Assembly: GCA_903831255.1 (NCBI GenBank)
Contig: CAIKWZ010000071.1
Location: forward strand, 1 to 55,451
DNA from: an uncultured Alphaproteobacteria bacterium
GTDB lineage: Bacteria; Pseudomonadota; Alphaproteobacteria; Caulobacterales; Hyphomonadaceae
Direction: 5' to 3'
DNA: 55,451 bases
Position numbers and translations under genes: made by a program. This document shows, piece after piece, positions 1-55,451 of this stretch. The notes beneath the pieces are model-generated. The model saw only the letters and a program-made list of their open reading frames with translations. It was not told where the DNA came from and made no database searches. Position 1 is the first letter of the stretch. Each line of letters starts with the position of its first letter.

Positions 1-1
1 G

Positions 2-697
2 GTCCGGAGCGATAAGTCCGACGCCGCGTCCAACGAGGAGGCTCACGCCGCCCTGCGGGTGACGCTGACCAGCCGGGATCCGTCCCGCCTGGGTCGTCTC
101 CTGTCGGCCAAGGCGGTTGAAATCGGTCTGGCCACCATACCCGGGAATGTCGGTCGCGGCGGCGGCGGGTTTTCGGGCGGGCAGACCATCGTTCACTGGC
201 CGGCCCTGATCGACAGCCGGCGGGTCGTCGAGCGTGTTCATGTGTCGGGCATGGATGTGATCGAGGTGATGCCCACCCAGCGTCTCGATCTGCCGGACGT
301 CGGGGTGCAGGTTCCCCCGCCGGTCCTGACGCGTGCCCCTGCCGGGCCTGTCGCGTCTGTTCCCTTCGGTCGTCTGTTCGGCACACGATCAGGAGATAAG
401 GGCGGGCACGCCAATTGCGGGGTGTGGGCGAAGACCGATGAGGGATATGCGTTCCTGCGCGATTTTCTGACCGTCGATGCGTTCCGACGACTGTGTCCGG
501 ATATGGCCGCTTATGAGATCGATCGATATGAGATGCCGAACCTCCGCGCGCTCAATTTCCTCGTTCGCGGGGTTCTCGCCGGGGGCGCCTCCTCAAACAA
601 CCGTCTTGACCGTCAGGCGAAGTCCCTTGGGGAATATCTCGGGACGCGGATGATTGAAGTCCCAGTCTCACTCGTCCCTTCATCTGCGACTGTCTAG
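2..697 (+). CDS. AtuA-family protein (acyclic terpene utilization type), C-terminal part
   Basis: The reading frame is open to the left edge of the window, so this is the 3' part of a longer gene; the GTG at 59 is an internal codon, not the start. The visible 231 residues contain the conserved segment RSGDKGGHANCGVWAK followed by a small alpha/beta domain, which I recognise as the C-terminal domain of AtuA-like (DUF1446) proteins. AtuA belongs to citronellol/geraniol and related branched acyl-CoA degradation clusters, but its reaction is not established. The acyl-CoA genes downstream (CoA-transferase, dehydrogenases, hydratases) fit a catabolic role. The last codons run up to the leader of the alkyltransferase gene at 765. 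Family assignment is fairly sure; the pathway is inference. Confidence 0.85.
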   Translation, partial: VRSDKSDAASNEEAHAALRVTLTSRDPSRLGRLLSAKAVEIGLATIPGNVGRGGGGFSGGQTIVHWPALIDSRRVVERVHVSGMDVIEVMPTQRLDLPDVGVQVPPPVLTRAPAGPVASVPFGRLFGTRSGDKGGHANCGVWAKTDEGYAFLRDFLTVDAFRRLCPDMAAYEIDRYEMPNLRALNFLVRGVLAGGASSNNRLDRQAKSLGEYLGTRMIEVPVSLVPSSATV

Positions 698-764
698 CGG
701 GTCGCGTCTTCGGCGACCGGCTGCAGCTGTCGTAACGCAGGGGCTTCCTATCGAAGGAGCTGTC

Positions 765-1271
765 GTGAAGCTGTCAGAGGAGACTGTTGACTGGGCCGAG
801 GCTATGAGCCCTCTGGGCGCGCTCTCTGTCGGGTCTACCGCGAGGGGGCTTTGTCATGTCGGCTTTGGGGACGCCGCCGATCTCCGCAAGGAGGTTCTCA
901 AGGTTCGGCCGAGGGCGGTGATCGTCGAGGATGGAGACCGGGCGCGCGCCTGCCTCCAGGACATTCTGGCGCTGCTTGAGGATCCCCAACGTCCCTACGA
1001 GGGACCTCTCGATATCCTGGGAACAGGATTTCAGACGGCTGTCTGGACCGCTTTACGCGACATACCGGCTGGCGAGCGTCGGACTTATAGCGATCTCGCG
1101 CGGCATGTCGGCGCGCCGACCGCCGTGCGGGCGGTTGCCGGGGCCTGCGCGGCTAATCGTCTTGCGGTTGTCATTCCCTGTCATCGGGTCGTGCGTTCGA
1201 CCGGAGATATCTCCGGCTACCGATGGGGCCGATCGGTCAAGGCGGCGCTGCTCGCGAGAGAGGCCCGTTAG
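765..1271 (+). CDS. ogt: methylated-DNA--protein-cysteine methyltransferase
   Basis: Suicide repair enzyme that moves the alkyl group from O6-methylguanine to its own cysteine. The active-site motif IPCHRVV lies at residues 137-143 with the acceptor Cys139, followed by GYRWG at 151-155, which is the pattern of the Ada C-terminal domain and Ogt. I chose the GTG at 765 because AAGGAG at 754-759 sits five bases upstream and the resulting 168-residue protein matches the family length; the frame remains open upstream to a TTG at 654 that would overlap the AtuA gene by 44 bases. There is no Ada-type regulatory domain. It probably shares the transcript of the gene upstream. Confidence 0.9.
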   Translation: MKLSEETVDWAEAMSPLGALSVGSTARGLCHVGFGDAADLRKEVLKVRPRAVIVEDGDRARACLQDILALLEDPQRPYEGPLDILGTGFQTAVWTALRDIPAGERRTYSDLARHVGAPTAVRAVAGACAANRLAVVIPCHRVVRSTGDISGYRWGRSVKAALLAREAR

Positions 1272-1386
1272 GGGCGCCAGGTCGGCCATCGCCTCGGCCG
1301 TGAACTCGCAGGGAACCGATCGTCATACCTCCCCTGCCACGGTTCTTGCCGGGTCTGTACACAGGATCGCTCGCTGAAGCTCGCAA

Positions 1387-1401
1387 GGGCGCCTCACGCC
1401 C
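1387..1401. terminator. short hairpin between convergent genes
   Basis: GGGCG, a five-base loop, then CGCCC, between the ends of the converging alkyltransferase and glutathione transferase genes. There is no U-tract on either strand, so a role as terminator is only suggested by its position. Confidence 0.25.
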
Positions 1402-1408
1402 GGTCGCG

Positions 1409-2023
1409 TCAGGTTTCCTGTCGCGCCATGGCGCGAACAAACGCGGGTCGCTCCATCATGTCTTCTAGAAATCTCCGGCAATTGGGTTTGTAGCGATCTT
1501 CGAGGCCGAGCGACCGGCCGAGGAATAGCGCGTAGTGCACGGCGATGTCGGCCATGGTGAAGCGGTCTGCGCACAGATAGGTGCGCCCTTCAAGAGCGCT
1601 TTCGACGCTTCTGAGGCGGGAGAGAAACCAGATGGTGTAATCCTCCGCCGCCTGCGGCAGGCGGCGGGCTTCCGGTTCAAGCCGCGTGTATCGCAGCACA
1701 ATCGTCTGCGGGAAGGTGAGCGTGGCGTCGCTGCGGTAGAGCCAGTTCAGATATTCGCCGAACGCCGTCTCCTCCGGGCCCACCCGCAGGTCGGTCGGGC
1801 CGTAGCGTTCCGCGAGGTAATGGCAGATGCCTGAAGACTCCGTCATCGTCAGATCTCCGTCCACAAGGGCGGGGACGGTGCCGAGGGGATTGATATCGGT
1901 ATAGCCGGGATGGAGAGCCCGCGGCGGGAAGGGCATGTTCACGAGCTCATAGTCGAGGCCGAGTTCCTCCAGGGCCCAGAGCGGCCTGAGAGAGCGGGCG
2001 TTCTTGCAATGATAGAGCTTCAT
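1409..2023 (-). CDS. glutathione S-transferase family protein
   Basis: A 204-residue cytosolic GST. The N-terminal thioredoxin-like domain (about residues 1-78) has the start MKLYHCKNARSLRPLWALEE, the cis-proline segment GTVPALVDG and the glutathione-contacting ESSG that follows it; the rest is the helical C-terminal domain with RFTMADIAVHYAL. Both Cys6 and Ser11 are in the region where GSTs place their catalytic residue, so the chemistry cannot be fixed. It lies 39 bases downstream of the CoA-transferase gene on the same strand and is probably co-transcribed with it. Substrate unknown. Confidence 0.85.
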   Translation of the reverse strand: MKLYHCKNARSLRPLWALEELGLDYELVNMPFPPRALHPGYTDINPLGTVPALVDGDLTMTESSGICHYLAERYGPTDLRVGPEETAFGEYLNWLYRSDATLTFPQTIVLRYTRLEPEARRLPQAAEDYTIWFLSRLRSVESALEGRTYLCADRFTMADIAVHYALFLGRSLGLEDRYKPNCRRFLEDMMERPAFVRAMARQET

Positions 2024-2062
2024 TCCGCGTGAACTCCTGGCTGGCGAGATTTGCGATCGGGG

Positions 2063-3253
2063 TCAGATGATTTTTCGCGCCCTCAGGCTGGCGATAGCTG
2101 CCGCGTCATAGCCGAGCTCGGTGAGGATGGCGTCCGTATGCTCTCCAAGCACCGGGGCGCGGGTGCGCAGGTCGCCGGGCGTCTCGGACAGGCGAAGCGG
2201 CACACGCGCCACGGGCGCAGGTTTTGGAAGGCCCGGGAAATCCATTGGCTGGAAGAAACCCATCGCCTGAACATGGGGGTCGTCGAGGGTCTGCTGGGGC
2301 TTCAGAACCGGACCCGCCGGGATCATCGATGCGCCGAGAATTTCGATGGCTTCCGCCGAGGTTCGCTCGGCGCACCAGCGGCTCATGCGCTCCGAGATCA
2401 GCTCGCCATGCTCGCCGCGAGAGATATCGTCCCGGAAACGTGGATCGGTCAGCCACTCGCTCTCTCCCATCAGCTGGGCCCAGCGCTTATAGAGAGGCTG
2501 TCCGATCACCTGAACCAGGATCCACCCGTCGCGCGTGCGGAAAATGTCCACCGGGGCTGCCGTCTGTCCGCGATTGCCCGTTGGCGTCCGATTGATGTTC
2601 AGCACCGCCTGCTCGATGAGCGTGGCGTTGGTCGTTGTGAGGGCGGTTCCCAGCAACGCGCCTTCCACCAGCTGGCCCTTGCCCGACTGCGCCCGCGCCA
2701 TGAGCGCGAGGAGCGTCCCGTAGGCGCTGTGAAGCGCCGTGCCGAAATCGACCCAGGCGGCCTGAAAGCGATAGGGCTTCTCGCCATCGCCTTCCGAGGT
2801 CATGTAGGCGGCGCCGGACATGACCTGACCGATCCCGTCAAAGCCGACCCGGTCGCTGTAGGGGCCTCCGCGTCCATAAGCAGTCACATGGGTGAGGATG
2901 ATGTCGGGCCGGATCGCCTTCAGGCTCTCATAATCCAGTTTCATCGCCGCCAGGGTCTGGGGCGGGAGGTTGGCGATGACCACATCCGCCGTCCGGACCA
3001 GGCGCGCCACCACCTCCTGGCCTTCCGGGGTCATCGGGTCGAGGGTGAGGCCTCGCTTGTTGCGGTTCATCTGAAGGAAGAGTGCCCCTTCCTGAGTCTC
3101 CGTCAGAGGGGCCTGAAAGCGATCCTCGCCGCCCGAGCGCTTTTCGATCCGGATGACGTCGGCGCCGTACTCCGCCAGCAGGGCCGCGCAATAGGGGCCG
3201 GCGATGTAACGGCCAAAATCCAGAACCCTGACCCCAGAAAGCACACCCTGCAT
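2063..3253 (-). CDS. CaiB/BaiF family (class III) CoA-transferase
   Basis: A 396-residue family III CoA-transferase that moves CoA between carboxylic acids. The N-terminal part shows GVRVLDFGRYIAGPYCAALL and the CoA-site segment NRNKRGLTLD. The segment AAWVDFGTA places an aspartate at residue 169, the position of the aspartyl-CoA intermediate in formyl-CoA transferase, so the enzyme looks catalytically complete. Length is typical. It is first in a two-gene minus-strand operon with the GST and is divergent from the MoxR gene at 3441. Its acid substrate cannot be told from sequence; neighbouring beta-oxidation-type genes suggest activation of a branched or cyclic acid (inference). Confidence 0.9.
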   Translation of the reverse strand: MQGVLSGVRVLDFGRYIAGPYCAALLAEYGADVIRIEKRSGGEDRFQAPLTETQEGALFLQMNRNKRGLTLDPMTPEGQEVVARLVRTADVVIANLPPQTLAAMKLDYESLKAIRPDIILTHVTAYGRGGPYSDRVGFDGIGQVMSGAAYMTSEGDGEKPYRFQAAWVDFGTALHSAYGTLLALMARAQSGKGQLVEGALLGTALTTTNATLIEQAVLNINRTPTGNRGQTAAPVDIFRTRDGWILVQVIGQPLYKRWAQLMGESEWLTDPRFRDDISRGEHGELISERMSRWCAERTSAEAIEILGASMIPAGPVLKPQQTLDDPHVQAMGFFQPMDFPGLPKPAPVARVPLRLSETPGDLRTRAPVLGEHTDAILTELGYDAAAIASLRARKII

Positions 3254-3440
3254 GAACCGTCGTCCCGTCTAAAAGCTGCTGGCAGAACTCCCCTGAGCGG
3301 GGAGCCTCTGATGAGAGGATGCACCCTCGCTTGCGGGCGGCGGGATGTCGAGGGGGGGGGAGGGCGTGCGGCGCCGGGACGCGAAGTTTTAAGGGGTCGG
3401 GCGGGTTGAACCTCGCCTCTCACTCGTTTAGGCCGGTTTC

Positions 3441-4427
3441 ATGACACAGACTTCTCCCACCTCCGGTTTCGCTCCCGCCATCACCCCTCAGGGTTTGACC
3501 TCGCCCGAGGCGGTGACCTCCAGCCTCGCGTCGGTGGGCTACATTTCCACGCGATCGATTTCGACGGCTGTCTATCTTGCGCATCATCTTCGCAAGCCCG
3601 TGCTGGTGGAGGGGCCAGCAGGCGTCGGCAAGACAGATCTGGCTCAGTCCCTGTCCCGGGCTCTTGAGTATCCCCTGCTGCGGCTGCAGTGCTATGAGGG
3701 TCTAGATGAGAGCAAGGCGCTCTATGAGTGGAAATACGGCAAGCAGCTTCTCTACACGCAAATTCTCAAGGAGAAGATCAGCGAGCTGATCGGCGCGAGC
3801 GACAGTCTTGACGCGTCCTTCCGAAAGCTGGCGGGCTTTCAGGATCTTTTCTTTTCCCGAGACTTCCTAGAACCCCGCCCCGTCCTGCGGGCTATGGAGC
3901 AGACGTCCGGCTCGATCCTTCTGATCGATGAAATCGACAAGACGGATGAGGAATTCGAGGCGCTGCTTCTGGAGGTGCTCTCGGATTATCAGGTGACCGT
4001 GCCTGAGATCGGCACCATCTCGGCGAAGGTTCCTCCTCTTGTTTTCCTGACCTCGAACGCCACCCGCGAGCTGGGCGATGCGCTGCGTCGCAGATGTCTT
4101 CATCTTCACATCGGTTTCCCGGATTCTGAACGCGAGAGACTGATCGTCCGTGCGCGCGCACCGGAAACCCCCGACATGCTCCTTCGTCAGCTTGTCGCTT
4201 TCGTTCAGGCGGTGCGGGAAGAGAACATCCGCAAGCTTCCCTCGATCAGCGAGACGGTCGACTGGGCGCGCACTCTGCTTCTCATGCATGCGGACCGGCT
4301 CGACCCCGACCTGGTGCGAGATACGCTGAGCGTGATCCTCAAGCGTCAGTCGGACATTCTCGACATCGCCGTTAAGGCGGACCAGCTGACCCGGACGGCG
4401 CTCGAGGCCGCCGCCGGTCCAGGCTGA
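3441..4427 (+). CDS. MoxR-family AAA+ ATPase
   Basis: A 328-residue AAA+ ATPase of the MoxR class, chaperone-like enzymes that work with a von Willebrand factor A partner to insert metal or mature a target enzyme. Walker A is GPAGVGKT (58-65), Walker B is ILLIDEID (159-166), and FLTSNATRELGDALRRRC carries sensor 1 and the arginine-finger region. Its stop codon overlaps the start of the VWA gene (TGATG), so the two are translationally coupled. The sequence is close to CoxD of carbon monoxide dehydrogenase clusters, but no coxMSL genes are in the window, so the client enzyme is unknown. The ribosome-binding site before ATG 3441 is weak. Confidence 0.9.
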   Translation: MTQTSPTSGFAPAITPQGLTSPEAVTSSLASVGYISTRSISTAVYLAHHLRKPVLVEGPAGVGKTDLAQSLSRALEYPLLRLQCYEGLDESKALYEWKYGKQLLYTQILKEKISELIGASDSLDASFRKLAGFQDLFFSRDFLEPRPVLRAMEQTSGSILLIDEIDKTDEEFEALLLEVLSDYQVTVPEIGTISAKVPPLVFLTSNATRELGDALRRRCLHLHIGFPDSERERLIVRARAPETPDMLLRQLVAFVQAVREENIRKLPSISETVDWARTLLLMHADRLDPDLVRDTLSVILKRQSDILDIAVKADQLTRTALEAAAGPG

Positions 4428-5818
4428 TGGAGCGGGTTCTCACCAGCTATATCCGGGCGCTGCGTTCGGCCGGTGCGCAGGTGTCGACGGCTGAAACTCT
4501 TGATGCGATGAACGCGTTGGCCCTGATCGGTTACGCTGATCGCATCCGGATGCGCGAAACGCTGGGCATTGTCCTCGCCAAATCCGAGGACGACAAGCTC
4601 ATCCATGAGCGACTGTTCGATCAGTTTTTTGCGCGCGCGGAGGCAGCCCCGGAGGATCAGTCTGACGCCGGCGATGGCGATGCTTCGCCCTCAGACGCGC
4701 CGCAGTCGAACCCGGGAGAGGGATCACCCGATGGAGGGGCTCCGGGACAGGGCGGAGAGGACGCCTTCTTTCAGCTGGCGCGCTCAGGTGACGAGGCTCG
4801 TATTGCGCTGGCGCTTGAGCAGGCGGCCGCGGCGTCCGGGGCGGATGATATCCGCTTCCGCACCCAGACGGCGTTTTTCACGCGGCGCATGCTCGAGGAG
4901 ATGGGTGTTCGGCAGCTTGAAGAGCGCATGGTCGCGCGTCTCCAGAACGGATCCCCGGAAGCGCAGGCGGAGGCTGATGAGCTCGCCGCCGCACGTGCGG
5001 CGATGCAGACCCGGGCGCGCGAGTATGTTGACCGGCTGTTTGACGTTTTCGGGCGCTCGGCGACCGAGGCGTTTCTTGATGACGTGGTCGTCAACCGTCC
5101 GATTGGCGAGCTCAGCCTGCGCGACATGGAGCGCATGAAGGCTGTTGTGGCGCGCATGGCGAAGAGGCTTGCGATCCGTCACTCCCACCGGCGACGCAAG
5201 CGGCGCAGGGGGCATCTCGATATCCGTCGTACGATGCGGGCGAATGTTCGGTATGACGGGACGCCGTTCGATCTGATCTGGAAGGAGAAGCGAAGAGACA
5301 AGCCGCAGATCGTGGCGATCTGCGATGTCTCGGGATCCGTCGCCCAGTATGTCCGTTTCCTGCTTCTGCTGCTTTATGCGCTTCAGGAGGGGATCGCTGA
5401 TCTGCGGGCCTTCGCCTTTTCGGCGCGTCTGATGGATGTCGGCCCGATTCTGAAGACGCGCGACTTCGACAGCGCGATGAAGACCATTGTTCGCGAGGCT
5501 GGCGGCGGTTCTACCGATTACGGGCAGGCCTTATGCGATCTCGAGGCGCTTGAGCCGGACCTGATTGACCGGAGGACGACTGTCCTCGTTCTCGGCGACG
5601 GTCGTACGAACCGTACAGACCCCCGGCTTGATATCTTTTCTTCGATCGCTGACCGGTCCAAGAGAATTGTATGGCTGTGTCCGGAGCCTCCCGGAATGTG
5701 GGGGTCCGGGGACAGTCGGATCCCATCCTATCAGCCCTTCTGTACGGTTTTGTCCCACTGCGCGACGGCCCAGGACATAGAACGGGCGGTGGATGAGGCG
5801 TTGGCCGCCTATGGCTGA
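4427..5818 (+). CDS. VWA domain protein, CoxE-like partner of MoxR
   Basis: 463 residues. The N-terminal half is helical with an acidic, low-complexity linker (about 72-112), then a very basic patch RHSHRRRKRRRGH (251-263). The C-terminal VWA domain has the metal-site motif DVSGS at 300-304 followed by the MIDAS-supporting GGGSTDYG and DGRTN. This is the arrangement of CoxE-like proteins, which work with the MoxR/CoxD ATPase as a metal-insertion or maturation pair. No signal peptide or membrane segment is seen, so it is cytoplasmic. Coupled by TGATG to the ATPase gene. The client is not visible in the window. Confidence 0.9.
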   Translation: MERVLTSYIRALRSAGAQVSTAETLDAMNALALIGYADRIRMRETLGIVLAKSEDDKLIHERLFDQFFARAEAAPEDQSDAGDGDASPSDAPQSNPGEGSPDGGAPGQGGEDAFFQLARSGDEARIALALEQAAAASGADDIRFRTQTAFFTRRMLEEMGVRQLEERMVARLQNGSPEAQAEADELAAARAAMQTRAREYVDRLFDVFGRSATEAFLDDVVVNRPIGELSLRDMERMKAVVARMAKRLAIRHSHRRRKRRRGHLDIRRTMRANVRYDGTPFDLIWKEKRRDKPQIVAICDVSGSVAQYVRFLLLLLYALQEGIADLRAFAFSARLMDVGPILKTRDFDSAMKTIVREAGGGSTDYGQALCDLEALEPDLIDRRTTVLVLGDGRTNRTDPRLDIFSSIADRSKRIVWLCPEPPGMWGSGDSRIPSYQPFCTVLSHCATAQDIERAVDEALAAYG

Positions 5819-5850
5819 CGACAGACGTTGAAGCGGCAAGGGAGTGAGTG

Positions 5851-6843
5851 ATGAGTTTCAAAGCGCTTGTGGTGTCGAAGAGCGAGGATGGGGCCATATC
5901 TCAGGCCGTGGAGGCGCTTGATGAGGCGCGCCTGCCGCCAGGCGATGTCGAGATTGCGGTCGAGTATTCGTGCCTCAACTACAAGGATGGGTTGTGCCTG
6001 ACGGGAGCGGGGGGGCTTGTGCGCACCTATCCGCATGTTCCCGGCATCGACCTTGCCGGGACGGTGCTGTCGTCCTCAGATGCTCGTTACTCTCCGGGCG
6101 ACAGGGTGGTTCTCACGGGCTGGCGCGTTGGAGAGGTCTGGTGGGGCGGCTATGCGCAGAAGGCGAGGGTGAAGGCTGACTGGCTGGTTCCGCTCCCCGC
6201 CGGCCTCAGCACCCGTGAAGCGATGATCTGCGGGACCGCCGGATTGACCGCGATGCTCGCCCTTCTCGCCCTTGAGGCCCATGGTCTTAAGCCCGGCGCT
6301 GGTCCGGTTCTGGTGACGGGCGCCGCCGGCGGCGTCGGGTCTGTGGCGATCGCGCTCCTGGCCGCCTCGGGCTATGAAACCGCCGCCGTCACGGGTCGTC
6401 CCGAGACGGAGGACTATCTCAGATCGCTTGGCGCAAGCCGTATCATTCCCCGTCAGGAGCTTGCCGAAGTCTCCCGCAAGCCTCTCGAAGCCGAGACCTG
6501 GGCGGGCGCGATCGATGCGGTCGGCGGGGCGATGCTGGCGCGCCTCATCGGCCAGCTTCGATACGGATCTTCTGTCGCCGCCGTCGGTCTCGCAGGTGGC
6601 GCGCAGTTGCCCGCCAGCGTGGTTCCCTTCCTCCTGAGAGGGGTCAACCTTTTGGGCATCGACAGCGTCATGCGTCCTTACGCCGACCGCGTTCAGGCAT
6701 GGTCCCGGATCGCCAGCGATCTTCCGCGTGCAGCTCTGGGGGCCATGGTGACAGAGGTCGGGCTGGAGGCGCTCCCGGCGCTTGGAGCATCCATCCTCGC
6801 TGGCGGCGTCCGTGGTCGAATTCTGGTGAACCCGTCCGCCTGA
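5851..6843 (+). CDS. acuI: acrylyl-CoA reductase-like quinone oxidoreductase (YhdH/AcuI family)
   Basis: A 330-residue zinc-independent medium-chain reductase. The segments SCLNYKDGLCLTG near residue 45 and PHVPGIDLAGTV, then the NADPH-binding VTGAAGGVGSVA, are those of the YhdH/AcuI family; AcuI reduces acryloyl-CoA to propionyl-CoA with NADPH and removes toxic acryloyl-CoA during DMSP or 3-hydroxypropionate use. ATG 5851 has AAGGGAG six bases upstream; a GTG lies three bases earlier. It starts 32 bases after the VWA gene, so it may share that transcript. The family is sure; acryloyl-CoA as substrate is likely but not shown by the sequence alone. Confidence 0.85.
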   Translation: MSFKALVVSKSEDGAISQAVEALDEARLPPGDVEIAVEYSCLNYKDGLCLTGAGGLVRTYPHVPGIDLAGTVLSSSDARYSPGDRVVLTGWRVGEVWWGGYAQKARVKADWLVPLPAGLSTREAMICGTAGLTAMLALLALEAHGLKPGAGPVLVTGAAGGVGSVAIALLAASGYETAAVTGRPETEDYLRSLGASRIIPRQELAEVSRKPLEAETWAGAIDAVGGAMLARLIGQLRYGSSVAAVGLAGGAQLPASVVPFLLRGVNLLGIDSVMRPYADRVQAWSRIASDLPRAALGAMVTEVGLEALPALGASILAGGVRGRILVNPSA

Positions 6844-6888
6844 CGCACACCCGCCAGCGATCATGCCTGATGCGAACGCTTTCTCTTC

Positions 6889-6911
6889 AGGGAGGGTCAT
6901 GCGCCCTCCCT
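6889..6911 (+). terminator. perfect 8-bp hairpin after acuI-like gene
   Basis: AGGGAGGG, seven-base loop, CCCTCCCT, 46 bases after the acuI-like stop codon. The stem is strong but no U-tract follows, so it may be a terminator or an mRNA 3'-end stabiliser. Confidence 0.45.
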
Positions 6912-7067
6912 CAGGCGAAGCGGGAGCGGCGTTTTCGGCACTCCGGGTCGGACTGTCCTGGCCGGCGGCAGAGCCGCCCGCCCGGTCTTGCCTAATCCCG
7001 AACGGACCTTCAATCTGATCCCCGACCGGCGCGCGATGCGATCGTGTCGTCGGGCAGGGAGGGCACG

Positions 7068-8261
7068 ATGGATCTCAGGCTCAGTTCGGAACATCAGGCG
7101 TTTCGCGCGCATGTCGCTTCCCTGCTTGAGAGCCATCGTCATCTGGCGCCGACGGCGACAGATCGCGGCCTCAAGCACCCGAAGCGTCTGGCGTGGCAGG
7201 CCTTCCTTCTTCGCGAGGGGCTGGCGGCGCGAACGGTTCCGGAGGCCTATGGCGGTCGGGGCGAGGCTCCCGACATTCTGAAATCCCGTATCCTGTCGGA
7301 GGAGTTCGCCCGAACCGGGCTTGCGCCGCCCCTCGCCGGTCAGGGGATCTCAATGCTGGTTCCGACCCTCCTTGAGCTCGGGACGCCGGAGCAGAGGCAG
7401 GCTTATATCGGTCCGACCCTGCGCGGGGAGATGGTGTGGTGTCAGGGATATTCCGAGCCCGGATCGGGATCCGACCTCGCGAGCCTCACGACCCGCGCCG
7501 TGGCTGACGGCGACGATTATGTGATCAATGGCCAGAAGATATGGACCTCGACCGCCATGCAGGCGGACATGATCTTCTGCCTTGTCCGGACCGAAGCGGA
7601 TGCGCCCGCACATCAGGGGATTTCTTACCTTCTGTTTTCAATGAAGACCCCCGGTATTGAAATCCGACCTCTGGTCGACATGACCGGGACCGCCAATTTC
7701 AATGAGGTCTTCTTCACCGATGTGCGCGTGCCGCGTCGTCAGATCGTGGGCAAGCCCGGAGAAGGATGGAAGGTCGCCAATGCGACCCTCACTCATGAGC
7801 GCGGCATGCTGGGCGATCCGAGCGCATCGCGCGCGCGACTGATGCGGGTCGCGGAGATCATGCAGCGCGAGACGGTCGATGGACGCTCTCTCATGGAGGA
7901 TCCCGTTTTCCGGGATCGTCTGGTCGCCCTTCAGGCGCGGGTCTACGCCATGCAGGCTAATGGTCTTCGTGTGATGAGCGCTCAGCTCAAGGGCGAAAGC
8001 CCGGGCATGGCGGGACTGATCATAAAGCTTGAGGGGTGCGAGCTTAATCATGAGATCGCCCGTCTCGCCATTGATGCGATGGGTGAGCTCGGCATTCTTT
8101 ACGACGACAGTCCGCATCTTCGCGACGATGGCGATTGGCAGCAGAAATATATGTACGACCTCGGTCTCATCATCGGAGGCGGAACCGCTCAGATACAGAA
8201 AAACATCATCTCGGAGCGAGGCCTCGGCATGCCGCGTGAACCCAAGTCGGCGAAAGCGTGA
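7068..8261 (+). CDS. acyl-CoA dehydrogenase, first of a tandem pair
   Basis: A 397-residue FAD-dependent acyl-CoA dehydrogenase that introduces the alpha-beta double bond. Visible are the FAD/substrate-binding stretch QGYSEPGSGSDLASLTT, the middle-domain motif INGQKIWTSTA and the C-terminal GGGTAQIQKNIISERGLGMP. ATG 7068 is preceded by AGGGAGGG; the frame also opens at a GTG 24 bases upstream. Only 12 bases separate it from a second, shorter dehydrogenase. In steroid and other bulky acyl-CoA pathways such adjacent genes encode two different subunits of one alpha2beta2 enzyme, which is my preferred reading. Substrate unknown. Confidence 0.9.
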   Translation: MDLRLSSEHQAFRAHVASLLESHRHLAPTATDRGLKHPKRLAWQAFLLREGLAARTVPEAYGGRGEAPDILKSRILSEEFARTGLAPPLAGQGISMLVPTLLELGTPEQRQAYIGPTLRGEMVWCQGYSEPGSGSDLASLTTRAVADGDDYVINGQKIWTSTAMQADMIFCLVRTEADAPAHQGISYLLFSMKTPGIEIRPLVDMTGTANFNEVFFTDVRVPRRQIVGKPGEGWKVANATLTHERGMLGDPSASRARLMRVAEIMQRETVDGRSLMEDPVFRDRLVALQARVYAMQANGLRVMSAQLKGESPGMAGLIIKLEGCELNHEIARLAIDAMGELGILYDDSPHLRDDGDWQQKYMYDLGLIIGGGTAQIQKNIISERGLGMPREPKSAKA

Positions 8262-8273
8262 GGGGCGAGGACC

Positions 8274-9365
8274 ATGGATTTTTCCCTAAGCGAGGATCAG
8301 CTCTCCTTTCAGTCGTCCGTTCGCGGACTTCTCGAGCGGTCATGTCCTCTGGACGTTGTCAGAGTTGTCGCTGCGGGGGACAGGGACGCCGCTGAACGCG
8401 TCGTTCGCGACCTTGATGCGCTCGGCGTCAGGGGCGTCATGGCTCCGGAAGCTGATGGCGGGCTGGAGCTCGGACTTCTCGATGCCGTCATCATCCAGGA
8501 GATGATCGGACGTCAGTGCGCCCCGGGGGATTTTTCAGGCGCTGCGATCGTCATCGCAGGCTTATCGTCCTTTGGTGGGACATCAGCTGCGCGGGCCTGG
8601 ATGACCAAAGTCGTGTCGGGTGACGTGCGCCCAGGCGTCGCCCTTGCCGAACGGATCGGCGTTCGTGACGGGACGGGTCTGCGCCTTGAAGGAGGCCGTC
8701 TGCACGGGCGCAGCCTTTTTGTAGTGGATGGCGATACGGCCACTCATCTGTTTATCGCCCTGCCTTCAGGCTCCCTGGCGATTGTCGATGCGACGGCGCA
8801 GGGCGTCAGCCGGGTTCCGCTCAGGACGATTGACGCCACCCGGGTCTTTTCCGAGATCCTCTTTGACGGAGTTCCTGCCGAAGTTCTTACAGGAGAGAGC
8901 CTGGCGGGCGCGGCGGTCAATCGGATGACCGCCGTTGCGCGTCTTCTGGTTGCAGCCGACGCACTGGGCGCCATGCAGGTCATGCTGGAGCGCGCTGTGG
9001 CGTACTCTCTGGAGCGCAAGCAGTTCGGGCGAGTGATCGGGTCCTTCCAGGCTGTCAAACATATGTGTGCGGAGATGGCCGCCCGTCTCGAGCCGTTGCG
9101 CGCACTCATCTGGCATGCCGCTCACGCTTTTGACGAGGGGAGTGAGGAGGCCGATCTTCTCATCCTGCTGGCCAAGTCTCATGCTGCTGAGGTGGGCGTG
9201 TTCATCGCCCGCACAGCGACGGAGGTCCATGGGGGCATGGGCTTCACCGATCTTGTGGGCCTTCATTACTGGTTCAAGCGGATCGGCGTGTCGCGTCAGG
9301 TTTTCGGGGCGCCTGAGGCGGTGCGAGGCGAGGCGGCGCGGCTGCAGGGATGGGTCTCGTCCTGA
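8274..9365 (+). CDS. acyl-CoA dehydrogenase, second of a tandem pair
   Basis: A 363-residue acyl-CoA dehydrogenase homologue. The N- and middle domains are reduced: the usual substrate/FAD motif of the middle domain is not recognisable, while the C-terminal helical domain is well kept (YSLERKQFGRVIGSFQAVKH, then ATEVHGGMGFTDLVGLHYWFKR). That asymmetry, together with the neighbour at 7068, resembles the FadE pairs of steroid catabolism in which each subunit supplies part of the FAD site. Alone it may be inactive. The ORF ends about 135 bases before the converging MaoC-like gene. Confidence 0.87.
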   Translation: MDFSLSEDQLSFQSSVRGLLERSCPLDVVRVVAAGDRDAAERVVRDLDALGVRGVMAPEADGGLELGLLDAVIIQEMIGRQCAPGDFSGAAIVIAGLSSFGGTSAARAWMTKVVSGDVRPGVALAERIGVRDGTGLRLEGGRLHGRSLFVVDGDTATHLFIALPSGSLAIVDATAQGVSRVPLRTIDATRVFSEILFDGVPAEVLTGESLAGAAVNRMTAVARLLVAADALGAMQVMLERAVAYSLERKQFGRVIGSFQAVKHMCAEMAARLEPLRALIWHAAHAFDEGSEEADLLILLAKSHAAEVGVFIARTATEVHGGMGFTDLVGLHYWFKRIGVSRQVFGAPEAVRGEAARLQGWVSS

Positions 9366-9405
9366 CGTCGCTTCTTATATGAGACGTACGGACACTCTGC
9401 AGGCC

Positions 9406-9420
9406 GGACAGGACCTGTCC
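9406..9420. repeat. GGACAG-GAC-CTGTCC inverted repeat
   Basis: Perfect 6-bp stem with a three-base centre lying between two converging genes. It may help termination on either strand; no U-tract is present. Confidence 0.25.
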
Positions 9421-9500
9421 CGCGCGGCTGCATGCCGATCCGTTTGCTCGGAGATGACCGGCGACGGCGCAGTATTCAGGGCTGGAGACCCGGGGCGCCC

Positions 9501-10376
9501 CTACTCGTATTCAAACCATGCATTGGATATCACCGTGCGTTCACCGATGCGCGCATCGAACAGGACGCGTCCTGGCTGGTCTTTCCATGCACGGACGGTC
9601 AGTTCGTCTCCGGGCAGAACAGGAGAGGAAAAGCGAACGCGAAAGCGCCTGAACCGCGACGGATCGCCTTCGCACAATTTTTCGAGCAGAAGTCTCGCGC
9701 ATGTGCCCAGCGTGCACAGTCCGTGAAGGATCGGTTTGTCGAAACCGCCGAAGCGGGCCGCCGCGGGGTCGATGTGGAGGGGGTTGTAATCGCCTGACAG
9801 CCGATAGATGTGGGCCTGATTGACGGCGATGGTCGCGCGCATCTCGTGATCGGCGGGGCGGTCGGGGGGCGTGCTGGAGACTGACTGGCTGGTGCCGGCG
9901 CCCTCGAACGGTTCGATATCGCCGAGGGTCTGAATTCCGCGAATGAAGACCCCGTTGATCATCCGCACGCAGATGTTTCCAGCCTCGTCGAGAACCTGGC
10001 TTTCCATCTCCACCAGCGCTGAGCCCTTGCTCTTCGGATGCGCGGCCAGAAGACGCGAGACCACCGAGACCTGCCCCTCGACCGGCATTGGTCGCAACAC
10101 TTCGATCAGACGTTCCGCATCGACCATGAGAGGTCCTGGCGCCACCGGAACAAGAGTGCGGTCGATCGGGGCTCCTGCGCCGCTCCACCGGATCGGGAAG
10201 GTCGGAAAGACCGCAAAGCCAGGCGCTCCTTCGTAAATGAAACGAAGGTCCTGCGAGCCGACCCCGACCGCATAGAGAAGCACATCGCGTTTATCGTAGG
10301 CGATCGGGACGGGGGCTCCCCAGGGTCCCGGTTCGCCGCCGGGAAGGGCGATTTTCGCATCGAACACAGCCATCAC
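9501..10376 (-). CDS. MaoC-like two-hotdog enoyl-CoA hydratase
   Basis: A 291-residue hydratase 2-type protein made of two hotdog domains, like the R-specific hydratase part of peroxisomal multifunctional enzyme 2. The C-terminal domain holds the hydratase 2 motif YRLSGDYNPLHIDPAAA with Asp196, Asn198 and His201 at the catalytic positions, followed by KPILHGL. It would hydrate trans-2-enoyl-CoA to R-3-hydroxyacyl-CoA, the step after the dehydrogenases encoded convergently. The start is ambiguous by one codon (two Met codons in a row). A strong terminator separates it from the upstream MDR gene, so it probably has its own promoter in 10377-10409. Confidence 0.85.
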   Translation of the reverse strand: MMAVFDAKIALPGGEPGPWGAPVPIAYDKRDVLLYAVGVGSQDLRFIYEGAPGFAVFPTFPIRWSGAGAPIDRTLVPVAPGPLMVDAERLIEVLRPMPVEGQVSVVSRLLAAHPKSKGSALVEMESQVLDEAGNICVRMINGVFIRGIQTLGDIEPFEGAGTSQSVSSTPPDRPADHEMRATIAVNQAHIYRLSGDYNPLHIDPAAARFGGFDKPILHGLCTLGTCARLLLEKLCEGDPSRFRRFRVRFSSPVLPGDELTVRAWKDQPGRVLFDARIGERTVISNAWFEYE

Positions 10377-10409
10377 GTCTCCTGCCTGTCAGGCTTTAAT
10401 CAAAGGACA

Positions 10410-10445
10410 GTCTCGCCCACATGGCTTTGCTCCAGTGGGCGAGAC
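10410..10445 (-). terminator. intrinsic terminator after the MDR oxidoreductase gene
   Basis: On the minus strand GTCTCGCCCAC, a 14-base loop and GTGGGCGAGAC form a perfect 11-bp stem starting seven bases after the MDR stop codon, followed by a T-rich TGTCCTTTGATT. This is the best-formed terminator on that strand in the window. Confidence 0.6.
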
Positions 10446-10451
10446 AGTTTG

Positions 10452-11591
10452 TCAGCGGTTGGGCGTGATCAGGTACTTCTCTCCCGTCGCCCTGCGGGCG
10501 TAGGCCTGCAGCATCGGGATCGTCAGCGCCTCAGCAAGCGAGATCTCCGCCGTGTAACGGCTTGCGAAGGTTGTCTTGAGCTCGGCCAGGACGCGCCCTC
10601 TCAGGGCCGCTCTGCGTTCGGCGCCGATCTTCTGCAGGAACGGGGTCAGAAGCCATCCGCCCACGCCCCAGGCCATGCCTACGCCCGGCGGCAGGGTGGT
10701 CGCGCTGATATCCAGTCGTCCATAGATGTAGACCTGCTTGTGAACGGAAGATCCGTAACGGCTATAGCCTGTCGAGTTGAGGTTCGCCGCCGCTTCCATG
10801 GCGACCAGGATCTGGCCTGCGAGAGGGCCGCCGCCGATGGCGTCGAAACCAAGGGTCGCTCCGGTGGTCGCCAGAGCGCGGATCAGGTCGTCCATGAATG
10901 TCGGCGACGAGGTGTTGCAGACGTGGACCGCGCCGGCGGCGCGCAGAAGAGCTTCCTGCTCGGCCGAGCGAACGACATTGACCAGGGAGATGCCGTCGGC
11001 GAGGCAGATGCGGTTCAGCATCTGTCCGAGGTTCGAGGCCGCGGCCGTGTGAAGAAGCGCCTTGTGGCCTTCCATGCGCATCGTCTCGGTCATTCCCAGA
11101 GCGGTCAGAGGATTGACGTAGCAAGAGGCGCCTTCAGCGGCGGAGACGCCGTCGGGCAGGGCCATCACCTGGTTGACGTTCAGACAGCGGTATTGAGCGT
11201 ACATTTCTCCGCCAAGTCCGGTGACACGCTTCCCGAGGAGGGCCTGTGCGGCGGGTGCCGCCCCTGCGGCGACGACGCGGCCTGCCCCTTCATTGCCGGC
11301 TGCGAGGGACTGATCGATCCGCGCCGCCATCGCTCTCATGCCCGCTTCAGGCACGTCTGCCGTGATCACAGGACGTTCCGCCGTCCCTGAGGACTTCAGT
11401 GTGCGGATATCCGCCGCTCCCAGAAGCAGGCCAAGGTCGGAGGGATTGATCGGCGAGGCTTCCACCTGGATCAGGACCTCGTCCGCACCTGGCGAGGGCA
11501 GAGGTGTTTCAACCAGCGAGAGCTCGAGCTGTCCGCCTGATGAAATCAGCGTGCGCAGCTGAAGTCCGGTGGTGGGAAGGGTCGTGGTCAT
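10452..11591 (-). CDS. zinc-less medium-chain dehydrogenase/reductase
   Basis: A 379-residue quinone oxidoreductase-like member of the MDR superfamily. The N-terminal GroES-like domain carries EVLIQVEASPINPSDLG; the cofactor domain follows at about 170-300 (LLHTAAASNLGQMLNRICL). The cysteine cluster of the structural zinc and the catalytic zinc ligands of alcohol dehydrogenases are not present. An insertion around residues 55-95 makes it longer than classic quinone reductases. It probably reduces or oxidises a carbonyl or enoyl compound with NAD(P)H; substrate unknown. The gene stands alone, with a terminator right after it. Confidence 0.8.
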   Translation of the reverse strand: MTTTLPTTGLQLRTLISSGGQLELSLVETPLPSPGADEVLIQVEASPINPSDLGLLLGAADIRTLKSSGTAERPVITADVPEAGMRAMAARIDQSLAAGNEGAGRVVAAGAAPAAQALLGKRVTGLGGEMYAQYRCLNVNQVMALPDGVSAAEGASCYVNPLTALGMTETMRMEGHKALLHTAAASNLGQMLNRICLADGISLVNVVRSAEQEALLRAAGAVHVCNTSSPTFMDDLIRALATTGATLGFDAIGGGPLAGQILVAMEAAANLNSTGYSRYGSSVHKQVYIYGRLDISATTLPPGVGMAWGVGGWLLTPFLQKIGAERRAALRGRVLAELKTTFASRYTAEISLAEALTIPMLQAYARRATGEKYLITPNR

Positions 11592-12069
11592 CTGTCTCTC
11601 CGCAAGCGCGTCTGTGGTCGTTGGATGTCCTTCCTACACAGATCCTGCGGTTGCGACCAATTTTCTTCTCGAAAATCCAATGCTCCTGCGCCGGCGTTTT
11701 CGGGTGTTGTCTCTTGTAAGTCCGGCATCTCTGGATCTGCAGTCTCTGAGGATTTCTCCTCGGCGTCTGCTCAGATCGGCCCGCCCCGGTTGGCGGCGTC
11801 CTTTTGTGAACGCCGAACAGCTCTGCCGCCGGCGGGCGCGTTTCCATCAAGACATGATCGCTTGTTTGATGTCTGTTTCCTGCGTGATGCAAGTCACTGT
11901 ATTTTAAGTCGTTTGCGTTATGGGGTTCTTCACTGTTCTGCGGGCTCTGGCGAGAACATCTGACGGCTGCAGGGCCCCTCTGGTCTTGCCCGTGAGCCGC
12001 TCGCGGCAGGAGGGCGGGACTTGCCTGCTGCAGGCTGGCGGGGGAAGCTTCTGGCGCTGGCGATCGCAT
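11592..12069. other. 478-bp gene-free leader region
   Basis: No convincing gene: the open frames here have no recognisable family and overlap on both strands. The region must contain the promoters of the MDR gene (leftward) and of the ABC exporter operon (rightward). The only motif I noticed is GTGA-TGCAAG-TCAC at 11884-11897, the spacing and half-sites of a CRP/FNR-family site, directly followed by TATTTT at 11900-11905. I cannot place a matching -35 box, so the promoter itself is not called. Confidence 0.4.
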
Positions 12070-12129
12070 TGCCTGAAAGCGGGCGTGAATGCAGGCCTGA
12101 ATGAGGGTCTGAATGCGGGAGTGAGAAGG
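12070..12129 (+). repeat. five-unit degenerate 12-bp tandem repeat
   Basis: Five consecutive 12-base units: TGCCTGAAAGCG, GGCGTGAATGCA, GGCCTGAATGAG, GGTCTGAATGCG and GGAGTGAGAAGG. The core is GGNCTGAATGNG; the last unit has drifted and contains the likely ribosome-binding site of the ABC ATPase gene, whose ATG is five bases further on. Such an array in a 5' leader can vary in copy number by slippage and so change expression. Confidence 0.7.
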
Positions 12130-12133
12130 GACC

Positions 12134-12865
12134 ATGGGTTTCACTTCGACATCGTCCGCTCCCCAATTCCTCTACAGAACGGAGGGTCTTAAGCGCATCT
12201 ATGGAGAAGGTGCGGCGCGTGTGGAAGCGTTGCGCGGGATAGATCTTGAGCTTCCCCCTGGCGAGCTGACCGTTTTTCTGGGTCCGTCGGGCTAAGGCAA
12301 GTCGACCTTCCTCAATATTCTTGGCGGCCTCGACCGGGCCAGCGAGGGCAGGGTCTGGTTTCGCGGCCTCGATCTTTCGGCGATGAAGGATGATGAACTG
12401 ACCCTCTATCGCCGTCGACATGTCGGTTTCGTTTTTCAGTTCTACAATCTCATGCCGAGTCTCACGGCGCGGGAAAATGTCGAACTGGTCACGGAGATCG
12501 CCGAGGCGCCCATGGATCCGGGCGAGGCGCTCGACATGGTCGGTCTCTCAGCACGGCGCGACCATTTTCCCTCTCAGCTCTCGGGCGGCGAACAGCAGCG
12601 CGTCGCGATCGCGCGCGCCCTTGCGCGACGACCCGATGTGCTTTTCTGCGACGAACCGACCGGAGCGCTGGATTCTGCGACCGGACGAACCGTGCTGCGC
12701 GCGCTTCAGGAAGCGAACCGGTCAATGGGCGCCAGCGTCATGATCGTCACCCATGCCGCCGCCACCGCAGCCATGGCCAACCGGGTGATCGAGTTCTCTG
12801 ACGGCCGTATTCGGAGCGTCACGGTCAACGATGCGCCGGTGTCTGCGGACATGATCCAGTGGTGA
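12134..12865 (+). pseudogene. ABC exporter ATPase (LolD/MacB type) with TAA inside Walker A
   Basis: Reading from ATG 12134 gives a complete MacB/LolD-type ATPase of 243 codons, except that codon 54 (12293-12295) is TAA, in the middle of Walker A: GPSG, stop, GKST. A single C-to-A change from TCA (serine) explains it. Everything after the stop is intact in the same frame: Q-loop FVFQFYN, signature LSGGEQQR, Walker B DVLFCDEP and the switch histidine VTHA. The only restart in frame is ATG 12383, which would give 160 residues without Walker A and therefore no ATP hydrolysis. The permease and adaptor genes downstream show no damage, so the lesion is recent, a sequencing error, or suppressed. Confidence 0.88.
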
Positions 12866-15225
12866 GCGTCCTCGATACCAAGCTGGGGCGCGACCTGTGG
12901 CGTGTCCGTGGGCAGGCGCTGGCGATCGCCCTCGTGATCGCTACCGGTTCGCTCCTGCTGGTGATGATGGAGGGACTGGTTCTTTCCCTCGAGCAGACGC
13001 GACAGGCTTATTATGAACGATATCGTCTGGCCGATGTCTTCGCCGATGTCCGTCGCGCTCCGGAGGCGGTTCTGGCTGATCTTGCGGCGATTGACGGGGT
13101 TGATGCGGTTGAGGGCCGTATTCGCGGCGGCGCTCTGATCGATACGGCCTCTGGCGCCGCTCCCGTTCGTGCGCTGGCGGTCTCTCTTCCGGATTTCGGG
13201 CTTCCGGGACTGAACGATATTCTTGTCGTCTCCGGCCGCCTGCCCGAGACGGGACGTCATGATGAAGTTCTCCTCCTCAAGGGCTACGCCGACGCATGGA
13301 AGCTGATCCCGGGTGACCGGATCTCGTTATCGCTGAACGGCTTTCGCCGCACCTTCCGGATTTCCGGCCTCGCCCAGTCTCCGGAATTCATTTATTCGGC
13401 GGCGCCGGGAGAGCTGGCGCCCGATGATGCGCGGTTTGCGGTGCTCTGGTTCCGCCAAGAGGTCCTTGCCTCCGCCTATGACATGGAGGGGGCCTTCAAC
13501 GAGGCTCTGATGTCCCTTGCCCGAGGGGGGAATGAGGCGGATGTCATTCTCAAAGCGGATCGCGTGCTGTCGCGTTATGGAGGCGGGGCGGCCTACGGTC
13601 TTGCAGAGCAGTTTTCGAACCGCTTTGTGACCGAGGAAATCTCCAGTCTCAGGGTCTCCGCGCGCGTCACGCCTCCGATCTTCATGATGGTGGCGGCGTT
13701 TCTTCTCTACATTGTCATGACCCGACTTATCGAGGCGGAGAGACGTCAGATCGGTCTTCTCAAGGCGTTCGGGTACACCAGTTTCGAGGCGGCCTGGCAT
13801 TATCTGAAATTCTGCCTCGTCATCGCTTCTGTCGGCGCTCTCCTCGGATGCATCGGGGGCGTCGTGCTCGGCAGCTACATGGCGGAGTATTACAAGGTCT
13901 ATTACAAATTTCCCTTTCTGGTCTTTCACATCGACCCGGCCTCGATCCTGATGTCTCTGGCCTTCAGCATCCTGACGGCGTCGGCGGGCGCGATCGTTGT
14001 TCTGATGCGCCTGTTTGATCTGACCCCGGCGGCCGCCATGCGCCCGCCAGCGCCTGCTGACTTTTCCCGTTCGGCGCGTATCGCCGGATCTCTCAAGTCA
14101 CTTCTCGATCAGCCCAGTCGCATGGTCCTTCGGCGCCTCCTGAGACAACCGGTGCGTGCGCTCGCGGCCAGCCTCGGCATCGCTTCGGGTATGGGACTGT
14201 CCGTCGCCATGCTCGGGGTGATGTCCGGTTTTGAAAGGATGGTCGATGTGAGCTTCGATGTCGCCGATCGCTCAGACATGCAGGTGGTTTTCAACGAGCC
14301 GCTCGGACCTGAGGCGCTGCACTCGATCCGGCGACTCGACGGCGTGATCGAGGCGGAGGGTTTCAGGTCTGTGGCGGTGGTGCTGCGTCATGGTCTGGCG
14401 TCCCATCGCGGGGCCGTTACAGGCCTGCCGGAGCGCCCGAGACTCAGTCAGGCGCTGACGTTGGATCTTCGTCCCATCCTTATGCGCAAGGATGGTCTTA
14501 TCCTGGCGCAGTCTCTCGCCCGCAAGCTTGGGGTCCAGCCCGGCGATGTTCTGACCGTTGAAGTGCTCGAGGGCCGAAGGCCCGTCGTCGATATTCCCGT
14601 CGCCGCCCTGACGACGGCTCTGGTCGGAGCTCCAGTCTATCTGGAGGCGAGTGCGCTCAATGCCTCGCTTGGCGAGGTCGGGCGTGTCTCAGGCGCCTAT
14701 CTTCGCACCGATGCAGCCATGTCGAGGGCGCTCCTCGAGGAGCTTAAAGGCATGCCAGGGGTTGCCGGCGTCAGTCCCAAGGCGGACGCCCGGGCCTCTA
14801 TGCGCAAGATCATGGATCAGGGCGCCGGCGCCATCCGCTATGTGATGGCCCTGGTCGCGGGTCTGATCACCTTCGGCGTCGTTTACAACTCCGCGCGGAT
14901 CGCCTTCGCAGAACGCGCTCATGAACTCGCCAGTCTGCGAGTGATCGGTTTCACCCGCGGTGAAGCCGGCTTTGTGCTCCTCGGCGAACTGGGGGTTATT
15001 ACGCTTCTGGCTCTGCCTATCGGAGCGCTTGCCGGAACGTGGCTCGCCGGGGCCATCGCGGCTGGTTTCAGTTCCGAACTTTATGAGGTTCCGGGTACGG
15101 TGACGGCTGGAGATATGGCGTTTGCCGCTATCGTCGTTATTGTCGCGGCTCTGGTTTCGGGCTTTCTTGTTCGTCGAGATGCAGACCGGCTGGACCTCGT
15201 TTCCGCCCTCAAGACCAGAGAGTAG
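12862..15225 (+). CDS. ABC transporter permease with two FtsX domains
   Basis: 787 residues counted from GTG 12862, which overlaps the ATPase stop as GTGA; a second GTG lies three bases earlier. Membrane segments are visible near residues 17-38, 270-290, 315-345, 365-390, 428-450, 660-685, 705-730 and 755-780, with a large periplasmic loop after the first of each set. This is the fused, double-FtsX form of the MacB/LolCE/DevC-like permeases, which do not pass substrate through a channel but transmit movement to a periplasmic adaptor. It forms an operon with the ATPase before and the adaptor after. The frame is intact although the ATPase is interrupted. Confidence 0.88.
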
Positions 15226-15227
15226 CG

Positions 15228-16442
15228 ATGATGAAAGGTTGGCTCCGTCTTCGCTCACGAACCTGGCTGACGGCGATCGCCGGGGGCGCGCTCGCCATTG
15301 TCCTGCTGCTGGCGTTCTGGCCACGTCCCGAAGCGGTCGATCTTGGCGAGGTGTCGCTCAAGGCGATGAGCGTCTCGATTGATGAACAGGCCCGGACCCG
15401 TGTCCACGATCCCTACCTGGTATCGCTTCCGATGTCTGGTCGCCTCCTGCGTCTCGAGGCGGATCCTGGCGATTCTGTGATTGCCGGCGAGACAGTGATT
15501 GCCCGGGTGGCGCCTGCCTCTCCCGGTTTACTGGACGCCCGCTCCCGCGAGCAGGCAGCGGCCTCGATCCGCGGCGCGCAGGCTGCGGTCAATCTCGCCC
15601 GCGCCGAGGTTAGGGCTGCCGGCGCCCGGCTCGATGCTGCGCGCGCGGATCTTCGTCGTTCGGAGGCCCTGGCCGGGAAGGGACTGATTTCCGAGGCGAC
15701 GCTCGAAAGATCGGCCGAGGAGGCCCGGTCGGCTGAAGCTGGACTGTCGGCGGCTGAAGCTGGCGTTCGTCTGCGAGACGCGGAGCTCTCCAGCGCTCAG
15801 GCGTTTGCAAAGAGCTTTCTGGACGGACGATCGGCGGACAAGGGCGCGCCTTTGATTGCGCCGGTCTCGGGACAGGTGTTGCGGATTATCCAGGATAGTG
15901 AGGCGGTCATGAGCGCCGGCTCGCCCATCCTCGAGATCGGAGATGTCGCAGGCGATCTCGAGATCATCTGCGAGCTTCTGTCGGCTGATGCGGTTCAGGT
16001 GCGGCCCGGCATGCGGGTGGTGATCGAGGAATGGGGAGGCGAGGCGCCGCTTGAAGGCCGGGTGGCCCGTGTCGAGCCGTCCGGGTTCACAAAGTTTTCC
16101 GCTCTCGGCGTCGAGGAGCAGAGGGTGAATGTCATCATATCGTTCACCAGCCCGGCGTCGGAACGCCCGACACTCGGCGCCGGGTTTCGCGTGGAGGCAA
16201 AGATCGTGGTCTGGGAGGATGAGGCTGCGCTCACGGCGCCTTCCGCCGCCCTGTTCCGCGTGCAGGACAGATGGTCGGTCTTCGTCGTGGAAGGCGGACG
16301 CGCCCGTGAGAAGACGGTTGAGGTCGGGCGAAATAACGGGATCGATGCAGAGATCCTGGGCGGTCTGAAGGAAGGCGAGCGGGTAATCGTTCATCCAGCC
16401 GACACGATGAAGGCGGGGCGGTCCGTGACGGCGCGCCGCTGA
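15228..16442 (+). CDS. HlyD/MacA-like periplasmic adaptor subunit
   Basis: A 404-residue membrane fusion protein starting two bases after the permease stop. It has one N-terminal membrane anchor (about 12-31), a lipoyl/barrel-sandwich half-motif, an alanine- and arginine-rich coiled-coil hairpin (about 100-195), the second lipoyl half (APVSGQVLRI), a beta-barrel domain and a C-terminal membrane-proximal domain (GLKEGERVIVHPAD). Such adaptors couple an inner-membrane ABC pump to an outer-membrane TolC-type channel. No outer-membrane factor is in the window. The substrate is unknown. Confidence 0.88.
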   Translation: MMKGWLRLRSRTWLTAIAGGALAIVLLLAFWPRPEAVDLGEVSLKAMSVSIDEQARTRVHDPYLVSLPMSGRLLRLEADPGDSVIAGETVIARVAPASPGLLDARSREQAAASIRGAQAAVNLARAEVRAAGARLDAARADLRRSEALAGKGLISEATLERSAEEARSAEAGLSAAEAGVRLRDAELSSAQAFAKSFLDGRSADKGAPLIAPVSGQVLRIIQDSEAVMSAGSPILEIGDVAGDLEIICELLSADAVQVRPGMRVVIEEWGGEAPLEGRVARVEPSGFTKFSALGVEEQRVNVIISFTSPASERPTLGAGFRVEAKIVVWEDEAALTAPSAALFRVQDRWSVFVVEGGRAREKTVEVGRNNGIDAEILGGLKEGERVIVHPADTMKAGRSVTARR

Positions 16443-16586
16443 TCGAGCAATCCTTCTCAGGCGCGCTTGCAGGGGGGTGACCCACGCTGCAGTATGGAAG
16501 AGGCTCGGGGGCCTGTCGCGGTCCGTCGATCACGCAGATAGCAGGTGCGCGCAGAGGCTCGCGCTCCAGGGCGGAGGACCAGCGAG

Positions 16587-16958
16587 ATGATTATCCAGGG
16601 TGTCGCCCTTCTGGCGTTCTGCACACTTGTCGGAGCCTATGTCGGCGATCTCATTGGTATCCTTATCGGCGTGAAGGCCAATGTCGGGGGCGTCGGGGTC
16701 GCGATGGCGCTCCTTATCGCCGCCCGCTACGCTCTCATGAAGCAGGGCCGTCTCTCCGAGGGCCTCAAGGGCGGCGTTTCGTTCTGGTCGATGATGTATA
16801 TTCCCATCGTCGTGGCCATGGCCGCCCAGCAGAATGTCGTCGCCGCCGTGCGAGGGGGGCCTATGGTGCTCATTGCTGGAACACTTGTCGTGGCGGTCAG
16901 TTTTGCTCTTGTCCGCGTTCTCGGAGGACGCTCCGCCTCTCCCGGGGCCGGGTCCTGA
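16587..16958 (+). CDS. madL: malonate transporter subunit MadL
   Basis: A 123-residue hydrophobic protein with four or so membrane segments and the strongly conserved stretch LIGVKANVGGVGVAM, diagnostic of MadL, the small subunit of the sodium-dependent malonate importer first described in Malonomonas. ATG 16587 has GGAGG nine bases upstream; the frame extends upstream without a better start. It is followed by madM after 115 bases and by the malonyl-CoA ligase gene, giving a malonate uptake and activation set. Confidence 0.93.
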   Translation: MIIQGVALLAFCTLVGAYVGDLIGILIGVKANVGGVGVAMALLIAARYALMKQGRLSEGLKGGVSFWSMMYIPIVVAMAAQQNVVAAVRGGPMVLIAGTLVVAVSFALVRVLGGRSASPGAGS

Positions 16959-17073
16959 TGGGAGGCGTGATGAGGCCTGGCCCCCAATTCCCGGATCCGC
17001 GGCGCATCGCTGTCGGGTCTCCTTCGGCGGGCTATTCATTCGGGCTGGATCTTGAACGTGGGGAGCCGCTCTG

Positions 17074-17841
17074 ATGATTGAGACGCTTGAGAAGATCCTT
17101 CTGTCGCAGGGACTTCTGGCCGCCTTCGTAATCGTCGGCGTGATCATGCTTGTCTCCGATGCTGTCTCGCGCACATTGACCCGCGGACGCATTCATCCCT
17201 CGGCGATCGCGATCGTTATCGGACTGTGTCTTGCCTATCTCGGGGGACGCGCATCCGGGGGCGAGAAGGGACTTGCGGACATCTCCTACTTTTCAGGCGT
17301 GGGCCTGCTCGGCGGCGCCATGCTGCGCGACTTCGCCATCGTGGCGACTGCCTTTGAGGTGGATATTCGCGAGGCGGGCCGTGCCGGTCTGGTCGGCGCC
17401 GCATCGATCCTCATCGGTGTTCTGGCGCCGTTCGTGCTTGGAGCGGGGGTTGCCCACGCGTTTGGGTATTCCGACGCCGTATCCATGACCACCATAGGGG
17501 CGGGCGCCGTCACCTATATTGTCGGACCTGTTACCGGCGCGGCCCTGGGCGCCAGTTCCGATGTCATGGCGCTCTCGATCGCCACCGGGGTTCTCAAGGC
17601 CGTTCTGGTGATGGTTGCGACCCCGGCTCTGGCGCCCCTGATTGGCCTCGACAACCCGCGATCCGCAATGATCTTCGGAGGGGTCATGGGGACCACCAGC
17701 GGGGTGACGGCCGGCCTTGCCGCCACGGACCCGAAGCTGGTTCCTTACGGGGCGCTGACCTCGACCTTTTATACGGGCGTGGGTTGTCTTCTGGGGCCCT
17801 CTGCGCTGTTTCTCGCCGTGCGCGCTGTTACAGGAGGCTGA
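17074..17841 (+). CDS. madM: malonate transporter subunit MadM
   Basis: The 255-residue large subunit of the MadLM malonate:sodium symporter, with about seven membrane segments separated by short loops. Typical stretches are LMVSDAVSRTLTRGRIHPSA-like residues after the first segment, SYFSGVGLLGGAMLRDFAIV and the glycine-rich MGTTSGVTAGLAATDP near the C terminus. Stop and ribosome-binding site overlap with the next gene, matB, which starts six bases later, so transport and activation of malonate are co-expressed. Confidence 0.93.
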   Translation: MIETLEKILLSQGLLAAFVIVGVIMLVSDAVSRTLTRGRIHPSAIAIVIGLCLAYLGGRASGGEKGLADISYFSGVGLLGGAMLRDFAIVATAFEVDIREAGRAGLVGAASILIGVLAPFVLGAGVAHAFGYSDAVSMTTIGAGAVTYIVGPVTGAALGASSDVMALSIATGVLKAVLVMVATPALAPLIGLDNPRSAMIFGGVMGTTSGVTAGLAATDPKLVPYGALTSTFYTGVGCLLGPSALFLAVRAVTGG

Positions 17842-17847
17842 GAACCG

Positions 17848-19251
17848 ATGTCAGGCAATCTCTATGAAAGTCTTGCCGGCGGTTTTCCGTCCGATCGTTC
17901 AAGGCCCTGTTTCCAGCTCTCTGACGGGCGGGTCGTCTCCTATGGCGAACTGGAGGACGGCGTCTCGCATGTCGCAGGTCGTCTCCGGGCCCGGGGCGTT
18001 CAACCCGGCGACCGGGTCGCCCTGAAGGCGGAGAAGTCGGTCGAAGCGGTGATGATCTATCTCGGCGTTCTGAAGGCCGGGGCGGTGTTTCTCCCGCTGA
18101 ACGTCGCCTACACCCGTTCGGAGACGGATTATTTCCTGAGCGACGCCGAACCCGCGATCGTCATTACGGATGCTGAGGGTTTTCTTGCCGAGGCTCGCGA
18201 GGCCTCGCGTCTCGATGCGTGCGTCAGCCGTTCCGGCGACGATCTCGCCTCGATCATCTACACCAGCGGCACGACGGGGCGCTCGAAGGGCGCCATGCTT
18301 CATCACGGGGCCCTGGCCGCCAATGCGAGAACGCTGACCAGGCTGTGGGCCTTCACACCTGATGACACGCTTCTGCACGCCCTGCCGATCTTTCATGTAC
18401 ACGGCCTGTTTGTCGCTCTTCACTGCGTTTTCCTGAGCGGCGCCTCGATGATCTGGTTGCCCAAATTCAACGACGACGAGGTGCTTGCGGGATTGTCCCG
18501 GTCAAGCGTCATGATGGGGGTCCCGACTTTTTATACGCGTCTGCTGGCCAGCCCTCGTTTCACACGCGAGGCCGCCAGCTCAGTGCGCCTGTTTATCTCG
18601 GGATCCGCCCCGCTGCTCTCTTCGACCTTTCTTGAGTTCGAACAGAGGACGGGCCAGAGGATCCTCGAGCGGTATGGGATGAGCGAGGCGGTGATCATCA
18701 CTTCGAACCCGCTCGAGGGCGATCGCACGCCTGGGTCGGTCGGATACGCCTTGCCCGGCGTTGAGGTTCGTATCGCTCAGGGCGCCGAAACCGGCGAGAT
18801 TGAAATCCGGGGCGAGAGCGTCTTTCGAGGGTATTGGCGGATGCCTGAAAAGACTGCCGAGGAGTTCACCTCCGATGGCTTCTTCCGGACAGGAGATGTC
18901 GGCCGGATTGATCCCGATGGGCGCGTCTGGATCTCCGGGCGGGCGAAGGATCTCATCATTTCGGGCGGCTATAACGTCTACCCCAAAGAGGTGGAGGGCG
19001 TTCTCGACGAACTTGACGGGATCTCTGAAAGCGCTGTCATCGGAGTTCCGCACCCCGATTTCGGGGAGGGTGTGGTCGCTGTGTGCACTGGATCTGGCGA
19101 TGAGGCCCGGCTCATCGCTGAATGCCGCCGGCAGCTGGCCGCCTACAAGGCTCCCAAGCGGATCATCTTCCTCGAGGATCTTCCCCGAAACGCCATGGGC
19201 AAGGTCCAGAAATCCCTACTGCGCCAGCGCTATGCGGATCTCTTCGTCTGA
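17848..19251 (+). CDS. matB: malonyl-CoA synthetase (MatB)
   Basis: A 467-residue AMP-forming acyl-CoA ligase that makes malonyl-CoA from malonate, ATP and CoA. The AMP-binding motif IIYTSGTTGRSKGAML is at about 136-151, followed by LPIFHVHGLFVALH, the adenine-site YGMSEA, the RTGDVG hinge motif and the C-terminal catalytic lysine in PRNAMGKVQK. The length is shorter than most ligases and close to other MatB proteins, and the madLM context supports malonate as substrate. No malonyl-CoA decarboxylase gene is adjacent, so the malonyl-CoA may feed fatty acid synthesis or a decarboxylase elsewhere. Confidence 0.92.
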   Translation: MSGNLYESLAGGFPSDRSRPCFQLSDGRVVSYGELEDGVSHVAGRLRARGVQPGDRVALKAEKSVEAVMIYLGVLKAGAVFLPLNVAYTRSETDYFLSDAEPAIVITDAEGFLAEAREASRLDACVSRSGDDLASIIYTSGTTGRSKGAMLHHGALAANARTLTRLWAFTPDDTLLHALPIFHVHGLFVALHCVFLSGASMIWLPKFNDDEVLAGLSRSSVMMGVPTFYTRLLASPRFTREAASSVRLFISGSAPLLSSTFLEFEQRTGQRILERYGMSEAVIITSNPLEGDRTPGSVGYALPGVEVRIAQGAETGEIEIRGESVFRGYWRMPEKTAEEFTSDGFFRTGDVGRIDPDGRVWISGRAKDLIISGGYNVYPKEVEGVLDELDGISESAVIGVPHPDFGEGVVAVCTGSGDEARLIAECRRQLAAYKAPKRIIFLEDLPRNAMGKVQKSLLRQRYADLFV

Positions 19252-19255
19252 CGGG

Positions 19256-19285
19256 CCCTGAATTCCGGAAAGACATGTTTCAGGG
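19256..19285. terminator. hairpin between convergent matB and mnmH
   Basis: CCCTGAA, 16-base loop, TTCAGGG in the 44-base gap between two converging genes. Stem is perfect but only 7 bp and lacks a U-tract; a bidirectional terminator is plausible. Confidence 0.35.
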
Positions 19286-19295
19286 ATCACAGTCG

Positions 19296-20357
19296 TCAGA
19301 ACCGGGACAGTCGCTCCGCGATCTCTCCGGCCGCTCGGATCTGATCTTCCGGATTGATGGCGTTCATCTCAACGACGCCAAGCACCGGTCTTGCGCGAAC
19401 CTTGCGCGAGCGTTCGTAGGCCGGGTCGTAATAGTGCTCGATGACCGTGCGCGCGAGGCCCTCGAAGTCGTTCTGCTCGGCCAGACCCGTCAACTCTTCG
19501 AGCCGACGTCTCCCCGGGTAGACGGGGAGGCGAGAAAGCGCCCGGTCAAGCGCCGCCCGGCTTGAGACGATGTCGGCATAAGCGTTCACAAGGTAGTTCG
19601 CCCTCTGCTCCGGCGCCGCGACGAGCTCTATGCAGGGCGCGTCGGCCATGGCCTTCCAGAGGGCCGGAGGAATAACCCGGGCTCCGATCTTGCTTGATTC
19701 CGCCTCAAGGACGACGGGTCGAGAGGGATCGAGCGCTTCGATCTGCGCCAGGAGTCGGCTCTCGAACAGTTTCTGGCCTGGCTGTCCCTGACCTTCAAAG
19801 CCTCCGAACAGCGACCCGCGATGCCCGGCCAGAGCCTCAAGGTCGAGAGATTGAACCCCAAGGGCGGAGAGCCGGCTCAGCATCTCGGTCTTTGCGCAGC
19901 CCGTTCCTCCATCGAGCAGGCAGAACCTGTGCGGAAGATGATCCGTGTAGAGGCGCGTCTGCACTCTCCGGCGGTAGGTCCTGTAGCCGCCTTCGAGGAC
20001 AGTCGTTCTCCATCCGATCTGAGCCAGAATAATCGCCATCGAGGCTGATCGCTGACCGCCCCGCCAGCAATAGACCAGAGGTCTGAAGTCCGCCGGGCGA
20101 TCGGACAGGGCGTTTTCCAGATGATCTGAAATGTTGCGGGCGACGAGTGCGGCGCCGATGCGGCGCGCCCTGAACCGGGATTCGCGGACATAAATCGTAC
20201 CGACACGAGCGCGTTCGTCATCATCGAGTACGGGAAGATTGATCGCGTTCGGGAGATGGTCTTCAGCGAATTCTCCCGGACTTCGTACGTCGATAACGCC
20301 GTCGAATGAGGCGAGGGTCGCGGGGTCTGCGGACGATATGTAAGCCGGATTGGTCAT
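19296..20357 (-). CDS. mnmH: tRNA 2-selenouridine synthase
   Basis: 353 residues. The enzyme (SelU/YbbB) replaces sulfur by selenium at the wobble 2-thiouridine of tRNA-Lys, -Glu and -Gln, by geranylation and then selenation. An N-terminal rhodanese domain carries CWRGGQRS with the catalytic cysteine at residue 97, the same number as in E. coli. A P-loop domain follows with DGGTGCAKTE near residue 150. It is divergently transcribed from selD, which supplies the selenophosphate, so the pair is a complete selenouridine module. Confidence 0.93.
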   Translation of the reverse strand: MTNPAYISSADPATLASFDGVIDVRSPGEFAEDHLPNAINLPVLDDDERARVGTIYVRESRFRARRIGAALVARNISDHLENALSDRPADFRPLVYCWRGGQRSASMAIILAQIGWRTTVLEGGYRTYRRRVQTRLYTDHLPHRFCLLDGGTGCAKTEMLSRLSALGVQSLDLEALAGHRGSLFGGFEGQGQPGQKLFESRLLAQIEALDPSRPVVLEAESSKIGARVIPPALWKAMADAPCIELVAAPEQRANYLVNAYADIVSSRAALDRALSRLPVYPGRRRLEELTGLAEQNDFEGLARTVIEHYYDPAYERSRKVRARPVLGVVEMNAINPEDQIRAAGEIAERLSRF

Positions 20358-20545
20358 GACAGACCTGCTTTAGTTCGCTTTGGGCGGATTGGGAAAGGGG
20401 AGGCTCCGCTGGCGACCCTGTTCTATCGGTTCCCGGTCCCCTGTCGGTTCGGCGTCGCGAGGCGCGCGCCGCTCCGGCGCATTTCGCCTTTCCCAGCGCC
20501 TCCTCCGTGCCTAATAGGTGGGGTCAAGGCCGTCCGGGAGTTTCC

Positions 20546-21595
20546 ATGTCGTCTTCTCCACGTCTGACATCTCTCGCGCATGGCGGGGGATGCGGGTGCA
20601 AGCTCTCCCCCGAGGTACTGCGCGATATTCTCTCCCGCATGCCGGCCGCAGGCGCCTTCCCTCAGCTTCTCGTCGGCACGGAAACCTCTGACGATGCCGC
20701 AGTCTGGCGGCTTAACGACAGCCAGGCCCTTGTGGCGACCACCGACTTTTTCACGCCGGTCGTCGATGATCCCTTTGATTTCGGGCGCATCGCTGCGACC
20801 AACGCGCTTTCGGATATCTATGCAATGGGTGCGAGCCCGATCTTCGCACTCGCAATTGTCGGCATGCCTGTCTCCGTGATGCCGGTTGAAATGATTCAGG
20901 CGATCCTCGCCGGCGGCGCCAGTGTCTGCGCCGCTGCGGGAATTCCCATAGCGGGCGGCCATTCGATCGACAGCGCTGAACCCATTTACGGTCTGGTCGC
21001 CCTTGGCCTCGTCCATCCTGATCGTCTTCTGAAGAACAGCGGCGCCCGGGCCGGCGATCGCCTGATCCTCACCAAGGCGCTTGGCGTCGGCGTTTACAGC
21101 GCTGCGTTGAAACAGGATCGCCTGAGCGAGGAAGGCTACGCCGCTCTCATCGCCTCCACGACGCGTCTTAATGCCGTCGGCGCGCGTCTGAGCGATATCA
21201 CGGGCGTTCATGCCGTCACCGACGTCACGGGGTTCGGTCTCCTTGGACATACGCTTGAAATGGCGCGCGGCGCAGGCCTGAGCGCTGAAATCTGGGCCGA
21301 CCAGGCGCCGCTCCATCCGGGCGTCGAGGCTTTGGCCCGCGCTGGGGTTCGGACCGGCGCCGCGGTTCGTAACTGGGCGAGCTATGGGGCGGATGTCGAT
21401 CTTCCCGCCGAAATGGACCTCTGGCGGCGCGATATCCTCTGCGATCCCCAGACCAGCGGTGGGCTTCTCATTTCGGCGGCGCCCGAAGCTGAGGAGCATA
21501 TCCTGTCCCTCACCCGAAGCGCGGGTTTTGAGGCGACATGCATTGTCGGGCGAATGGAGGCCGGGGCGGCGAGAGTTCGTGTGACAGCGAGGTAA
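20546..21595 (+). CDS. selD: selenide, water dikinase (selenophosphate synthetase)
   Basis: 349 residues. Makes selenophosphate from selenide and ATP. The N-terminal loop has HGGGCGCK with cysteines at residues 16 and 18, the catalytic position that is Cys or Sec in the family; here it is encoded as cysteine, so translation does not need Sec insertion. The glycine-rich and aspartate segments DDAAVW and TTDFFTPVVDDPFDFG follow, and VTDVTGFGLLGH lies near residue 230. ATG 20546 has GGGAG six bases upstream; the frame opens further to a GTG at 20507. Divergent from mnmH with a 188-bp shared promoter region. Confidence 0.93.
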   Translation: MSSSPRLTSLAHGGGCGCKLSPEVLRDILSRMPAAGAFPQLLVGTETSDDAAVWRLNDSQALVATTDFFTPVVDDPFDFGRIAATNALSDIYAMGASPIFALAIVGMPVSVMPVEMIQAILAGGASVCAAAGIPIAGGHSIDSAEPIYGLVALGLVHPDRLLKNSGARAGDRLILTKALGVGVYSAALKQDRLSEEGYAALIASTTRLNAVGARLSDITGVHAVTDVTGFGLLGHTLEMARGAGLSAEIWADQAPLHPGVEALARAGVRTGAAVRNWASYGADVDLPAEMDLWRRDILCDPQTSGGLLISAAPEAEEHILSLTRSAGFEATCIVGRMEAGAARVRVTAR

Positions 21596-21630
21596 GGCGT
21601 CGATCCGGAGGGATCTGGCTGACCGGCTGT

Positions 21631-22629
21631 TCAGATCCCGAAGATGCCGGCCGTACGGTCGATGAACCAGAAGCAGGCGAAAGCGCCGATGATGTAGACC
21701 GGCGCCGCCTCAACCCATTTGGGAACCTCGCGTCCGAACCGTCGCCAGAGGCCGACGAGAACCAGCACGGCGGCGATGAACATGAGCTGTCCGGCTTCGA
21801 CCCCGACGTTGAAGAACAGCAGCGCCAGGGGCGTGTCTTCTTCCGGGAGCCCGATCTCGCGAAGGGCGCCGGCGAACCCGAAACCGTGCAGGAGGCCGAA
21901 GCTGAATGAGGCAAGCCACGGCCACCTCTGAGTAAGCCCCGCGCGCCCGTCTCTGGCCCGGAGAACCTCGGCGGCGACAAAGGCGATCGACAGGGCGATG
22001 GTTGCTTCAACCGGTGCGGAGGGGAGACGAACCCAGCCAAAAGTCGTCCCGGCGAGGGTCAGACTGTGTGCGATGGTGAAGGTTGTGATCGCGCCTGTCA
22101 GGCGTCTGAGGTCGCCCACGAGCATCAGAAGCGTGAGCACGAAGAGAAGATGGTCGATACCCGAAAGGATATGCTCGACCCCGAGCGTGAAATAGCTGAC
22201 CGCAACCTCAGTCCAGGGCTGGCGCTCCGGAATGACGCCTTGAGGCGCTTCTGGCGTCAGTCGGAGGGTCTTAGGCTTGCCCGTTACGGGTTCGAAGCGG
22301 ACCAGGGCGTCCGTCAGCGTGGCGTCGAGATTGGCGACCCCGATGGTCTTCCCCGTGAGGCCGCCAGGACAGCTCTCGCGCCATCGGGCGAGGACCGAGC
22401 CTCCGACGAGAAGCGTGTTGGGTTCCGTTACCGTGACGCAGGCTTCCGGAAACATGACGTCGAGGTCGAGGCGCATCGCGCCGATCGCCGGCGTCTTCCA
22501 GAGAATGTCGTACTCGCCCGCTTCGATCTCACGGATCTCGAGATAGGCCGGACGGACTTCGTGGGCCTGGGCGGCGCCTGTTCCGAACAGGCTCGCGGCA
22601 AGCATCATCAGGAGAGCGAGCGCGCGCAT
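21631..22629 (-). CDS. HupE/UreJ-like membrane protein
   Basis: About 332 residues. A cleavable signal peptide ends near AQAHEV, then a periplasmic domain of some 130 residues, then a hydrophobic C-terminal domain with six membrane segments. The motif LGVEHILSGIDHLLFVLTLL marks the HupE/UreJ_2 family, some members of which are nickel or cobalt permeases; the histidine- and aspartate-containing signature is kept. The start is either ATG 22629 (TGATG overlap with the PpiC gene) or a GTG one codon earlier. Third gene of the DUF3604 operon. The transported or bound substrate is unknown. Confidence 0.82.
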   Translation of the reverse strand: MRALALLMMLAASLFGTGAAQAHEVRPAYLEIREIEAGEYDILWKTPAIGAMRLDLDVMFPEACVTVTEPNTLLVGGSVLARWRESCPGGLTGKTIGVANLDATLTDALVRFEPVTGKPKTLRLTPEAPQGVIPERQPWTEVAVSYFTLGVEHILSGIDHLLFVLTLLMLVGDLRRLTGAITTFTIAHSLTLAGTTFGWVRLPSAPVEATIALSIAFVAAEVLRARDGRAGLTQRWPWLASFSFGLLHGFGFAGALREIGLPEEDTPLALLFFNVGVEAGQLMFIAAVLVLVGLWRRFGREVPKWVEAAPVYIIGAFACFWFIDRTAGIFGI

Positions 22630-23534
22630 CACCGGCTGGTCTGATCCGGGGAAGGCGTGAAGCCTTCAGGCCAGTCGACGGAGACCTTGTAGCGGTCCCT
22701 CACGCGGTTCTGATAGGCCTCTCTCTGGTCGCTTCGGCGGGTGTCGATCCAGTCGGTGCGAACCTGATCGCGAATATCCGCCAGCGGCGGCAGCCGGGCG
22801 TTCTCTCTTGCGATTATCCGGACGACGTGAAGGCCGAAGGCCGATTCGACCGGGCCAATCCAGCCGTCTCCGCGTTCCGCGAACAGTCGGTTCGCAAATG
22901 GACGCCCAAAGAGGGTGGCGACCCCGTCTAGGCTGGTCGGCGGCAGGGCCTGCGGAAGCAGGGATGGATCGGTGACCTGTTTAGGGTCGCCTCCCGCAAC
23001 GAGTTTCGCCAGCATGTCGGCCGCATCCGGCGCCATCGAAGCGCCGCGCCTGTCGCGACTGGCGAGGGCATGCTCGAAGGCGATCCTGTCGCTCAGGCTG
23101 AAGCGATCCGGATTGGCCTTCAGCCACTCTTCGAGTTCGGCTTCGGTCGGCTCCGAGATCGCCTCCATGTCTTCGGCCAGATATTCAAGCTTCTGCCTCA
23201 TCCGGCGCCGGACCACGGTGTCATCGGCGTCGAGGCCGAGAGCTATGGCCTCCTGATAGGCGATTTCCTCATCGATGAAATCCGCCACAAGGCCCTCGAG
23301 TTCGGGAGGGGTGGGCGGCCGGCCGGCGATCAGCTTGTAGCCTTCCGCAATCTGATTGATGCGTCCCTCCGAGACGACCACCACGCCGGAGCCCCGGAAC
23401 TCCTCGTCTCCATGCAGAGCGAGGTGTCCGGCAAAGATCGCCGCACCGATCAGAAGAAAGTGCGTCAGGGGCTCCGACAGGATCGCAGCGAAGATCGATC
23501 TTCGCTGCGGCTCCGGTTTGGTCTCGTCGGTCAT
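22629..23534 (-). CDS. membrane-anchored PpiC-type peptidyl-prolyl isomerase
   Basis: 301 residues with one uncleaved N-terminal membrane anchor (about 22-40) and a periplasmic part. The first half resembles the SurA/PpiD chaperone arm (GLVADFIDEEIAYQEAIALG), the second the parvulin fold ending GPVESAFGLHVVRII. It would help fold an exported protein; the genes on both sides encode an exported lipoprotein and a membrane protein with a periplasmic domain, the obvious clients. Overlaps both neighbours by 4 bases or less, so the three genes are translationally coupled. Confidence 0.85.
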   Translation of the reverse strand: MTDETKPEPQRRSIFAAILSEPLTHFLLIGAAIFAGHLALHGDEEFRGSGVVVVSEGRINQIAEGYKLIAGRPPTPPELEGLVADFIDEEIAYQEAIALGLDADDTVVRRRMRQKLEYLAEDMEAISEPTEAELEEWLKANPDRFSLSDRIAFEHALASRDRRGASMAPDAADMLAKLVAGGDPKQVTDPSLLPQALPPTSLDGVATLFGRPFANRLFAERGDGWIGPVESAFGLHVVRIIARENARLPPLADIRDQVRTDWIDTRRSDQREAYQNRVRDRYKVSVDWPEGFTPSPDQTSR

Positions 23535-25480
23535 TTGGTTCCCGTTGGGACGTACCAGATCGGCGAGGTGTAGGCGCGTTCCTGGACTGTCTTCTGGAGG
23601 GTGGGATTGGGTTCGATCCCTGCACGGAGCGCGTCCCAGGTTGACCAGCGGCAGGTCGGGTTCTCAAGCACGCGAACGTAGTAGACTGCTCTCTGGTCCG
23701 CCTTGAACTCGGGATCTTTCCAGGAGGTCACCATGTCGCTGTCGCCCTTGTCCTGCGAGAAGGCGCAGGTCTTGAGATCGACGGTGGCTCCATTGTCGGC
23801 GCAGCGGTTGGTCTTGGGGTCCGGAGCTCCGCCATCGGAACAGGCGATGTCGAACACCTTTTCCTCCGACTTGCCTGAGGCGTCGGTCCAGATCTTCACC
23901 ATCTGAAGACGCTGAAGCGGGGCGCTGTTCGGGTCCCTCATCGCTGCGACGAGGAAATCGGGCGAGGCGGATCCCTGTCCCGCCAGATCTCCGCCCATCG
24001 CCGTCGCTTTCGCGTAGGCCGTCTTGACCCCGTCCTCGTTGGCGAGGCTCGCTCCGCCCAGGTCATAGCCGGCGAACATCCTCACCCGGATGCGCGGACC
24101 GGTCGTGCCGAAGGTCTCCTTGCGACGGAAGGCTGCGTAAATCGACTCGCGCGTGTTCTCTTCCGCCCACACCCCGGTGAGACCCGATGCGCCCCAGGTT
24201 GAGTAACGAGCCACATTGGGCGGCGGCTCGTAGCCCTGCCAGGAGGTCGCCCCGCCCCCGGGGACGGATCCCCTGCGGTCGGGCGTCCCGTCATTGACCC
24301 CAACCTTCGAGAAGTAATTGCTTTCTGTGTAGGCGCCAGCTGCGTTGTGGGTGTCGCTCGAGCCGATCAGACCCATTTTATAGGGGTTGAACCCGGACTT
24401 GGTCGCCATCTCGAGGCCGGCCCGCAAGGCCCCGCGGACATAGCCGCCGTCGAACTTGGTGAGCCTTTCAGCGCGGCCGATATACCACTCCATGATCTCG
24501 AAGCCGGCGAACTCATCGTTCGGCGAGAGCAGAGGATGGGTTTCTGAGGTTCCTTTCACCTGAGTGATTTCAGCGAGAGGTTCGTTTCGGGTGCGAAGGT
24601 CCGCGTAGGCTGCGTCGATCGGGGCGCCGTCCCACTTGGTTCGTTCGAACATGGTGCCGTTCGAGCCGTTCGAGTTGTGAGGAATGGCGAGGGCTTCGAT
24701 ACCTTTCGCTCTAAGTCCGTCCATCCAGGTCCAGAGATCCTCCGGATTCTGGGAATCGAGCGCCGAGTAGGGAAGTTCGGGCACGTCAGATCCGCTGAAG
24801 ATCACGTTGCGATGGAGATTGCGCCCGTCCGGGGCGGAGGTGAACTCGTATCCTACGAAGGTCGTGAACTTGCCGGGTTCATTATGCTTGGCTGCGGCGG
24901 CCTGAATCTCAGCCCAGGCCGATCTGTCCGGGGTGTAGTCCGAAAACTCCGCCATCCGCTCACCCTGCCGAAGGGCCGTGCTGAACCGCGTGAAGGCCTG
25001 GTTCACCTTCGTCAGATCGTCAGAGAAGAGTTCTCCTGCATACGGAACCTTGCTTTCAGGCGAGCCGGGCGTGTTGATCGCCGGAAGAACGCCGATGTAT
25101 TCCGCGTGATCGGTCACCGCCATGAAGTCCAGAGGCTCGTCGTTCAGGCGAAGATCAAATCCCAGAGCATGCTTGATCATCTCACCCTTGGCGTACCTGT
25201 AGGCATCGTCGGGCGTCGCGCGAACATTGAAGATGTAGGCGTCGAACGAGTTGCGGGTGTGAACGTGAAGGTCGCCGAAATAGGCGTTCTTGAGGGGATT
25301 GGGCGCTGGCCGGGCCGCCGCAGCGCCTTCGGCAGGGTCGGTTGCCGGCGGCGCCTCTCCGCATCCGGTCACGAGAAGAAGCGCGCCAAGCGACACGCCG
25401 AGCGCCAGGGCTCCCAGGCGGGAAGACGGCTTTCGCATCTCATTGGTCTTCAGGGGCGCGGTCTGGCGATCGTTGGACAT
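23531..25480 (-). CDS. DUF3604 lipoprotein, PHP-like metal-dependent hydrolase family
   Basis: About 649 residues from ATG 25480; the frame also opens at ATG 25501 and at ATG 25438. A lipoprotein signal ends in LVTGC, so the mature protein is lipid-anchored by Cys40. The body is a DUF3604 protein: GDLHVHTRNSFDA (69-81) and MAVTDHAEYIG (about 121-131) are the first metal motifs of PHP-type phosphoesterases, which suggests a metal-dependent hydrolase, but the true reaction is unknown. It heads the operon with the PpiC foldase and the HupE-like protein. A perfect palindrome (25581-25599) lies about 100 bases upstream. Confidence 0.85.
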   Translation of the reverse strand: MSNDRQTAPLKTNEMRKPSSRLGALALGVSLGALLLVTGCGEAPPATDPAEGAAAARPAPNPLKNAYFGDLHVHTRNSFDAYIFNVRATPDDAYRYAKGEMIKHALGFDLRLNDEPLDFMAVTDHAEYIGVLPAINTPGSPESKVPYAGELFSDDLTKVNQAFTRFSTALRQGERMAEFSDYTPDRSAWAEIQAAAAKHNEPGKFTTFVGYEFTSAPDGRNLHRNVIFSGSDVPELPYSALDSQNPEDLWTWMDGLRAKGIEALAIPHNSNGSNGTMFERTKWDGAPIDAAYADLRTRNEPLAEITQVKGTSETHPLLSPNDEFAGFEIMEWYIGRAERLTKFDGGYVRGALRAGLEMATKSGFNPYKMGLIGSSDTHNAAGAYTESNYFSKVGVNDGTPDRRGSVPGGGATSWQGYEPPPNVARYSTWGASGLTGVWAEENTRESIYAAFRRKETFGTTGPRIRVRMFAGYDLGGASLANEDGVKTAYAKATAMGGDLAGQGSASPDFLVAAMRDPNSAPLQRLQMVKIWTDASGKSEEKVFDIACSDGGAPDPKTNRCADNGATVDLKTCAFSQDKGDSDMVTSWKDPEFKADQRAVYYVRVLENPTCRWSTWDALRAGIEPNPTLQKTVQERAYTSPIWYVPTGTK

Positions 25481-25580
25481 GGGTGGTCTGTCTCCCCTCA
25501 TTCAGGTTCTGAACGCGACGCGGATCAGGCGTTTGCGTTTCTGTTTTCGTCCGCCCGTCCCTGCGAGCGGATACATTCCT

Positions 25581-25599
25581 AGTAATCTGGACGATTACT
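25581..25599. promoter_or_regulatory. perfect AGTAATC-N5-GATTACT palindrome, operator candidate
   Basis: A 7-bp perfect inverted repeat with a 5-base centre, in the intergenic region upstream of the DUF3604 operon and downstream of the end of the next minus-strand gene. It is AT-rich in a GC-rich setting and too weak for a terminator, which fits a dimeric repressor or activator site. No regulator gene is adjacent. Confidence 0.4.
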
Positions 25600-25665
25600 G
25601 CCCTCTCGTCCAGACGCCCTATCCTCCGGGGCGGAGCCTCGCGTCCCCATCTTCCTTCTGGGCCC

Positions 25666-26577
25666 TCAGGCCTCTGAGTAGCCGGCGTAGGAGTGTTTCA
25701 GCGTGGCGTGATTGAGGAGCATTTCCGCTTTCAGCCGGGTCCCGGTCTGGTCGAAAATCTGAGTTCTCACCCAATATGACTCCGTCCGACGGCTCTCCGA
25801 CAGGGCGGCGATTGATCGTCTGATGACGTAATCCTCGCCCACGAATAGCGGGCCGTCGATCATCCGGATCTCCTGATCGGCGAACAATCCTACCGCGGGG
25901 CCCTTCACCGGGAAGCGAGCTTTGGCGCTGGAGTATTCGGCGAGTACGCTCACCATTTCCAGCGGTATGATCGCCCGGCCCCACGGTGAGGCGGCGGGGT
26001 CGACGTACCAGGGCGAGGTTTCTGTGATCACCGAGAGCTTCTGGTTCAGGCTGAAGGGGTAGAGCGCACCCATATGCTGATCGGGGTCCATTCGGACCTT
26101 CTCCTCCTCGCGTCCGCTCATCCCGACCTTCAGATCTGCAAGGATTACAAGCCTCTCCGGTGGGCGAAGGCCCGCCAGTCTCTCTTCAAGGAGCGTGGGG
26201 CCGTGGTCAGGACCGATGGTGGCGCTGGCCTCGAGAACCGGCGTGCCGTCCGCCTTCTCCGCCCAGACACGCGTTCGGGTCGCTCCCTGGGGCGGGGTTT
26301 CTGCGAAGGCGCGAACCTCTTCCCCCTCGACGACCATGTTTTGGTAGTGAGCCGAGATGCAGCCCCGCTCGAACCAGACCTGCCCGAATATGCGGTGCAG
26401 AAGGGGCGGGAAGAGACTGAAATGCGTCGGCCCTTCAATGGGGCCGGCCCGAAAGCCGAGCTTTTCGGCCATGGCGTCATCATGAATGGAGGTGTGTCCG
26501 CCGTATTCCTGATCGGCGAGCATCTGACGGGGGCTTCGCAGCGGGCCTGAGAGAATGAGGGGTGTTGCGAAGGTCAA
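25666..26577 (-). CDS. MaoC-like hotdog-fold protein
   Basis: A 303-residue protein I place, with moderate confidence, in the MaoC/FAS1-dehydratase hotdog superfamily. The stretch GFRAGPIEGPTHFSLFPPLL followed by SAHYQNMVVEGEEVRAFAE is the usual glycine-rich helix and strand of a hotdog domain, and a second hotdog-like half (FADQEIRMIDGPLFVGEDYV) follows. The hydratase 2 Asp/His motif seen in the protein at 9501 is not evident, so catalysis is uncertain. It is a single gene on the minus strand, divergent from the FrnE-like gene. Confidence 0.6.
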   Translation of the reverse strand: MTFATPLILSGPLRSPRQMLADQEYGGHTSIHDDAMAEKLGFRAGPIEGPTHFSLFPPLLHRIFGQVWFERGCISAHYQNMVVEGEEVRAFAETPPQGATRTRVWAEKADGTPVLEASATIGPDHGPTLLEERLAGLRPPERLVILADLKVGMSGREEEKVRMDPDQHMGALYPFSLNQKLSVITETSPWYVDPAASPWGRAIIPLEMVSVLAEYSSAKARFPVKGPAVGLFADQEIRMIDGPLFVGEDYVIRRSIAALSESRRTESYWVRTQIFDQTGTRLKAEMLLNHATLKHSYAGYSEA

Positions 26578-26758
26578 GGCAGGATCTCCGTCCAGAGCAG
26601 ACCTGAGCCGTTCCTCGCGCGTGCGTCAGCTCAGGGACACGAAGGCTAACGCGCCCGCACGGCAGGTCAATCTCGCACCCTGATCCCCGCTCTGGTCACG
26701 ATCGCTCACGCCTTTCGGCGATGGAGCGAAGGGTGTAGGACTGCCCCCGGTATGGCGA

Positions 26759-26779
26759 CGGCCCCGATCCGTGGGGCCG
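26759..26779 (+). terminator. CGGCCCC hairpin in the leader of the FrnE-like gene
   Basis: Perfect 7-bp GC stem (CGGCCCC, 7-base loop, GGGGCCG) followed by GGGCTTTCTC, ending about 30 bases before the start codon of the downstream gene. It has the shape of an intrinsic terminator yet no plus-strand gene precedes it, so it may attenuate the downstream gene or end a short RNA. Confidence 0.4.
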
Positions 26780-26809
26780 GGGCTTTCTCGTATCCGACAG
26801 GACAGGTCC

Positions 26810-27490
26810 ATGGCGACGCCTCTTCGAATCGATTTCGTTTCCGATATCGCCTGTCCCTGGTGCGTGATCGGACTTCGCGCCCTCAGTCAGGCGCTCGAAA
26901 GCCTGGGCGACGAAGCGGACATCGAGCTTGTCTTCCAGCCTTTTGAGCTCAATCCGACCATGCCCGCCGAGGGGCAGAACATTACCGAGCATGTCCGTAT
27001 GAAGTACGGCTCCTCTCCCGAGAAGTCGGCGGCCTCCCGGGAGGCGATCCGCTCCAGCGGCGAGGCGCTGGGATTTGCTTTCAATTACGGGCCGTCCAGC
27101 CGTATCTGGAACACGTTCGACGCCCATCGTCTTCTTCACTGGGCTCACGGCGAAGGCCGCCAGAGAGAGCTCAAGGAGGCGCTGTTCGTCGCGAACTTCA
27201 CCGACGGACTATGCGTCAGCGATCATGAGGTTCTGGTTCGTGCGGCGACGGAGGCCGGCCTTGATGAGCGCCAGGCGCGGGCGATCCTCCGGTCGGGGGC
27301 CTATGCCGACGAGGTCAGGCGCGATGAGGAAATCTGGCGGAGCCGCGGGATCAACGCCGTGCCTGCAGTGGTGTTCGACGAACGCTGGATGATCCAGGGC
27401 GGTCAGCCAAGCGAAGTGTTCCTTGATGCAATCCGCAAGATCATCGTTGCGAAGTCTGCCGCCCAGAGATCGGCCGTCGAGGGCGCGTAA
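26810..27490 (+). CDS. FrnE-like DsbA-family oxidoreductase
   Basis: 226 residues, thioredoxin fold with an inserted helical domain. The active site is ACPWC with cysteines at 15 and 18, immediately after the first strand (RIDFVSDI), and the cis-proline segment is NAVPAVVF. There is no signal peptide, so it is cytoplasmic, as are the FrnE proteins that act on disulfides under oxidative stress or in polyketide pathways. ATG 26810 gives the family-like start; the frame opens further to a GTG at 26771 inside the hairpin. Ribosome-binding site is weak (ACAGG). Confidence 0.87.
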   Translation: MATPLRIDFVSDIACPWCVIGLRALSQALESLGDEADIELVFQPFELNPTMPAEGQNITEHVRMKYGSSPEKSAASREAIRSSGEALGFAFNYGPSSRIWNTFDAHRLLHWAHGEGRQRELKEALFVANFTDGLCVSDHEVLVRAATEAGLDERQARAILRSGAYADEVRRDEEIWRSRGINAVPAVVFDERWMIQGGQPSEVFLDAIRKIIVAKSAAQRSAVEGA

Positions 27491-27500
27491 GCGGTTCTTT

Positions 27501-27542
27501 GCGTCAGGCCTGACGCCGGCAGAGCCTGCTGGCTCCGCCGGC
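27501..27542. terminator. 16-nt palindrome plus long hairpin between convergent genes
   Basis: GCGTCAGGCCTGACGC (27501-27516) is a perfect palindrome. It overlaps a second structure, GCCGGC-a-GAGCC-tgct-GGCTC-c-GCCGGC (27515-27542), an 11-bp stem with one mismatch and a tetraloop. It fills the gap between the converging FrnE-like and SRPBCC genes and looks like a bidirectional terminator. Confidence 0.55.
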
Positions 27543-27552
27543 GGGGCCTGTC

Positions 27553-28071
27553 TTACTTCGCTTCGGCGATCGCCTTCATGTTACGAAGAGCCCCTTCGAA
27601 CTGGGTCTTGCGCCTTGCGACGTCCGCATCCTTGGCCGCCTTGTCGGCGAGATTCGAGACGTCATACATCAGCGTGTAGAGAATTTTCGAGGACGTCGCT
27701 GAGACCGGCCGGGCCTCCAGGAAGCCGTGATAGAGGTCGTAGAATTTCCCTTCCTTCGCCGGCTGCGTGTAGCCGTAGGACAGCGGGGTCTGAGCTGTCA
27801 GAACCTCGATCACCGCTCCATTGGCGATCGAGCGCACGGTGCCGATGCCGCCATCGCCGCTGGTGACCGAGCAGGGCACTGTTCTCGGAGGCGGCGCGAT
27901 CCAGGTTCCCAGATCGCAATAGCCTCCCACCTTGGCCCAGACATCGGCGGCCGGCTTGGCGACCTCGATCTCCATCTTGATGGTGACATATTCCGGTTCC
28001 GCCCATGCGGCGCCTGCGCCGAGGAGACATGCCGCCGTGATGACGGCGGCGGTGCGCTTGAGATGAGACAT
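27553..28071 (-). CDS. exported SRPBCC (START-like) family protein
   Basis: 172 residues with a signal peptide (about 1-25, cleavage after AWA). The rest matches the SRPBCC/polyketide-cyclase helix-grip fold: IEVAKPAADVWAKVGGYCDLGTW at the start of the fold and a long C-terminal helix (ADVARRKTQFEGALRNMKAIAE). Such proteins bind hydrophobic ligands in a deep pocket; most are not enzymes. Export to the periplasm is less common for the family. Single gene; ligand unknown. Confidence 0.8.
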   Translation of the reverse strand: MSHLKRTAAVITAACLLGAGAAWAEPEYVTIKMEIEVAKPAADVWAKVGGYCDLGTWIAPPPRTVPCSVTSGDGGIGTVRSIANGAVIEVLTAQTPLSYGYTQPAKEGKFYDLYHGFLEARPVSATSSKILYTLMYDVSNLADKAAKDADVARRKTQFEGALRNMKAIAEAK

Positions 28072-28131
28072 GGTCTTTCCTCCCTTGTCCGCCCTTATGG
28101 CGGGTTGTCCTTATGGCTGTGAGGCCTTCTC

Positions 28132-28158
28132 GAAGGTCCTGCGGTCGCCAGGACCTTC
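28132..28158. repeat. perfect 10-bp inverted repeat upstream of the SRPBCC gene
   Basis: GAAGGTCCTG, seven-base loop, CAGGACCTTC, 60 bases upstream of the SRPBCC start and 106 bases from the tRNA-Gly remnant. No U-tract on either strand. It may be the old terminator of the tRNA transcript, an operator, or a structured leader. Confidence 0.4.
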
Positions 28159-28263
28159 AGCTAGAGGCGATTGCTCCGGGAACGTCAACCGCCGGAGGCG
28201 CGGCGGGCGCAGTCGCCCTCAGCCTGCGGGCAGGCGCTGACGGTCGGAGATCATGAGAGGAGA

Positions 28264-28310
28264 CTGGAGCGGGTCGTCCGAATCGAACCGACGTATTCCG
28301 CTTTGAAGGC
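28264..28310 (-). repeat. tRNA-Gly 3'-half remnant, candidate left attachment site
   Basis: 47 bases matching 33589-33635 at 43 positions, including the CCA end, the acceptor and T-arm and the 3' half of the anticodon arm. The 5' half of a tRNA does not follow. One T-stem pair is broken, and the anticodon bases read TCA rather than TCC, so it is not a working tRNA. Confidence 0.8.
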
Positions 28311-28663
28311 CGGCGTCATTGACTTGGGATCAACAGCTTAGGTTCAAACGGCGGCCCTTTCCGCCCTGCCATTAATCAATGGCATATCGGGCGAGTTCGA
28401 ACGTTTCAAACGGCCTCGAGAGGGCGATTTGGGTCGTTTAATTCCGTCTGGCGGCAAGGGCGACGAGGGCGGTTGTCGTTCGATTGTTGCCTAAGGTCAG
28501 AATACCCCCCGACTCCTGACAGTCAGGGTTCACATTACGAATTCACGTCTTGGGGCCCAAAATGCCGCCTGACCCTTTTGCCGGTCACGGCATTCGCGAA
28601 AACTGTCGTTTGCGAGAGACGCGCGGAACTTTGCTGCGTACCTCTTGAAAGCGTACACGTCAG
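28311..28663. other. gene-free left end of the island
   Basis: No supported gene in these 353 bases. Composition is less GC-rich than the flanks. It holds the double hairpin at 28350-28384 and, further right, GCGTAC direct repeats (28636-28641 and 28651-28656) just upstream of the antitoxin promoter. Confidence 0.5.
28350..28384. repeat. two adjacent perfect hairpins near the island end
   Basis: GGCGG-N6-CCGCC (28350-28365) is followed after one base by TGCCATT-AATC-AATGGCA (28367-28384), a 7-bp stem with a tetraloop. They sit 40-74 bases inside the tRNA remnant. A recombination or protein-binding site, or a terminator pair, are possible readings. Confidence 0.5.
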
Positions 28664-28706
28664 TTGAAATCTTAACTGGCTCTGGTGTATGCTTTGAAGG
28701 CGTACA
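28664..28706 (+). promoter_or_regulatory. promoter and operator of the toxin-antitoxin operon
   Basis: TTGAAA (28664-28669), 18-base spacer, TATGCT (28688-28693) form a housekeeping-type promoter 34 bases before the antitoxin start. The imperfect inverted repeat TGTATGC-N7-GCGTACA (28686-28706) overlaps the -10 box, and further GCGTAC copies lie at 28636 and 28651. That layout fits autorepression by the ribbon-helix-helix antitoxin. Confidence 0.55.
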
Positions 28707-28726
28707 GATTTAAAAGGTGGCCTACG

Positions 28727-29044
28727 ATGCCAAGGCCAGTGAAAGACGACTCGCAACGGATGGCGCTCCGCCCGCGTGCGGCTGACAAGGCGCGCCTGGT
28801 GCGAGCTGCGGCGTTGAAGCAAACCGACCTGACGAAATTCGTCATGCGTGCTGCTCTTGAGGCGGCCGATGAGGTGATTGCGGCGTCTGAACGGGTAGCG
28901 CTGTCGGAGCGCGACACGCAACTCATGATGACGCTTCTGGATGATCCGCCTGAACCCAATGCGCGGCTTCTGTCGGCGGCCAAGGCTTTGCGGCCGCGCG
29001 CCGTTCGTTTGAAGCGGGGTCGGGGAGAGGTTGAACCAGCGTGA
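28727..29044 (+). CDS. DUF1778 (TacA-like) antitoxin
   Basis: 105 residues. A DUF1778 antitoxin with an N-terminal ribbon-helix-helix DNA-binding domain (about 8-50, ADKARLVRAAALKQTDLTKF) and a C-terminal toxin-binding tail containing LSERDTQLMMTLLDDPPEPN, the typical family ending. It should neutralise the GNAT toxin encoded immediately after it and repress its own promoter. ATG 28727 has AAAAGGTGG upstream. Stop codon overlaps the toxin start as GTGA. Confidence 0.9.
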   Translation: MPRPVKDDSQRMALRPRAADKARLVRAAALKQTDLTKFVMRAALEAADEVIAASERVALSERDTQLMMTLLDDPPEPNARLLSAAKALRPRAVRLKRGRGEVEPA

Positions 29045-29574
29045 GCCTTCCTGAGTGGCAGGAGGAGGCGGTCGCAAAGCACCACGACCGAAAGAGCTTC
29101 GATTGCGGCGACGTCGACCTCAACAACTATCTCGCCAAACATGCGCGACAGGCTCACGAGGCGGGCGGGGCGAAAACCTATGTCGCTGTTGCGACGGCAT
29201 CATCCCAAACGGTACTGGGCTATTACACTCTCGCGCCCGGTGCGCTGGCCTATGCGGAGACGCCGGAGACCGTTCGACGCGGGCTGGCGCGCCATGTTGT
29301 GCCAGTGTTCCGGCTCGCGCGGCTCGCTACGCAGCTCGGCTTGCGGGGGCAGGGCCTCGGCGGGCAATTGCTGTTGGCGGCGGGCGAGCGCTGTCTCCTT
29401 GCGGCGCAAAGCGTCGGCGGCGTTGGCTTGCTCATCGACGCTAAGGGCGAACGGGCGGCTGCCTGGTATGAATCCTATGGCGCCATCCGCCTCGAAGACC
29501 GGCCGCTCTCGCTGATACTGCCGTTTGCAACCGTAGCAGCTGCGTTTAAGGCCGCTGAAACAGGCCAGCAGTAG
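29041..29574 (+). CDS. GNAT-family toxin (TacT-like)
   Basis: 177 residues from GTG 29041, coupled to the antitoxin by a 4-base overlap. An acetyltransferase of the TacT/AtaT type, which blocks translation by acetylating the amino group of charged tRNAs. The family start HDRKSFDCGDVDLNNYLAKHA is followed by the acetyl-CoA loop GLRGQGLGGQLL and the segment AAWYESYGA, with Tyr143 close to the catalytic tyrosine of TacT (Tyr140). It appears intact. The island holding it is inserted at a tRNA-Gly gene, and glycyl-tRNA is a known target of several members; that link is speculative. Confidence 0.92.
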   Translation: MSLPEWQEEAVAKHHDRKSFDCGDVDLNNYLAKHARQAHEAGGAKTYVAVATASSQTVLGYYTLAPGALAYAETPETVRRGLARHVVPVFRLARLATQLGLRGQGLGGQLLLAAGERCLLAAQSVGGVGLLIDAKGERAAAWYESYGAIRLEDRPLSLILPFATVAAAFKAAETGQQ

Positions 29575-29703
29575 GAAAGCTGTAGGGGCAAATGTTAGTC
29601 AGATTCCGGCCGGTCCCCTACCAGGTTACGAGTGCACCTTATGGGGGGCGCTGCCATTGATGATATTGCGGAGGACGGTGTCGAACAGCTTCGAGGTCGC
29701 GGG

Positions 29704-30807
29704 CTACGCCAGCCCAAGGAACGTCCGCAGACGTTCAAGTTCTTCGTCGAGCGCTCGCTTGAACCGCGGATCTTGGGGCGGCTTGCCGGACACGTAGCCG
29801 AGCTGGGACTGCAGCTGGTTGTCAGTTACAGCGAGGTTCCCCCAACCAATAACGGCGTCGCGCCACAAAAGCGGCAGGGCATAATATCCGCGTACCCGCT
29901 TGGCCGCCGGTACATAGGCCTCGAAGCGGTAGGCCCAGCCCCATAGTGTTTCGAAGCGGCGGCGGTCCCAGACGATCGGATCGAACGGCGCAAGGAGGCG
30001 CACTTCGCCTTCTGAGACGTCAACGGAGCTCCATCGCCTGGCGCTCGGGTTTTCGTTGGCCGGCCAATACCAACGCGTGCCATCGATTTCGGCGGACTGC
30101 AGTCGCGTTCGCGAACGTTGAATAGCAGCGCGACAATCATTTGCCCATTGAGGGGCGCCGCTGCGGAGCCGGCCCACAAGCTCCGCCAACGATCGCTCAG
30201 GCAACGGCGCATACTTCTTGACGACAACGTCCACGAGCATGTCCATCGCGATTTGCGGGTCCACTGGGGGCGGTGTGGCTTCGCGCGCCGCGTAGAGACG
30301 CGTGCCGCTCGCGCGACCGGCTATTCGTACCAGTCCGCGGTAGTGCATTTGGTCCAGCAGCTGAGTGCTTGCGTTGGTCGGGCCGCCAAACCAATTCCGT
30401 GCTTTTCCATGTTGGAATTGTGCGTCGACGTCGTGTGGGTGCACGACCCCTCGTTCGCGCACAAACGCCAGTACGGCGGCCGCTTTGTCTTCATGAGATT
30501 TTGACCACGTTGTTCGCGGCGTGCGTGGATGCAGGAGCGCATGCGTGTCGCGCGGCAGGAATCCATAGTTGACGAAGAAGTCTTCTTCGATCGCGAGCTT
30601 TGGATAACGAAGCTCAAGGTCGCCAGCACGATAGTTGCGCACACGATGGCGGAGGATCAGATCCTGGGCGCGCGCCGGCGCGCGAATTGGATCGGCCTGG
30701 ACAAAGCCCAGGCGCTCGATCGCACGAGCCAGCGTCACGGGGCCGAACAGTGTTCGCGCTACCGTGTATTTGCGAAGTTCTGCAAGAGTGATCGGATGCC
30801 TGGTCAA
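29704..30807 (-). CDS. YcaQ-type DNA glycosylase (HTH_42 / winged-helix family)
   Basis: 367 residues from a TTG start with GGGAG seven bases upstream. The HTH_42 family includes E. coli YcaQ and Streptomyces AlkZ, glycosylases that unhook interstrand crosslinks and bulky alkyl adducts. Near residue 36, GFVQADPIRAPARAQDLIL contains the Gln-X-Asp motif of the YcaQ branch (AlkZ has Gln-X-Gln). Further family segments are FFVNYGFLPRD and the C-terminal DPIVWDRRRFETLWGWAYRFEAYVPAAKR, which I split here as LLAPFDPIVWDRRRF and YRFEAYVPAAKR. It lies tail-to-tail with the toxin gene in the island. Activity is inferred from the family. Confidence 0.85.
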   Translation of the reverse strand: MTRHPITLAELRKYTVARTLFGPVTLARAIERLGFVQADPIRAPARAQDLILRHRVRNYRAGDLELRYPKLAIEEDFFVNYGFLPRDTHALLHPRTPRTTWSKSHEDKAAAVLAFVRERGVVHPHDVDAQFQHGKARNWFGGPTNASTQLLDQMHYRGLVRIAGRASGTRLYAAREATPPPVDPQIAMDMLVDVVVKKYAPLPERSLAELVGRLRSGAPQWANDCRAAIQRSRTRLQSAEIDGTRWYWPANENPSARRWSSVDVSEGEVRLLAPFDPIVWDRRRFETLWGWAYRFEAYVPAAKRVRGYYALPLLWRDAVIGWGNLAVTDNQLQSQLGYVSGKPPQDPRFKRALDEELERLRTFLGLA

Positions 30808-30943
30808 GATAGTCTCCCACTAATCCTCGCGACCCCTTTTGTCTCCGCTTGGCAGTTTCCGAATGACGCTTTTTGGGCGAAGACCCGCTGGGTCGGCTGG
30901 GGCAGGATGACTGGCGGATCTTGAGCGACCTTGCCGTTATCCG

Positions 30944-30969
30944 CCTCGTCCGGCCATGGTCGGACGAGG
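30944..30969 (-). terminator. 9-bp hairpin after the TonB receptor gene
   Basis: CCTCGTCCG, eight-base loop, CGGACGAGG: a perfect stem 34 bases after the receptor stop codon on the minus strand and upstream of the glycosylase gene. A strong stem without U-tract. Confidence 0.45.
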
Positions 30970-31002
30970 GGGCCAATAGCTGCCGTGATCCGAGGTGTCG
31001 GG

Positions 31003-33216
31003 CTATCGCGTTGCTCGCATTGAAACGCCCCACAGGATCGGCTGGGATCGGAAAGTGTCATACCCGATGAACCCATAACCGGAGAGCGCGTAGTCCTCGT
31101 TCGTCAGATTGCGCGCCCACAGGGAGAGTTCGGTCCGTCTATCCAGCACCAGGCGCGCGGTGGCGTCGACCAGCGTAAGCGGGTCCTGCCTGCGATCGTC
31201 CCGGCCTTCGGCATCGAGATAGTACGCGGTCTGGTGCTTGGCGAAGATTTCCAGCGACGCCGCCATTTCGGCGCCCAGCTTCCATTCCTGCTTGACCCCC
31301 AGCGTCGCCGACAGGCGGGAGGCGAATGGCAGAGGCTTGCCATTGAAAATCGCGGTGTTGGCGCTTGCACCGGTCCGCTGCTCGATCTCGCTGTCGAGGG
31401 CCACGACGCCGCTGGTGATGTTCAGACCCTCCAACGGCCGCCATCTGGCGGAAACATCCAAGCCCGTCACCGTCGCCGCATCGAGATTCGCCAGCGAGTT
31501 GGAAGTGATCGAACCGCCACCCGGCAGCGGAAACGCCACAAATATCCTGGCCTGCGGATGGCTGTAGTCCTGCAAGAACGCTATGGCATCGAAGCTCAGC
31601 GCCTTGTCCAGCGAGCCCTTCAGGCCGACCTCATAGGCGTCTACGGATTCGGCCCCGAACAGACCTTCATCCTGATAGTGGGTGACGTTGTTGGCCACCT
31701 CGCCATTGAAACCGCCGCTCTTGTAGCCCTGACCGAGGGAGGCGTAGGCTAACAGATTGTCGCCGATGCGGTGACGCAGCGCCGCCATGCCTGTGAAGCG
31801 ATCCTCGTCGATGGTGTTGGCGCCCTGCGCGAGGCCCGCGCCCGAGCGGTTGTTCAGCGCACGGACCCCATCGGCATAGATGTGTTTGCCAAATCCTTGG
31901 CCGTCGATGCGCTCGAATGTCTGCCGCCCGCCGAGCGTCAGCGTCGTCCGCGAACCGAGATCAAAATCGACCGTCGCATAGACTGCGCCCATCCGGCGCC
32001 TCTGTTCGATATGTGTCAGCAGCGACACCGCCGGCGCCGTCGAAGCTGGCGTCGGCCCCACGCGTCCCGGTGCGCCTGGGTAGACGCATGTGCCTGCGAG
32101 CGTCACCGGATCGAGCGTTCCGCACCAGATCAGATAGTCCTGCGACAAGTCGTCTTCCGCCAGTGAGACGCCGACAAGCGTATTCCCGCCGTCCCAATCG
32201 ATGCGACCATAGAGCTCCTGGCTCAGTTGCAGATAATCGCGATTGTAGGACAGGTTCGCGATTGCTGTGGGCGTCCCGTCGAAATCAAAACCGTAGCGCT
32301 GCCGAAAACCTTCAGTCGCCGTCAGGGAGGTAATGCGCCAGGCGCCCCAGCGCGTCGTGTATTCCGCCGACAGACCCTGAAAGTCATTGTCGGTGGGGCG
32401 CACGCCATCCGCGCCGACAGATACCTGATGATCGCCCAGCACCAGCCCCGAATTGCGCGGCGCGGGGTTGACGCCGTTGTCAGCCTCTAGATGCCCGCGC
32501 ACGAGAAGTTCGCTCCCTTCGCCGAGATCGAAGGCCAGTGACGCGCGCACGCCATACTCATCGCGCACGTCGCCCGCATCCTTGGGCCCGCCTGCATTCT
32601 CCAGCGTCGCATCCTGCTTCAGGTAGCGCGCCGCGATGCGCCCGCTGACGCCCTCGGCCACCTTGCCGCTTGCCGCAGCCTGCAGATCCCAGCGATTGAA
32701 GCGGCCATACGATGCATCCGCATAGGCTTCGAAATCGTTCGTCGGCCGCTCCGTGATGAAGTTGATCGAGCCGCTCGATGCGTTTCGCCCCTGGACCGTT
32801 CCCTGCGGCCCCTTCAGTACTTCGACACGGGCGAGATCATAAGCCAGCAGACTGGCCTGAACATTGGTTTGCAGGAAGACGCCATCGACGTGCACGGCGG
32901 CTCCGCTCGGCGTCAGCGCCTGGTGATCCACGGCGCCAACGCCGCGGATCTGGAACGTGGCCTGCGAGCCATTCGAGATCGCCACCTGTACGCCCGCGAG
33001 GCGCATCACGATATCTTCTGCGCCATCCACGGCGACAAGCTCTTCCCGTGACAGGACAACGACGCTCTGTGCCAGATCATTCGCCAGGGCGGGCTCTCGT
33101 GTCGCCGTCACGATGACGCGATCGCTCGGAGATGGAAGCTGCGCGAAGGCGGACGGCCCCGCGCACACGGACACCACAATACCCAGACGACAAATTGAGG
33201 CACTCGTCAGCATCAT
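31003..33216 (-). CDS. TonB-dependent outer-membrane receptor
   Basis: 737 residues. A signal peptide (about 1-25, ending AFA) precedes a TonB-box-like segment (DRVIVTATREP), the plug domain with GVQVAISNGSQATFQIRGVG and VEVLKGPQGTVQGRNASSG, and a 22-strand-type barrel ending in LWARNLTNEDYALSGYG and a final beta strand that stops at Arg rather than the usual Phe. Such receptors import siderophores, B12, sugars or other large ligands using TonB energy. No siderophore, cobalamin or sugar genes are nearby, so the ligand is unknown. It is the largest cargo gene of the island, has two adjacent start codons and stands alone. Confidence 0.9.
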   Translation of the reverse strand: MMLTSASICRLGIVVSVCAGPSAFAQLPSPSDRVIVTATREPALANDLAQSVVVLSREELVAVDGAEDIVMRLAGVQVAISNGSQATFQIRGVGAVDHQALTPSGAAVHVDGVFLQTNVQASLLAYDLARVEVLKGPQGTVQGRNASSGSINFITERPTNDFEAYADASYGRFNRWDLQAAASGKVAEGVSGRIAARYLKQDATLENAGGPKDAGDVRDEYGVRASLAFDLGEGSELLVRGHLEADNGVNPAPRNSGLVLGDHQVSVGADGVRPTDNDFQGLSAEYTTRWGAWRITSLTATEGFRQRYGFDFDGTPTAIANLSYNRDYLQLSQELYGRIDWDGGNTLVGVSLAEDDLSQDYLIWCGTLDPVTLAGTCVYPGAPGRVGPTPASTAPAVSLLTHIEQRRRMGAVYATVDFDLGSRTTLTLGGRQTFERIDGQGFGKHIYADGVRALNNRSGAGLAQGANTIDEDRFTGMAALRHRIGDNLLAYASLGQGYKSGGFNGEVANNVTHYQDEGLFGAESVDAYEVGLKGSLDKALSFDAIAFLQDYSHPQARIFVAFPLPGGGSITSNSLANLDAATVTGLDVSARWRPLEGLNITSGVVALDSEIEQRTGASANTAIFNGKPLPFASRLSATLGVKQEWKLGAEMAASLEIFAKHQTAYYLDAEGRDDRRQDPLTLVDATARLVLDRRTELSLWARNLTNEDYALSGYGFIGYDTFRSQPILWGVSMRATR

Positions 33217-33588
33217 CGATAGAAGTACTCCTACAACGAGCCGAACATGCCCGACCGACCACTCCTGAACAGCGCGCCCGGGTGCGTGGAAGTCGCCATT
33301 TCAGCGCAACGACGCGATTCCCGTCGGGCAGTTCAGTCTCCCGATCAACCTCGGTTGACCAGAATTTGCGATCCACCTCACGCGGTTGACGAAACGTCGC
33401 ATCGCGCTCCGGAGGTCCCGCGATGACCAATGACGTCAATTGGGAGATATCCCGCCGTTGAACCGGCAGGGAGCGAACGGCAGCTTTTTGTCAACTTCGG
33501 CATCGGACTTCAGCGTTGAGGGCTTGGGCCCGACGCCGCGGATTTCAAAGGTCTAGCGATGCTGCTGCAGGCTAAGTCTATGAAAAGG
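33217..33588. other. 372-bp gene-free right end of the island
   Basis: No supported gene. It should contain the receptor promoter. The interrupted repeat CCAAT-GACGTCA-ATTGG (33427-33443) lies about 210 bases upstream of the receptor start; I cannot assign it a function. No second integrase gene or fragment is visible. Confidence 0.4.
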
Positions 33589-33589
33589 C

Positions 33590-33663
33590 TGGAGCGGGTA
33601 GTCGGAATCGAACCGACGTATTCAGCTTGGAAGGCTGCTGCACTACCATTGTGCTATACCCGC
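33590..33663 (-). tRNA. tRNA-Gly (anticodon TCC)
   Basis: Reading the minus strand, the 74 nt fold into a complete cloverleaf: acceptor GCGGGTA/TACCCGC, D-stem GCAC/GTGC, anticodon loop CTTCCAA (anticodon at 33629-33631), T-arm GTCGG-TTCGATT-CCGAC, discriminator T and an encoded CCA. One pair at the top of the anticodon stem is unpaired, as in many alphaproteobacterial tRNA-Gly(TCC). It also serves as the right boundary of the island. Confidence 0.97.
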
Positions 33664-33738
33664 GACCGGTTCTGACCAGACCGATAGCCGATCGGGGGGA
33701 GCGGTTACGCCAATTCCGGCGGTCTGTCCACTCCATCC

Positions 33739-33770
33739 GGCGCCGGCTGGCGCAGTTTCTGGCCGGCGCC
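33739..33770 (-). terminator. 9-bp hairpin after the uracil-DNA glycosylase gene
   Basis: GGCGCCGGC, 14-base loop, GCCGGCGCC, a perfect stem 14 bases beyond the stop codon of the minus-strand gene and before the tRNA-Gly gene. No U-tract. Confidence 0.45.
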
Positions 33771-33783
33771 CTCGGGCGCGCTT

Positions 33784-34479
33784 TCAGGATGCCTTCAGCT
33801 CGGCGGCGATCGACCGGAAGACATCATGGAACATGGCCTCGGTCAGCCGGCCTGTATTCGTGTTGTATCGCGAGCAGTGGTAGCTGTCATAGAGGGTGAT
33901 CGAACGACTGCCGGCCGTCAGGGCGTGGCGTCGTCCATGTCCGAAGGGCGCCTGCGCCGGACGGATCTCCAGAGCGCGCAGGGCCGAGTCGTGGGCGATG
34001 CGGCCGAGAGCCAGGATCATCTTCAGCTGGGGCATGGTTTCGATCCGGTTGGTCAGAAACGGGCGGCAGGCATTGATCTCCTGGCCTGTCGGCTTGTTTT
34101 CCGGGGGAACGCATCGAACGGCGTTGGAAATCAGGGCGTCAGGCAGGCGTACCCCGTCATCCATCGACCCTGAATAGACGCCCTCTGAGAGACCAAAGGT
34201 CTTCAGCGTGGCGTAAAGGAGGTCTCCTGCGTAATCGCCCGTAAAGGGGCGACCCGTCCGGTTCGCCCCGTTAAGGCCCGGGGCAAGGCCGAGAATAAGG
34301 AGGCGGCCGCTTTCCGATCCGAAGGAAGGGACCGGAGCATTGAAGCCCTCAGGCATCAGGACCCGGTTCGCGTCCCGATAGGCCGCCAGCCTGGGGCAAA
34401 GCCGACAGTCGACGCCTGGCTCCCCGGAGCGGACGGGGGAGTGCAGGGAGCTCCGGGACGGGGGCATCAGGATCCTCAC
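33784..34479 (-). CDS. family 5 uracil-DNA glycosylase (UdgB type)
   Basis: 231 residues from GTG 34479. An iron-sulfur uracil-DNA glycosylase that removes uracil and some other deaminated bases. Four cysteines at 25, 28, 123 and 138 are spaced as ligands of the 4Fe-4S cluster. Motif A is GLAPGLNGANRTGRPFTGD (64-82), with no catalytic Asp/Asn of families 1 and 4, which is the mark of family 5. Motif B is HCSRYNTNTGRLT (201-213). Alternative start: ATG 34467. Single gene between tRNA-Gly and rpoZ. Confidence 0.9.
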   Translation of the reverse strand: MRILMPPSRSSLHSPVRSGEPGVDCRLCPRLAAYRDANRVLMPEGFNAPVPSFGSESGRLLILGLAPGLNGANRTGRPFTGDYAGDLLYATLKTFGLSEGVYSGSMDDGVRLPDALISNAVRCVPPENKPTGQEINACRPFLTNRIETMPQLKMILALGRIAHDSALRALEIRPAQAPFGHGRRHALTAGSRSITLYDSYHCSRYNTNTGRLTEAMFHDVFRSIAAELKAS

Positions 34480-34663
34480 ACCGGCTCCGAAGGTCTGATC
34501 GGAGGCCGAACCGACGTTCTATGCCTCTGTTTTCCGGTTGTAAAACGACTGAGGCCGCAGGACGTCGTGGCTGGTTATGAGGGCGGTGGGGCGGCCCCCG
34601 GCTCAAAGGCTCGTCCGCGATCGCTGCGCGCCGCCGGGAGGGTCCGAACCGCCTCCGGCAAGC

Positions 34664-34692
34664 TTGCCTGTCCCGGCGTCATGCAGTATGGA
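34664..34692 (+). promoter_or_regulatory. predicted housekeeping promoter of the rpoZ operon
   Basis: TTGCCT (34664-34669), 17-base spacer, TATGGA (34687-34692). The expected start of transcription is near 34699, leaving a short leader with AGGAG at 34702-34706 before ATG 34716. Confidence 0.5.
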
Positions 34693-34715
34693 GACGGATT
34701 GACAGGAGTCGGTTC

Positions 34716-35066
34716 ATGGCGCGTGTGACAGTCGAAGATTGCGTGGAAAAGGTCCCCAACCGCTTCCAGCTGGTTCTTCTGGCGGCTCATCGCGCCCGTG
34801 TGATTCGCGAGGGCGCGGCGATCACGATTGAGCGAGACAACGACAAGGATCCCGTGGTCGCCCTGCGCGAGATCGCTGAGGAAACGGTTGATCTTGATGT
34901 GATCCGCGACAGCCTCGTGTCCGGTCTTCAGGAAGTTCGTCCGAATGAAGAGGCCGAGCGTGAAGAAGATCGGCGGGCTCTTGCCGCGGCCCCGGTCTCG
35001 TCCGAGGAAGAGGTTCTGCGAGCCTATCAGGTTGAGCTTGAGTCGGCCCGCGAAGAGCGCTTTTGA
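34716..35066 (+). CDS. rpoZ: DNA-directed RNA polymerase subunit omega
   Basis: 116 residues. The N-terminal [28 protein letters not shown], split here as [17 protein letters not shown] and [10 protein letters not shown], is the omega signature that wraps the C-terminal tail of beta-prime. The centre [11 protein letters not shown] is also typical; the acidic C-terminal tail is variable. Omega helps assembly of RNA polymerase and forms part of a ppGpp site in proteobacteria. Its partner downstream is the ppGpp synthetase/hydrolase gene, coupled by a TTGA overlap, the usual alphaproteobacterial order. Confidence 0.96.
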
Positions 35067-37438
35067 CGGTTCGTAAGTCGATAAGCCGGGCGGGGCGTTC
35101 GGTCGCGACCCCGGAGTCGTCAGGTGATGGAACGGCGAGCCAGAGCTTGCCGGAGCCTGACAGTTCGGATCGTTCATCTTCCTCCGTCATTGTCCCCGGA
35201 CAGGTCTCCTCTCCTGGACAGCCTGCGGCTGGCGTGGCGGCGAAGCCCTCTGGCAAGACCGAGGCCTCGGCTCCCCGTTCCCGCGGATATCTGCGTCAGT
35301 ATGAGCTTGTCGAACGGGTCCTCGCCTATCAGCCGGATGCGGATGAGGAAGCGCTCAACAAGGCCTATGTGTTCACCACGCTTCGTCATGGTCAGCAGCT
35401 TCGTCATTCCGGCGATCCGTATTACGCTCACCCTGTCGCCGTCGCCGGCCTGCTGACCGAACTGAAGATGGATCAGGCGACGATCATCGCCGGGCTCCTT
35501 CACGATACGGTCGAGGATACCGACGCGACGGTTGACGACATCCGCCGTCTGTTCGGCGATGCGGTCGCAGATCTCGTTGACGGCGTGACCAAGCTTCCCA
35601 AACTCTCCGGGGACGGGCCGCGTCAGAAGCAGGCCGAGAACTTTCAGAAGTTCATCCTGGCGACTACGCGAGACATCCGGGTCCTGATCGTCAAGCTCGC
35701 GGATCGTCTTCACAACATGCGGACCATCGAGTTCATGCCCCGGCAGGAAAGCCGGCTGCGCATCGCGCGCGAGACGATCGATATCTACGCGCCCCTCGCG
35801 CGGCGGGTCGGACTGTCGATCTACGCCACGGAGCTTGAAGACCACGCTTTTCGGATCATCAATCCAGAAGCCTATGAGGCGATCGTCGTGCGGCTTGACG
35901 AGCTGTTGTCCGACGATCGTACGACGGTGGCGCGCATTCATGCCGATATCGAAAATGTCATGCGACAGAGGGGCGTGGCCGGAGAGCTGTTCGGCCGGAT
36001 GAAGCGTCCCTATTCGATCTGGCGGAAGCTCGAGACCAAATCGATCTCGTTCAAGGATCTGGGCGATGTGTTCGCCTATCGGCTCATCGTCGGCTCGGTG
36101 GATGAGTGCTATCGGGCGCTCGCCGCAGCCCATCAGCAGTGGGCGGTCCTTTCAGAGCGCTTCAAGGACTATATCTCCGTCCCCAAGCCCAACGGATACC
36201 GGTCTCTCCACACGACCTTTCTGGGCCCGGGAAACCGGAGGGTCGAGCTTCAGATCCGAACGGCGGAGATGAACGCCATCGCCGAGCGCGGCGTGGCGGC
36301 TCACTGGACCTATAAGAATGCCCGATACGGTTTCGACGCCGAGGCGGCGCGCGCCGTCGGTATCGACGCCGAGGCGGAACTGACCGCCTTTGCGGACATG
36401 CTTACGCATGGGGCTGAGCCCGAAGAGTTTCTCGAGCACGCCAAGCTCCAGATGTATCGGGACAGCGTGTTCGTGTTCACCCCCAAGGGAAAGCTGGTGA
36501 AGCTACCGGCCGGTTCAACGCCCCTCGACTTCGCCTATGCGGTTCACTCCGAGATCGGAGACACCACGATTGGGGCGAGGATCAACAATGTCGAACGTCC
36601 CCTGCGGACAGGCCTTGAGAATGGCGATGTGGTCGAAATCCTTCGCGGTTCTGCGCCGGCCGCTCATGCCAACTGGGAGGGCCTCGCAGTCACGGGCCGG
36701 GCCCGTTCGGCGATCCGGCGCCTGACACGCTCGGCTGAACGCGGCGAGTTTATCGCCATCGGCTCGCGTCTGATCGACCATGCCCTTCGTCGCATAGGTC
36801 TTGAGCTATCCGAGGTCAGCCGTCCGGAGATGGCCGAGCGCGCAGGCTTTGATCGGTTCGATGCGCTCAGCGAGGCCGTCGGGAGAGGTCGTCTGTCCAC
36901 GGCTGACCTTCTCTCCGCCGCCTTTCCCGGGCGTGACGACCCGGCGCGGCAGGGGTCGGTTGAGGCTGACCCGGCGCCTCTGCTGGTGGCCGGAGATGGT
37001 CTCACCCCGGGGGTCACCCTGCATCTCGCCGAGTGTTGTTCACCGCTGCCGGGGGATCGGATCGTCGGGCTTCTGGCGCCGGAGCGGGGGATTGAGGTTC
37101 ACGTCATCGACTGCGCCCGACTGGGCGAGCATGAGGAGGAGAGCCAGACCTGGATCGATCTGCGCTGGAAACCGCGCGAGGCTGCGGGCGGAGACGTTCT
37201 GGCCGTCGGGCGCCTTCATGTCACGACCGCGAACCGACGGGGCGCGCTTGCGCTCCTTTTCAAGGCGGTCTCCGACGCCCAGGGCAACATCATCAACATC
37301 AAGACCCTCAAGCGATCGGTCGATTTTTTCGACTTCGAGTTTGATATCGAGGTTGAGGATAGCCGTCGTCTGACGCAAATCGTGGCGGCGATACGCGCGT
37401 TGTCGGTGGTCGATCGCGCCGAGCGGATTCGTGGATAG
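35063..37438 (+). CDS. rsh: bifunctional (p)ppGpp synthetase/hydrolase (RSH)
   Basis: 791 residues if it starts at TTG 35063, whose TTGA overlaps the rpoZ stop. Domains in order: a low-complexity Ser/Pro-rich N-terminal extension (1-75), the HD hydrolase domain with LLHDTVEDT (His147-Asp148), the synthetase domain with [16 protein letters not shown] and the [13 protein letters not shown] segment, a TGS domain ([18 protein letters not shown]), a zinc-finger/CC region with [10 protein letters not shown] and a C-terminal ACT domain ([14 protein letters not shown]). It makes and degrades the stringent alarmone. The only other start with reason is GTG 35234 (734 residues, nearer the family length) but it has no ribosome-binding site. 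Confidence 0.94.
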
Positions 37439-37449
37439 GAGAGGCGGGC

Positions 37450-38034
37450 ATGGATCGCGATGAAGTTCTTGGCGAATTCAAACGGGCCGGCGCTCTCCTC
37501 GAGGGACATTTCATCCTGTCGTCCGGCCGGCGGAGCCCCGTCTTCCTCCAGAAAGCCCTGGTGTTTTCCCATCCCGATGTTTCAGAGCGTCTGTGTTCAG
37601 CGCTCGCCGCACGGCTGAAGGCCGAGTTTGGTCGGATCGATGCTGTGGTCGGCCCCGCCGTCGGCGGTCTTATTCCCGGCTATGAGACGGCGCGCGCCCT
37701 CGGTTGCCGTTCACTTTATACGGAACGGGAGGGCGGAGTGATGACGCTGCGTCGCGGCTTCACGCTTGCCCCGGATGAGCGCGTGGTGATCGTCGAGGAT
37801 ATCGTCACCACAGGCGTCTCGATGCGTGAAACCCTGACGGCCCTGCAGGGCGTCGGCGCACAGGTCGTCGGCGCCGCCTGTATCGTCGACCGATCGAACG
37901 GCCGCGCGGATGTCGGCGGGCTGACGCTCGTCCCCCTCGCGAGTGTCGATTTCCCCGATTATGATCCGGCGAACCTTCCTCCGGAACTCGCCCGTCTTCC
38001 GGCGGTCAAGCCTGGAAGCCGGGGGCTGGCATGA
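37450..38034 (+). CDS. pyrE: orotate phosphoribosyltransferase
   Basis: 194 residues. Converts orotate and PRPP to orotidine monophosphate in pyrimidine synthesis. The PRPP-binding motif [11 protein letters not shown] lies at about 115-125, and the flexible catalytic loop [15 protein letters not shown] precedes it. [15 protein letters not shown] near the start holds the substrate-binding Lys/Ser residues. It starts 11 bases after rsh behind AGGAG and ends in a 4-base overlap with pdxJ. Confidence 0.95.
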
Positions 38035-38786
38035 GCCTTCCCCGCGCCCGCCTGGGCGTCAACATCGACCATGTGGCGACGGTGCGAAACGCTCGCGGCG
38101 GCGCCCATCCTGATCCGGCCCGGGCTGCGGCCCTCGCCGCTCAGGCCGGCGCTGACGGCATAACGATGCATCTTCGGGAAGATCGCCGGCATATTCGAGA
38201 GCCGGATCTCGCCGCCGTGCGCGCTGTGACCAGCCTGCCGATCAATTTCGAGATGGCGGCCACGGAAGCCATGCTGGAGATTGCGCTTTCATTCAGGCCA
38301 CACGCCGCCTGCCTTGTTCCCGAGAAGAGGGAGGAGCGCACGACAGAGGGCGGGCTTGACGCAGCCAGTCTGCAGTCAAAGCTCTTGCCTATCGTGTCTG
38401 CTTTATCGCGGGGAGGCATGCGCGTCTCCCTGTTCATCGAGCCGGCGATCGAGCAGATCGAGGCGGCGCTGGCGCTTCAGGCGCCCGTCGTCGAGCTTCA
38501 TACCGGCCGCTATGTCGAGCTCGTTCTCGCGGGCGAGGGGGATCAGGCCGCTTTTGAACTTTCGCGTCTCGCCGAAGCGAGCCGGGAAGGCGCGCGTCGC
38601 GGACTGGAGATTCATGTCGGCCATGGTCTCACCTTTGACACTGTGGGGGCTCTGGCGCGGCTGCCGGAGGTGCGTGAGCTGAACATTGGCCACTTCATCA
38701 TGGGCGAGGCGATGTTCATCGGCCTTGATCCCGCCATTCGACGCATGCGCTTGGAAATCGATCGGGCCCGCGGCGAGGCGGCATGA
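38031..38786 (+). CDS. pdxJ: pyridoxine 5'-phosphate synthase
   Basis: 251 residues. Condenses 1-deoxyxylulose 5-phosphate with 3-amino-2-oxopropyl phosphate to pyridoxine 5'-phosphate. The family start [17 protein letters not shown] is at 6-22, [14 protein letters not shown] at 43-56, [17 protein letters not shown] around 98-114 and the phosphate-binding [11 protein letters not shown] followed by [11 protein letters not shown] near the C terminus. All catalytic segments are present. Overlaps pyrE and acpS by 4 bases each. Confidence 0.97.
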
Positions 38787-39199
38787 TCCTCGGCATCGGG
38801 CAGGATACGTGCGATATTCGACGCATCGAGGCCGCGCTTGAACGTTTTGGCGAGCGGTTCGAGCGTCGCGTGTTCACCGACGTCGAGCAGGCGCTTGCTA
38901 ACCGGCGGCGTCAGAGGGCGGCGACTTACGCCAAGCGATTTGCGGCGAAGGAAGCCTGTGCGAAGGCCCTCGGAACAGGCGTTCCCCGGCGGGGCGTGCA
39001 CTGGCGGCACATTGGGGTCGTCAACCAGCCGGGCGGTCGCCCGACCTTCGCGCTGACCGGAGGGGCGGCCGAGCGACTCCTCGCCATCACTCCGCCGGGC
39101 ATGAGGGCGGTCGTTCATCTCACCATCACGGATGAGTACCCTTATGCGGAGGCGTTCGTGATCATCGAGGCGCATCCGGAGGGTGAGGGCGCCCGATGA
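38783..39199 (+). CDS. acpS: holo-[acyl-carrier-protein] synthase
   Basis: 138 residues. Transfers 4'-phosphopantetheine from CoA to acyl carrier protein. The N-terminal [14 protein letters not shown] carries the magnesium-binding Asp of the family (usually GIGTDI; here Gln replaces Thr), and [16 protein letters not shown] holds the catalytic Glu and Lys. The C-terminal [17 protein letters not shown] is typical. It is translationally coupled to pdxJ and rnc. In many alphaproteobacteria lepB sits between acpS and rnc; it is missing here. Confidence 0.95.
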
Positions 39200-39960
39200 G
39201 GCCGAACTCAAGCCATACGGGCAAACGACGACGCAACCGGACGCGCGGGCAGGTCGAGGCGCCTCGTCTCGAGGCGGCGGATCGTGACGCCTGCGAGGAG
39301 GTCATCGGTCATCGCTTTCGCAGCCCGGAGCTGCTGGATCGCGCGATGACGCATCGAAGCGCCGTTCAGGGTCGTCCGTCCGAGTGGAGCAATGAGCGCC
39401 TTGAGTTTCTTGGCGATCGGGTGTTGGGCCTCGTTATGGCCGAGACCCTGCTCGAGCGCTTCCCCGGCGTGCGCGAGGGCGAGCTTGCCCCGAGGCTCAA
39501 TCTGGTCGTCAGTCGCGAGGCGTGCGCCCGTATCGGCGCTGAGATCGGCCTCGGGGATTTTCTGATTGTCGATGAAGCCGAGCGCTCCACCGGCGGGGCG
39601 ACGAAAAAGTCCCTCCTGGCGAATGTGGTTGAGGCGGCCATCGGCGCGGTCTATCTGGACGCTGGTCTTCCGGCCGCTAAGACCTTCATCCTCCGGCGCT
39701 GGAAACAGGCGCTTATGGATGTTTCCTCGGCGCCGCGCGATCCCAAGACCGCCCTTCAGGAGTGGGCGCAGGGGCAGGGGCATCCCACGCCCCGATATCA
39801 GCATGACGGACGCGAGGGGCCGGATCATGCGCCTGTCTTCACCGCCTCTGTCAGAGTTGAGGGTGTTCCCGAGGTCAGCGGATCGGGCGCCTCTAAACAA
39901 GAAGCCGAGCGCGCGGCCGCCCGCGCCATGCTGGAACGGATCGGATTACGCAATTCATGA
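39196..39960 (+). CDS. rnc: ribonuclease III
   Basis: 254 residues. Cleaves double-stranded RNA in rRNA precursors and regulatory RNA duplexes. The signature [18 protein letters not shown] with the catalytic Glu and Asp lies near residue 70, the second metal-binding pair is in [16 protein letters not shown], and the C-terminal double-stranded RNA-binding domain spans about 180-250 ([19 protein letters not shown]). A basic 20-residue N-terminal extension is longer than in E. coli. ATGA overlaps on both sides couple it to acpS and era. Confidence 0.96.
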
Positions 39961-40874
39961 CCCAACACACCACACGCAGCGGCTTTGCAGCCATCATCGG
40001 CGCGCCCAACGCCGGTAAGTCGACGCTGGTCAATCAGCTTGTGGGATCGAAGGTTTCGATCGTCACCCACAAGGTCCAGACGACGCGTTTTCCCATTCGC
40101 GGGGTCATGATGCGCGGATCATCGCAGGTGGTTCTGGTCGACACGCCCGGGATCTTCTCACCGCGCCGCCGCCTTGATCGCGCCATGGTGCGGTCGGCGT
40201 GGGAGGGCGCAGGAGACGCCGACTGCATTGTACATCTGGTGGATGCCAGATTGTGGTGCGGGGCGGATCGTGAGCACGCGGATGACGAGGCGATCATCGA
40301 GCGTCTGCGGGAGCTCGGTCGCAAAGCGGTTCTGGCGATCAACAAGATCGATCTGGTCGAACGGTCCTCGCTTCTCGATCTTGCCAGGCGTCTGCATGAG
40401 ACGGGAGTTTACTCGGATATCTTCATGATTTCCGGCCTCAGCGGCGATGGCGTCGGGGAGCTCGCCGATCATCTCGCCTCGGCGATGGCCGAGGGCCCGT
40501 TCCTTTTTCCGGAAGACCAGGCTGCCGATATGCCTGTCCGACTGCTTGCCGCGGAGATCACGCGTGAAAAGCTCATGCTGCGTCTTCATCAGGAGCTGCC
40601 CTATCAGCTCACCGTTGAGACGGAAGGATGGGAGAGCCATTCGAATGGCGCCGTGAAGATCGATCAGGTGATCTATGTGGCCCGTGAGGGGCACCGGAGC
40701 ATTATTCTTGGTCGAGGGGGCGCGACGATCCGCGAAATCGGGATCGCCGCCCGACGCGAGATCGCGTCGATCCTGGGGCGTCCCGTTCATCTGTTCACCC
40801 GCGTGAAGGTTTCAGAACGCTGGCAGGACAGTCGCGAGCGCTTCTCGGCGATCGGCCTCGAATTCGATGTCTGA
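39957..40874 (+). CDS. era: GTPase Era
   Basis: 305 residues. A Ras-like GTPase that binds 16S rRNA and helps assemble the small ribosomal subunit. G1 is GAPNAGKS, G3 is DTPGI, G4 is NKID, and the C-terminal KH domain shows VILGRGGATIREIGIAARREI, split here as VILGRGGATIRE and IGIAARREI. It starts at ATGA overlapping the rnc stop, and ends 24 bases before the converging cfa gene. Complete and typical in length. Confidence 0.97.
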   Translation: MTQHTTRSGFAAIIGAPNAGKSTLVNQLVGSKVSIVTHKVQTTRFPIRGVMMRGSSQVVLVDTPGIFSPRRRLDRAMVRSAWEGAGDADCIVHLVDARLWCGADREHADDEAIIERLRELGRKAVLAINKIDLVERSSLLDLARRLHETGVYSDIFMISGLSGDGVGELADHLASAMAEGPFLFPEDQAADMPVRLLAAEITREKLMLRLHQELPYQLTVETEGWESHSNGAVKIDQVIYVAREGHRSIILGRGGATIREIGIAARREIASILGRPVHLFTRVKVSERWQDSRERFSAIGLEFDV

Positions 40875-40898
40875 CAGGACATCAGTCCCCGGCGGGGT

Positions 40899-42137
40899 TC
40901 AGGCGGGCCTGGTCAGGACGAAGTGACCGACATCGATCCGGCCTGAGCGGAAACCCGCCTGGCAATAGCCGAGATAGTAAAGCCACAGACGACGGAAACG
41001 TTCGTCGAATCCCTGAGTGCGGATGGCGTCCCATTCCCGCTCGAAACGGATCTGCCAGTCGGCGAGGGTTTGCGCATAGGACTGACCGAATAGCTGGGCG
41101 ACCTCGCAGCCGAGCCCTGCACGGGCCGATTCCTTCGCGATGCGTTCGATTGAAGGCAACATTCCGCCCGGGAATATGTAGCGCTGGATGAAATCCGGCC
41201 GGGCGCGATAGTTCTCGAACTCCTGCTCGTCTATTGTGATGATCTGCAACGCCGCTTTGCCGCCCGGCTTGAGAGCCTCGGCCACCTTGCCAAAATACTG
41301 GGGCCAGTACTTCTCGCCGACCGCCTCGAACATTTCGATTGAGGCCACAGCGTCGAATGTTCCTGTGACGTCGCGATAATCGCACATCTTGATGTTGACG
41401 CGGTCGGACAATCCGCCTCGCGCAATTCGGTTACGCGCATAATCGTGCTGCGCATCGGATATGGTGATCGAGGTCACCTCCGCCCCGAAGTCTCGCGCCG
41501 CCACTTCAGCGAACCCGCCCCATCCTGAACCGATCTCGAGCACCTTCATGCCCGGCTGCAGACCGAGCCGTGTGGCGATGGCCCGATACTTGTCCTGCTG
41601 GGCGTCTTCAAGGGACTGGGTCGGTTCGCGAAAGATCGCCGAGGAATAGGTCATCGATGGATCAAGCCATCGCGCATAGAAATCATTTCCGAGGTCGTAG
41701 TGCGCGAGGATGTTGCGCCGCGATCCCTTTTTGGTGTTGGCGCGAAAGGCGTGCCGCACGGCGCTGATGAAGTGGGTGAGGCGGTCGCCGACCGCCAGCT
41801 TGCCTGCGCTTTCGAAGTTCTGGGTGAAGTATTCCAGAACCGCAGCCAGATCGGGGGTGTCGAATTTTCCGGCCATGAACGCCTCGGCGAACCCGATGTC
41901 GCCTCGCGAGAGCACCCGGCCGGCGAAGGAGGGGTCATGAACGATGATCTCGCCTGACGGCCCTGGCTCGCCGCCTTCGAACCTGTAGGTCCGACCGTCC
42001 CGAAACACGATGTCGAGGCATCCCTTCTTGAGTCGGACCAGCAGCATGCCGGCAAGACGCATGCTGGTGGGAAGTCCCTTCATGAGGTTGAGGTTTCCCG
42101 GGTTCATACGGATCATCATCCGGTCCTGGCGCGTCAT
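40899..42137 (-). CDS. cfa: cyclopropane-fatty-acyl-phospholipid synthase family methyltransferase
   Basis: 412 residues. A SAM-dependent enzyme that adds a methylene bridge, or in some relatives a methyl branch, to double bonds of membrane phospholipid acyl chains. The N-terminal lipid-binding domain (to about 130) is followed by the SAM motif VLEIGSGWGGFAEVAAR near residue 195, the substrate segment SIEMFEAVGEKYW and the C-terminal FERQ-like region. It is last of a four-gene operon with 4-base overlaps: photolyase, FAD oxidoreductase, DUF1365, Cfa. Whether it makes cyclopropane or a methylated product cannot be told. Confidence 0.92.
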   Translation of the reverse strand: MTRQDRMMIRMNPGNLNLMKGLPTSMRLAGMLLVRLKKGCLDIVFRDGRTYRFEGGEPGPSGEIIVHDPSFAGRVLSRGDIGFAEAFMAGKFDTPDLAAVLEYFTQNFESAGKLAVGDRLTHFISAVRHAFRANTKKGSRRNILAHYDLGNDFYARWLDPSMTYSSAIFREPTQSLEDAQQDKYRAIATRLGLQPGMKVLEIGSGWGGFAEVAARDFGAEVTSITISDAQHDYARNRIARGGLSDRVNIKMCDYRDVTGTFDAVASIEMFEAVGEKYWPQYFGKVAEALKPGGKAALQIITIDEQEFENYRARPDFIQRYIFPGGMLPSIERIAKESARAGLGCEVAQLFGQSYAQTLADWQIRFEREWDAIRTQGFDERFRRLWLYYLGYCQAGFRSGRIDVGHFVLTRPA

Positions 42138-42952
42138 GTCGGTCTCATCCCTGGTTCGACGTCCTGTTCCGGTTCTTCGGCCGGCGTCGTAATTGTCGTC
42201 TGATTAGCGCGTTGAGCGGGTTTGTCACGATAGCTCGCTCCGCGCAGGAGAAGAAGGAGGGCCTGCCAGTGAATGGCGAGGATCACCCCCAGGCCTGAGA
42301 ACGGCAGGCCCGCCAGCCAGCCGAGAATCGCCCCGTCGCTCGCGAGGCGAGGACGTACCAGCAGGGATGCGATGTGATCTCGACCGGTCGCGGCCATGTT
42401 TTCAACGATAAGTTCCAGACGCGAGGCGCTTTTGCGCAGGGTGAAGCGATACGCCCCGCTCACATCAAAAAACGGTGAAACATGAAATTCCTTATCGGCG
42501 GTCATACGGCCATGACCGGCGTCAACCCTCGAGACGTAGGCGTGCGCCTCTCCAAAGGTGTTGTGGACCTCATAGACGGCTCCCCGAAGATCCCCTTCGG
42601 GACCGTGGGCCAGCCAGAGGGATATTGGGGAAAAACCGACCCCGAGAACCCTTGGGAAGGTGATCAGTTCGATCGGGCCGCCCTCCAGCTCAACCCCTGC
42701 AGCCGACAGCCGGGCTTCCACCCACGCTCGCAGGTCCGCGCCTGCCTGGCGCTGGCCGTGATCTTTCCTGAAAAAGGCGACCGCATTGAAGCGATCGACT
42801 GAAAACAGGCGTAAGCCTCGTCTCGCCTCCTGCAGTCTGTCGATATCCAGTCCGACCATCGCCACCGGATAGGAGAACGCCCTGCGAAAGGGCGTCTCGC
42901 GCCGGTGGACGGTGCGACCCTGATAAAGTACGAGGGGCGCGCCTTGGGTCAT
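42134..42952 (-). CDS. DUF1365 family protein
   Basis: 272 residues. The family start LYQGRTVHRRETPFRRAFSY (residues 9-28) and the central YEVHNTFGEAHAY then KEFHVSPFFDVSGAYRF are those of DUF1365, a family of unknown reaction almost always next to the FAD oxidoreductase (COG2907 type) and Cfa genes, as here. A hydrophobic segment near 222-242 (FSGLGVILAIHWQALLLLL) may anchor it to the membrane. A role in modifying unsaturated fatty acids together with its neighbours is likely by association only. Confidence 0.88.
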   Translation of the reverse strand: MTQGAPLVLYQGRTVHRRETPFRRAFSYPVAMVGLDIDRLQEARRGLRLFSVDRFNAVAFFRKDHGQRQAGADLRAWVEARLSAAGVELEGGPIELITFPRVLGVGFSPISLWLAHGPEGDLRGAVYEVHNTFGEAHAYVSRVDAGHGRMTADKEFHVSPFFDVSGAYRFTLRKSASRLELIVENMAATGRDHIASLLVRPRLASDGAILGWLAGLPFSGLGVILAIHWQALLLLLRGASYRDKPAQRANQTTITTPAEEPEQDVEPGMRPT

Positions 42953-44268
42953 GCCTCCATCGCCTCGCGCACGTTCAGTATGTCGGCGGGGTATCTCTGC
43001 TGCAGCGCGGGCGTCCAGGGAACTTGTCCGCCCATGGCCAGAGACGCCTCAAGGCCCGTCCTCAGCCCGGCTTCGTGGAACCCGTCGCCAAGCCAGGCTC
43101 CCGACACGTAGATCCCGTTGCGACCCTGCAGGCGTCTGAGCTCCTCGCGGCCTGCCGCCGAGGCGGCGTCGTACATCGGATGGTCGAACTCGTAGACGCC
43201 GAAGGTCAGGTCCGGGTCAGGCGGCGTGGTCGGGTTCAGGGTTACGAAAAGCGGCGCCGATTTTCTGATCTTCTGGAGACGGTTCATCCAGTAAGTCACG
43301 CACACCCGGTCGTCCGCCCCCCTCAGCACGTTCCAGGAGGCCCAGGCCGATCGACGCCGGGGCATGAGGGACAGGTCCCGGTGGAGGTAGGCGGTGTTGG
43401 CGGAGAAACGGATCGGCTCCAGCGCCCGGCGATGATCCTGATAGGCCGGATCCAGCATGCGGCGCGTTTCATCGGCATGACAGGCGAGGAGGACGCGATC
43501 GAAGGTGCGGGTGCGGCCGCCAGCCTCCACGATGTCCACCGCGCCGCCCTGGCCCGGGCGGATGGTCTCGATGCGTCGACCGGTCTCCAGACGGCCCGCG
43601 AGGTCTGCTGTCAGGCGACGGACATATTCGCGGCTTCCGCCCTTCACCGTCATCCACGTCGGTCTCAGCGTCTGCATCAGACGGTGATTGTCAAAGAACT
43701 GGATGAAGCTCGCGACCGGATAATCAAGCATCCCGACTTCGGGCGTCGACCAGATCGCTGCGCCCATGGGGAGAAGATAGCCGGTTCGAAAAGCCTGAGA
43801 AAAACCGTTCTGATCCAGATAGTCTTTCAAACTGACGTCCGGAATTGTTCCGGCGGCCAGATCTTTCCTCGCCAGCGTGTTGAAACGGATGATCTCACTG
43901 AGAAGACCCAGAAAGCGCGGATCGACGAGATTGCGCTTCCAGGCGAAGAGACCGAGGAGATCGGAGCCCCACTCATACCCCTCCGGATCGGAGACCGCGA
44001 AGCTCATATCGGTCGCGATAACCTCCACCCCCAGCCTGGAAAACATCCCGGTCAGGTTGGGATAGTTGAGTTCGTTGTAACAGATGAAGCCGATATCGAC
44101 CGGGATCCGGTCGCCGTCATAGTCGACATCAACGGTCCAGGCGTGCCCGCCCAGACGGTCTGCTCGTTCAAGGACGACGACGTCGGCGGTGTCCTTGAGG
44201 GACCATGCGGCGGCCAGGCCGGAAACGCCGGCGCCCACCACGGCGATGCGTGCGCGTTGTGCAGTCAT
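42949..44268 (-). CDS. FAD-dependent oxidoreductase (COG2907, amine-oxidase fold)
   Basis: 439 residues with an N-terminal Rossmann dinucleotide-binding motif VVGAGVSGLAAAWSL (10-24) and LERADRLGGHAWTV (34-47). The body is the flavin amine-oxidase/desaturase fold; the C terminus GIYVSGAWLGDGFHEAGLRTG is the FAD-binding end typical of COG2907 proteins. These lie with DUF1365 and Cfa-like methyltransferases and are thought to oxidise fatty-acyl chains, for example in branched or furan fatty acid formation in photosynthetic alphaproteobacteria. Here the set is headed by a photolyase gene. Substrate inferred, not seen. Confidence 0.88.
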   Translation of the reverse strand: MTAQRARIAVVGAGVSGLAAAWSLKDTADVVVLERADRLGGHAWTVDVDYDGDRIPVDIGFICYNELNYPNLTGMFSRLGVEVIATDMSFAVSDPEGYEWGSDLLGLFAWKRNLVDPRFLGLLSEIIRFNTLARKDLAAGTIPDVSLKDYLDQNGFSQAFRTGYLLPMGAAIWSTPEVGMLDYPVASFIQFFDNHRLMQTLRPTWMTVKGGSREYVRRLTADLAGRLETGRRIETIRPGQGGAVDIVEAGGRTRTFDRVLLACHADETRRMLDPAYQDHRRALEPIRFSANTAYLHRDLSLMPRRRSAWASWNVLRGADDRVCVTYWMNRLQKIRKSAPLFVTLNPTTPPDPDLTFGVYEFDHPMYDAASAAGREELRRLQGRNGIYVSGAWLGDGFHEAGLRTGLEASLAMGGQVPWTPALQQRYPADILNVREAMEA

Positions 44269-45728
44269 GGATCCTGTCCTTCAGTGTGAGAGCCGCCCCT
44301 CAGGGCGGCGTAGGCGTCCAGAGCCCTGCGGCGGGCGAAAGCATGATCGACGATGGGGCGAGGATAGGTCTCCCCAAGGCGCACGCCTGCCGTCGCGAGC
44401 TGCGCGGGGTCCGCCTCCCAGGGGCGATGCAGGATGCGATTGGGCAGGCGAGCCAGCTCGGGCGCCCAGGCGCGCACATAGGCGCCTTCCGGATCGAACT
44501 TCTCGCCCTGAAGGACCGGATTGAAGATCCGGAAGTAGGGAGAGGCGTCGGCGCCCGTCCCGGCGACCCACTGCCAGCCGGCTGGATTGGATCCTTCGTC
44601 CGCATCGGTGAGCGCATCCCAGAACCAGTTTTCACCGATCCGCCAGTGGGTCAGGAGGTGCTTGGTCAGGAAGGACGCCGCGATCATCCGCACCCGATTG
44701 TGCATCCAGCCGGTCGTCCAGAGCTGACGCATTCCGGCGTCGACGATCGGATATCCCGTCTCGCCGCGGCGCCACGCCTTGAGCTCCGTCGAAGACGGCT
44801 CCCGCCAGGACAGGGCCTCGAAGTCCCGCTTCCAGCTGAGGCTTGTCAGCTCGCCGTCGTGGAACAGGAGATGCCGGCAGAAGTCGCGCCAGGCGAGTTC
44901 CGAGAGAAATTTCTCAGCGTCGTCCTGAGCGATGCGACCTGCGGTTTCCGCCGATCTGACAGCCCGCCAGACCGCAGCCGGCGCGATCTCTCCGAAGCGC
45001 AGATGCGGGCTCAGGCGGGATGTGCCCTCCAGCGCGGGTCTGTCTCTCGCCTGTCCGTATCCCGCGTCTGCGTTCAGAAACTGCGCCAGTCGTTCATGTG
45101 CGCCGTCCTCGCCTGGAGACCAGATCGCGCGCATGCCGCCGCTCCAGTCCGGAGATACGGGCTGAAGTCCCCAGTCTTCGAGACGATCCGACGGAGGCGG
45201 GGGCAGGGAGGGTATTCGCGTCGGGGCCGGCAGAGGCGCGGGCGGTTCATAGCGGCTGCGAAGCGCCTTCCAGAACGGGGTAAAGACCTTATAACCCTGT
45301 CCTGCGCCGTTCAGCATGGCGAAGGGTTCGCTCAGAAGCGCGCCTGGAAAACTTTTCGCCGCCACCCCGTCGGCTATCAGGCGTTCTTTGATCCGACGAT
45401 CGGTTTCCCGCGCAGGTCCATAACGGCGGTTCCAGACCACGGATCCGGCGCCGGTTTCTCTCACCAGCCTCGGGATTTCCTGTTCCGCCGCGCCTCGACG
45501 CAGAATCAGCGAGCCCCCTCGCAGCGACATCGCGGAAGCCAGTTTTGCGAGCGAGACGCCGAGCCACCATCGTGCGGCGCTTCCCGGGGGACGAACGCCC
45601 TCTCCGGTCTCTTCCAGGATGAAAACGACGTGTATTCCTCCGCCTTCAGCCAGGGCGGCGCTCAGCGCTGGATTGTCGGCCAGTCGCAGGTCGTCTCTCA
45701 GCCAGACAAGGCAGGGGCGATCGGACAC
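44265..45728 (-). CDS. phrB: deoxyribodipyrimidine photolyase (CPD class I)
   Basis: 487 residues from GTG 45728. Light-driven repair of cyclobutane pyrimidine dimers. The N-terminal antenna-binding domain starts LVWLRDDLRLADNPALSAAL and the FAD-binding C-terminal domain has WRDFCRHLLFH, GYPIVDAGMRQLWTTGWMHN and ENWFWDALTDADEGSNPAGW, split motifs with the conserved Trp residues of the electron path. It heads the operon with the FAD oxidoreductase, DUF1365 and Cfa genes, so light- or singlet-oxygen-responsive control is plausible. No sigma-E/ChrR gene is in the window. Confidence 0.95.
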   Translation of the reverse strand: MSDRPCLVWLRDDLRLADNPALSAALAEGGGIHVVFILEETGEGVRPPGSAARWWLGVSLAKLASAMSLRGGSLILRRGAAEQEIPRLVRETGAGSVVWNRRYGPARETDRRIKERLIADGVAAKSFPGALLSEPFAMLNGAGQGYKVFTPFWKALRSRYEPPAPLPAPTRIPSLPPPPSDRLEDWGLQPVSPDWSGGMRAIWSPGEDGAHERLAQFLNADAGYGQARDRPALEGTSRLSPHLRFGEIAPAAVWRAVRSAETAGRIAQDDAEKFLSELAWRDFCRHLLFHDGELTSLSWKRDFEALSWREPSSTELKAWRRGETGYPIVDAGMRQLWTTGWMHNRVRMIAASFLTKHLLTHWRIGENWFWDALTDADEGSNPAGWQWVAGTGADASPYFRIFNPVLQGEKFDPEGAYVRAWAPELARLPNRILHRPWEADPAQLATAGVRLGETYPRPIVDHAFARRRALDAYAALRGGSHTEGQDP

Positions 45729-45898
45729 AGGAGCTATTCCCCTCCCGGACGGGCCGAGGATAGCGCAGCCACTGCGGAGTCCCGCGTCTGCGCAAACCGA
45801 TTCGAGCTAGTCCGCCCCGTCGTGCTTGACTTCATCATGCGGCGGGTCCGGTCTGGCGGTTGAGGGGGGGCAGGCGTTCCGGGCGCAGGCCAGTGAGC

Positions 45899-46231
45899 CT
45901 AGTGTGCGACAGCGGACTTGATCTTGAACCCGCCCTCATCGTCGACCTCGAAGATCTCCGCGATCGAGGGATGATTGACCGGCTCGACATCATCGTCCGG
46001 CAACAGGTTCTGTTCTGAGACGTAGGCCACATAGTGGGACGTCTCATTGGTCGCGAGGAGGTGATAGAAGGGCTGATCCTTGCGCGGTCGGATTTCCTCC
46101 GGAATGGACGTCCACCACTCCTCGGTGTTTGCAAACTCCGGGTCCACGTCGAAAATGACCCCCCGGAAGGCGAAAACCCTGTGACGGACCTGCTGGCCGA
46201 TCGAAAACTTGGCGCATCTGACGGAATTCAT
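45899..46231 (-). CDS. hspQ: heat shock protein HspQ
   Basis: 110 residues from ATG 46231, preceded by AGGGG nine bases upstream; the frame also opens at 46258. The family core AKFSIGQQVRHRVFAFRGVIFDVDPEFANTEEWW, seen here as AKFSIGQQVRHRVF and GVIFDVDPEFANTEEWW, and the end SHYVAYVSEQNLLPDDD are those of alphaproteobacterial HspQ, a small hemimethylated-DNA-binding/Lon-specificity factor in E. coli. It lies upstream of the photolyase gene on the same strand with a 170-bp gap. Confidence 0.93.
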   Translation of the reverse strand: MNSVRCAKFSIGQQVRHRVFAFRGVIFDVDPEFANTEEWWTSIPEEIRPRKDQPFYHLLATNETSHYVAYVSEQNLLPDDDVEPVNHPSIAEIFEVDDEGGFKIKSAVAH

Positions 46232-46513
46232 GACCGGAAACCCCTGGATGTTCCGCATTCGCCTCTAACGATTCTAACTCGCCCATCAGAGGGAAGCGGC
46301 CGCGACCCGACCGCCCTCCCCAAGCTCAGGACGGGCGATTGAGCGTGACCAGATCTCACCTTAGGTCGGGGCGCGCGTCAGGACAAGCGTCGCTGTCAGC
46401 CCCCGCTGGAAACCGGTCTTCAGGGGCGGTCTGAACCGGCGTACGGCGCAGGATGGTGTACGCGGACCCGGAAGCGCGCTAAAAGACTTTCAACTCAAAT
46501 TGCGGACACCTCC

Positions 46514-47620
46514 ATGGCGAGGCCTTATCCTGCGCGCGCCGCGTCTGCGCGCCGATCGAGGCCGGGCGGGGGCCTCTATGCGGCGCTCGACCTGGGCACG
46601 AACAACTGCCGGCTTCTGATCGCGGAGAGAACCGCATCGGGAGGCCTGCGTGTGGTCGATTCCTACTCGCAGATTGTCCGGCTGGGCGAGGGGCTTGCCC
46701 GAACCGGGCGCCTGTCCGAGGAGGCTATGGCGCGGGCTCTGGGCGCTGTTCGTCGCTGTGCGGACAAGATCCGACGGCATTCGGTTCGCGATACCCGATG
46801 TATCGCAACGCAGGCCTGTCGCGCCGCCTCTAACGGCCGCGAGTTTCTGGAGCGCGTCAGGGCGGATATCGGTCTGCGTATGGAGACCATATCGCCCAAG
46901 GAGGAGGCCAAGTTCGCTCTTCTGGGTTCTCTCGATCTGGTGGATCGCGCTTCGGATTTCGCGCTGGTCATCGACATCGGAGGCGGATCGACCGAACTCT
47001 GCTGGATCGACGCCCGGGCCGCTCTTGCCCGGGGTGTTGAAGGATGCGCCCGCCGGCCGCCTATCCTCGGCTGGGCGTCCTTTCCTGTCGGGGTGGTGAC
47101 TCTCTCGGAGAGTTTCGAGGATCAGTCCGAGGGCTGGTATGACAGAATGGTCGCGTCGGTTCGCGATCGTTTCGCGGCTCATGATGCGGCGACGCGTTTT
47201 GGTCCTCTGTTCGAGGCCGGACGCGGGCAGCTGATCGGAAACTCCGGAACGGTCACCAGCCTCGCCGGCGTGCATCTCCGCCTTGAGCGCTATTCGCGTT
47301 CGGCGGTCGACGGGCTCTGGCTCCTGCGTGAAGAGGCTGAGGCGGCGCGCGATCGCCTGCATCGCGCCAGTCCGGACGAGCGCGCCGCGGAGCCCTGCAT
47401 CGGCCCTCAGAGGGCTGATCTTGTCATGGCCGGATGCGCGATTCTCGATGCGGTCTGGTCGCTCTGGCCCTCGGCGCGCCTTCGTGTCGGGGACCGGGGT
47501 CTGCGGGAGGGCATACTCCTTTCGATGATGCATGGAGCCAGGGACGGAGGTCCTGCGGCCCGGCGATCTGAGGCTGGTCGCCGTCGCGCGCCGGCAAGCG
47601 CAGGGGAGACGGCTCAGTGA
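46514..47620 (+). CDS. Ppx/GppA family phosphatase
   Basis: 368 residues. An exopolyphosphatase/guanosine-pentaphosphatase family enzyme of the actin-like ATPase fold. Phosphate 1 motif is ALDLGTNNCRLLIAE (24-38), phosphate 2 is VIDIGGGSTEL near residue 155, and NSGTVTSLAG carries the third. The length, without a C-terminal HD domain, suits the shorter Ppx2-like members. A basic N-terminal tail precedes the fold. Its stop overlaps rlmE as GTGA. Either polyphosphate or pppGpp may be the substrate. Confidence 0.9.
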   Translation: MARPYPARAASARRSRPGGGLYAALDLGTNNCRLLIAERTASGGLRVVDSYSQIVRLGEGLARTGRLSEEAMARALGAVRRCADKIRRHSVRDTRCIATQACRAASNGREFLERVRADIGLRMETISPKEEAKFALLGSLDLVDRASDFALVIDIGGGSTELCWIDARAALARGVEGCARRPPILGWASFPVGVVTLSESFEDQSEGWYDRMVASVRDRFAAHDAATRFGPLFEAGRGQLIGNSGTVTSLAGVHLRLERYSRSAVDGLWLLREEAEAARDRLHRASPDERAAEPCIGPQRADLVMAGCAILDAVWSLWPSARLRVGDRGLREGILLSMMHGARDGGPAARRSEAGRRRAPASAGETAQ

Positions 47621-48345
47621 GCACAGAGGATGAAAGCGGACGACGCAGATGGTCGCCCCCGGAGGATGCGCGCGCCCCGGTGGGGGGGCGCACCCTGGCG
47701 AAGAAGCAGAAAGTCCGGCGGAAGCAGCTGGGCAAATCGTCCCGCCAGTGGGTCGAGCGCCAGCTCAACGATCCTTATGTTCGCCGCGCCATTGAGGCGG
47801 GATATCGGGCCCGTGCGGCTTACAAGCTTCTTGAAATCGACGAAAAGTTCTCGGTTTTGCGTCGAGGGGTGCGGGTTGTGGATCTTGGATGCGCTCCGGG
47901 CGGTTGGGCCCAGGTGGCGCTCGAGAAGGGAGCGCAGGCCATTGTCGGGGTTGATCTCCTGCCGGTGGAGCCTTTGGGCGATGCTGTGTTCTTTCAGGGC
48001 GACATGACGGAGCCGGGCATGCCGGATCGTCTGATGGCGGCTCTGGGGGCTGCCCCCGGTCTGGTGCTGTCCGATATGGCGGCCGATACGACCGGCCATC
48101 GCCAGACCGATCACGTCCGGACCGTTGCCCTCGCTGAAGAGGGGGCGCGTTTCGCCGTCGCCCATCTCGCCAGAGGCGGCGATTTCATTGGAAAGGTCTT
48201 CCAGGGCGGCGCCCAGGGGGAGCTTCTTGAGCTTCTGAAGGCCCATTTCGGCGATGTGCGGCACTGGAAACCCCCATCCAGTCGTCCCGAAAGTCCCGAG
48301 ACTTTCGTCATCGCCCGAGGTTTCCGCGGACGTCAGGGGTCATGA
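47617..48345 (+). CDS. rlmE: 23S rRNA 2'-O-ribose methyltransferase RlmE (FtsJ/RrmJ)
   Basis: 242 residues from GTG 47617, with GGGGAG eight bases upstream. Methylates U2552 of 23S rRNA late in large-subunit assembly. The family has the K-D-K-E catalytic tetrad: Lys in ARAAYKLLEI, Asp in LVLSDMAADTTGHRQTDH, Lys in GGDFIGKVFQG and Glu near SRPESPETFVI. SAM binding is at VVDLGCAPGGWAQVALE. A 50-residue basic N-terminal tail (to KQLGKSSRQWVERQ) is longer than in E. coli. It is coupled to the Ppx gene. Confidence 0.95.
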   Translation: MSTEDESGRRRWSPPEDARAPVGGRTLAKKQKVRRKQLGKSSRQWVERQLNDPYVRRAIEAGYRARAAYKLLEIDEKFSVLRRGVRVVDLGCAPGGWAQVALEKGAQAIVGVDLLPVEPLGDAVFFQGDMTEPGMPDRLMAALGAAPGLVLSDMAADTTGHRQTDHVRTVALAEEGARFAVAHLARGGDFIGKVFQGGAQGELLELLKAHFGDVRHWKPPSSRPESPETFVIARGFRGRQGS

Positions 48346-48457
48346 CGGCCTAAATTGTTGAATGAAACCCGCTGAATTTTCCCGAGGTGTGGTGTAGGTT
48401 CCGGATCATCATTGTGGGGACGCATCGTCGTCCGCAGGCCTTAGGGAGGGGCGCATC

Positions 48458-48913
48458 ATGAAATCCTATATCTGTGCGATCGCATTGGCGCTGGCGCTGG
48501 GCGCCTGTGGCGACGGCGGCGGCGCGCCTGCCGCTCCGTCAGCTGAGGAAACCGCCGCCGCTGCGGCCGCCGAAGCGGCGGCTGCGGAAAAGGCTGCGGC
48601 TGAGGCGGCTGCCGCTGCTGAGGCGGAGCGCGTGCGGCTTGCAGCGGCCAATGCGCCGCTGGCCGACGAGGCGGCGTGGGTTGCGGCCTGCGGCGCCTCG
48701 GGGCTCGACGCCGGGGTGTGCGGCTGCGTTGGCAAGCAGACTGTCAAGACCCTGGGGACGCAGGCCCTCTTTACCTGGGTCTGGGAGGGGTATGTGAACC
48801 GCGACGGCATGGCCCAGATGCGTTCGCGGAAATGGTTTACCGATAACGCCATCGACACGAAGGCTCAGCAGGCGTTCGCGGACGCGGTCGGCACCTGCTA
48901 CGTCACTCAGTAG
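48458..48913 (+). CDS. small Ala/Glu-rich lipoprotein, unknown function
   Basis: 151 residues. A lipoprotein signal ends in LGAC, so Cys17 is lipidated. About 45 residues of Ala/Glu/Lys (AEAAAAEKAAAEAAAAAE and similar) follow, a likely rigid helix or coiled coil, then a compact C-terminal domain with four cysteines (WVAACGASGLDAGVCGCVG and GTCYVTQ at the end) that could pair. I do not recognise a family. It stands alone, with GGGAGG before the start and a strong terminator after the gene. Confidence 0.8.
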   Translation: MKSYICAIALALALGACGDGGGAPAAPSAEETAAAAAAEAAAAEKAAAEAAAAAEAERVRLAAANAPLADEAAWVAACGASGLDAGVCGCVGKQTVKTLGTQALFTWVWEGYVNRDGMAQMRSRKWFTDNAIDTKAQQAFADAVGTCYVTQ

Positions 48914-50524
<1,611 letters not shown>

Positions 50525-50527
50525 CGC

Positions 50528-50860
50528 ATGAAGGACCGGCTCTATCTGATCGCTGCGCCTTTCGATGATCTGGGAGAGGCGTGGTATTGTCAGGACTGCG
50601 CCACGATGGAGGGCGCGCTTCTGGTCAATCCACATTGGCTTTCGGCGGTCGATGTGAAGCGAATGGCCTTTCCCCGGCCGCGTCATGAGCTGATCGACCT
50701 GCTCGGGGAGGCTCATCAGTCGATGCCCGTTCTCGTGATGCCGGCGGACGGCGCCCCGGACCATGCCGTCCGCACCGGAGACTGGGCTATTCTCACGGAC
50801 CCGCGGCAGATTGCGAGGGAGCTCTGCGTTCGTCATGGCGGGGCGGGTCCTCATCCATGA
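50528..50860 (+). CDS. DUF3088 family protein
   Basis: 110 residues. The stretch YCQDCATMEGALLVNPHW with a CxxC pair and the following VDVKRMAFPRPRHELIDLLGE and QSMPVLVM match DUF3088, a small family that resembles a thioredoxin fold. Function unknown; a redox or binding role is possible. It begins three bases after guaB and its stop overlaps rsmB as ATGA, so it is part of the guanine nucleotide operon although this position is not usual for the family. Confidence 0.75.
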   Translation: MKDRLYLIAAPFDDLGEAWYCQDCATMEGALLVNPHWLSAVDVKRMAFPRPRHELIDLLGEAHQSMPVLVMPADGAPDHAVRTGDWAILTDPRQIARELCVRHGGAGPHP

Positions 50861-52164
50861 GGGATGGCGGACGCATCGCCGGCGCCATGCATGTGCTGAG
50901 GGATGTCCTCGAGCACAGGCAGCCTGTCCGCGAGGCGATGCGTGACTGGGGCAAGCGGGCCCGCTACGCAGGGGCGCGCGATCGCGCCTGGGTTTCCGGA
51001 CTGGTTCTTGATGCGCTGAGAAAGCGTCAGTCCATCGCCTGGGCGATGGGAGCGTCGGATGCGCGGGCCCTTGCGATCGGAGCGCTGCGATACGCCTGGG
51101 ACTGGGATGTCCGGCGCATTGAGGAGGCGTTTCGCGACGAGCACGCCCCTTCGGCCCTGCAGGGAGCGGAACGTGAGGCGCTTCTTATGGCGCCGGATCC
51201 CTCGGCTCCGGCGTATGTGCGCGGCGATTTTCCCGAATGGATGACCCCTCATCTTGAGCGCGCTTTCGGTCCTGAAGCGGTCATCGAGGCTCAGGACATG
51301 GCGCGCCGCGCTCCGGTCGATCTCAGGGTCAACACGCTCAAGGCGGACGCGGAGCGCGCGGGTCGGGCACTTGAGAGCGTGCGGGCGCGTCCGATACCGG
51401 AATTGCGCGACGCATTCCGGATCCCCGCCCCCGAGGCGGTTGATCGCGGAGAAAGCGTGGAGGCGATTCCGGCTTACTCAAAGGGCTGGGTCGAGGTCCA
51501 GGATATGGGCAGCCAGATCGCTGCAGCGGTCAGCGGCGCCCGCCCGGGCGAGCAGGTGCTCGATTATTGCGCGGGCGGCGGCGGCAAGACGCTGGCGATG
51601 GCGGCGATGATGGAGAATCGAGGGCAGATCTTCGCCCATGACAATGACGGCCGAAGACTGTCAGCTCTCATTCCGCGGATGGAGCGCGCGGGAGCGCGCA
51701 ACGTCCAGCTTCGTCATCCAAGAGAGAACGCCTCCCTGGATGATCTGGCGTCGGCGATGGATCTCGTGATGATTGATGCGCCCTGCACAGGGGTCGGCAC
51801 CTGGCGTCGCAAGCCCGACGCCAAGTGGCGGGTCTCGCCGGGCGCGCTCGAAAAGAGGATCGCAGATCAGGCGATGATTCTGCGTGAGGCCAGCGTCTGC
51901 GTGAGACCCGGGGGACGGCTGGTCTATGTTACCTGCTCCTTCCTTATGGAGGAGAACGAGGACCAGATCTTCCGGTTTCTTGCTGAGACCAGCGGGTTCC
52001 GGATGGGCGATGCGGCGGAAGCGGCGGTGTCATCCGGGCGTCTGACGGATGCCGGCGCCCGCCTGGTGAGGCGCCGACGAACGTCAGACGGCGCCATTCG
52101 CCTTTCTCCTCGTTCTTCGGGATGCGACGGGTTTTTCATCGCTCTTCTGGAGAGGGCGTCATGA
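50857..52164 (+). CDS. rsmB: 16S rRNA m5C967-type methyltransferase (RsmB/NOL1 family)
   Basis: 435 residues. Methylates a cytosine of rRNA with SAM. The N-terminal helical, NusB-like domain runs to about 130 and the RFM methyltransferase domain follows: SAM motif [18 protein letters not shown], motif [19 protein letters not shown] with the releasing cysteine and motif [12 protein letters not shown], where the usual catalytic TCS cysteine is present. The exact target base is assumed from the family. It overlaps both the DUF3088 gene and the 25-codon ORF by 4 bases, so the run guaB to guaA is translationally chained. Confidence 0.88.
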
Positions 52165-52238
52165 CGGGACGTGCGTTCGACATGCGGGGCGACGAGATCG
52201 CCCCGGGCAGGCATCAGGCAATCGGAGAGATGGAATGA
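52161..52238 (+). CDS. 25-residue ORF bridging rsmB and guaA
   Basis: A 25-codon frame whose ATGA start overlaps the rsmB stop and whose last codons overlap the guaA start as ATGA (TGA 52236-52238, ATG 52235). Translation gives [20 protein letters not shown] and five further residues. Ribosomes could pass by reinitiation from rsmB through this peptide into guaA. No family resemblance. GGAGAG upstream of the guaA ATG lies inside the small ORF. It may be only a bridge, or a leader peptide that sets guaA expression. Confidence 0.5.
52185..52205 (+). promoter_or_regulatory. perfect 8-bp hairpin in the guaA leader
   Basis: CGGGGCGA, loop CGAGA, TCGCCCCG, ending 30 bases before the guaA start and inside the 25-codon ORF. 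It could be disrupted by ribosomes translating the small ORF, an arrangement that suits translational or attenuation control of guaA. No T-run follows, so it is not an ordinary terminator. Confidence 0.45.
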
Positions 52239-53806
52239 CGAAACCGACCGACGGCCTGCACGAGCGGGTTCTGATCGTTGATTTCGGAAGTCAGGTGACG
52301 CAGCTCATCGCTCGCCGCGTTCGTGAAATCGGCGTTTACTGCGAGGTTCATCCCTACAACCGCGCCGCATCCGTTCTGGAGGGGGGATTTGCGCCGAAGG
52401 CTGTCATTCTTTCGGGCGGTCCGGCGAGCGTGACAACAGGCGCCAGCCCCCGCGCCCCTGATCAGATCTTTTCGCTAGGGGTTCCCGTGCTTGCGATCTG
52501 CTATGGGCAGCAGACGCTTTCGGTTCAGCTTGGCGGGGAGGTTGAGGGCGGTCATGCGCGCGAGTTCGGTCGCGCGGATGTGGAGGTCCTTGCTGACAGT
52601 CCGCTCTTTGAGGGCGTGTGGCGGGTCGGCGAGCGATATCCGGTCTGGATGAGTCACGGCGACCGGGTGACCCGTCTGCCGGAAGGCTTTCAGGTGATCG
52701 GCGTTTCGCCGAACGCCCCGTTTGCGGTGGCTGTGGACGAGCGGCGGCGTTTTTACACGACCATGTTCCATCCTGAGGTGGTCCATACTCCGGACGGGGC
52801 CCGTCTGCTGGAGAATTTCCTCAAGCGGATCGCCGGCCTCCGCGGCGACTGGACGATGGCCGCTTTTCGTTCCGAGGCGGTGGAGCGCATTCGCTCTCAG
52901 GTTGGAGGCGACAGGGTGATCTGCGGCTTATCCGGAGGCGTGGATTCCTCTGTGGCGGCGGTGCTCATCCATGAAGCGATCGGAGAGCAGCTGACGTGCG
53001 TTTTTGTTGATACGGGGCTCATGCGAAAGGGCGAGGCGGAGGAGGTGGTGACCCTGTTCCGCGAGCACTACAATATTCCGCTGGTCCACGTGGATGCGCG
53101 AGGCGAATTTCTCGGCGGCCTCTCTGGAGTGACGGATCCCGAGGCGAAGCGGAAGTTCATCGGGGCGAAGTTCATTGAGATATTCGAGCGCGAGGCGCGT
53201 CGGGTGGGGGATGCGCGGTTCCTCGCTCAGGGAACGCTCTATCCTGACGTCATCGAGAGCGTCTCATTTGACGGAGGGCCCTCTGTCACCATCAAGTCTC
53301 ATCACAATGTGGGAGGTCTTCCCGAACGCATGAATCTCAGGCTCGTTGAGCCTTTGAGAGAGCTCTTCAAGGACGAGGTAAGGGCGTTGGGCCGGGAGCT
53401 TGGTCTTCCGCCGGCCTTCGTCGGACGACATCCCTTCCCAGGTCCGGGTCTCGCCATCCGTATTCCGGGAGAGGTGACTGCGGAACGTGTTGCGATCCTC
53501 CAGAAGGCGGATGCGATCTACCTCGATGAGATACGCAAGGCCGGTCTTTATGACGAGATCTGGCAGGCATTCGCGGTCTTGTTGCCTGTGCGGAGCGTCG
53601 GGGTCATGGGCGATGGGCGCACCTACGATAACGTGCTGGCTCTTCGAGCGGTGACGTCAACGGACGGCATGACGGCTGATTACTATCCTTTTCCGCATGA
53701 CGTCCTCGGTCGGTGCGCGACGCGTATCATCAATGAGGTCAAGGGCGTTAATCGCGTCGTCTATGACATCACATCCAAGCCTCCGGGCACTATCGAGTGG
53801 GAGTAG
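52235..53806 (+). CDS. guaA: GMP synthase (glutamine-hydrolysing)
   Basis: 523 residues. Converts XMP to GMP with ATP and glutamine. The class I amidotransferase domain has Cys89 in AICYGQQ and the His/Glu of MFHPEVVH; the ATP pyrophosphatase domain has the PP-loop [11 protein letters not shown] near residue 230; the C-terminal dimerisation domain ends KPPGTIEWE. Complete in length. It ends the guaB operon. Immediately after its stop codon the sequence becomes AT-rich and a recombinase gene follows, so the 3' end of guaA is the probable insertion site of a mobile element. Confidence 0.97.
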
Positions 53807-53907
53807 TTATTATCCACTAAGCTATTGAAAAGATGGAATAAAGTACTTACACAAAACATTCACGCCCGAAAAATTCCGATTGGTTTTCAAGCCCAGCGAT
53901 CGCAATG

Positions 53908-53926
53908 TTGCACAAGATCTTGCACA
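53908..53926. repeat. TTGCACA direct repeat overlapping a palindrome
   Basis: TTGCACA at 53908-53914 and again at 53920-53926 (one helical-turn-like 12-base step), with CAAGATCTTG, a perfect 10-base palindrome, between and across them. It lies 64-82 bases upstream of the integrase start; an operator or integrase arm site is possible. Confidence 0.4.
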
Positions 53927-53934
53927 GGTGCGAG

Positions 53935-53952
53935 ACTACTACGGACAGTAGT
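53935..53952. repeat. ACTACT-N6-AGTAGT inverted repeat
   Basis: Perfect 6-bp inverted repeat with a 6-base centre, 38 bases upstream of the integrase start. It may be a repressor or recombinase core-type site; too weak for a terminator. Confidence 0.35.
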
Positions 53953-53989
53953 GCGGGCACCCGGCTAGGCATTGGGGGCTGGGTTATTC

Positions 53990-55246
53990 ATGGGGCTGAA
54001 AAAGAAGAGCTTTTCAGAGGATGAGATCGCCATATTTGATGAGGCGATCATAGAGAAGCGTGGCGACTTCTGGCACTTCCGAATGTGGCTTACTGGCGAG
54101 GGCAAGTATGTCCGAATCAGCCTCCGTACGCGTAATCGCCAGGCGGCCATCGAAAAAGCCAAACAGTTTTTCTTCGACATCAAGAGCAGTCAGAACCAGG
54201 GCAAAAAATACTTCTCACGCACGGCGCAAGAGGGCGTTGAGATGTATCTTGAGCAACGCAAGAAAGACGTTGATGCGGGGCTGATTGTCAAAGGGCGCCA
54301 CGGCACCATTCGCAGCCATCTCCAACACTGGGTCGAGTTTATCGGCGCCAAAACCAAGCTCAAAGAGCTGGAGCGGACCGACTGTGAAAACTACTATCAC
54401 TTTCGGTCGCAGGAGAGTGGGAAAGGGGGCGCCAGCCTGTCCACCATCAAGAATGAGCAGAGCACCATCAATGCAATGATGGAATGGCTGTTCAAGCGGA
54501 ACGAGGTCACAATACGCGAATTCGAGTTCAAGAAGCTTCCTCGCATCTACGCTGATGAAGAAGCCATACGCCGGGCGACTTTTTCGCGTGATGAAGTCGC
54601 GGAATTGAGGAAGGTGCTCTTTGGCGCGGCGACGGAAGCGGCCAGAAATATCAAAGACAAGGGCAACCTGCGCAGGTTCATCACCAGCTACTTTCTGATG
54701 GTCGCATCAATCACAGGCTTGCGGACAGGCGAGCAACGACAGCTTACATGGGGCGACATACGGTTTGAAACAGTCACGAAGGGCGATGACGAGGTTGAAG
54801 TTGTCGCGATCACTGTGCGGCCCGAGACATCGAAGGTTCGTAAGCGCCGTCAGTTCTATGTTCAAGACGACGAGCTTTTCGACAATATGCTGAAGGTCCT
54901 GAAGCCGCTGATGGGTAAGCAGCAGCTCTCAGACTGCCTCGTATTCAGCAAAGACGGAAAGTCCATGGTCAAGGAGGCCGACATCCTTGAAACCTTCAAC
55001 TGGGCGATGACGCAGTCCACTATCAAAAACAGAAACAATCGGAATTTGGTTCCCTACAGTTTCCGGCATTACTTCATCACTGATCGCATCAAGTCCGGGT
55101 TGAGTTACGAGAAGGTCGCCAAAATGTGTGGAACCAGCGTTGCCCAGATTGAAAAGACTTACTTCCACATCGACAAGGAGGTTCTGATCTCTAACGCGCT
55201 GGCCGGTTATTTCGTATCTGAGGAGGGAGTGATCGTAACAACGTAG
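53990..55246 (+). CDS. int: tyrosine recombinase / integrase
   Basis: 418 residues from ATG 53990; the frame extends six codons upstream to a TTG. An N-terminal DNA-binding (arm/SAM-like) region runs to about 200, and the catalytic domain follows: Arg245 in SITGLRTGEQRQLTW, Arg359-His360 in PYSFRHYFIT and the nucleophile Tyr391 in IEKTYFHID. The first box II residue is Ser/Tyr rather than the common His. It is on the guaA strand and close to its stop, as integrases that use a gene 3' end usually are. Codon use is AT-richer than in the neighbours. Intact. Confidence 0.93.
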   Translation: MGLKKKSFSEDEIAIFDEAIIEKRGDFWHFRMWLTGEGKYVRISLRTRNRQAAIEKAKQFFFDIKSSQNQGKKYFSRTAQEGVEMYLEQRKKDVDAGLIVKGRHGTIRSHLQHWVEFIGAKTKLKELERTDCENYYHFRSQESGKGGASLSTIKNEQSTINAMMEWLFKRNEVTIREFEFKKLPRIYADEEAIRRATFSRDEVAELRKVLFGAATEAARNIKDKGNLRRFITSYFLMVASITGLRTGEQRQLTWGDIRFETVTKGDDEVEVVAITVRPETSKVRKRRQFYVQDDELFDNMLKVLKPLMGKQQLSDCLVFSKDGKSMVKEADILETFNWAMTQSTIKNRNNRNLVPYSFRHYFITDRIKSGLSYEKVAKMCGTSVAQIEKTYFHIDKEVLISNALAGYFVSEEGVIVTT

Positions 55247-55385
55247 GCTTTGGTCCGAGAGCCCTGGAAGGCTTCTGGCTAAAGGCGATGGCTACAGAGC
55301 CGCAATCACTTTCTTATTGAGGGGCTCAACATTCAAGGTGACGCGCGGATAGCCATTTGCTCGTCCAGTTCAAAAGGGGGGAACA

Positions 55386-55451
55386 ATGATCGAGGGTTTG
55401 AAAGAGGTCTGTCGGCTACAGCCATCCTGGTCAGCGGACAATTCAGCTGAA
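55386..55451 (+). CDS. start of an ORF running off the window
   Basis: ATG 55386 is preceded by AAGGGGGG and opens 22 codons (MIEGLKEVCRLQPSWSADNS and two more residues) up to the right edge without a stop. It is 139 bases after the integrase gene, on the same strand, and probably the next gene of the element. No family can be assigned from so short a piece. Confidence 0.45.
   Translation, partial: MIEGLKEVCRLQPSWSADNSAE

Follow-up and report, generated by a model that had tools for sequence, protein, structure and literature searches.

The window, the 55,451-nucleotide stretch of DNA analysed here, contains a sole tRNA gene according to ARAGORN, an intact tRNA-Gly(TCC) on the minus strand at 33590–33663. 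This confirmed the gene as originally predicted, and an ungapped comparison likewise bore out the predicted direct repeat of its 3′ half. Positions 28264–28310 match 33589–33635 in the same orientation at 43 of 47 bases; when both strands of the whole window were scanned without gaps, the runner-up place reached 26 of 47. The repeat had been said to start at the encoded CCA; the CCA is indeed included, but one further base beyond it is repeated as well, which puts the proposed start off by one. At its other limit the repeat starts at nucleotide 29 of the tRNA, in the anticodon stem (the anticodon is nucleotides 33–35), and at each end the identity breaks off abruptly. The copy at 28264–28310, on the minus strand, is a displaced and decayed tRNA-Gly 3′ half (nucleotides 29–74 plus one base) in which the anticodon has changed from TCC to TCA and one base of the anticodon stem and one of the T stem are altered. 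ARAGORN called no tRNA there, no ORF of at least 60 aa overlaps it, and an Rfam search of 27500–34500 returned the tRNA and one sub-threshold match on its opposite strand, with nothing else.

The two copies enclose an island of about 5.3–5.4 kb, with the intact tRNA at the island-side junction (attL-type) and the displaced half at the distal junction (attR-type). On the chromosome these are flanked by a uracil-DNA glycosylase (UDG) gene on the tRNA side (33784–34479, minus strand) and by an SRPBCC (Polyketide_cyc2) gene on the distal side (27553–28071, minus strand). The distal inner end of the island (28311–28488) is common to G014, the closest relative of the genome that holds the window (G000), at about 91% identity. 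It is followed by an intergenic repeat of about 70 nt (28489–28559, minus strand), at whose inner edge the homology to G014 ends. This repeat is dispersed in the genus, with one copy in G014 and two each in G011, G009 and G005; copies were seen near genes judged by eye to be TetR-type and AbiE-like, and at a distance of 0.6 kb from a tRNA-Gly(GCC). Because two copies on G011 contigs lie 0.15 and 2 kb from integrase genes, we considered the repeat as the footprint (an att arm) of a lost integrase. Eight copies compared together with their flanks lie in varied places and are not linked to att sites, and this idea was rejected.

Two adjacent ORFs with a 4-nt overlap come next, a putative TacA-like antitoxin gene (28727–29044, plus strand; PF08681, E 1e-19), for which we picked the start at 28727 by eye where the listed ORF begins at 28685, and a putative GNAT toxin gene of the TacT type (29041–29574, plus strand; closest solved chain 6g96_B, E 1.3e-56). 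The GNAT protein matched Pfam Acetyltransf_7 only below the cut-off, and the nearest GNAT among 105 genomes of the bacterial family was 38% identical. NCBIfam gave no match for either protein, and neither gene is found at this place in G014. The AlkZ-like DNA glycosylase gene (29704–30807, minus strand) is cut short in G014, and its product is 88–89% identical to those of copies elsewhere in G001 and G005. The gene for a TonB-dependent receptor of 737 aa (31003–33216, minus strand) has homologues with 69–79% amino acid identity in six genus members (one partial); the TonB and AlkZ homologues of these other relatives sit at other places in their genomes. The tRNA-proximal island end occupies 33217–33589 (minus strand). 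Its first 150 bp or so resemble the DNA that follows tRNA-Gly in G009 (76% across 226 aligned nt, tRNA included). In G034, which belongs to a different genus, the first 24 nt past the intact tRNA match as well (92% across 98 nt when the tRNA is counted in). These 24 nt could be host trailer, which counts against assigning the intact gene's 3′ half firmly to the island.

Composition had been suggested as a way to tell the island from its surroundings. We found that GC content does not set it apart, at 62–65% across all genes measured, with GC3 lower (66%) for AlkZ and TacA, and GC was dropped as an island mark. A search of plasmid and phage records gave 71 and 17 matching records, none over 80% of the query. 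The best 8 of the 71 plasmid records covered 1–8% of it (GNAT/DUF1778 genes and TonB fragments), as did the best 8 of the 17 phage records (the tRNA gene stretch).

We searched the whole draft genome (3.32 Mb in 76 contigs) with the 74-nt tRNA; with an E limit of 10 it matched seven places: the gene itself, a tRNA-Gly(CCC) on contig C65 (80%), the distal copy (nucleotides 29–74, 91%), and four with E of at least 0.06. The original prediction had allowed that the 47-nt copy might belong to a dispersed repeat; since the query gave only these seven matches, the tRNA-half repeat is not dispersed in this genome.

If the island was inserted, relatives should carry an empty site in which the UDG gene, a single tRNA-Gly and the SRPBCC gene are joined. 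As predicted, we found this arrangement in G001 and G005, with about 156 bp from the tRNA to the extrapolated start of the SRPBCC gene; G011 also has an empty site, with 482 bp between the tRNA and the SRPBCC gene. Nor do relatives at large carry the cargo here in the manner of an ancestral locus lacking the repeat: among the fetched loci, cargo lies beside this tRNA in G014 alone. Nearly all genus genomes compared are drafts of at least 20 contigs, and among the 14 relatives G002 and G012 were uninformative at the locus, the G009 locus is split over contigs and the order differs in G006. Upstream of the SRPBCC gene, the score of the tRNA-half relic in G000 and G014 was reached in 0 of 500 shuffles. 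None of nine island-free relatives had a convincing relic there (p was 0.024 in G003 and ranged from 0.24 to 1 in the other eight). In six relatives a one-gene insert (an ORF of 540–597 aa) lies between the tRNA and the SRPBCC gene; we rejected it as an older island, as there too no convincing tRNA relic lies upstream of the SRPBCC gene.

In G014 both boundaries are the same and enclose an island of 24.6 kb. Since the boundary pair is also present in this independent genome, the island is not an assembly artefact. The DNA beside the tRNA is 96.5% identical between the two genomes and the middle of the island differs, extending over about 20.7 kb in G014, where it carries transposase and catabolic genes. 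The three decay substitutions are common to both distal copies.

We then compared the site with three other insertions at tRNA-Gly(TCC), those of G090, G195 and the IMG/VR locus L168, in which the repeat starts at nucleotides 29–31. G090 has an insert of 1.5 kb with no integrase seen; G195 has two PF00589 integrases, one of them 0.17 kb away, and its intact tRNA is off the contig; in L168 an integrase found with phmmer lies 0.33 kb from the tRNA. The IMG/VR tRNA-Gly pattern gave at least 121 matches in at least 120 loci, and among the 121 matches listed, 4 have within 4 kb an ORF with similarity to one of the four integrases used as queries; a single locus was examined in detail. PMC11476347 (in part) gave nothing of use on tRNA-Gly. 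Here and in the three others, two of which have integrases, the start of the repeat falls in the anticodon stem, and this arrangement fits an integrase-mediated insertion at the anticodon loop with later loss of the integrase. Together with the empty sites this supports the predicted site-specific integration at the tRNA, the recombinase step being argued from anatomy and analogy; as the halves differ at 4 of the 47 positions, the original crossover cannot be placed to the base. The 3′ half (nucleotides 29–74) of the intact tRNA gene would be derived from the island.

The distal copy might instead be a decayed tandem duplicate of the tRNA-Gly gene, parted from it by later gene insertions and involving no site-specific recombination. 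tRNA genes do duplicate, and the two copies are not identical. However, the copy breaks off sharply at a point in the anticodon stem no more than 2 nt from the corresponding point in the three other insertions, two of them with integrases; no similarity to the 5′ half precedes it, and two tandem tRNA-Gly genes were found in none of the fetched genus loci. We regard a duplication as very unlikely.

As predicted, a recombinase is missing. A search for PF00589 integrases (E up to 0.001) found none in the island of G000 or that of G014, and tblastn with eight integrases against the islands of G000, G014 and G090 gave one chance-level match (E 0.072) and no relic. With no integrase ORF inside it, we class the island as a remnant and not as an active island. 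The original prediction had left the choice between a remnant and mobilisation in trans. The G000 genome does have seven PF00589 matches, six above the cut-off; two of the seven are presumably the housekeeping XerC and XerD, and others lie near tRNA-Tyr, tRNA-Ser and tRNA-Leu genes. An integrase encoded elsewhere could in principle keep the island mobilisable, the small insert of G090 likewise occupies a tRNA-Gly(TCC) and has no recognised integrase, and the microcin H47 island offers a precedent (PMC3191183, in part). Against this, the L168 integrase gave only two weak tblastn matches among the seven loci (25% over 143 aa at E 0.015, and E 0.96), and we rejected a resident integrase acting in trans; the other glycine tRNA matched by the query is a CCC isoacceptor.

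We also joined the empty site in silico. ARAGORN called no tRNA in this excision product, whose MFE is −21.0 kcal/mol against −27.6. Given the decay of the displaced half, and as no tRNA is recognised in the rebuilt gene, excision would now be expected to harm the cell, perhaps fatally, and departure of the island would probably destroy the tRNA. For these reasons the remnant half of the original prediction is favoured and mobilisation in trans is improbable.

Between G000 and G014, identity at four-fold sites is 93.9% for AlkZ and 94.6% for TonB. Across the tRNA it is 59.7% for UDG and 59.8% for relA, and the median of 34 flank ORFs is 66.7%. On the SRPBCC side it declines gradually (81, 75, 75 and 64%) with no sharp end. 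Eight of 44 ORFs were left out of this count as probable shadow frames (amino acid identity below third-position identity); all eight exceed 90% at four-fold sites, so that their inclusion would raise the flank figures, and the median over the 43 ORFs with at least 40 four-fold sites is 72.8. The flank ORFs at 8274–9365 and 52235–53806 also exceed 90%, and patches of high four-fold identity are therefore not unique to the island.

Because the island genes are about 94% identical at four-fold sites and the genes across the tRNA 60%, an exchange of the block between the two lineages, after their split and after its decay, is probable, most simply by homologous recombination. Vertical inheritance alone, with island genes under stronger constraint than the flanks, could draw on the two flank ORFs above 90%. 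However, the excess lies at synonymous sites, with the drop just beyond the tRNA, and at the protein level TonB (96%) does not stand out from its neighbours (86–98%), which makes this reading quite improbable. The cargo identity would also follow if the same island had inserted twice independently, into the tRNA-Gly of G000 and of G014 after their split, and the break in identity at or next to the tRNA is where site-specific insertion would put it. Each insertion, however, would leave the host's functional 3′ half at the distal end, and the decay shared by both copies speaks against the simplest form of this explanation, as does the sequence beyond the distal copies towards SRPBCC, which is about 95% identical. 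Two insertions are therefore highly improbable.

Taken together, we consider the following account very likely. A tyrosine-recombinase island would have entered the anticodon-loop region of tRNA-Gly(TCC) a single time, in an ancestor of the G000 and G014 islands. Its own 3′ half would have restored the tRNA and pushed the original half to the far end, beside SRPBCC. The integrase would then have been lost and the displaced half would have decayed, so that excision no longer regenerated a working tRNA and the island was locked in. The middle may later have been rebuilt, with the TacA/GNAT pair in G000 and the 20.7 kb in G014, and the locked block may have been swapped between lineages after their split, most simply through homologous recombination that had one of its ends in or beside the tRNA. 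A stronger version, which we consider unlikely, is that an essential tRNA gene now includes the island as an obligate component: the island's 3′ half would be needed, the host half being decayed beyond use; the block could neither leave nor be lost, and would pass between species solely by homologous recombination anchored in the conserved tRNA, and the TacT-like toxin, from a family that usually targets Gly-tRNA, would add a further lock directed against what that gene makes.

The locus offers a well-resolved case of what becomes of a tRNA-borne island after integrase loss, in that one genus shows the site in empty, occupied and rebuilt form, with the displaced tRNA half visibly decaying. Judging by the step in synonymous divergence at the tRNA, such islands may still be able to spread through homologous recombination once they are immobile.

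The island is a clear-cut case of a familiar type of genomic island. As in the Islander tDNA islands (PMC4383910, in part), an intact tRNA gene and a fragment of it lie in the same replicon, on the same contig; the 3′ fragment is 5.3 kb downstream on the same strand, reaches the end of the tRNA and lies outside conserved coding sequence and any full tRNA gene, and the length falls within 2–200 kb. The start at nucleotide 29, next to the anticodon loop and flanked by stem, corresponds to the anticodon-centred class 'A' crossover, to which 2083 of 3919 Islander islands belong (PMC4383910, in part). Unlike those islands, this one has no integrase gene and its tRNA fragment is decayed. Islander, like any scan in which an integrase is mandatory, would discard it, and such remnants may therefore be under-counted. 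L168 (IMGVR_UViG_3300037499_000319) shares the target tRNA-Gly(TCC), and its repeat likewise begins near the anticodon, at nucleotide 31; it differs in being 12.9 kb long with the integrase beside the tRNA and in having two identical repeat copies. The E. coli microcin H47 island is also small, has direct repeats that are imperfect and lacks its own recombinase; its excision and integration were detected, whereas here excision is expected to destroy the tRNA (PMC3191183, in part). The High-Pathogenicity Island of E. coli is likewise tRNA-borne and spread between lineages by homologous recombination with flanking DNA, a conclusion drawn there from many strains and a transfer experiment and here inferred from two genomes of different species (PMC2606025, in part). 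Finally, the putative toxin–antitoxin pair has the gene order, overlap and families (PF08681 and a GNAT like 6g96_B) of TacA/TacT (DUF1778–GNAT) type II modules, and TacT-type toxins acetylate aminoacyl-tRNA, which for the majority of tested members is Gly-tRNA (PMC9177977, in part).

ARAGORN recognises no tRNA gene in the window other than tRNA-Gly(TCC), which occupies minus-strand positions 33590-33663 and has its anticodon at nt 33-35. The original prediction held that the 3' half of this gene recurs as a direct repeat, left by site-specific integration at the tRNA 3' end, and the repeat was borne out. We found that 33589-33635 and 28264-28310 are identical at 43 of 47 bases, while the runner-up ungapped site in the window reaches 26 of 47. 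When the tRNA was used as a query against all 76 contigs of the draft genome (G000, 3.32 Mb; the window is contig C71), three places matched strongly: the gene's own locus, the distal copy and tRNA-Gly(CCC). The repeated block comprises tRNA nt 29-74 plus one base past the CCA and ends abruptly on both sides; it runs from the anticodon stem (5' strand) to the tRNA end. tRNA-Gly(TCC) genes of the genus are of two types, differing by paired D- and T-arm changes. One, near that of G090 and G092 from another genus, is found in G000, its closest relative G014, and G008; the remaining 10 of the 13 compared have a common type resembling tRNA-Gly(CCC).

To one side of the island lies an SRPBCC gene (27553-28071, minus strand) and to the other a uracil-DNA glycosylase (UDG) gene (33784-34479, minus). 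Searching the 15 genomes of the genus, G000 included, we found tRNA-Gly(TCC) and SRPBCC on one contig and in the expected order in 10 of the 14 others; G006 has a different order, G009 carries the genes on separate contigs, and G002 and G012 were uninformative. We measured from the tRNA end to SRPBCC, whose start was extrapolated from protein alignments. The interval is 156 bp in both G001 and G005 and 482 bp in G011; it grows to 2.05-2.9 kb, and contains a 540-597 aa ORF, in G003, G004 (which has an additional 231 aa ORF), G007, G008, G010 and G013, and reaches 5.5 kb in G000 and 24.9 kb in G014. SRPBCC is adjoined by a DsbA-type gene in G010, as in G000. By Smith-Waterman alignment a tRNA 3'-half relic is present upstream of SRPBCC in G000 and G014 (0 of 500 shuffles equalled the score). 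No convincing relic was seen there in the nine island-free genomes of expected order (G003 with p 0.024, the other eight with p 0.24 to 1) or on the SRPBCC contig of G009 (p 0.49). The empty site that was expected in relatives is thus found at 156 bp in G001 and G005, and a convincing relic only where the island is.

Both island ends are common to G000 and G014. The 3.78 kb inward from the tRNA, holding a TonB-dependent receptor gene (31003-33216, minus) and most of an AlkZ-like glycosylase gene (29704-30807, minus), is 96.5% identical between them, and the distal tRNA copy with about 250 bp inside it is 91% identical. The middle is a TacA-like antitoxin (28727-29044, plus) and GNAT toxin (29041-29574, plus) in G000 versus about 20.7 kb in G014, including IS3-type transposases (named by eye), two alpha/beta hydrolases, an oxidoreductase, a TauD dioxygenase and a sulfatase-modifying factor; the G014 island does not contain the toxin-antitoxin pair, and its AlkZ is truncated. 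Since both genomes have the same pair of junctions, a chimeric assembly is excluded. Together with the repeat anatomy and the empty sites, these junctions indicate that integration at the tRNA 3' end was essentially the right reading. Near tRNA-Tyr, contig C57 of G000 and contig C1 of G014 carry an almost identical integrase (98.8% over 254 aa; loci L080 and L130), probably marking a further island common to both.

We found that, between G000 and G014, the stretch from UDG to the beginning of relA shows 76-87% DNA identity and the island 92-99%, the change falling at the tRNA or immediately beside it. Identity at four-fold sites is 93.9 and 94.6% for island genes, 59.7% for UDG and 59.8% for relA; on the other side it is 81% for SRPBCC, 75% for DsbA and the next gene, and then 64%. 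The 34 flank ORFs kept have a median of 66.7% (range 54.0-93.8, two above 90%) after 8 of 44 ORFs were removed as shadow frames. A fresh island could have inserted independently in each genome. The distal copies speak against this, as both carry the same three changes relative to the intact gene and to 13 intact tRNA-Gly(TCC) genes: anticodon TCC to TCA, one in the anticodon stem and one in the T stem, to which G000 adds one more. The simplest reading is that one insertion would have been followed by decay and later by homologous exchange of the entire block, which probably passed between lineages.

When the flanks were joined in silico, ARAGORN did not call the excision-rebuilt gene as a tRNA, and its folding energy went from -27.6 to -21.0 kcal/mol. 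The other glycine tRNA matched by the query has the anticodon CCC, which under standard wobble rules decodes GGG but not GGA. Judged from these sequences the island is probably locked in, and we infer that excision would be lethal. The original prediction had left open a remnant or an element mobilised in trans. Mobilisation in trans has a precedent in the account of microcin H47 (PMC3191183), but the inferred lethality of excision and the decayed copy count against it here, and the remnant is favoured.

No integrase was recognised in the island, in line with the original prediction: no PF00589 match was found inside it in G000 or G014, and tblastn with eight integrases gave just one chance-level match (E 0.072). 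Elsewhere in the window, a PF00589 tyrosine integrase gene (53972-55246) lies directly past the gene at 52235-53806, which we take to be guaA; this name and relA are read from the translations. Homology with G014 stops where that gene ends, at 53802, and a second integrated element apparently starts here.

GC is 62-65% across the 11 genes measured, with a GC3 minimum of 66% in AlkZ and TacA. AlkZ is 88-89% identical in amino acids to copies in G001 and G005, neither sited at a tRNA, while the UDG of these genomes is just 63% identical, a gap that probably reflects movement of AlkZ between members of the genus. TonB receptor homologues (69-79%) occur at other sites in six genus members. The best match of the GNAT toxin among 105 family genomes, at 38%, is a second copy within G000 itself; DNA matches of about 67% lie on Mesorhizobium and Sphingobium plasmids. 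Since most GNAT toxins tested are Gly-tRNA-specific (PMC9177977), a toxin of such specificity at a tRNA-Gly target would be weak evidence of a connection. An intergenic repeat of about 70 nt at 28489-28559, beginning GGGCCCCA, was seen in 8 copies at unrelated sites in five genus genomes (G000, G011, G009, G005 and G014) and is possibly a transposon end or MITE.

The roughly 150 bp past the intact tRNA resembles the corresponding DNA of G009 (76% identity across 226 aligned nt, tRNA included), and the distal copy with its following bases resembles the same stretch in G003 (83% over 60 nt), where the tRNA adjoins its ancestral neighbours. This fits a tRNA-side 3' half that may be island-borne and a far-end half that may be host-derived; however, 24 nt of the intact tRNA trailer also match G034, from another genus. 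Because of the resemblance, a related element may sit at tRNA-Gly in G009, whose contig (C222, locus L073) ends early.

As a yardstick we found three further insertions at tRNA-Gly(TCC), with repeats starting at nt 29-31. In G090 (locus L133, 1664-3303, on contig C3) a 1.5-kb insert separates the tRNA from an identical 3' half from nt 31; no integrase was recognised in it, and it is another minimal insertion. In G195 the 3' half runs from nt 29; a tyrosine integrase of 419 aa lies 0.17 kb off and a second integrase beyond; the contig begins within the element, and the intact tRNA lies outside it. In the IMG/VR contig IMGVR_UViG_3300037499_000319 (L168) the element spans 12.9 kb; its two repeats are identical and start at nt 31, and an integrase-like ORF (phmmer) lies 0.33 kb from the tRNA. 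Among 398 genomes of the order, the pattern for a 3' half lacking its 5' stem matched 2; this is a lower bound, as the pattern is blind to decayed copies, those of G000 and G014 included.

The element is a tRNA-integrated genomic island of a well-documented kind in an advanced state, with its integrase gone, its attachment site decayed and its middle rebuilt. The anticodon loop and stem are described as similar to a tyrosine recombinase core site (PMC8371274). The repeat, from anticodon stem to tRNA end, corresponds to the anticodon-centred class of Islander, to which 2083 of 3919 tDNA islands belong (PMC4383910), and the exchange proposed between G000 and G014 resembles that of the High-Pathogenicity Island, for which homologous exchange was demonstrated within E. 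coli (PMC2606025).
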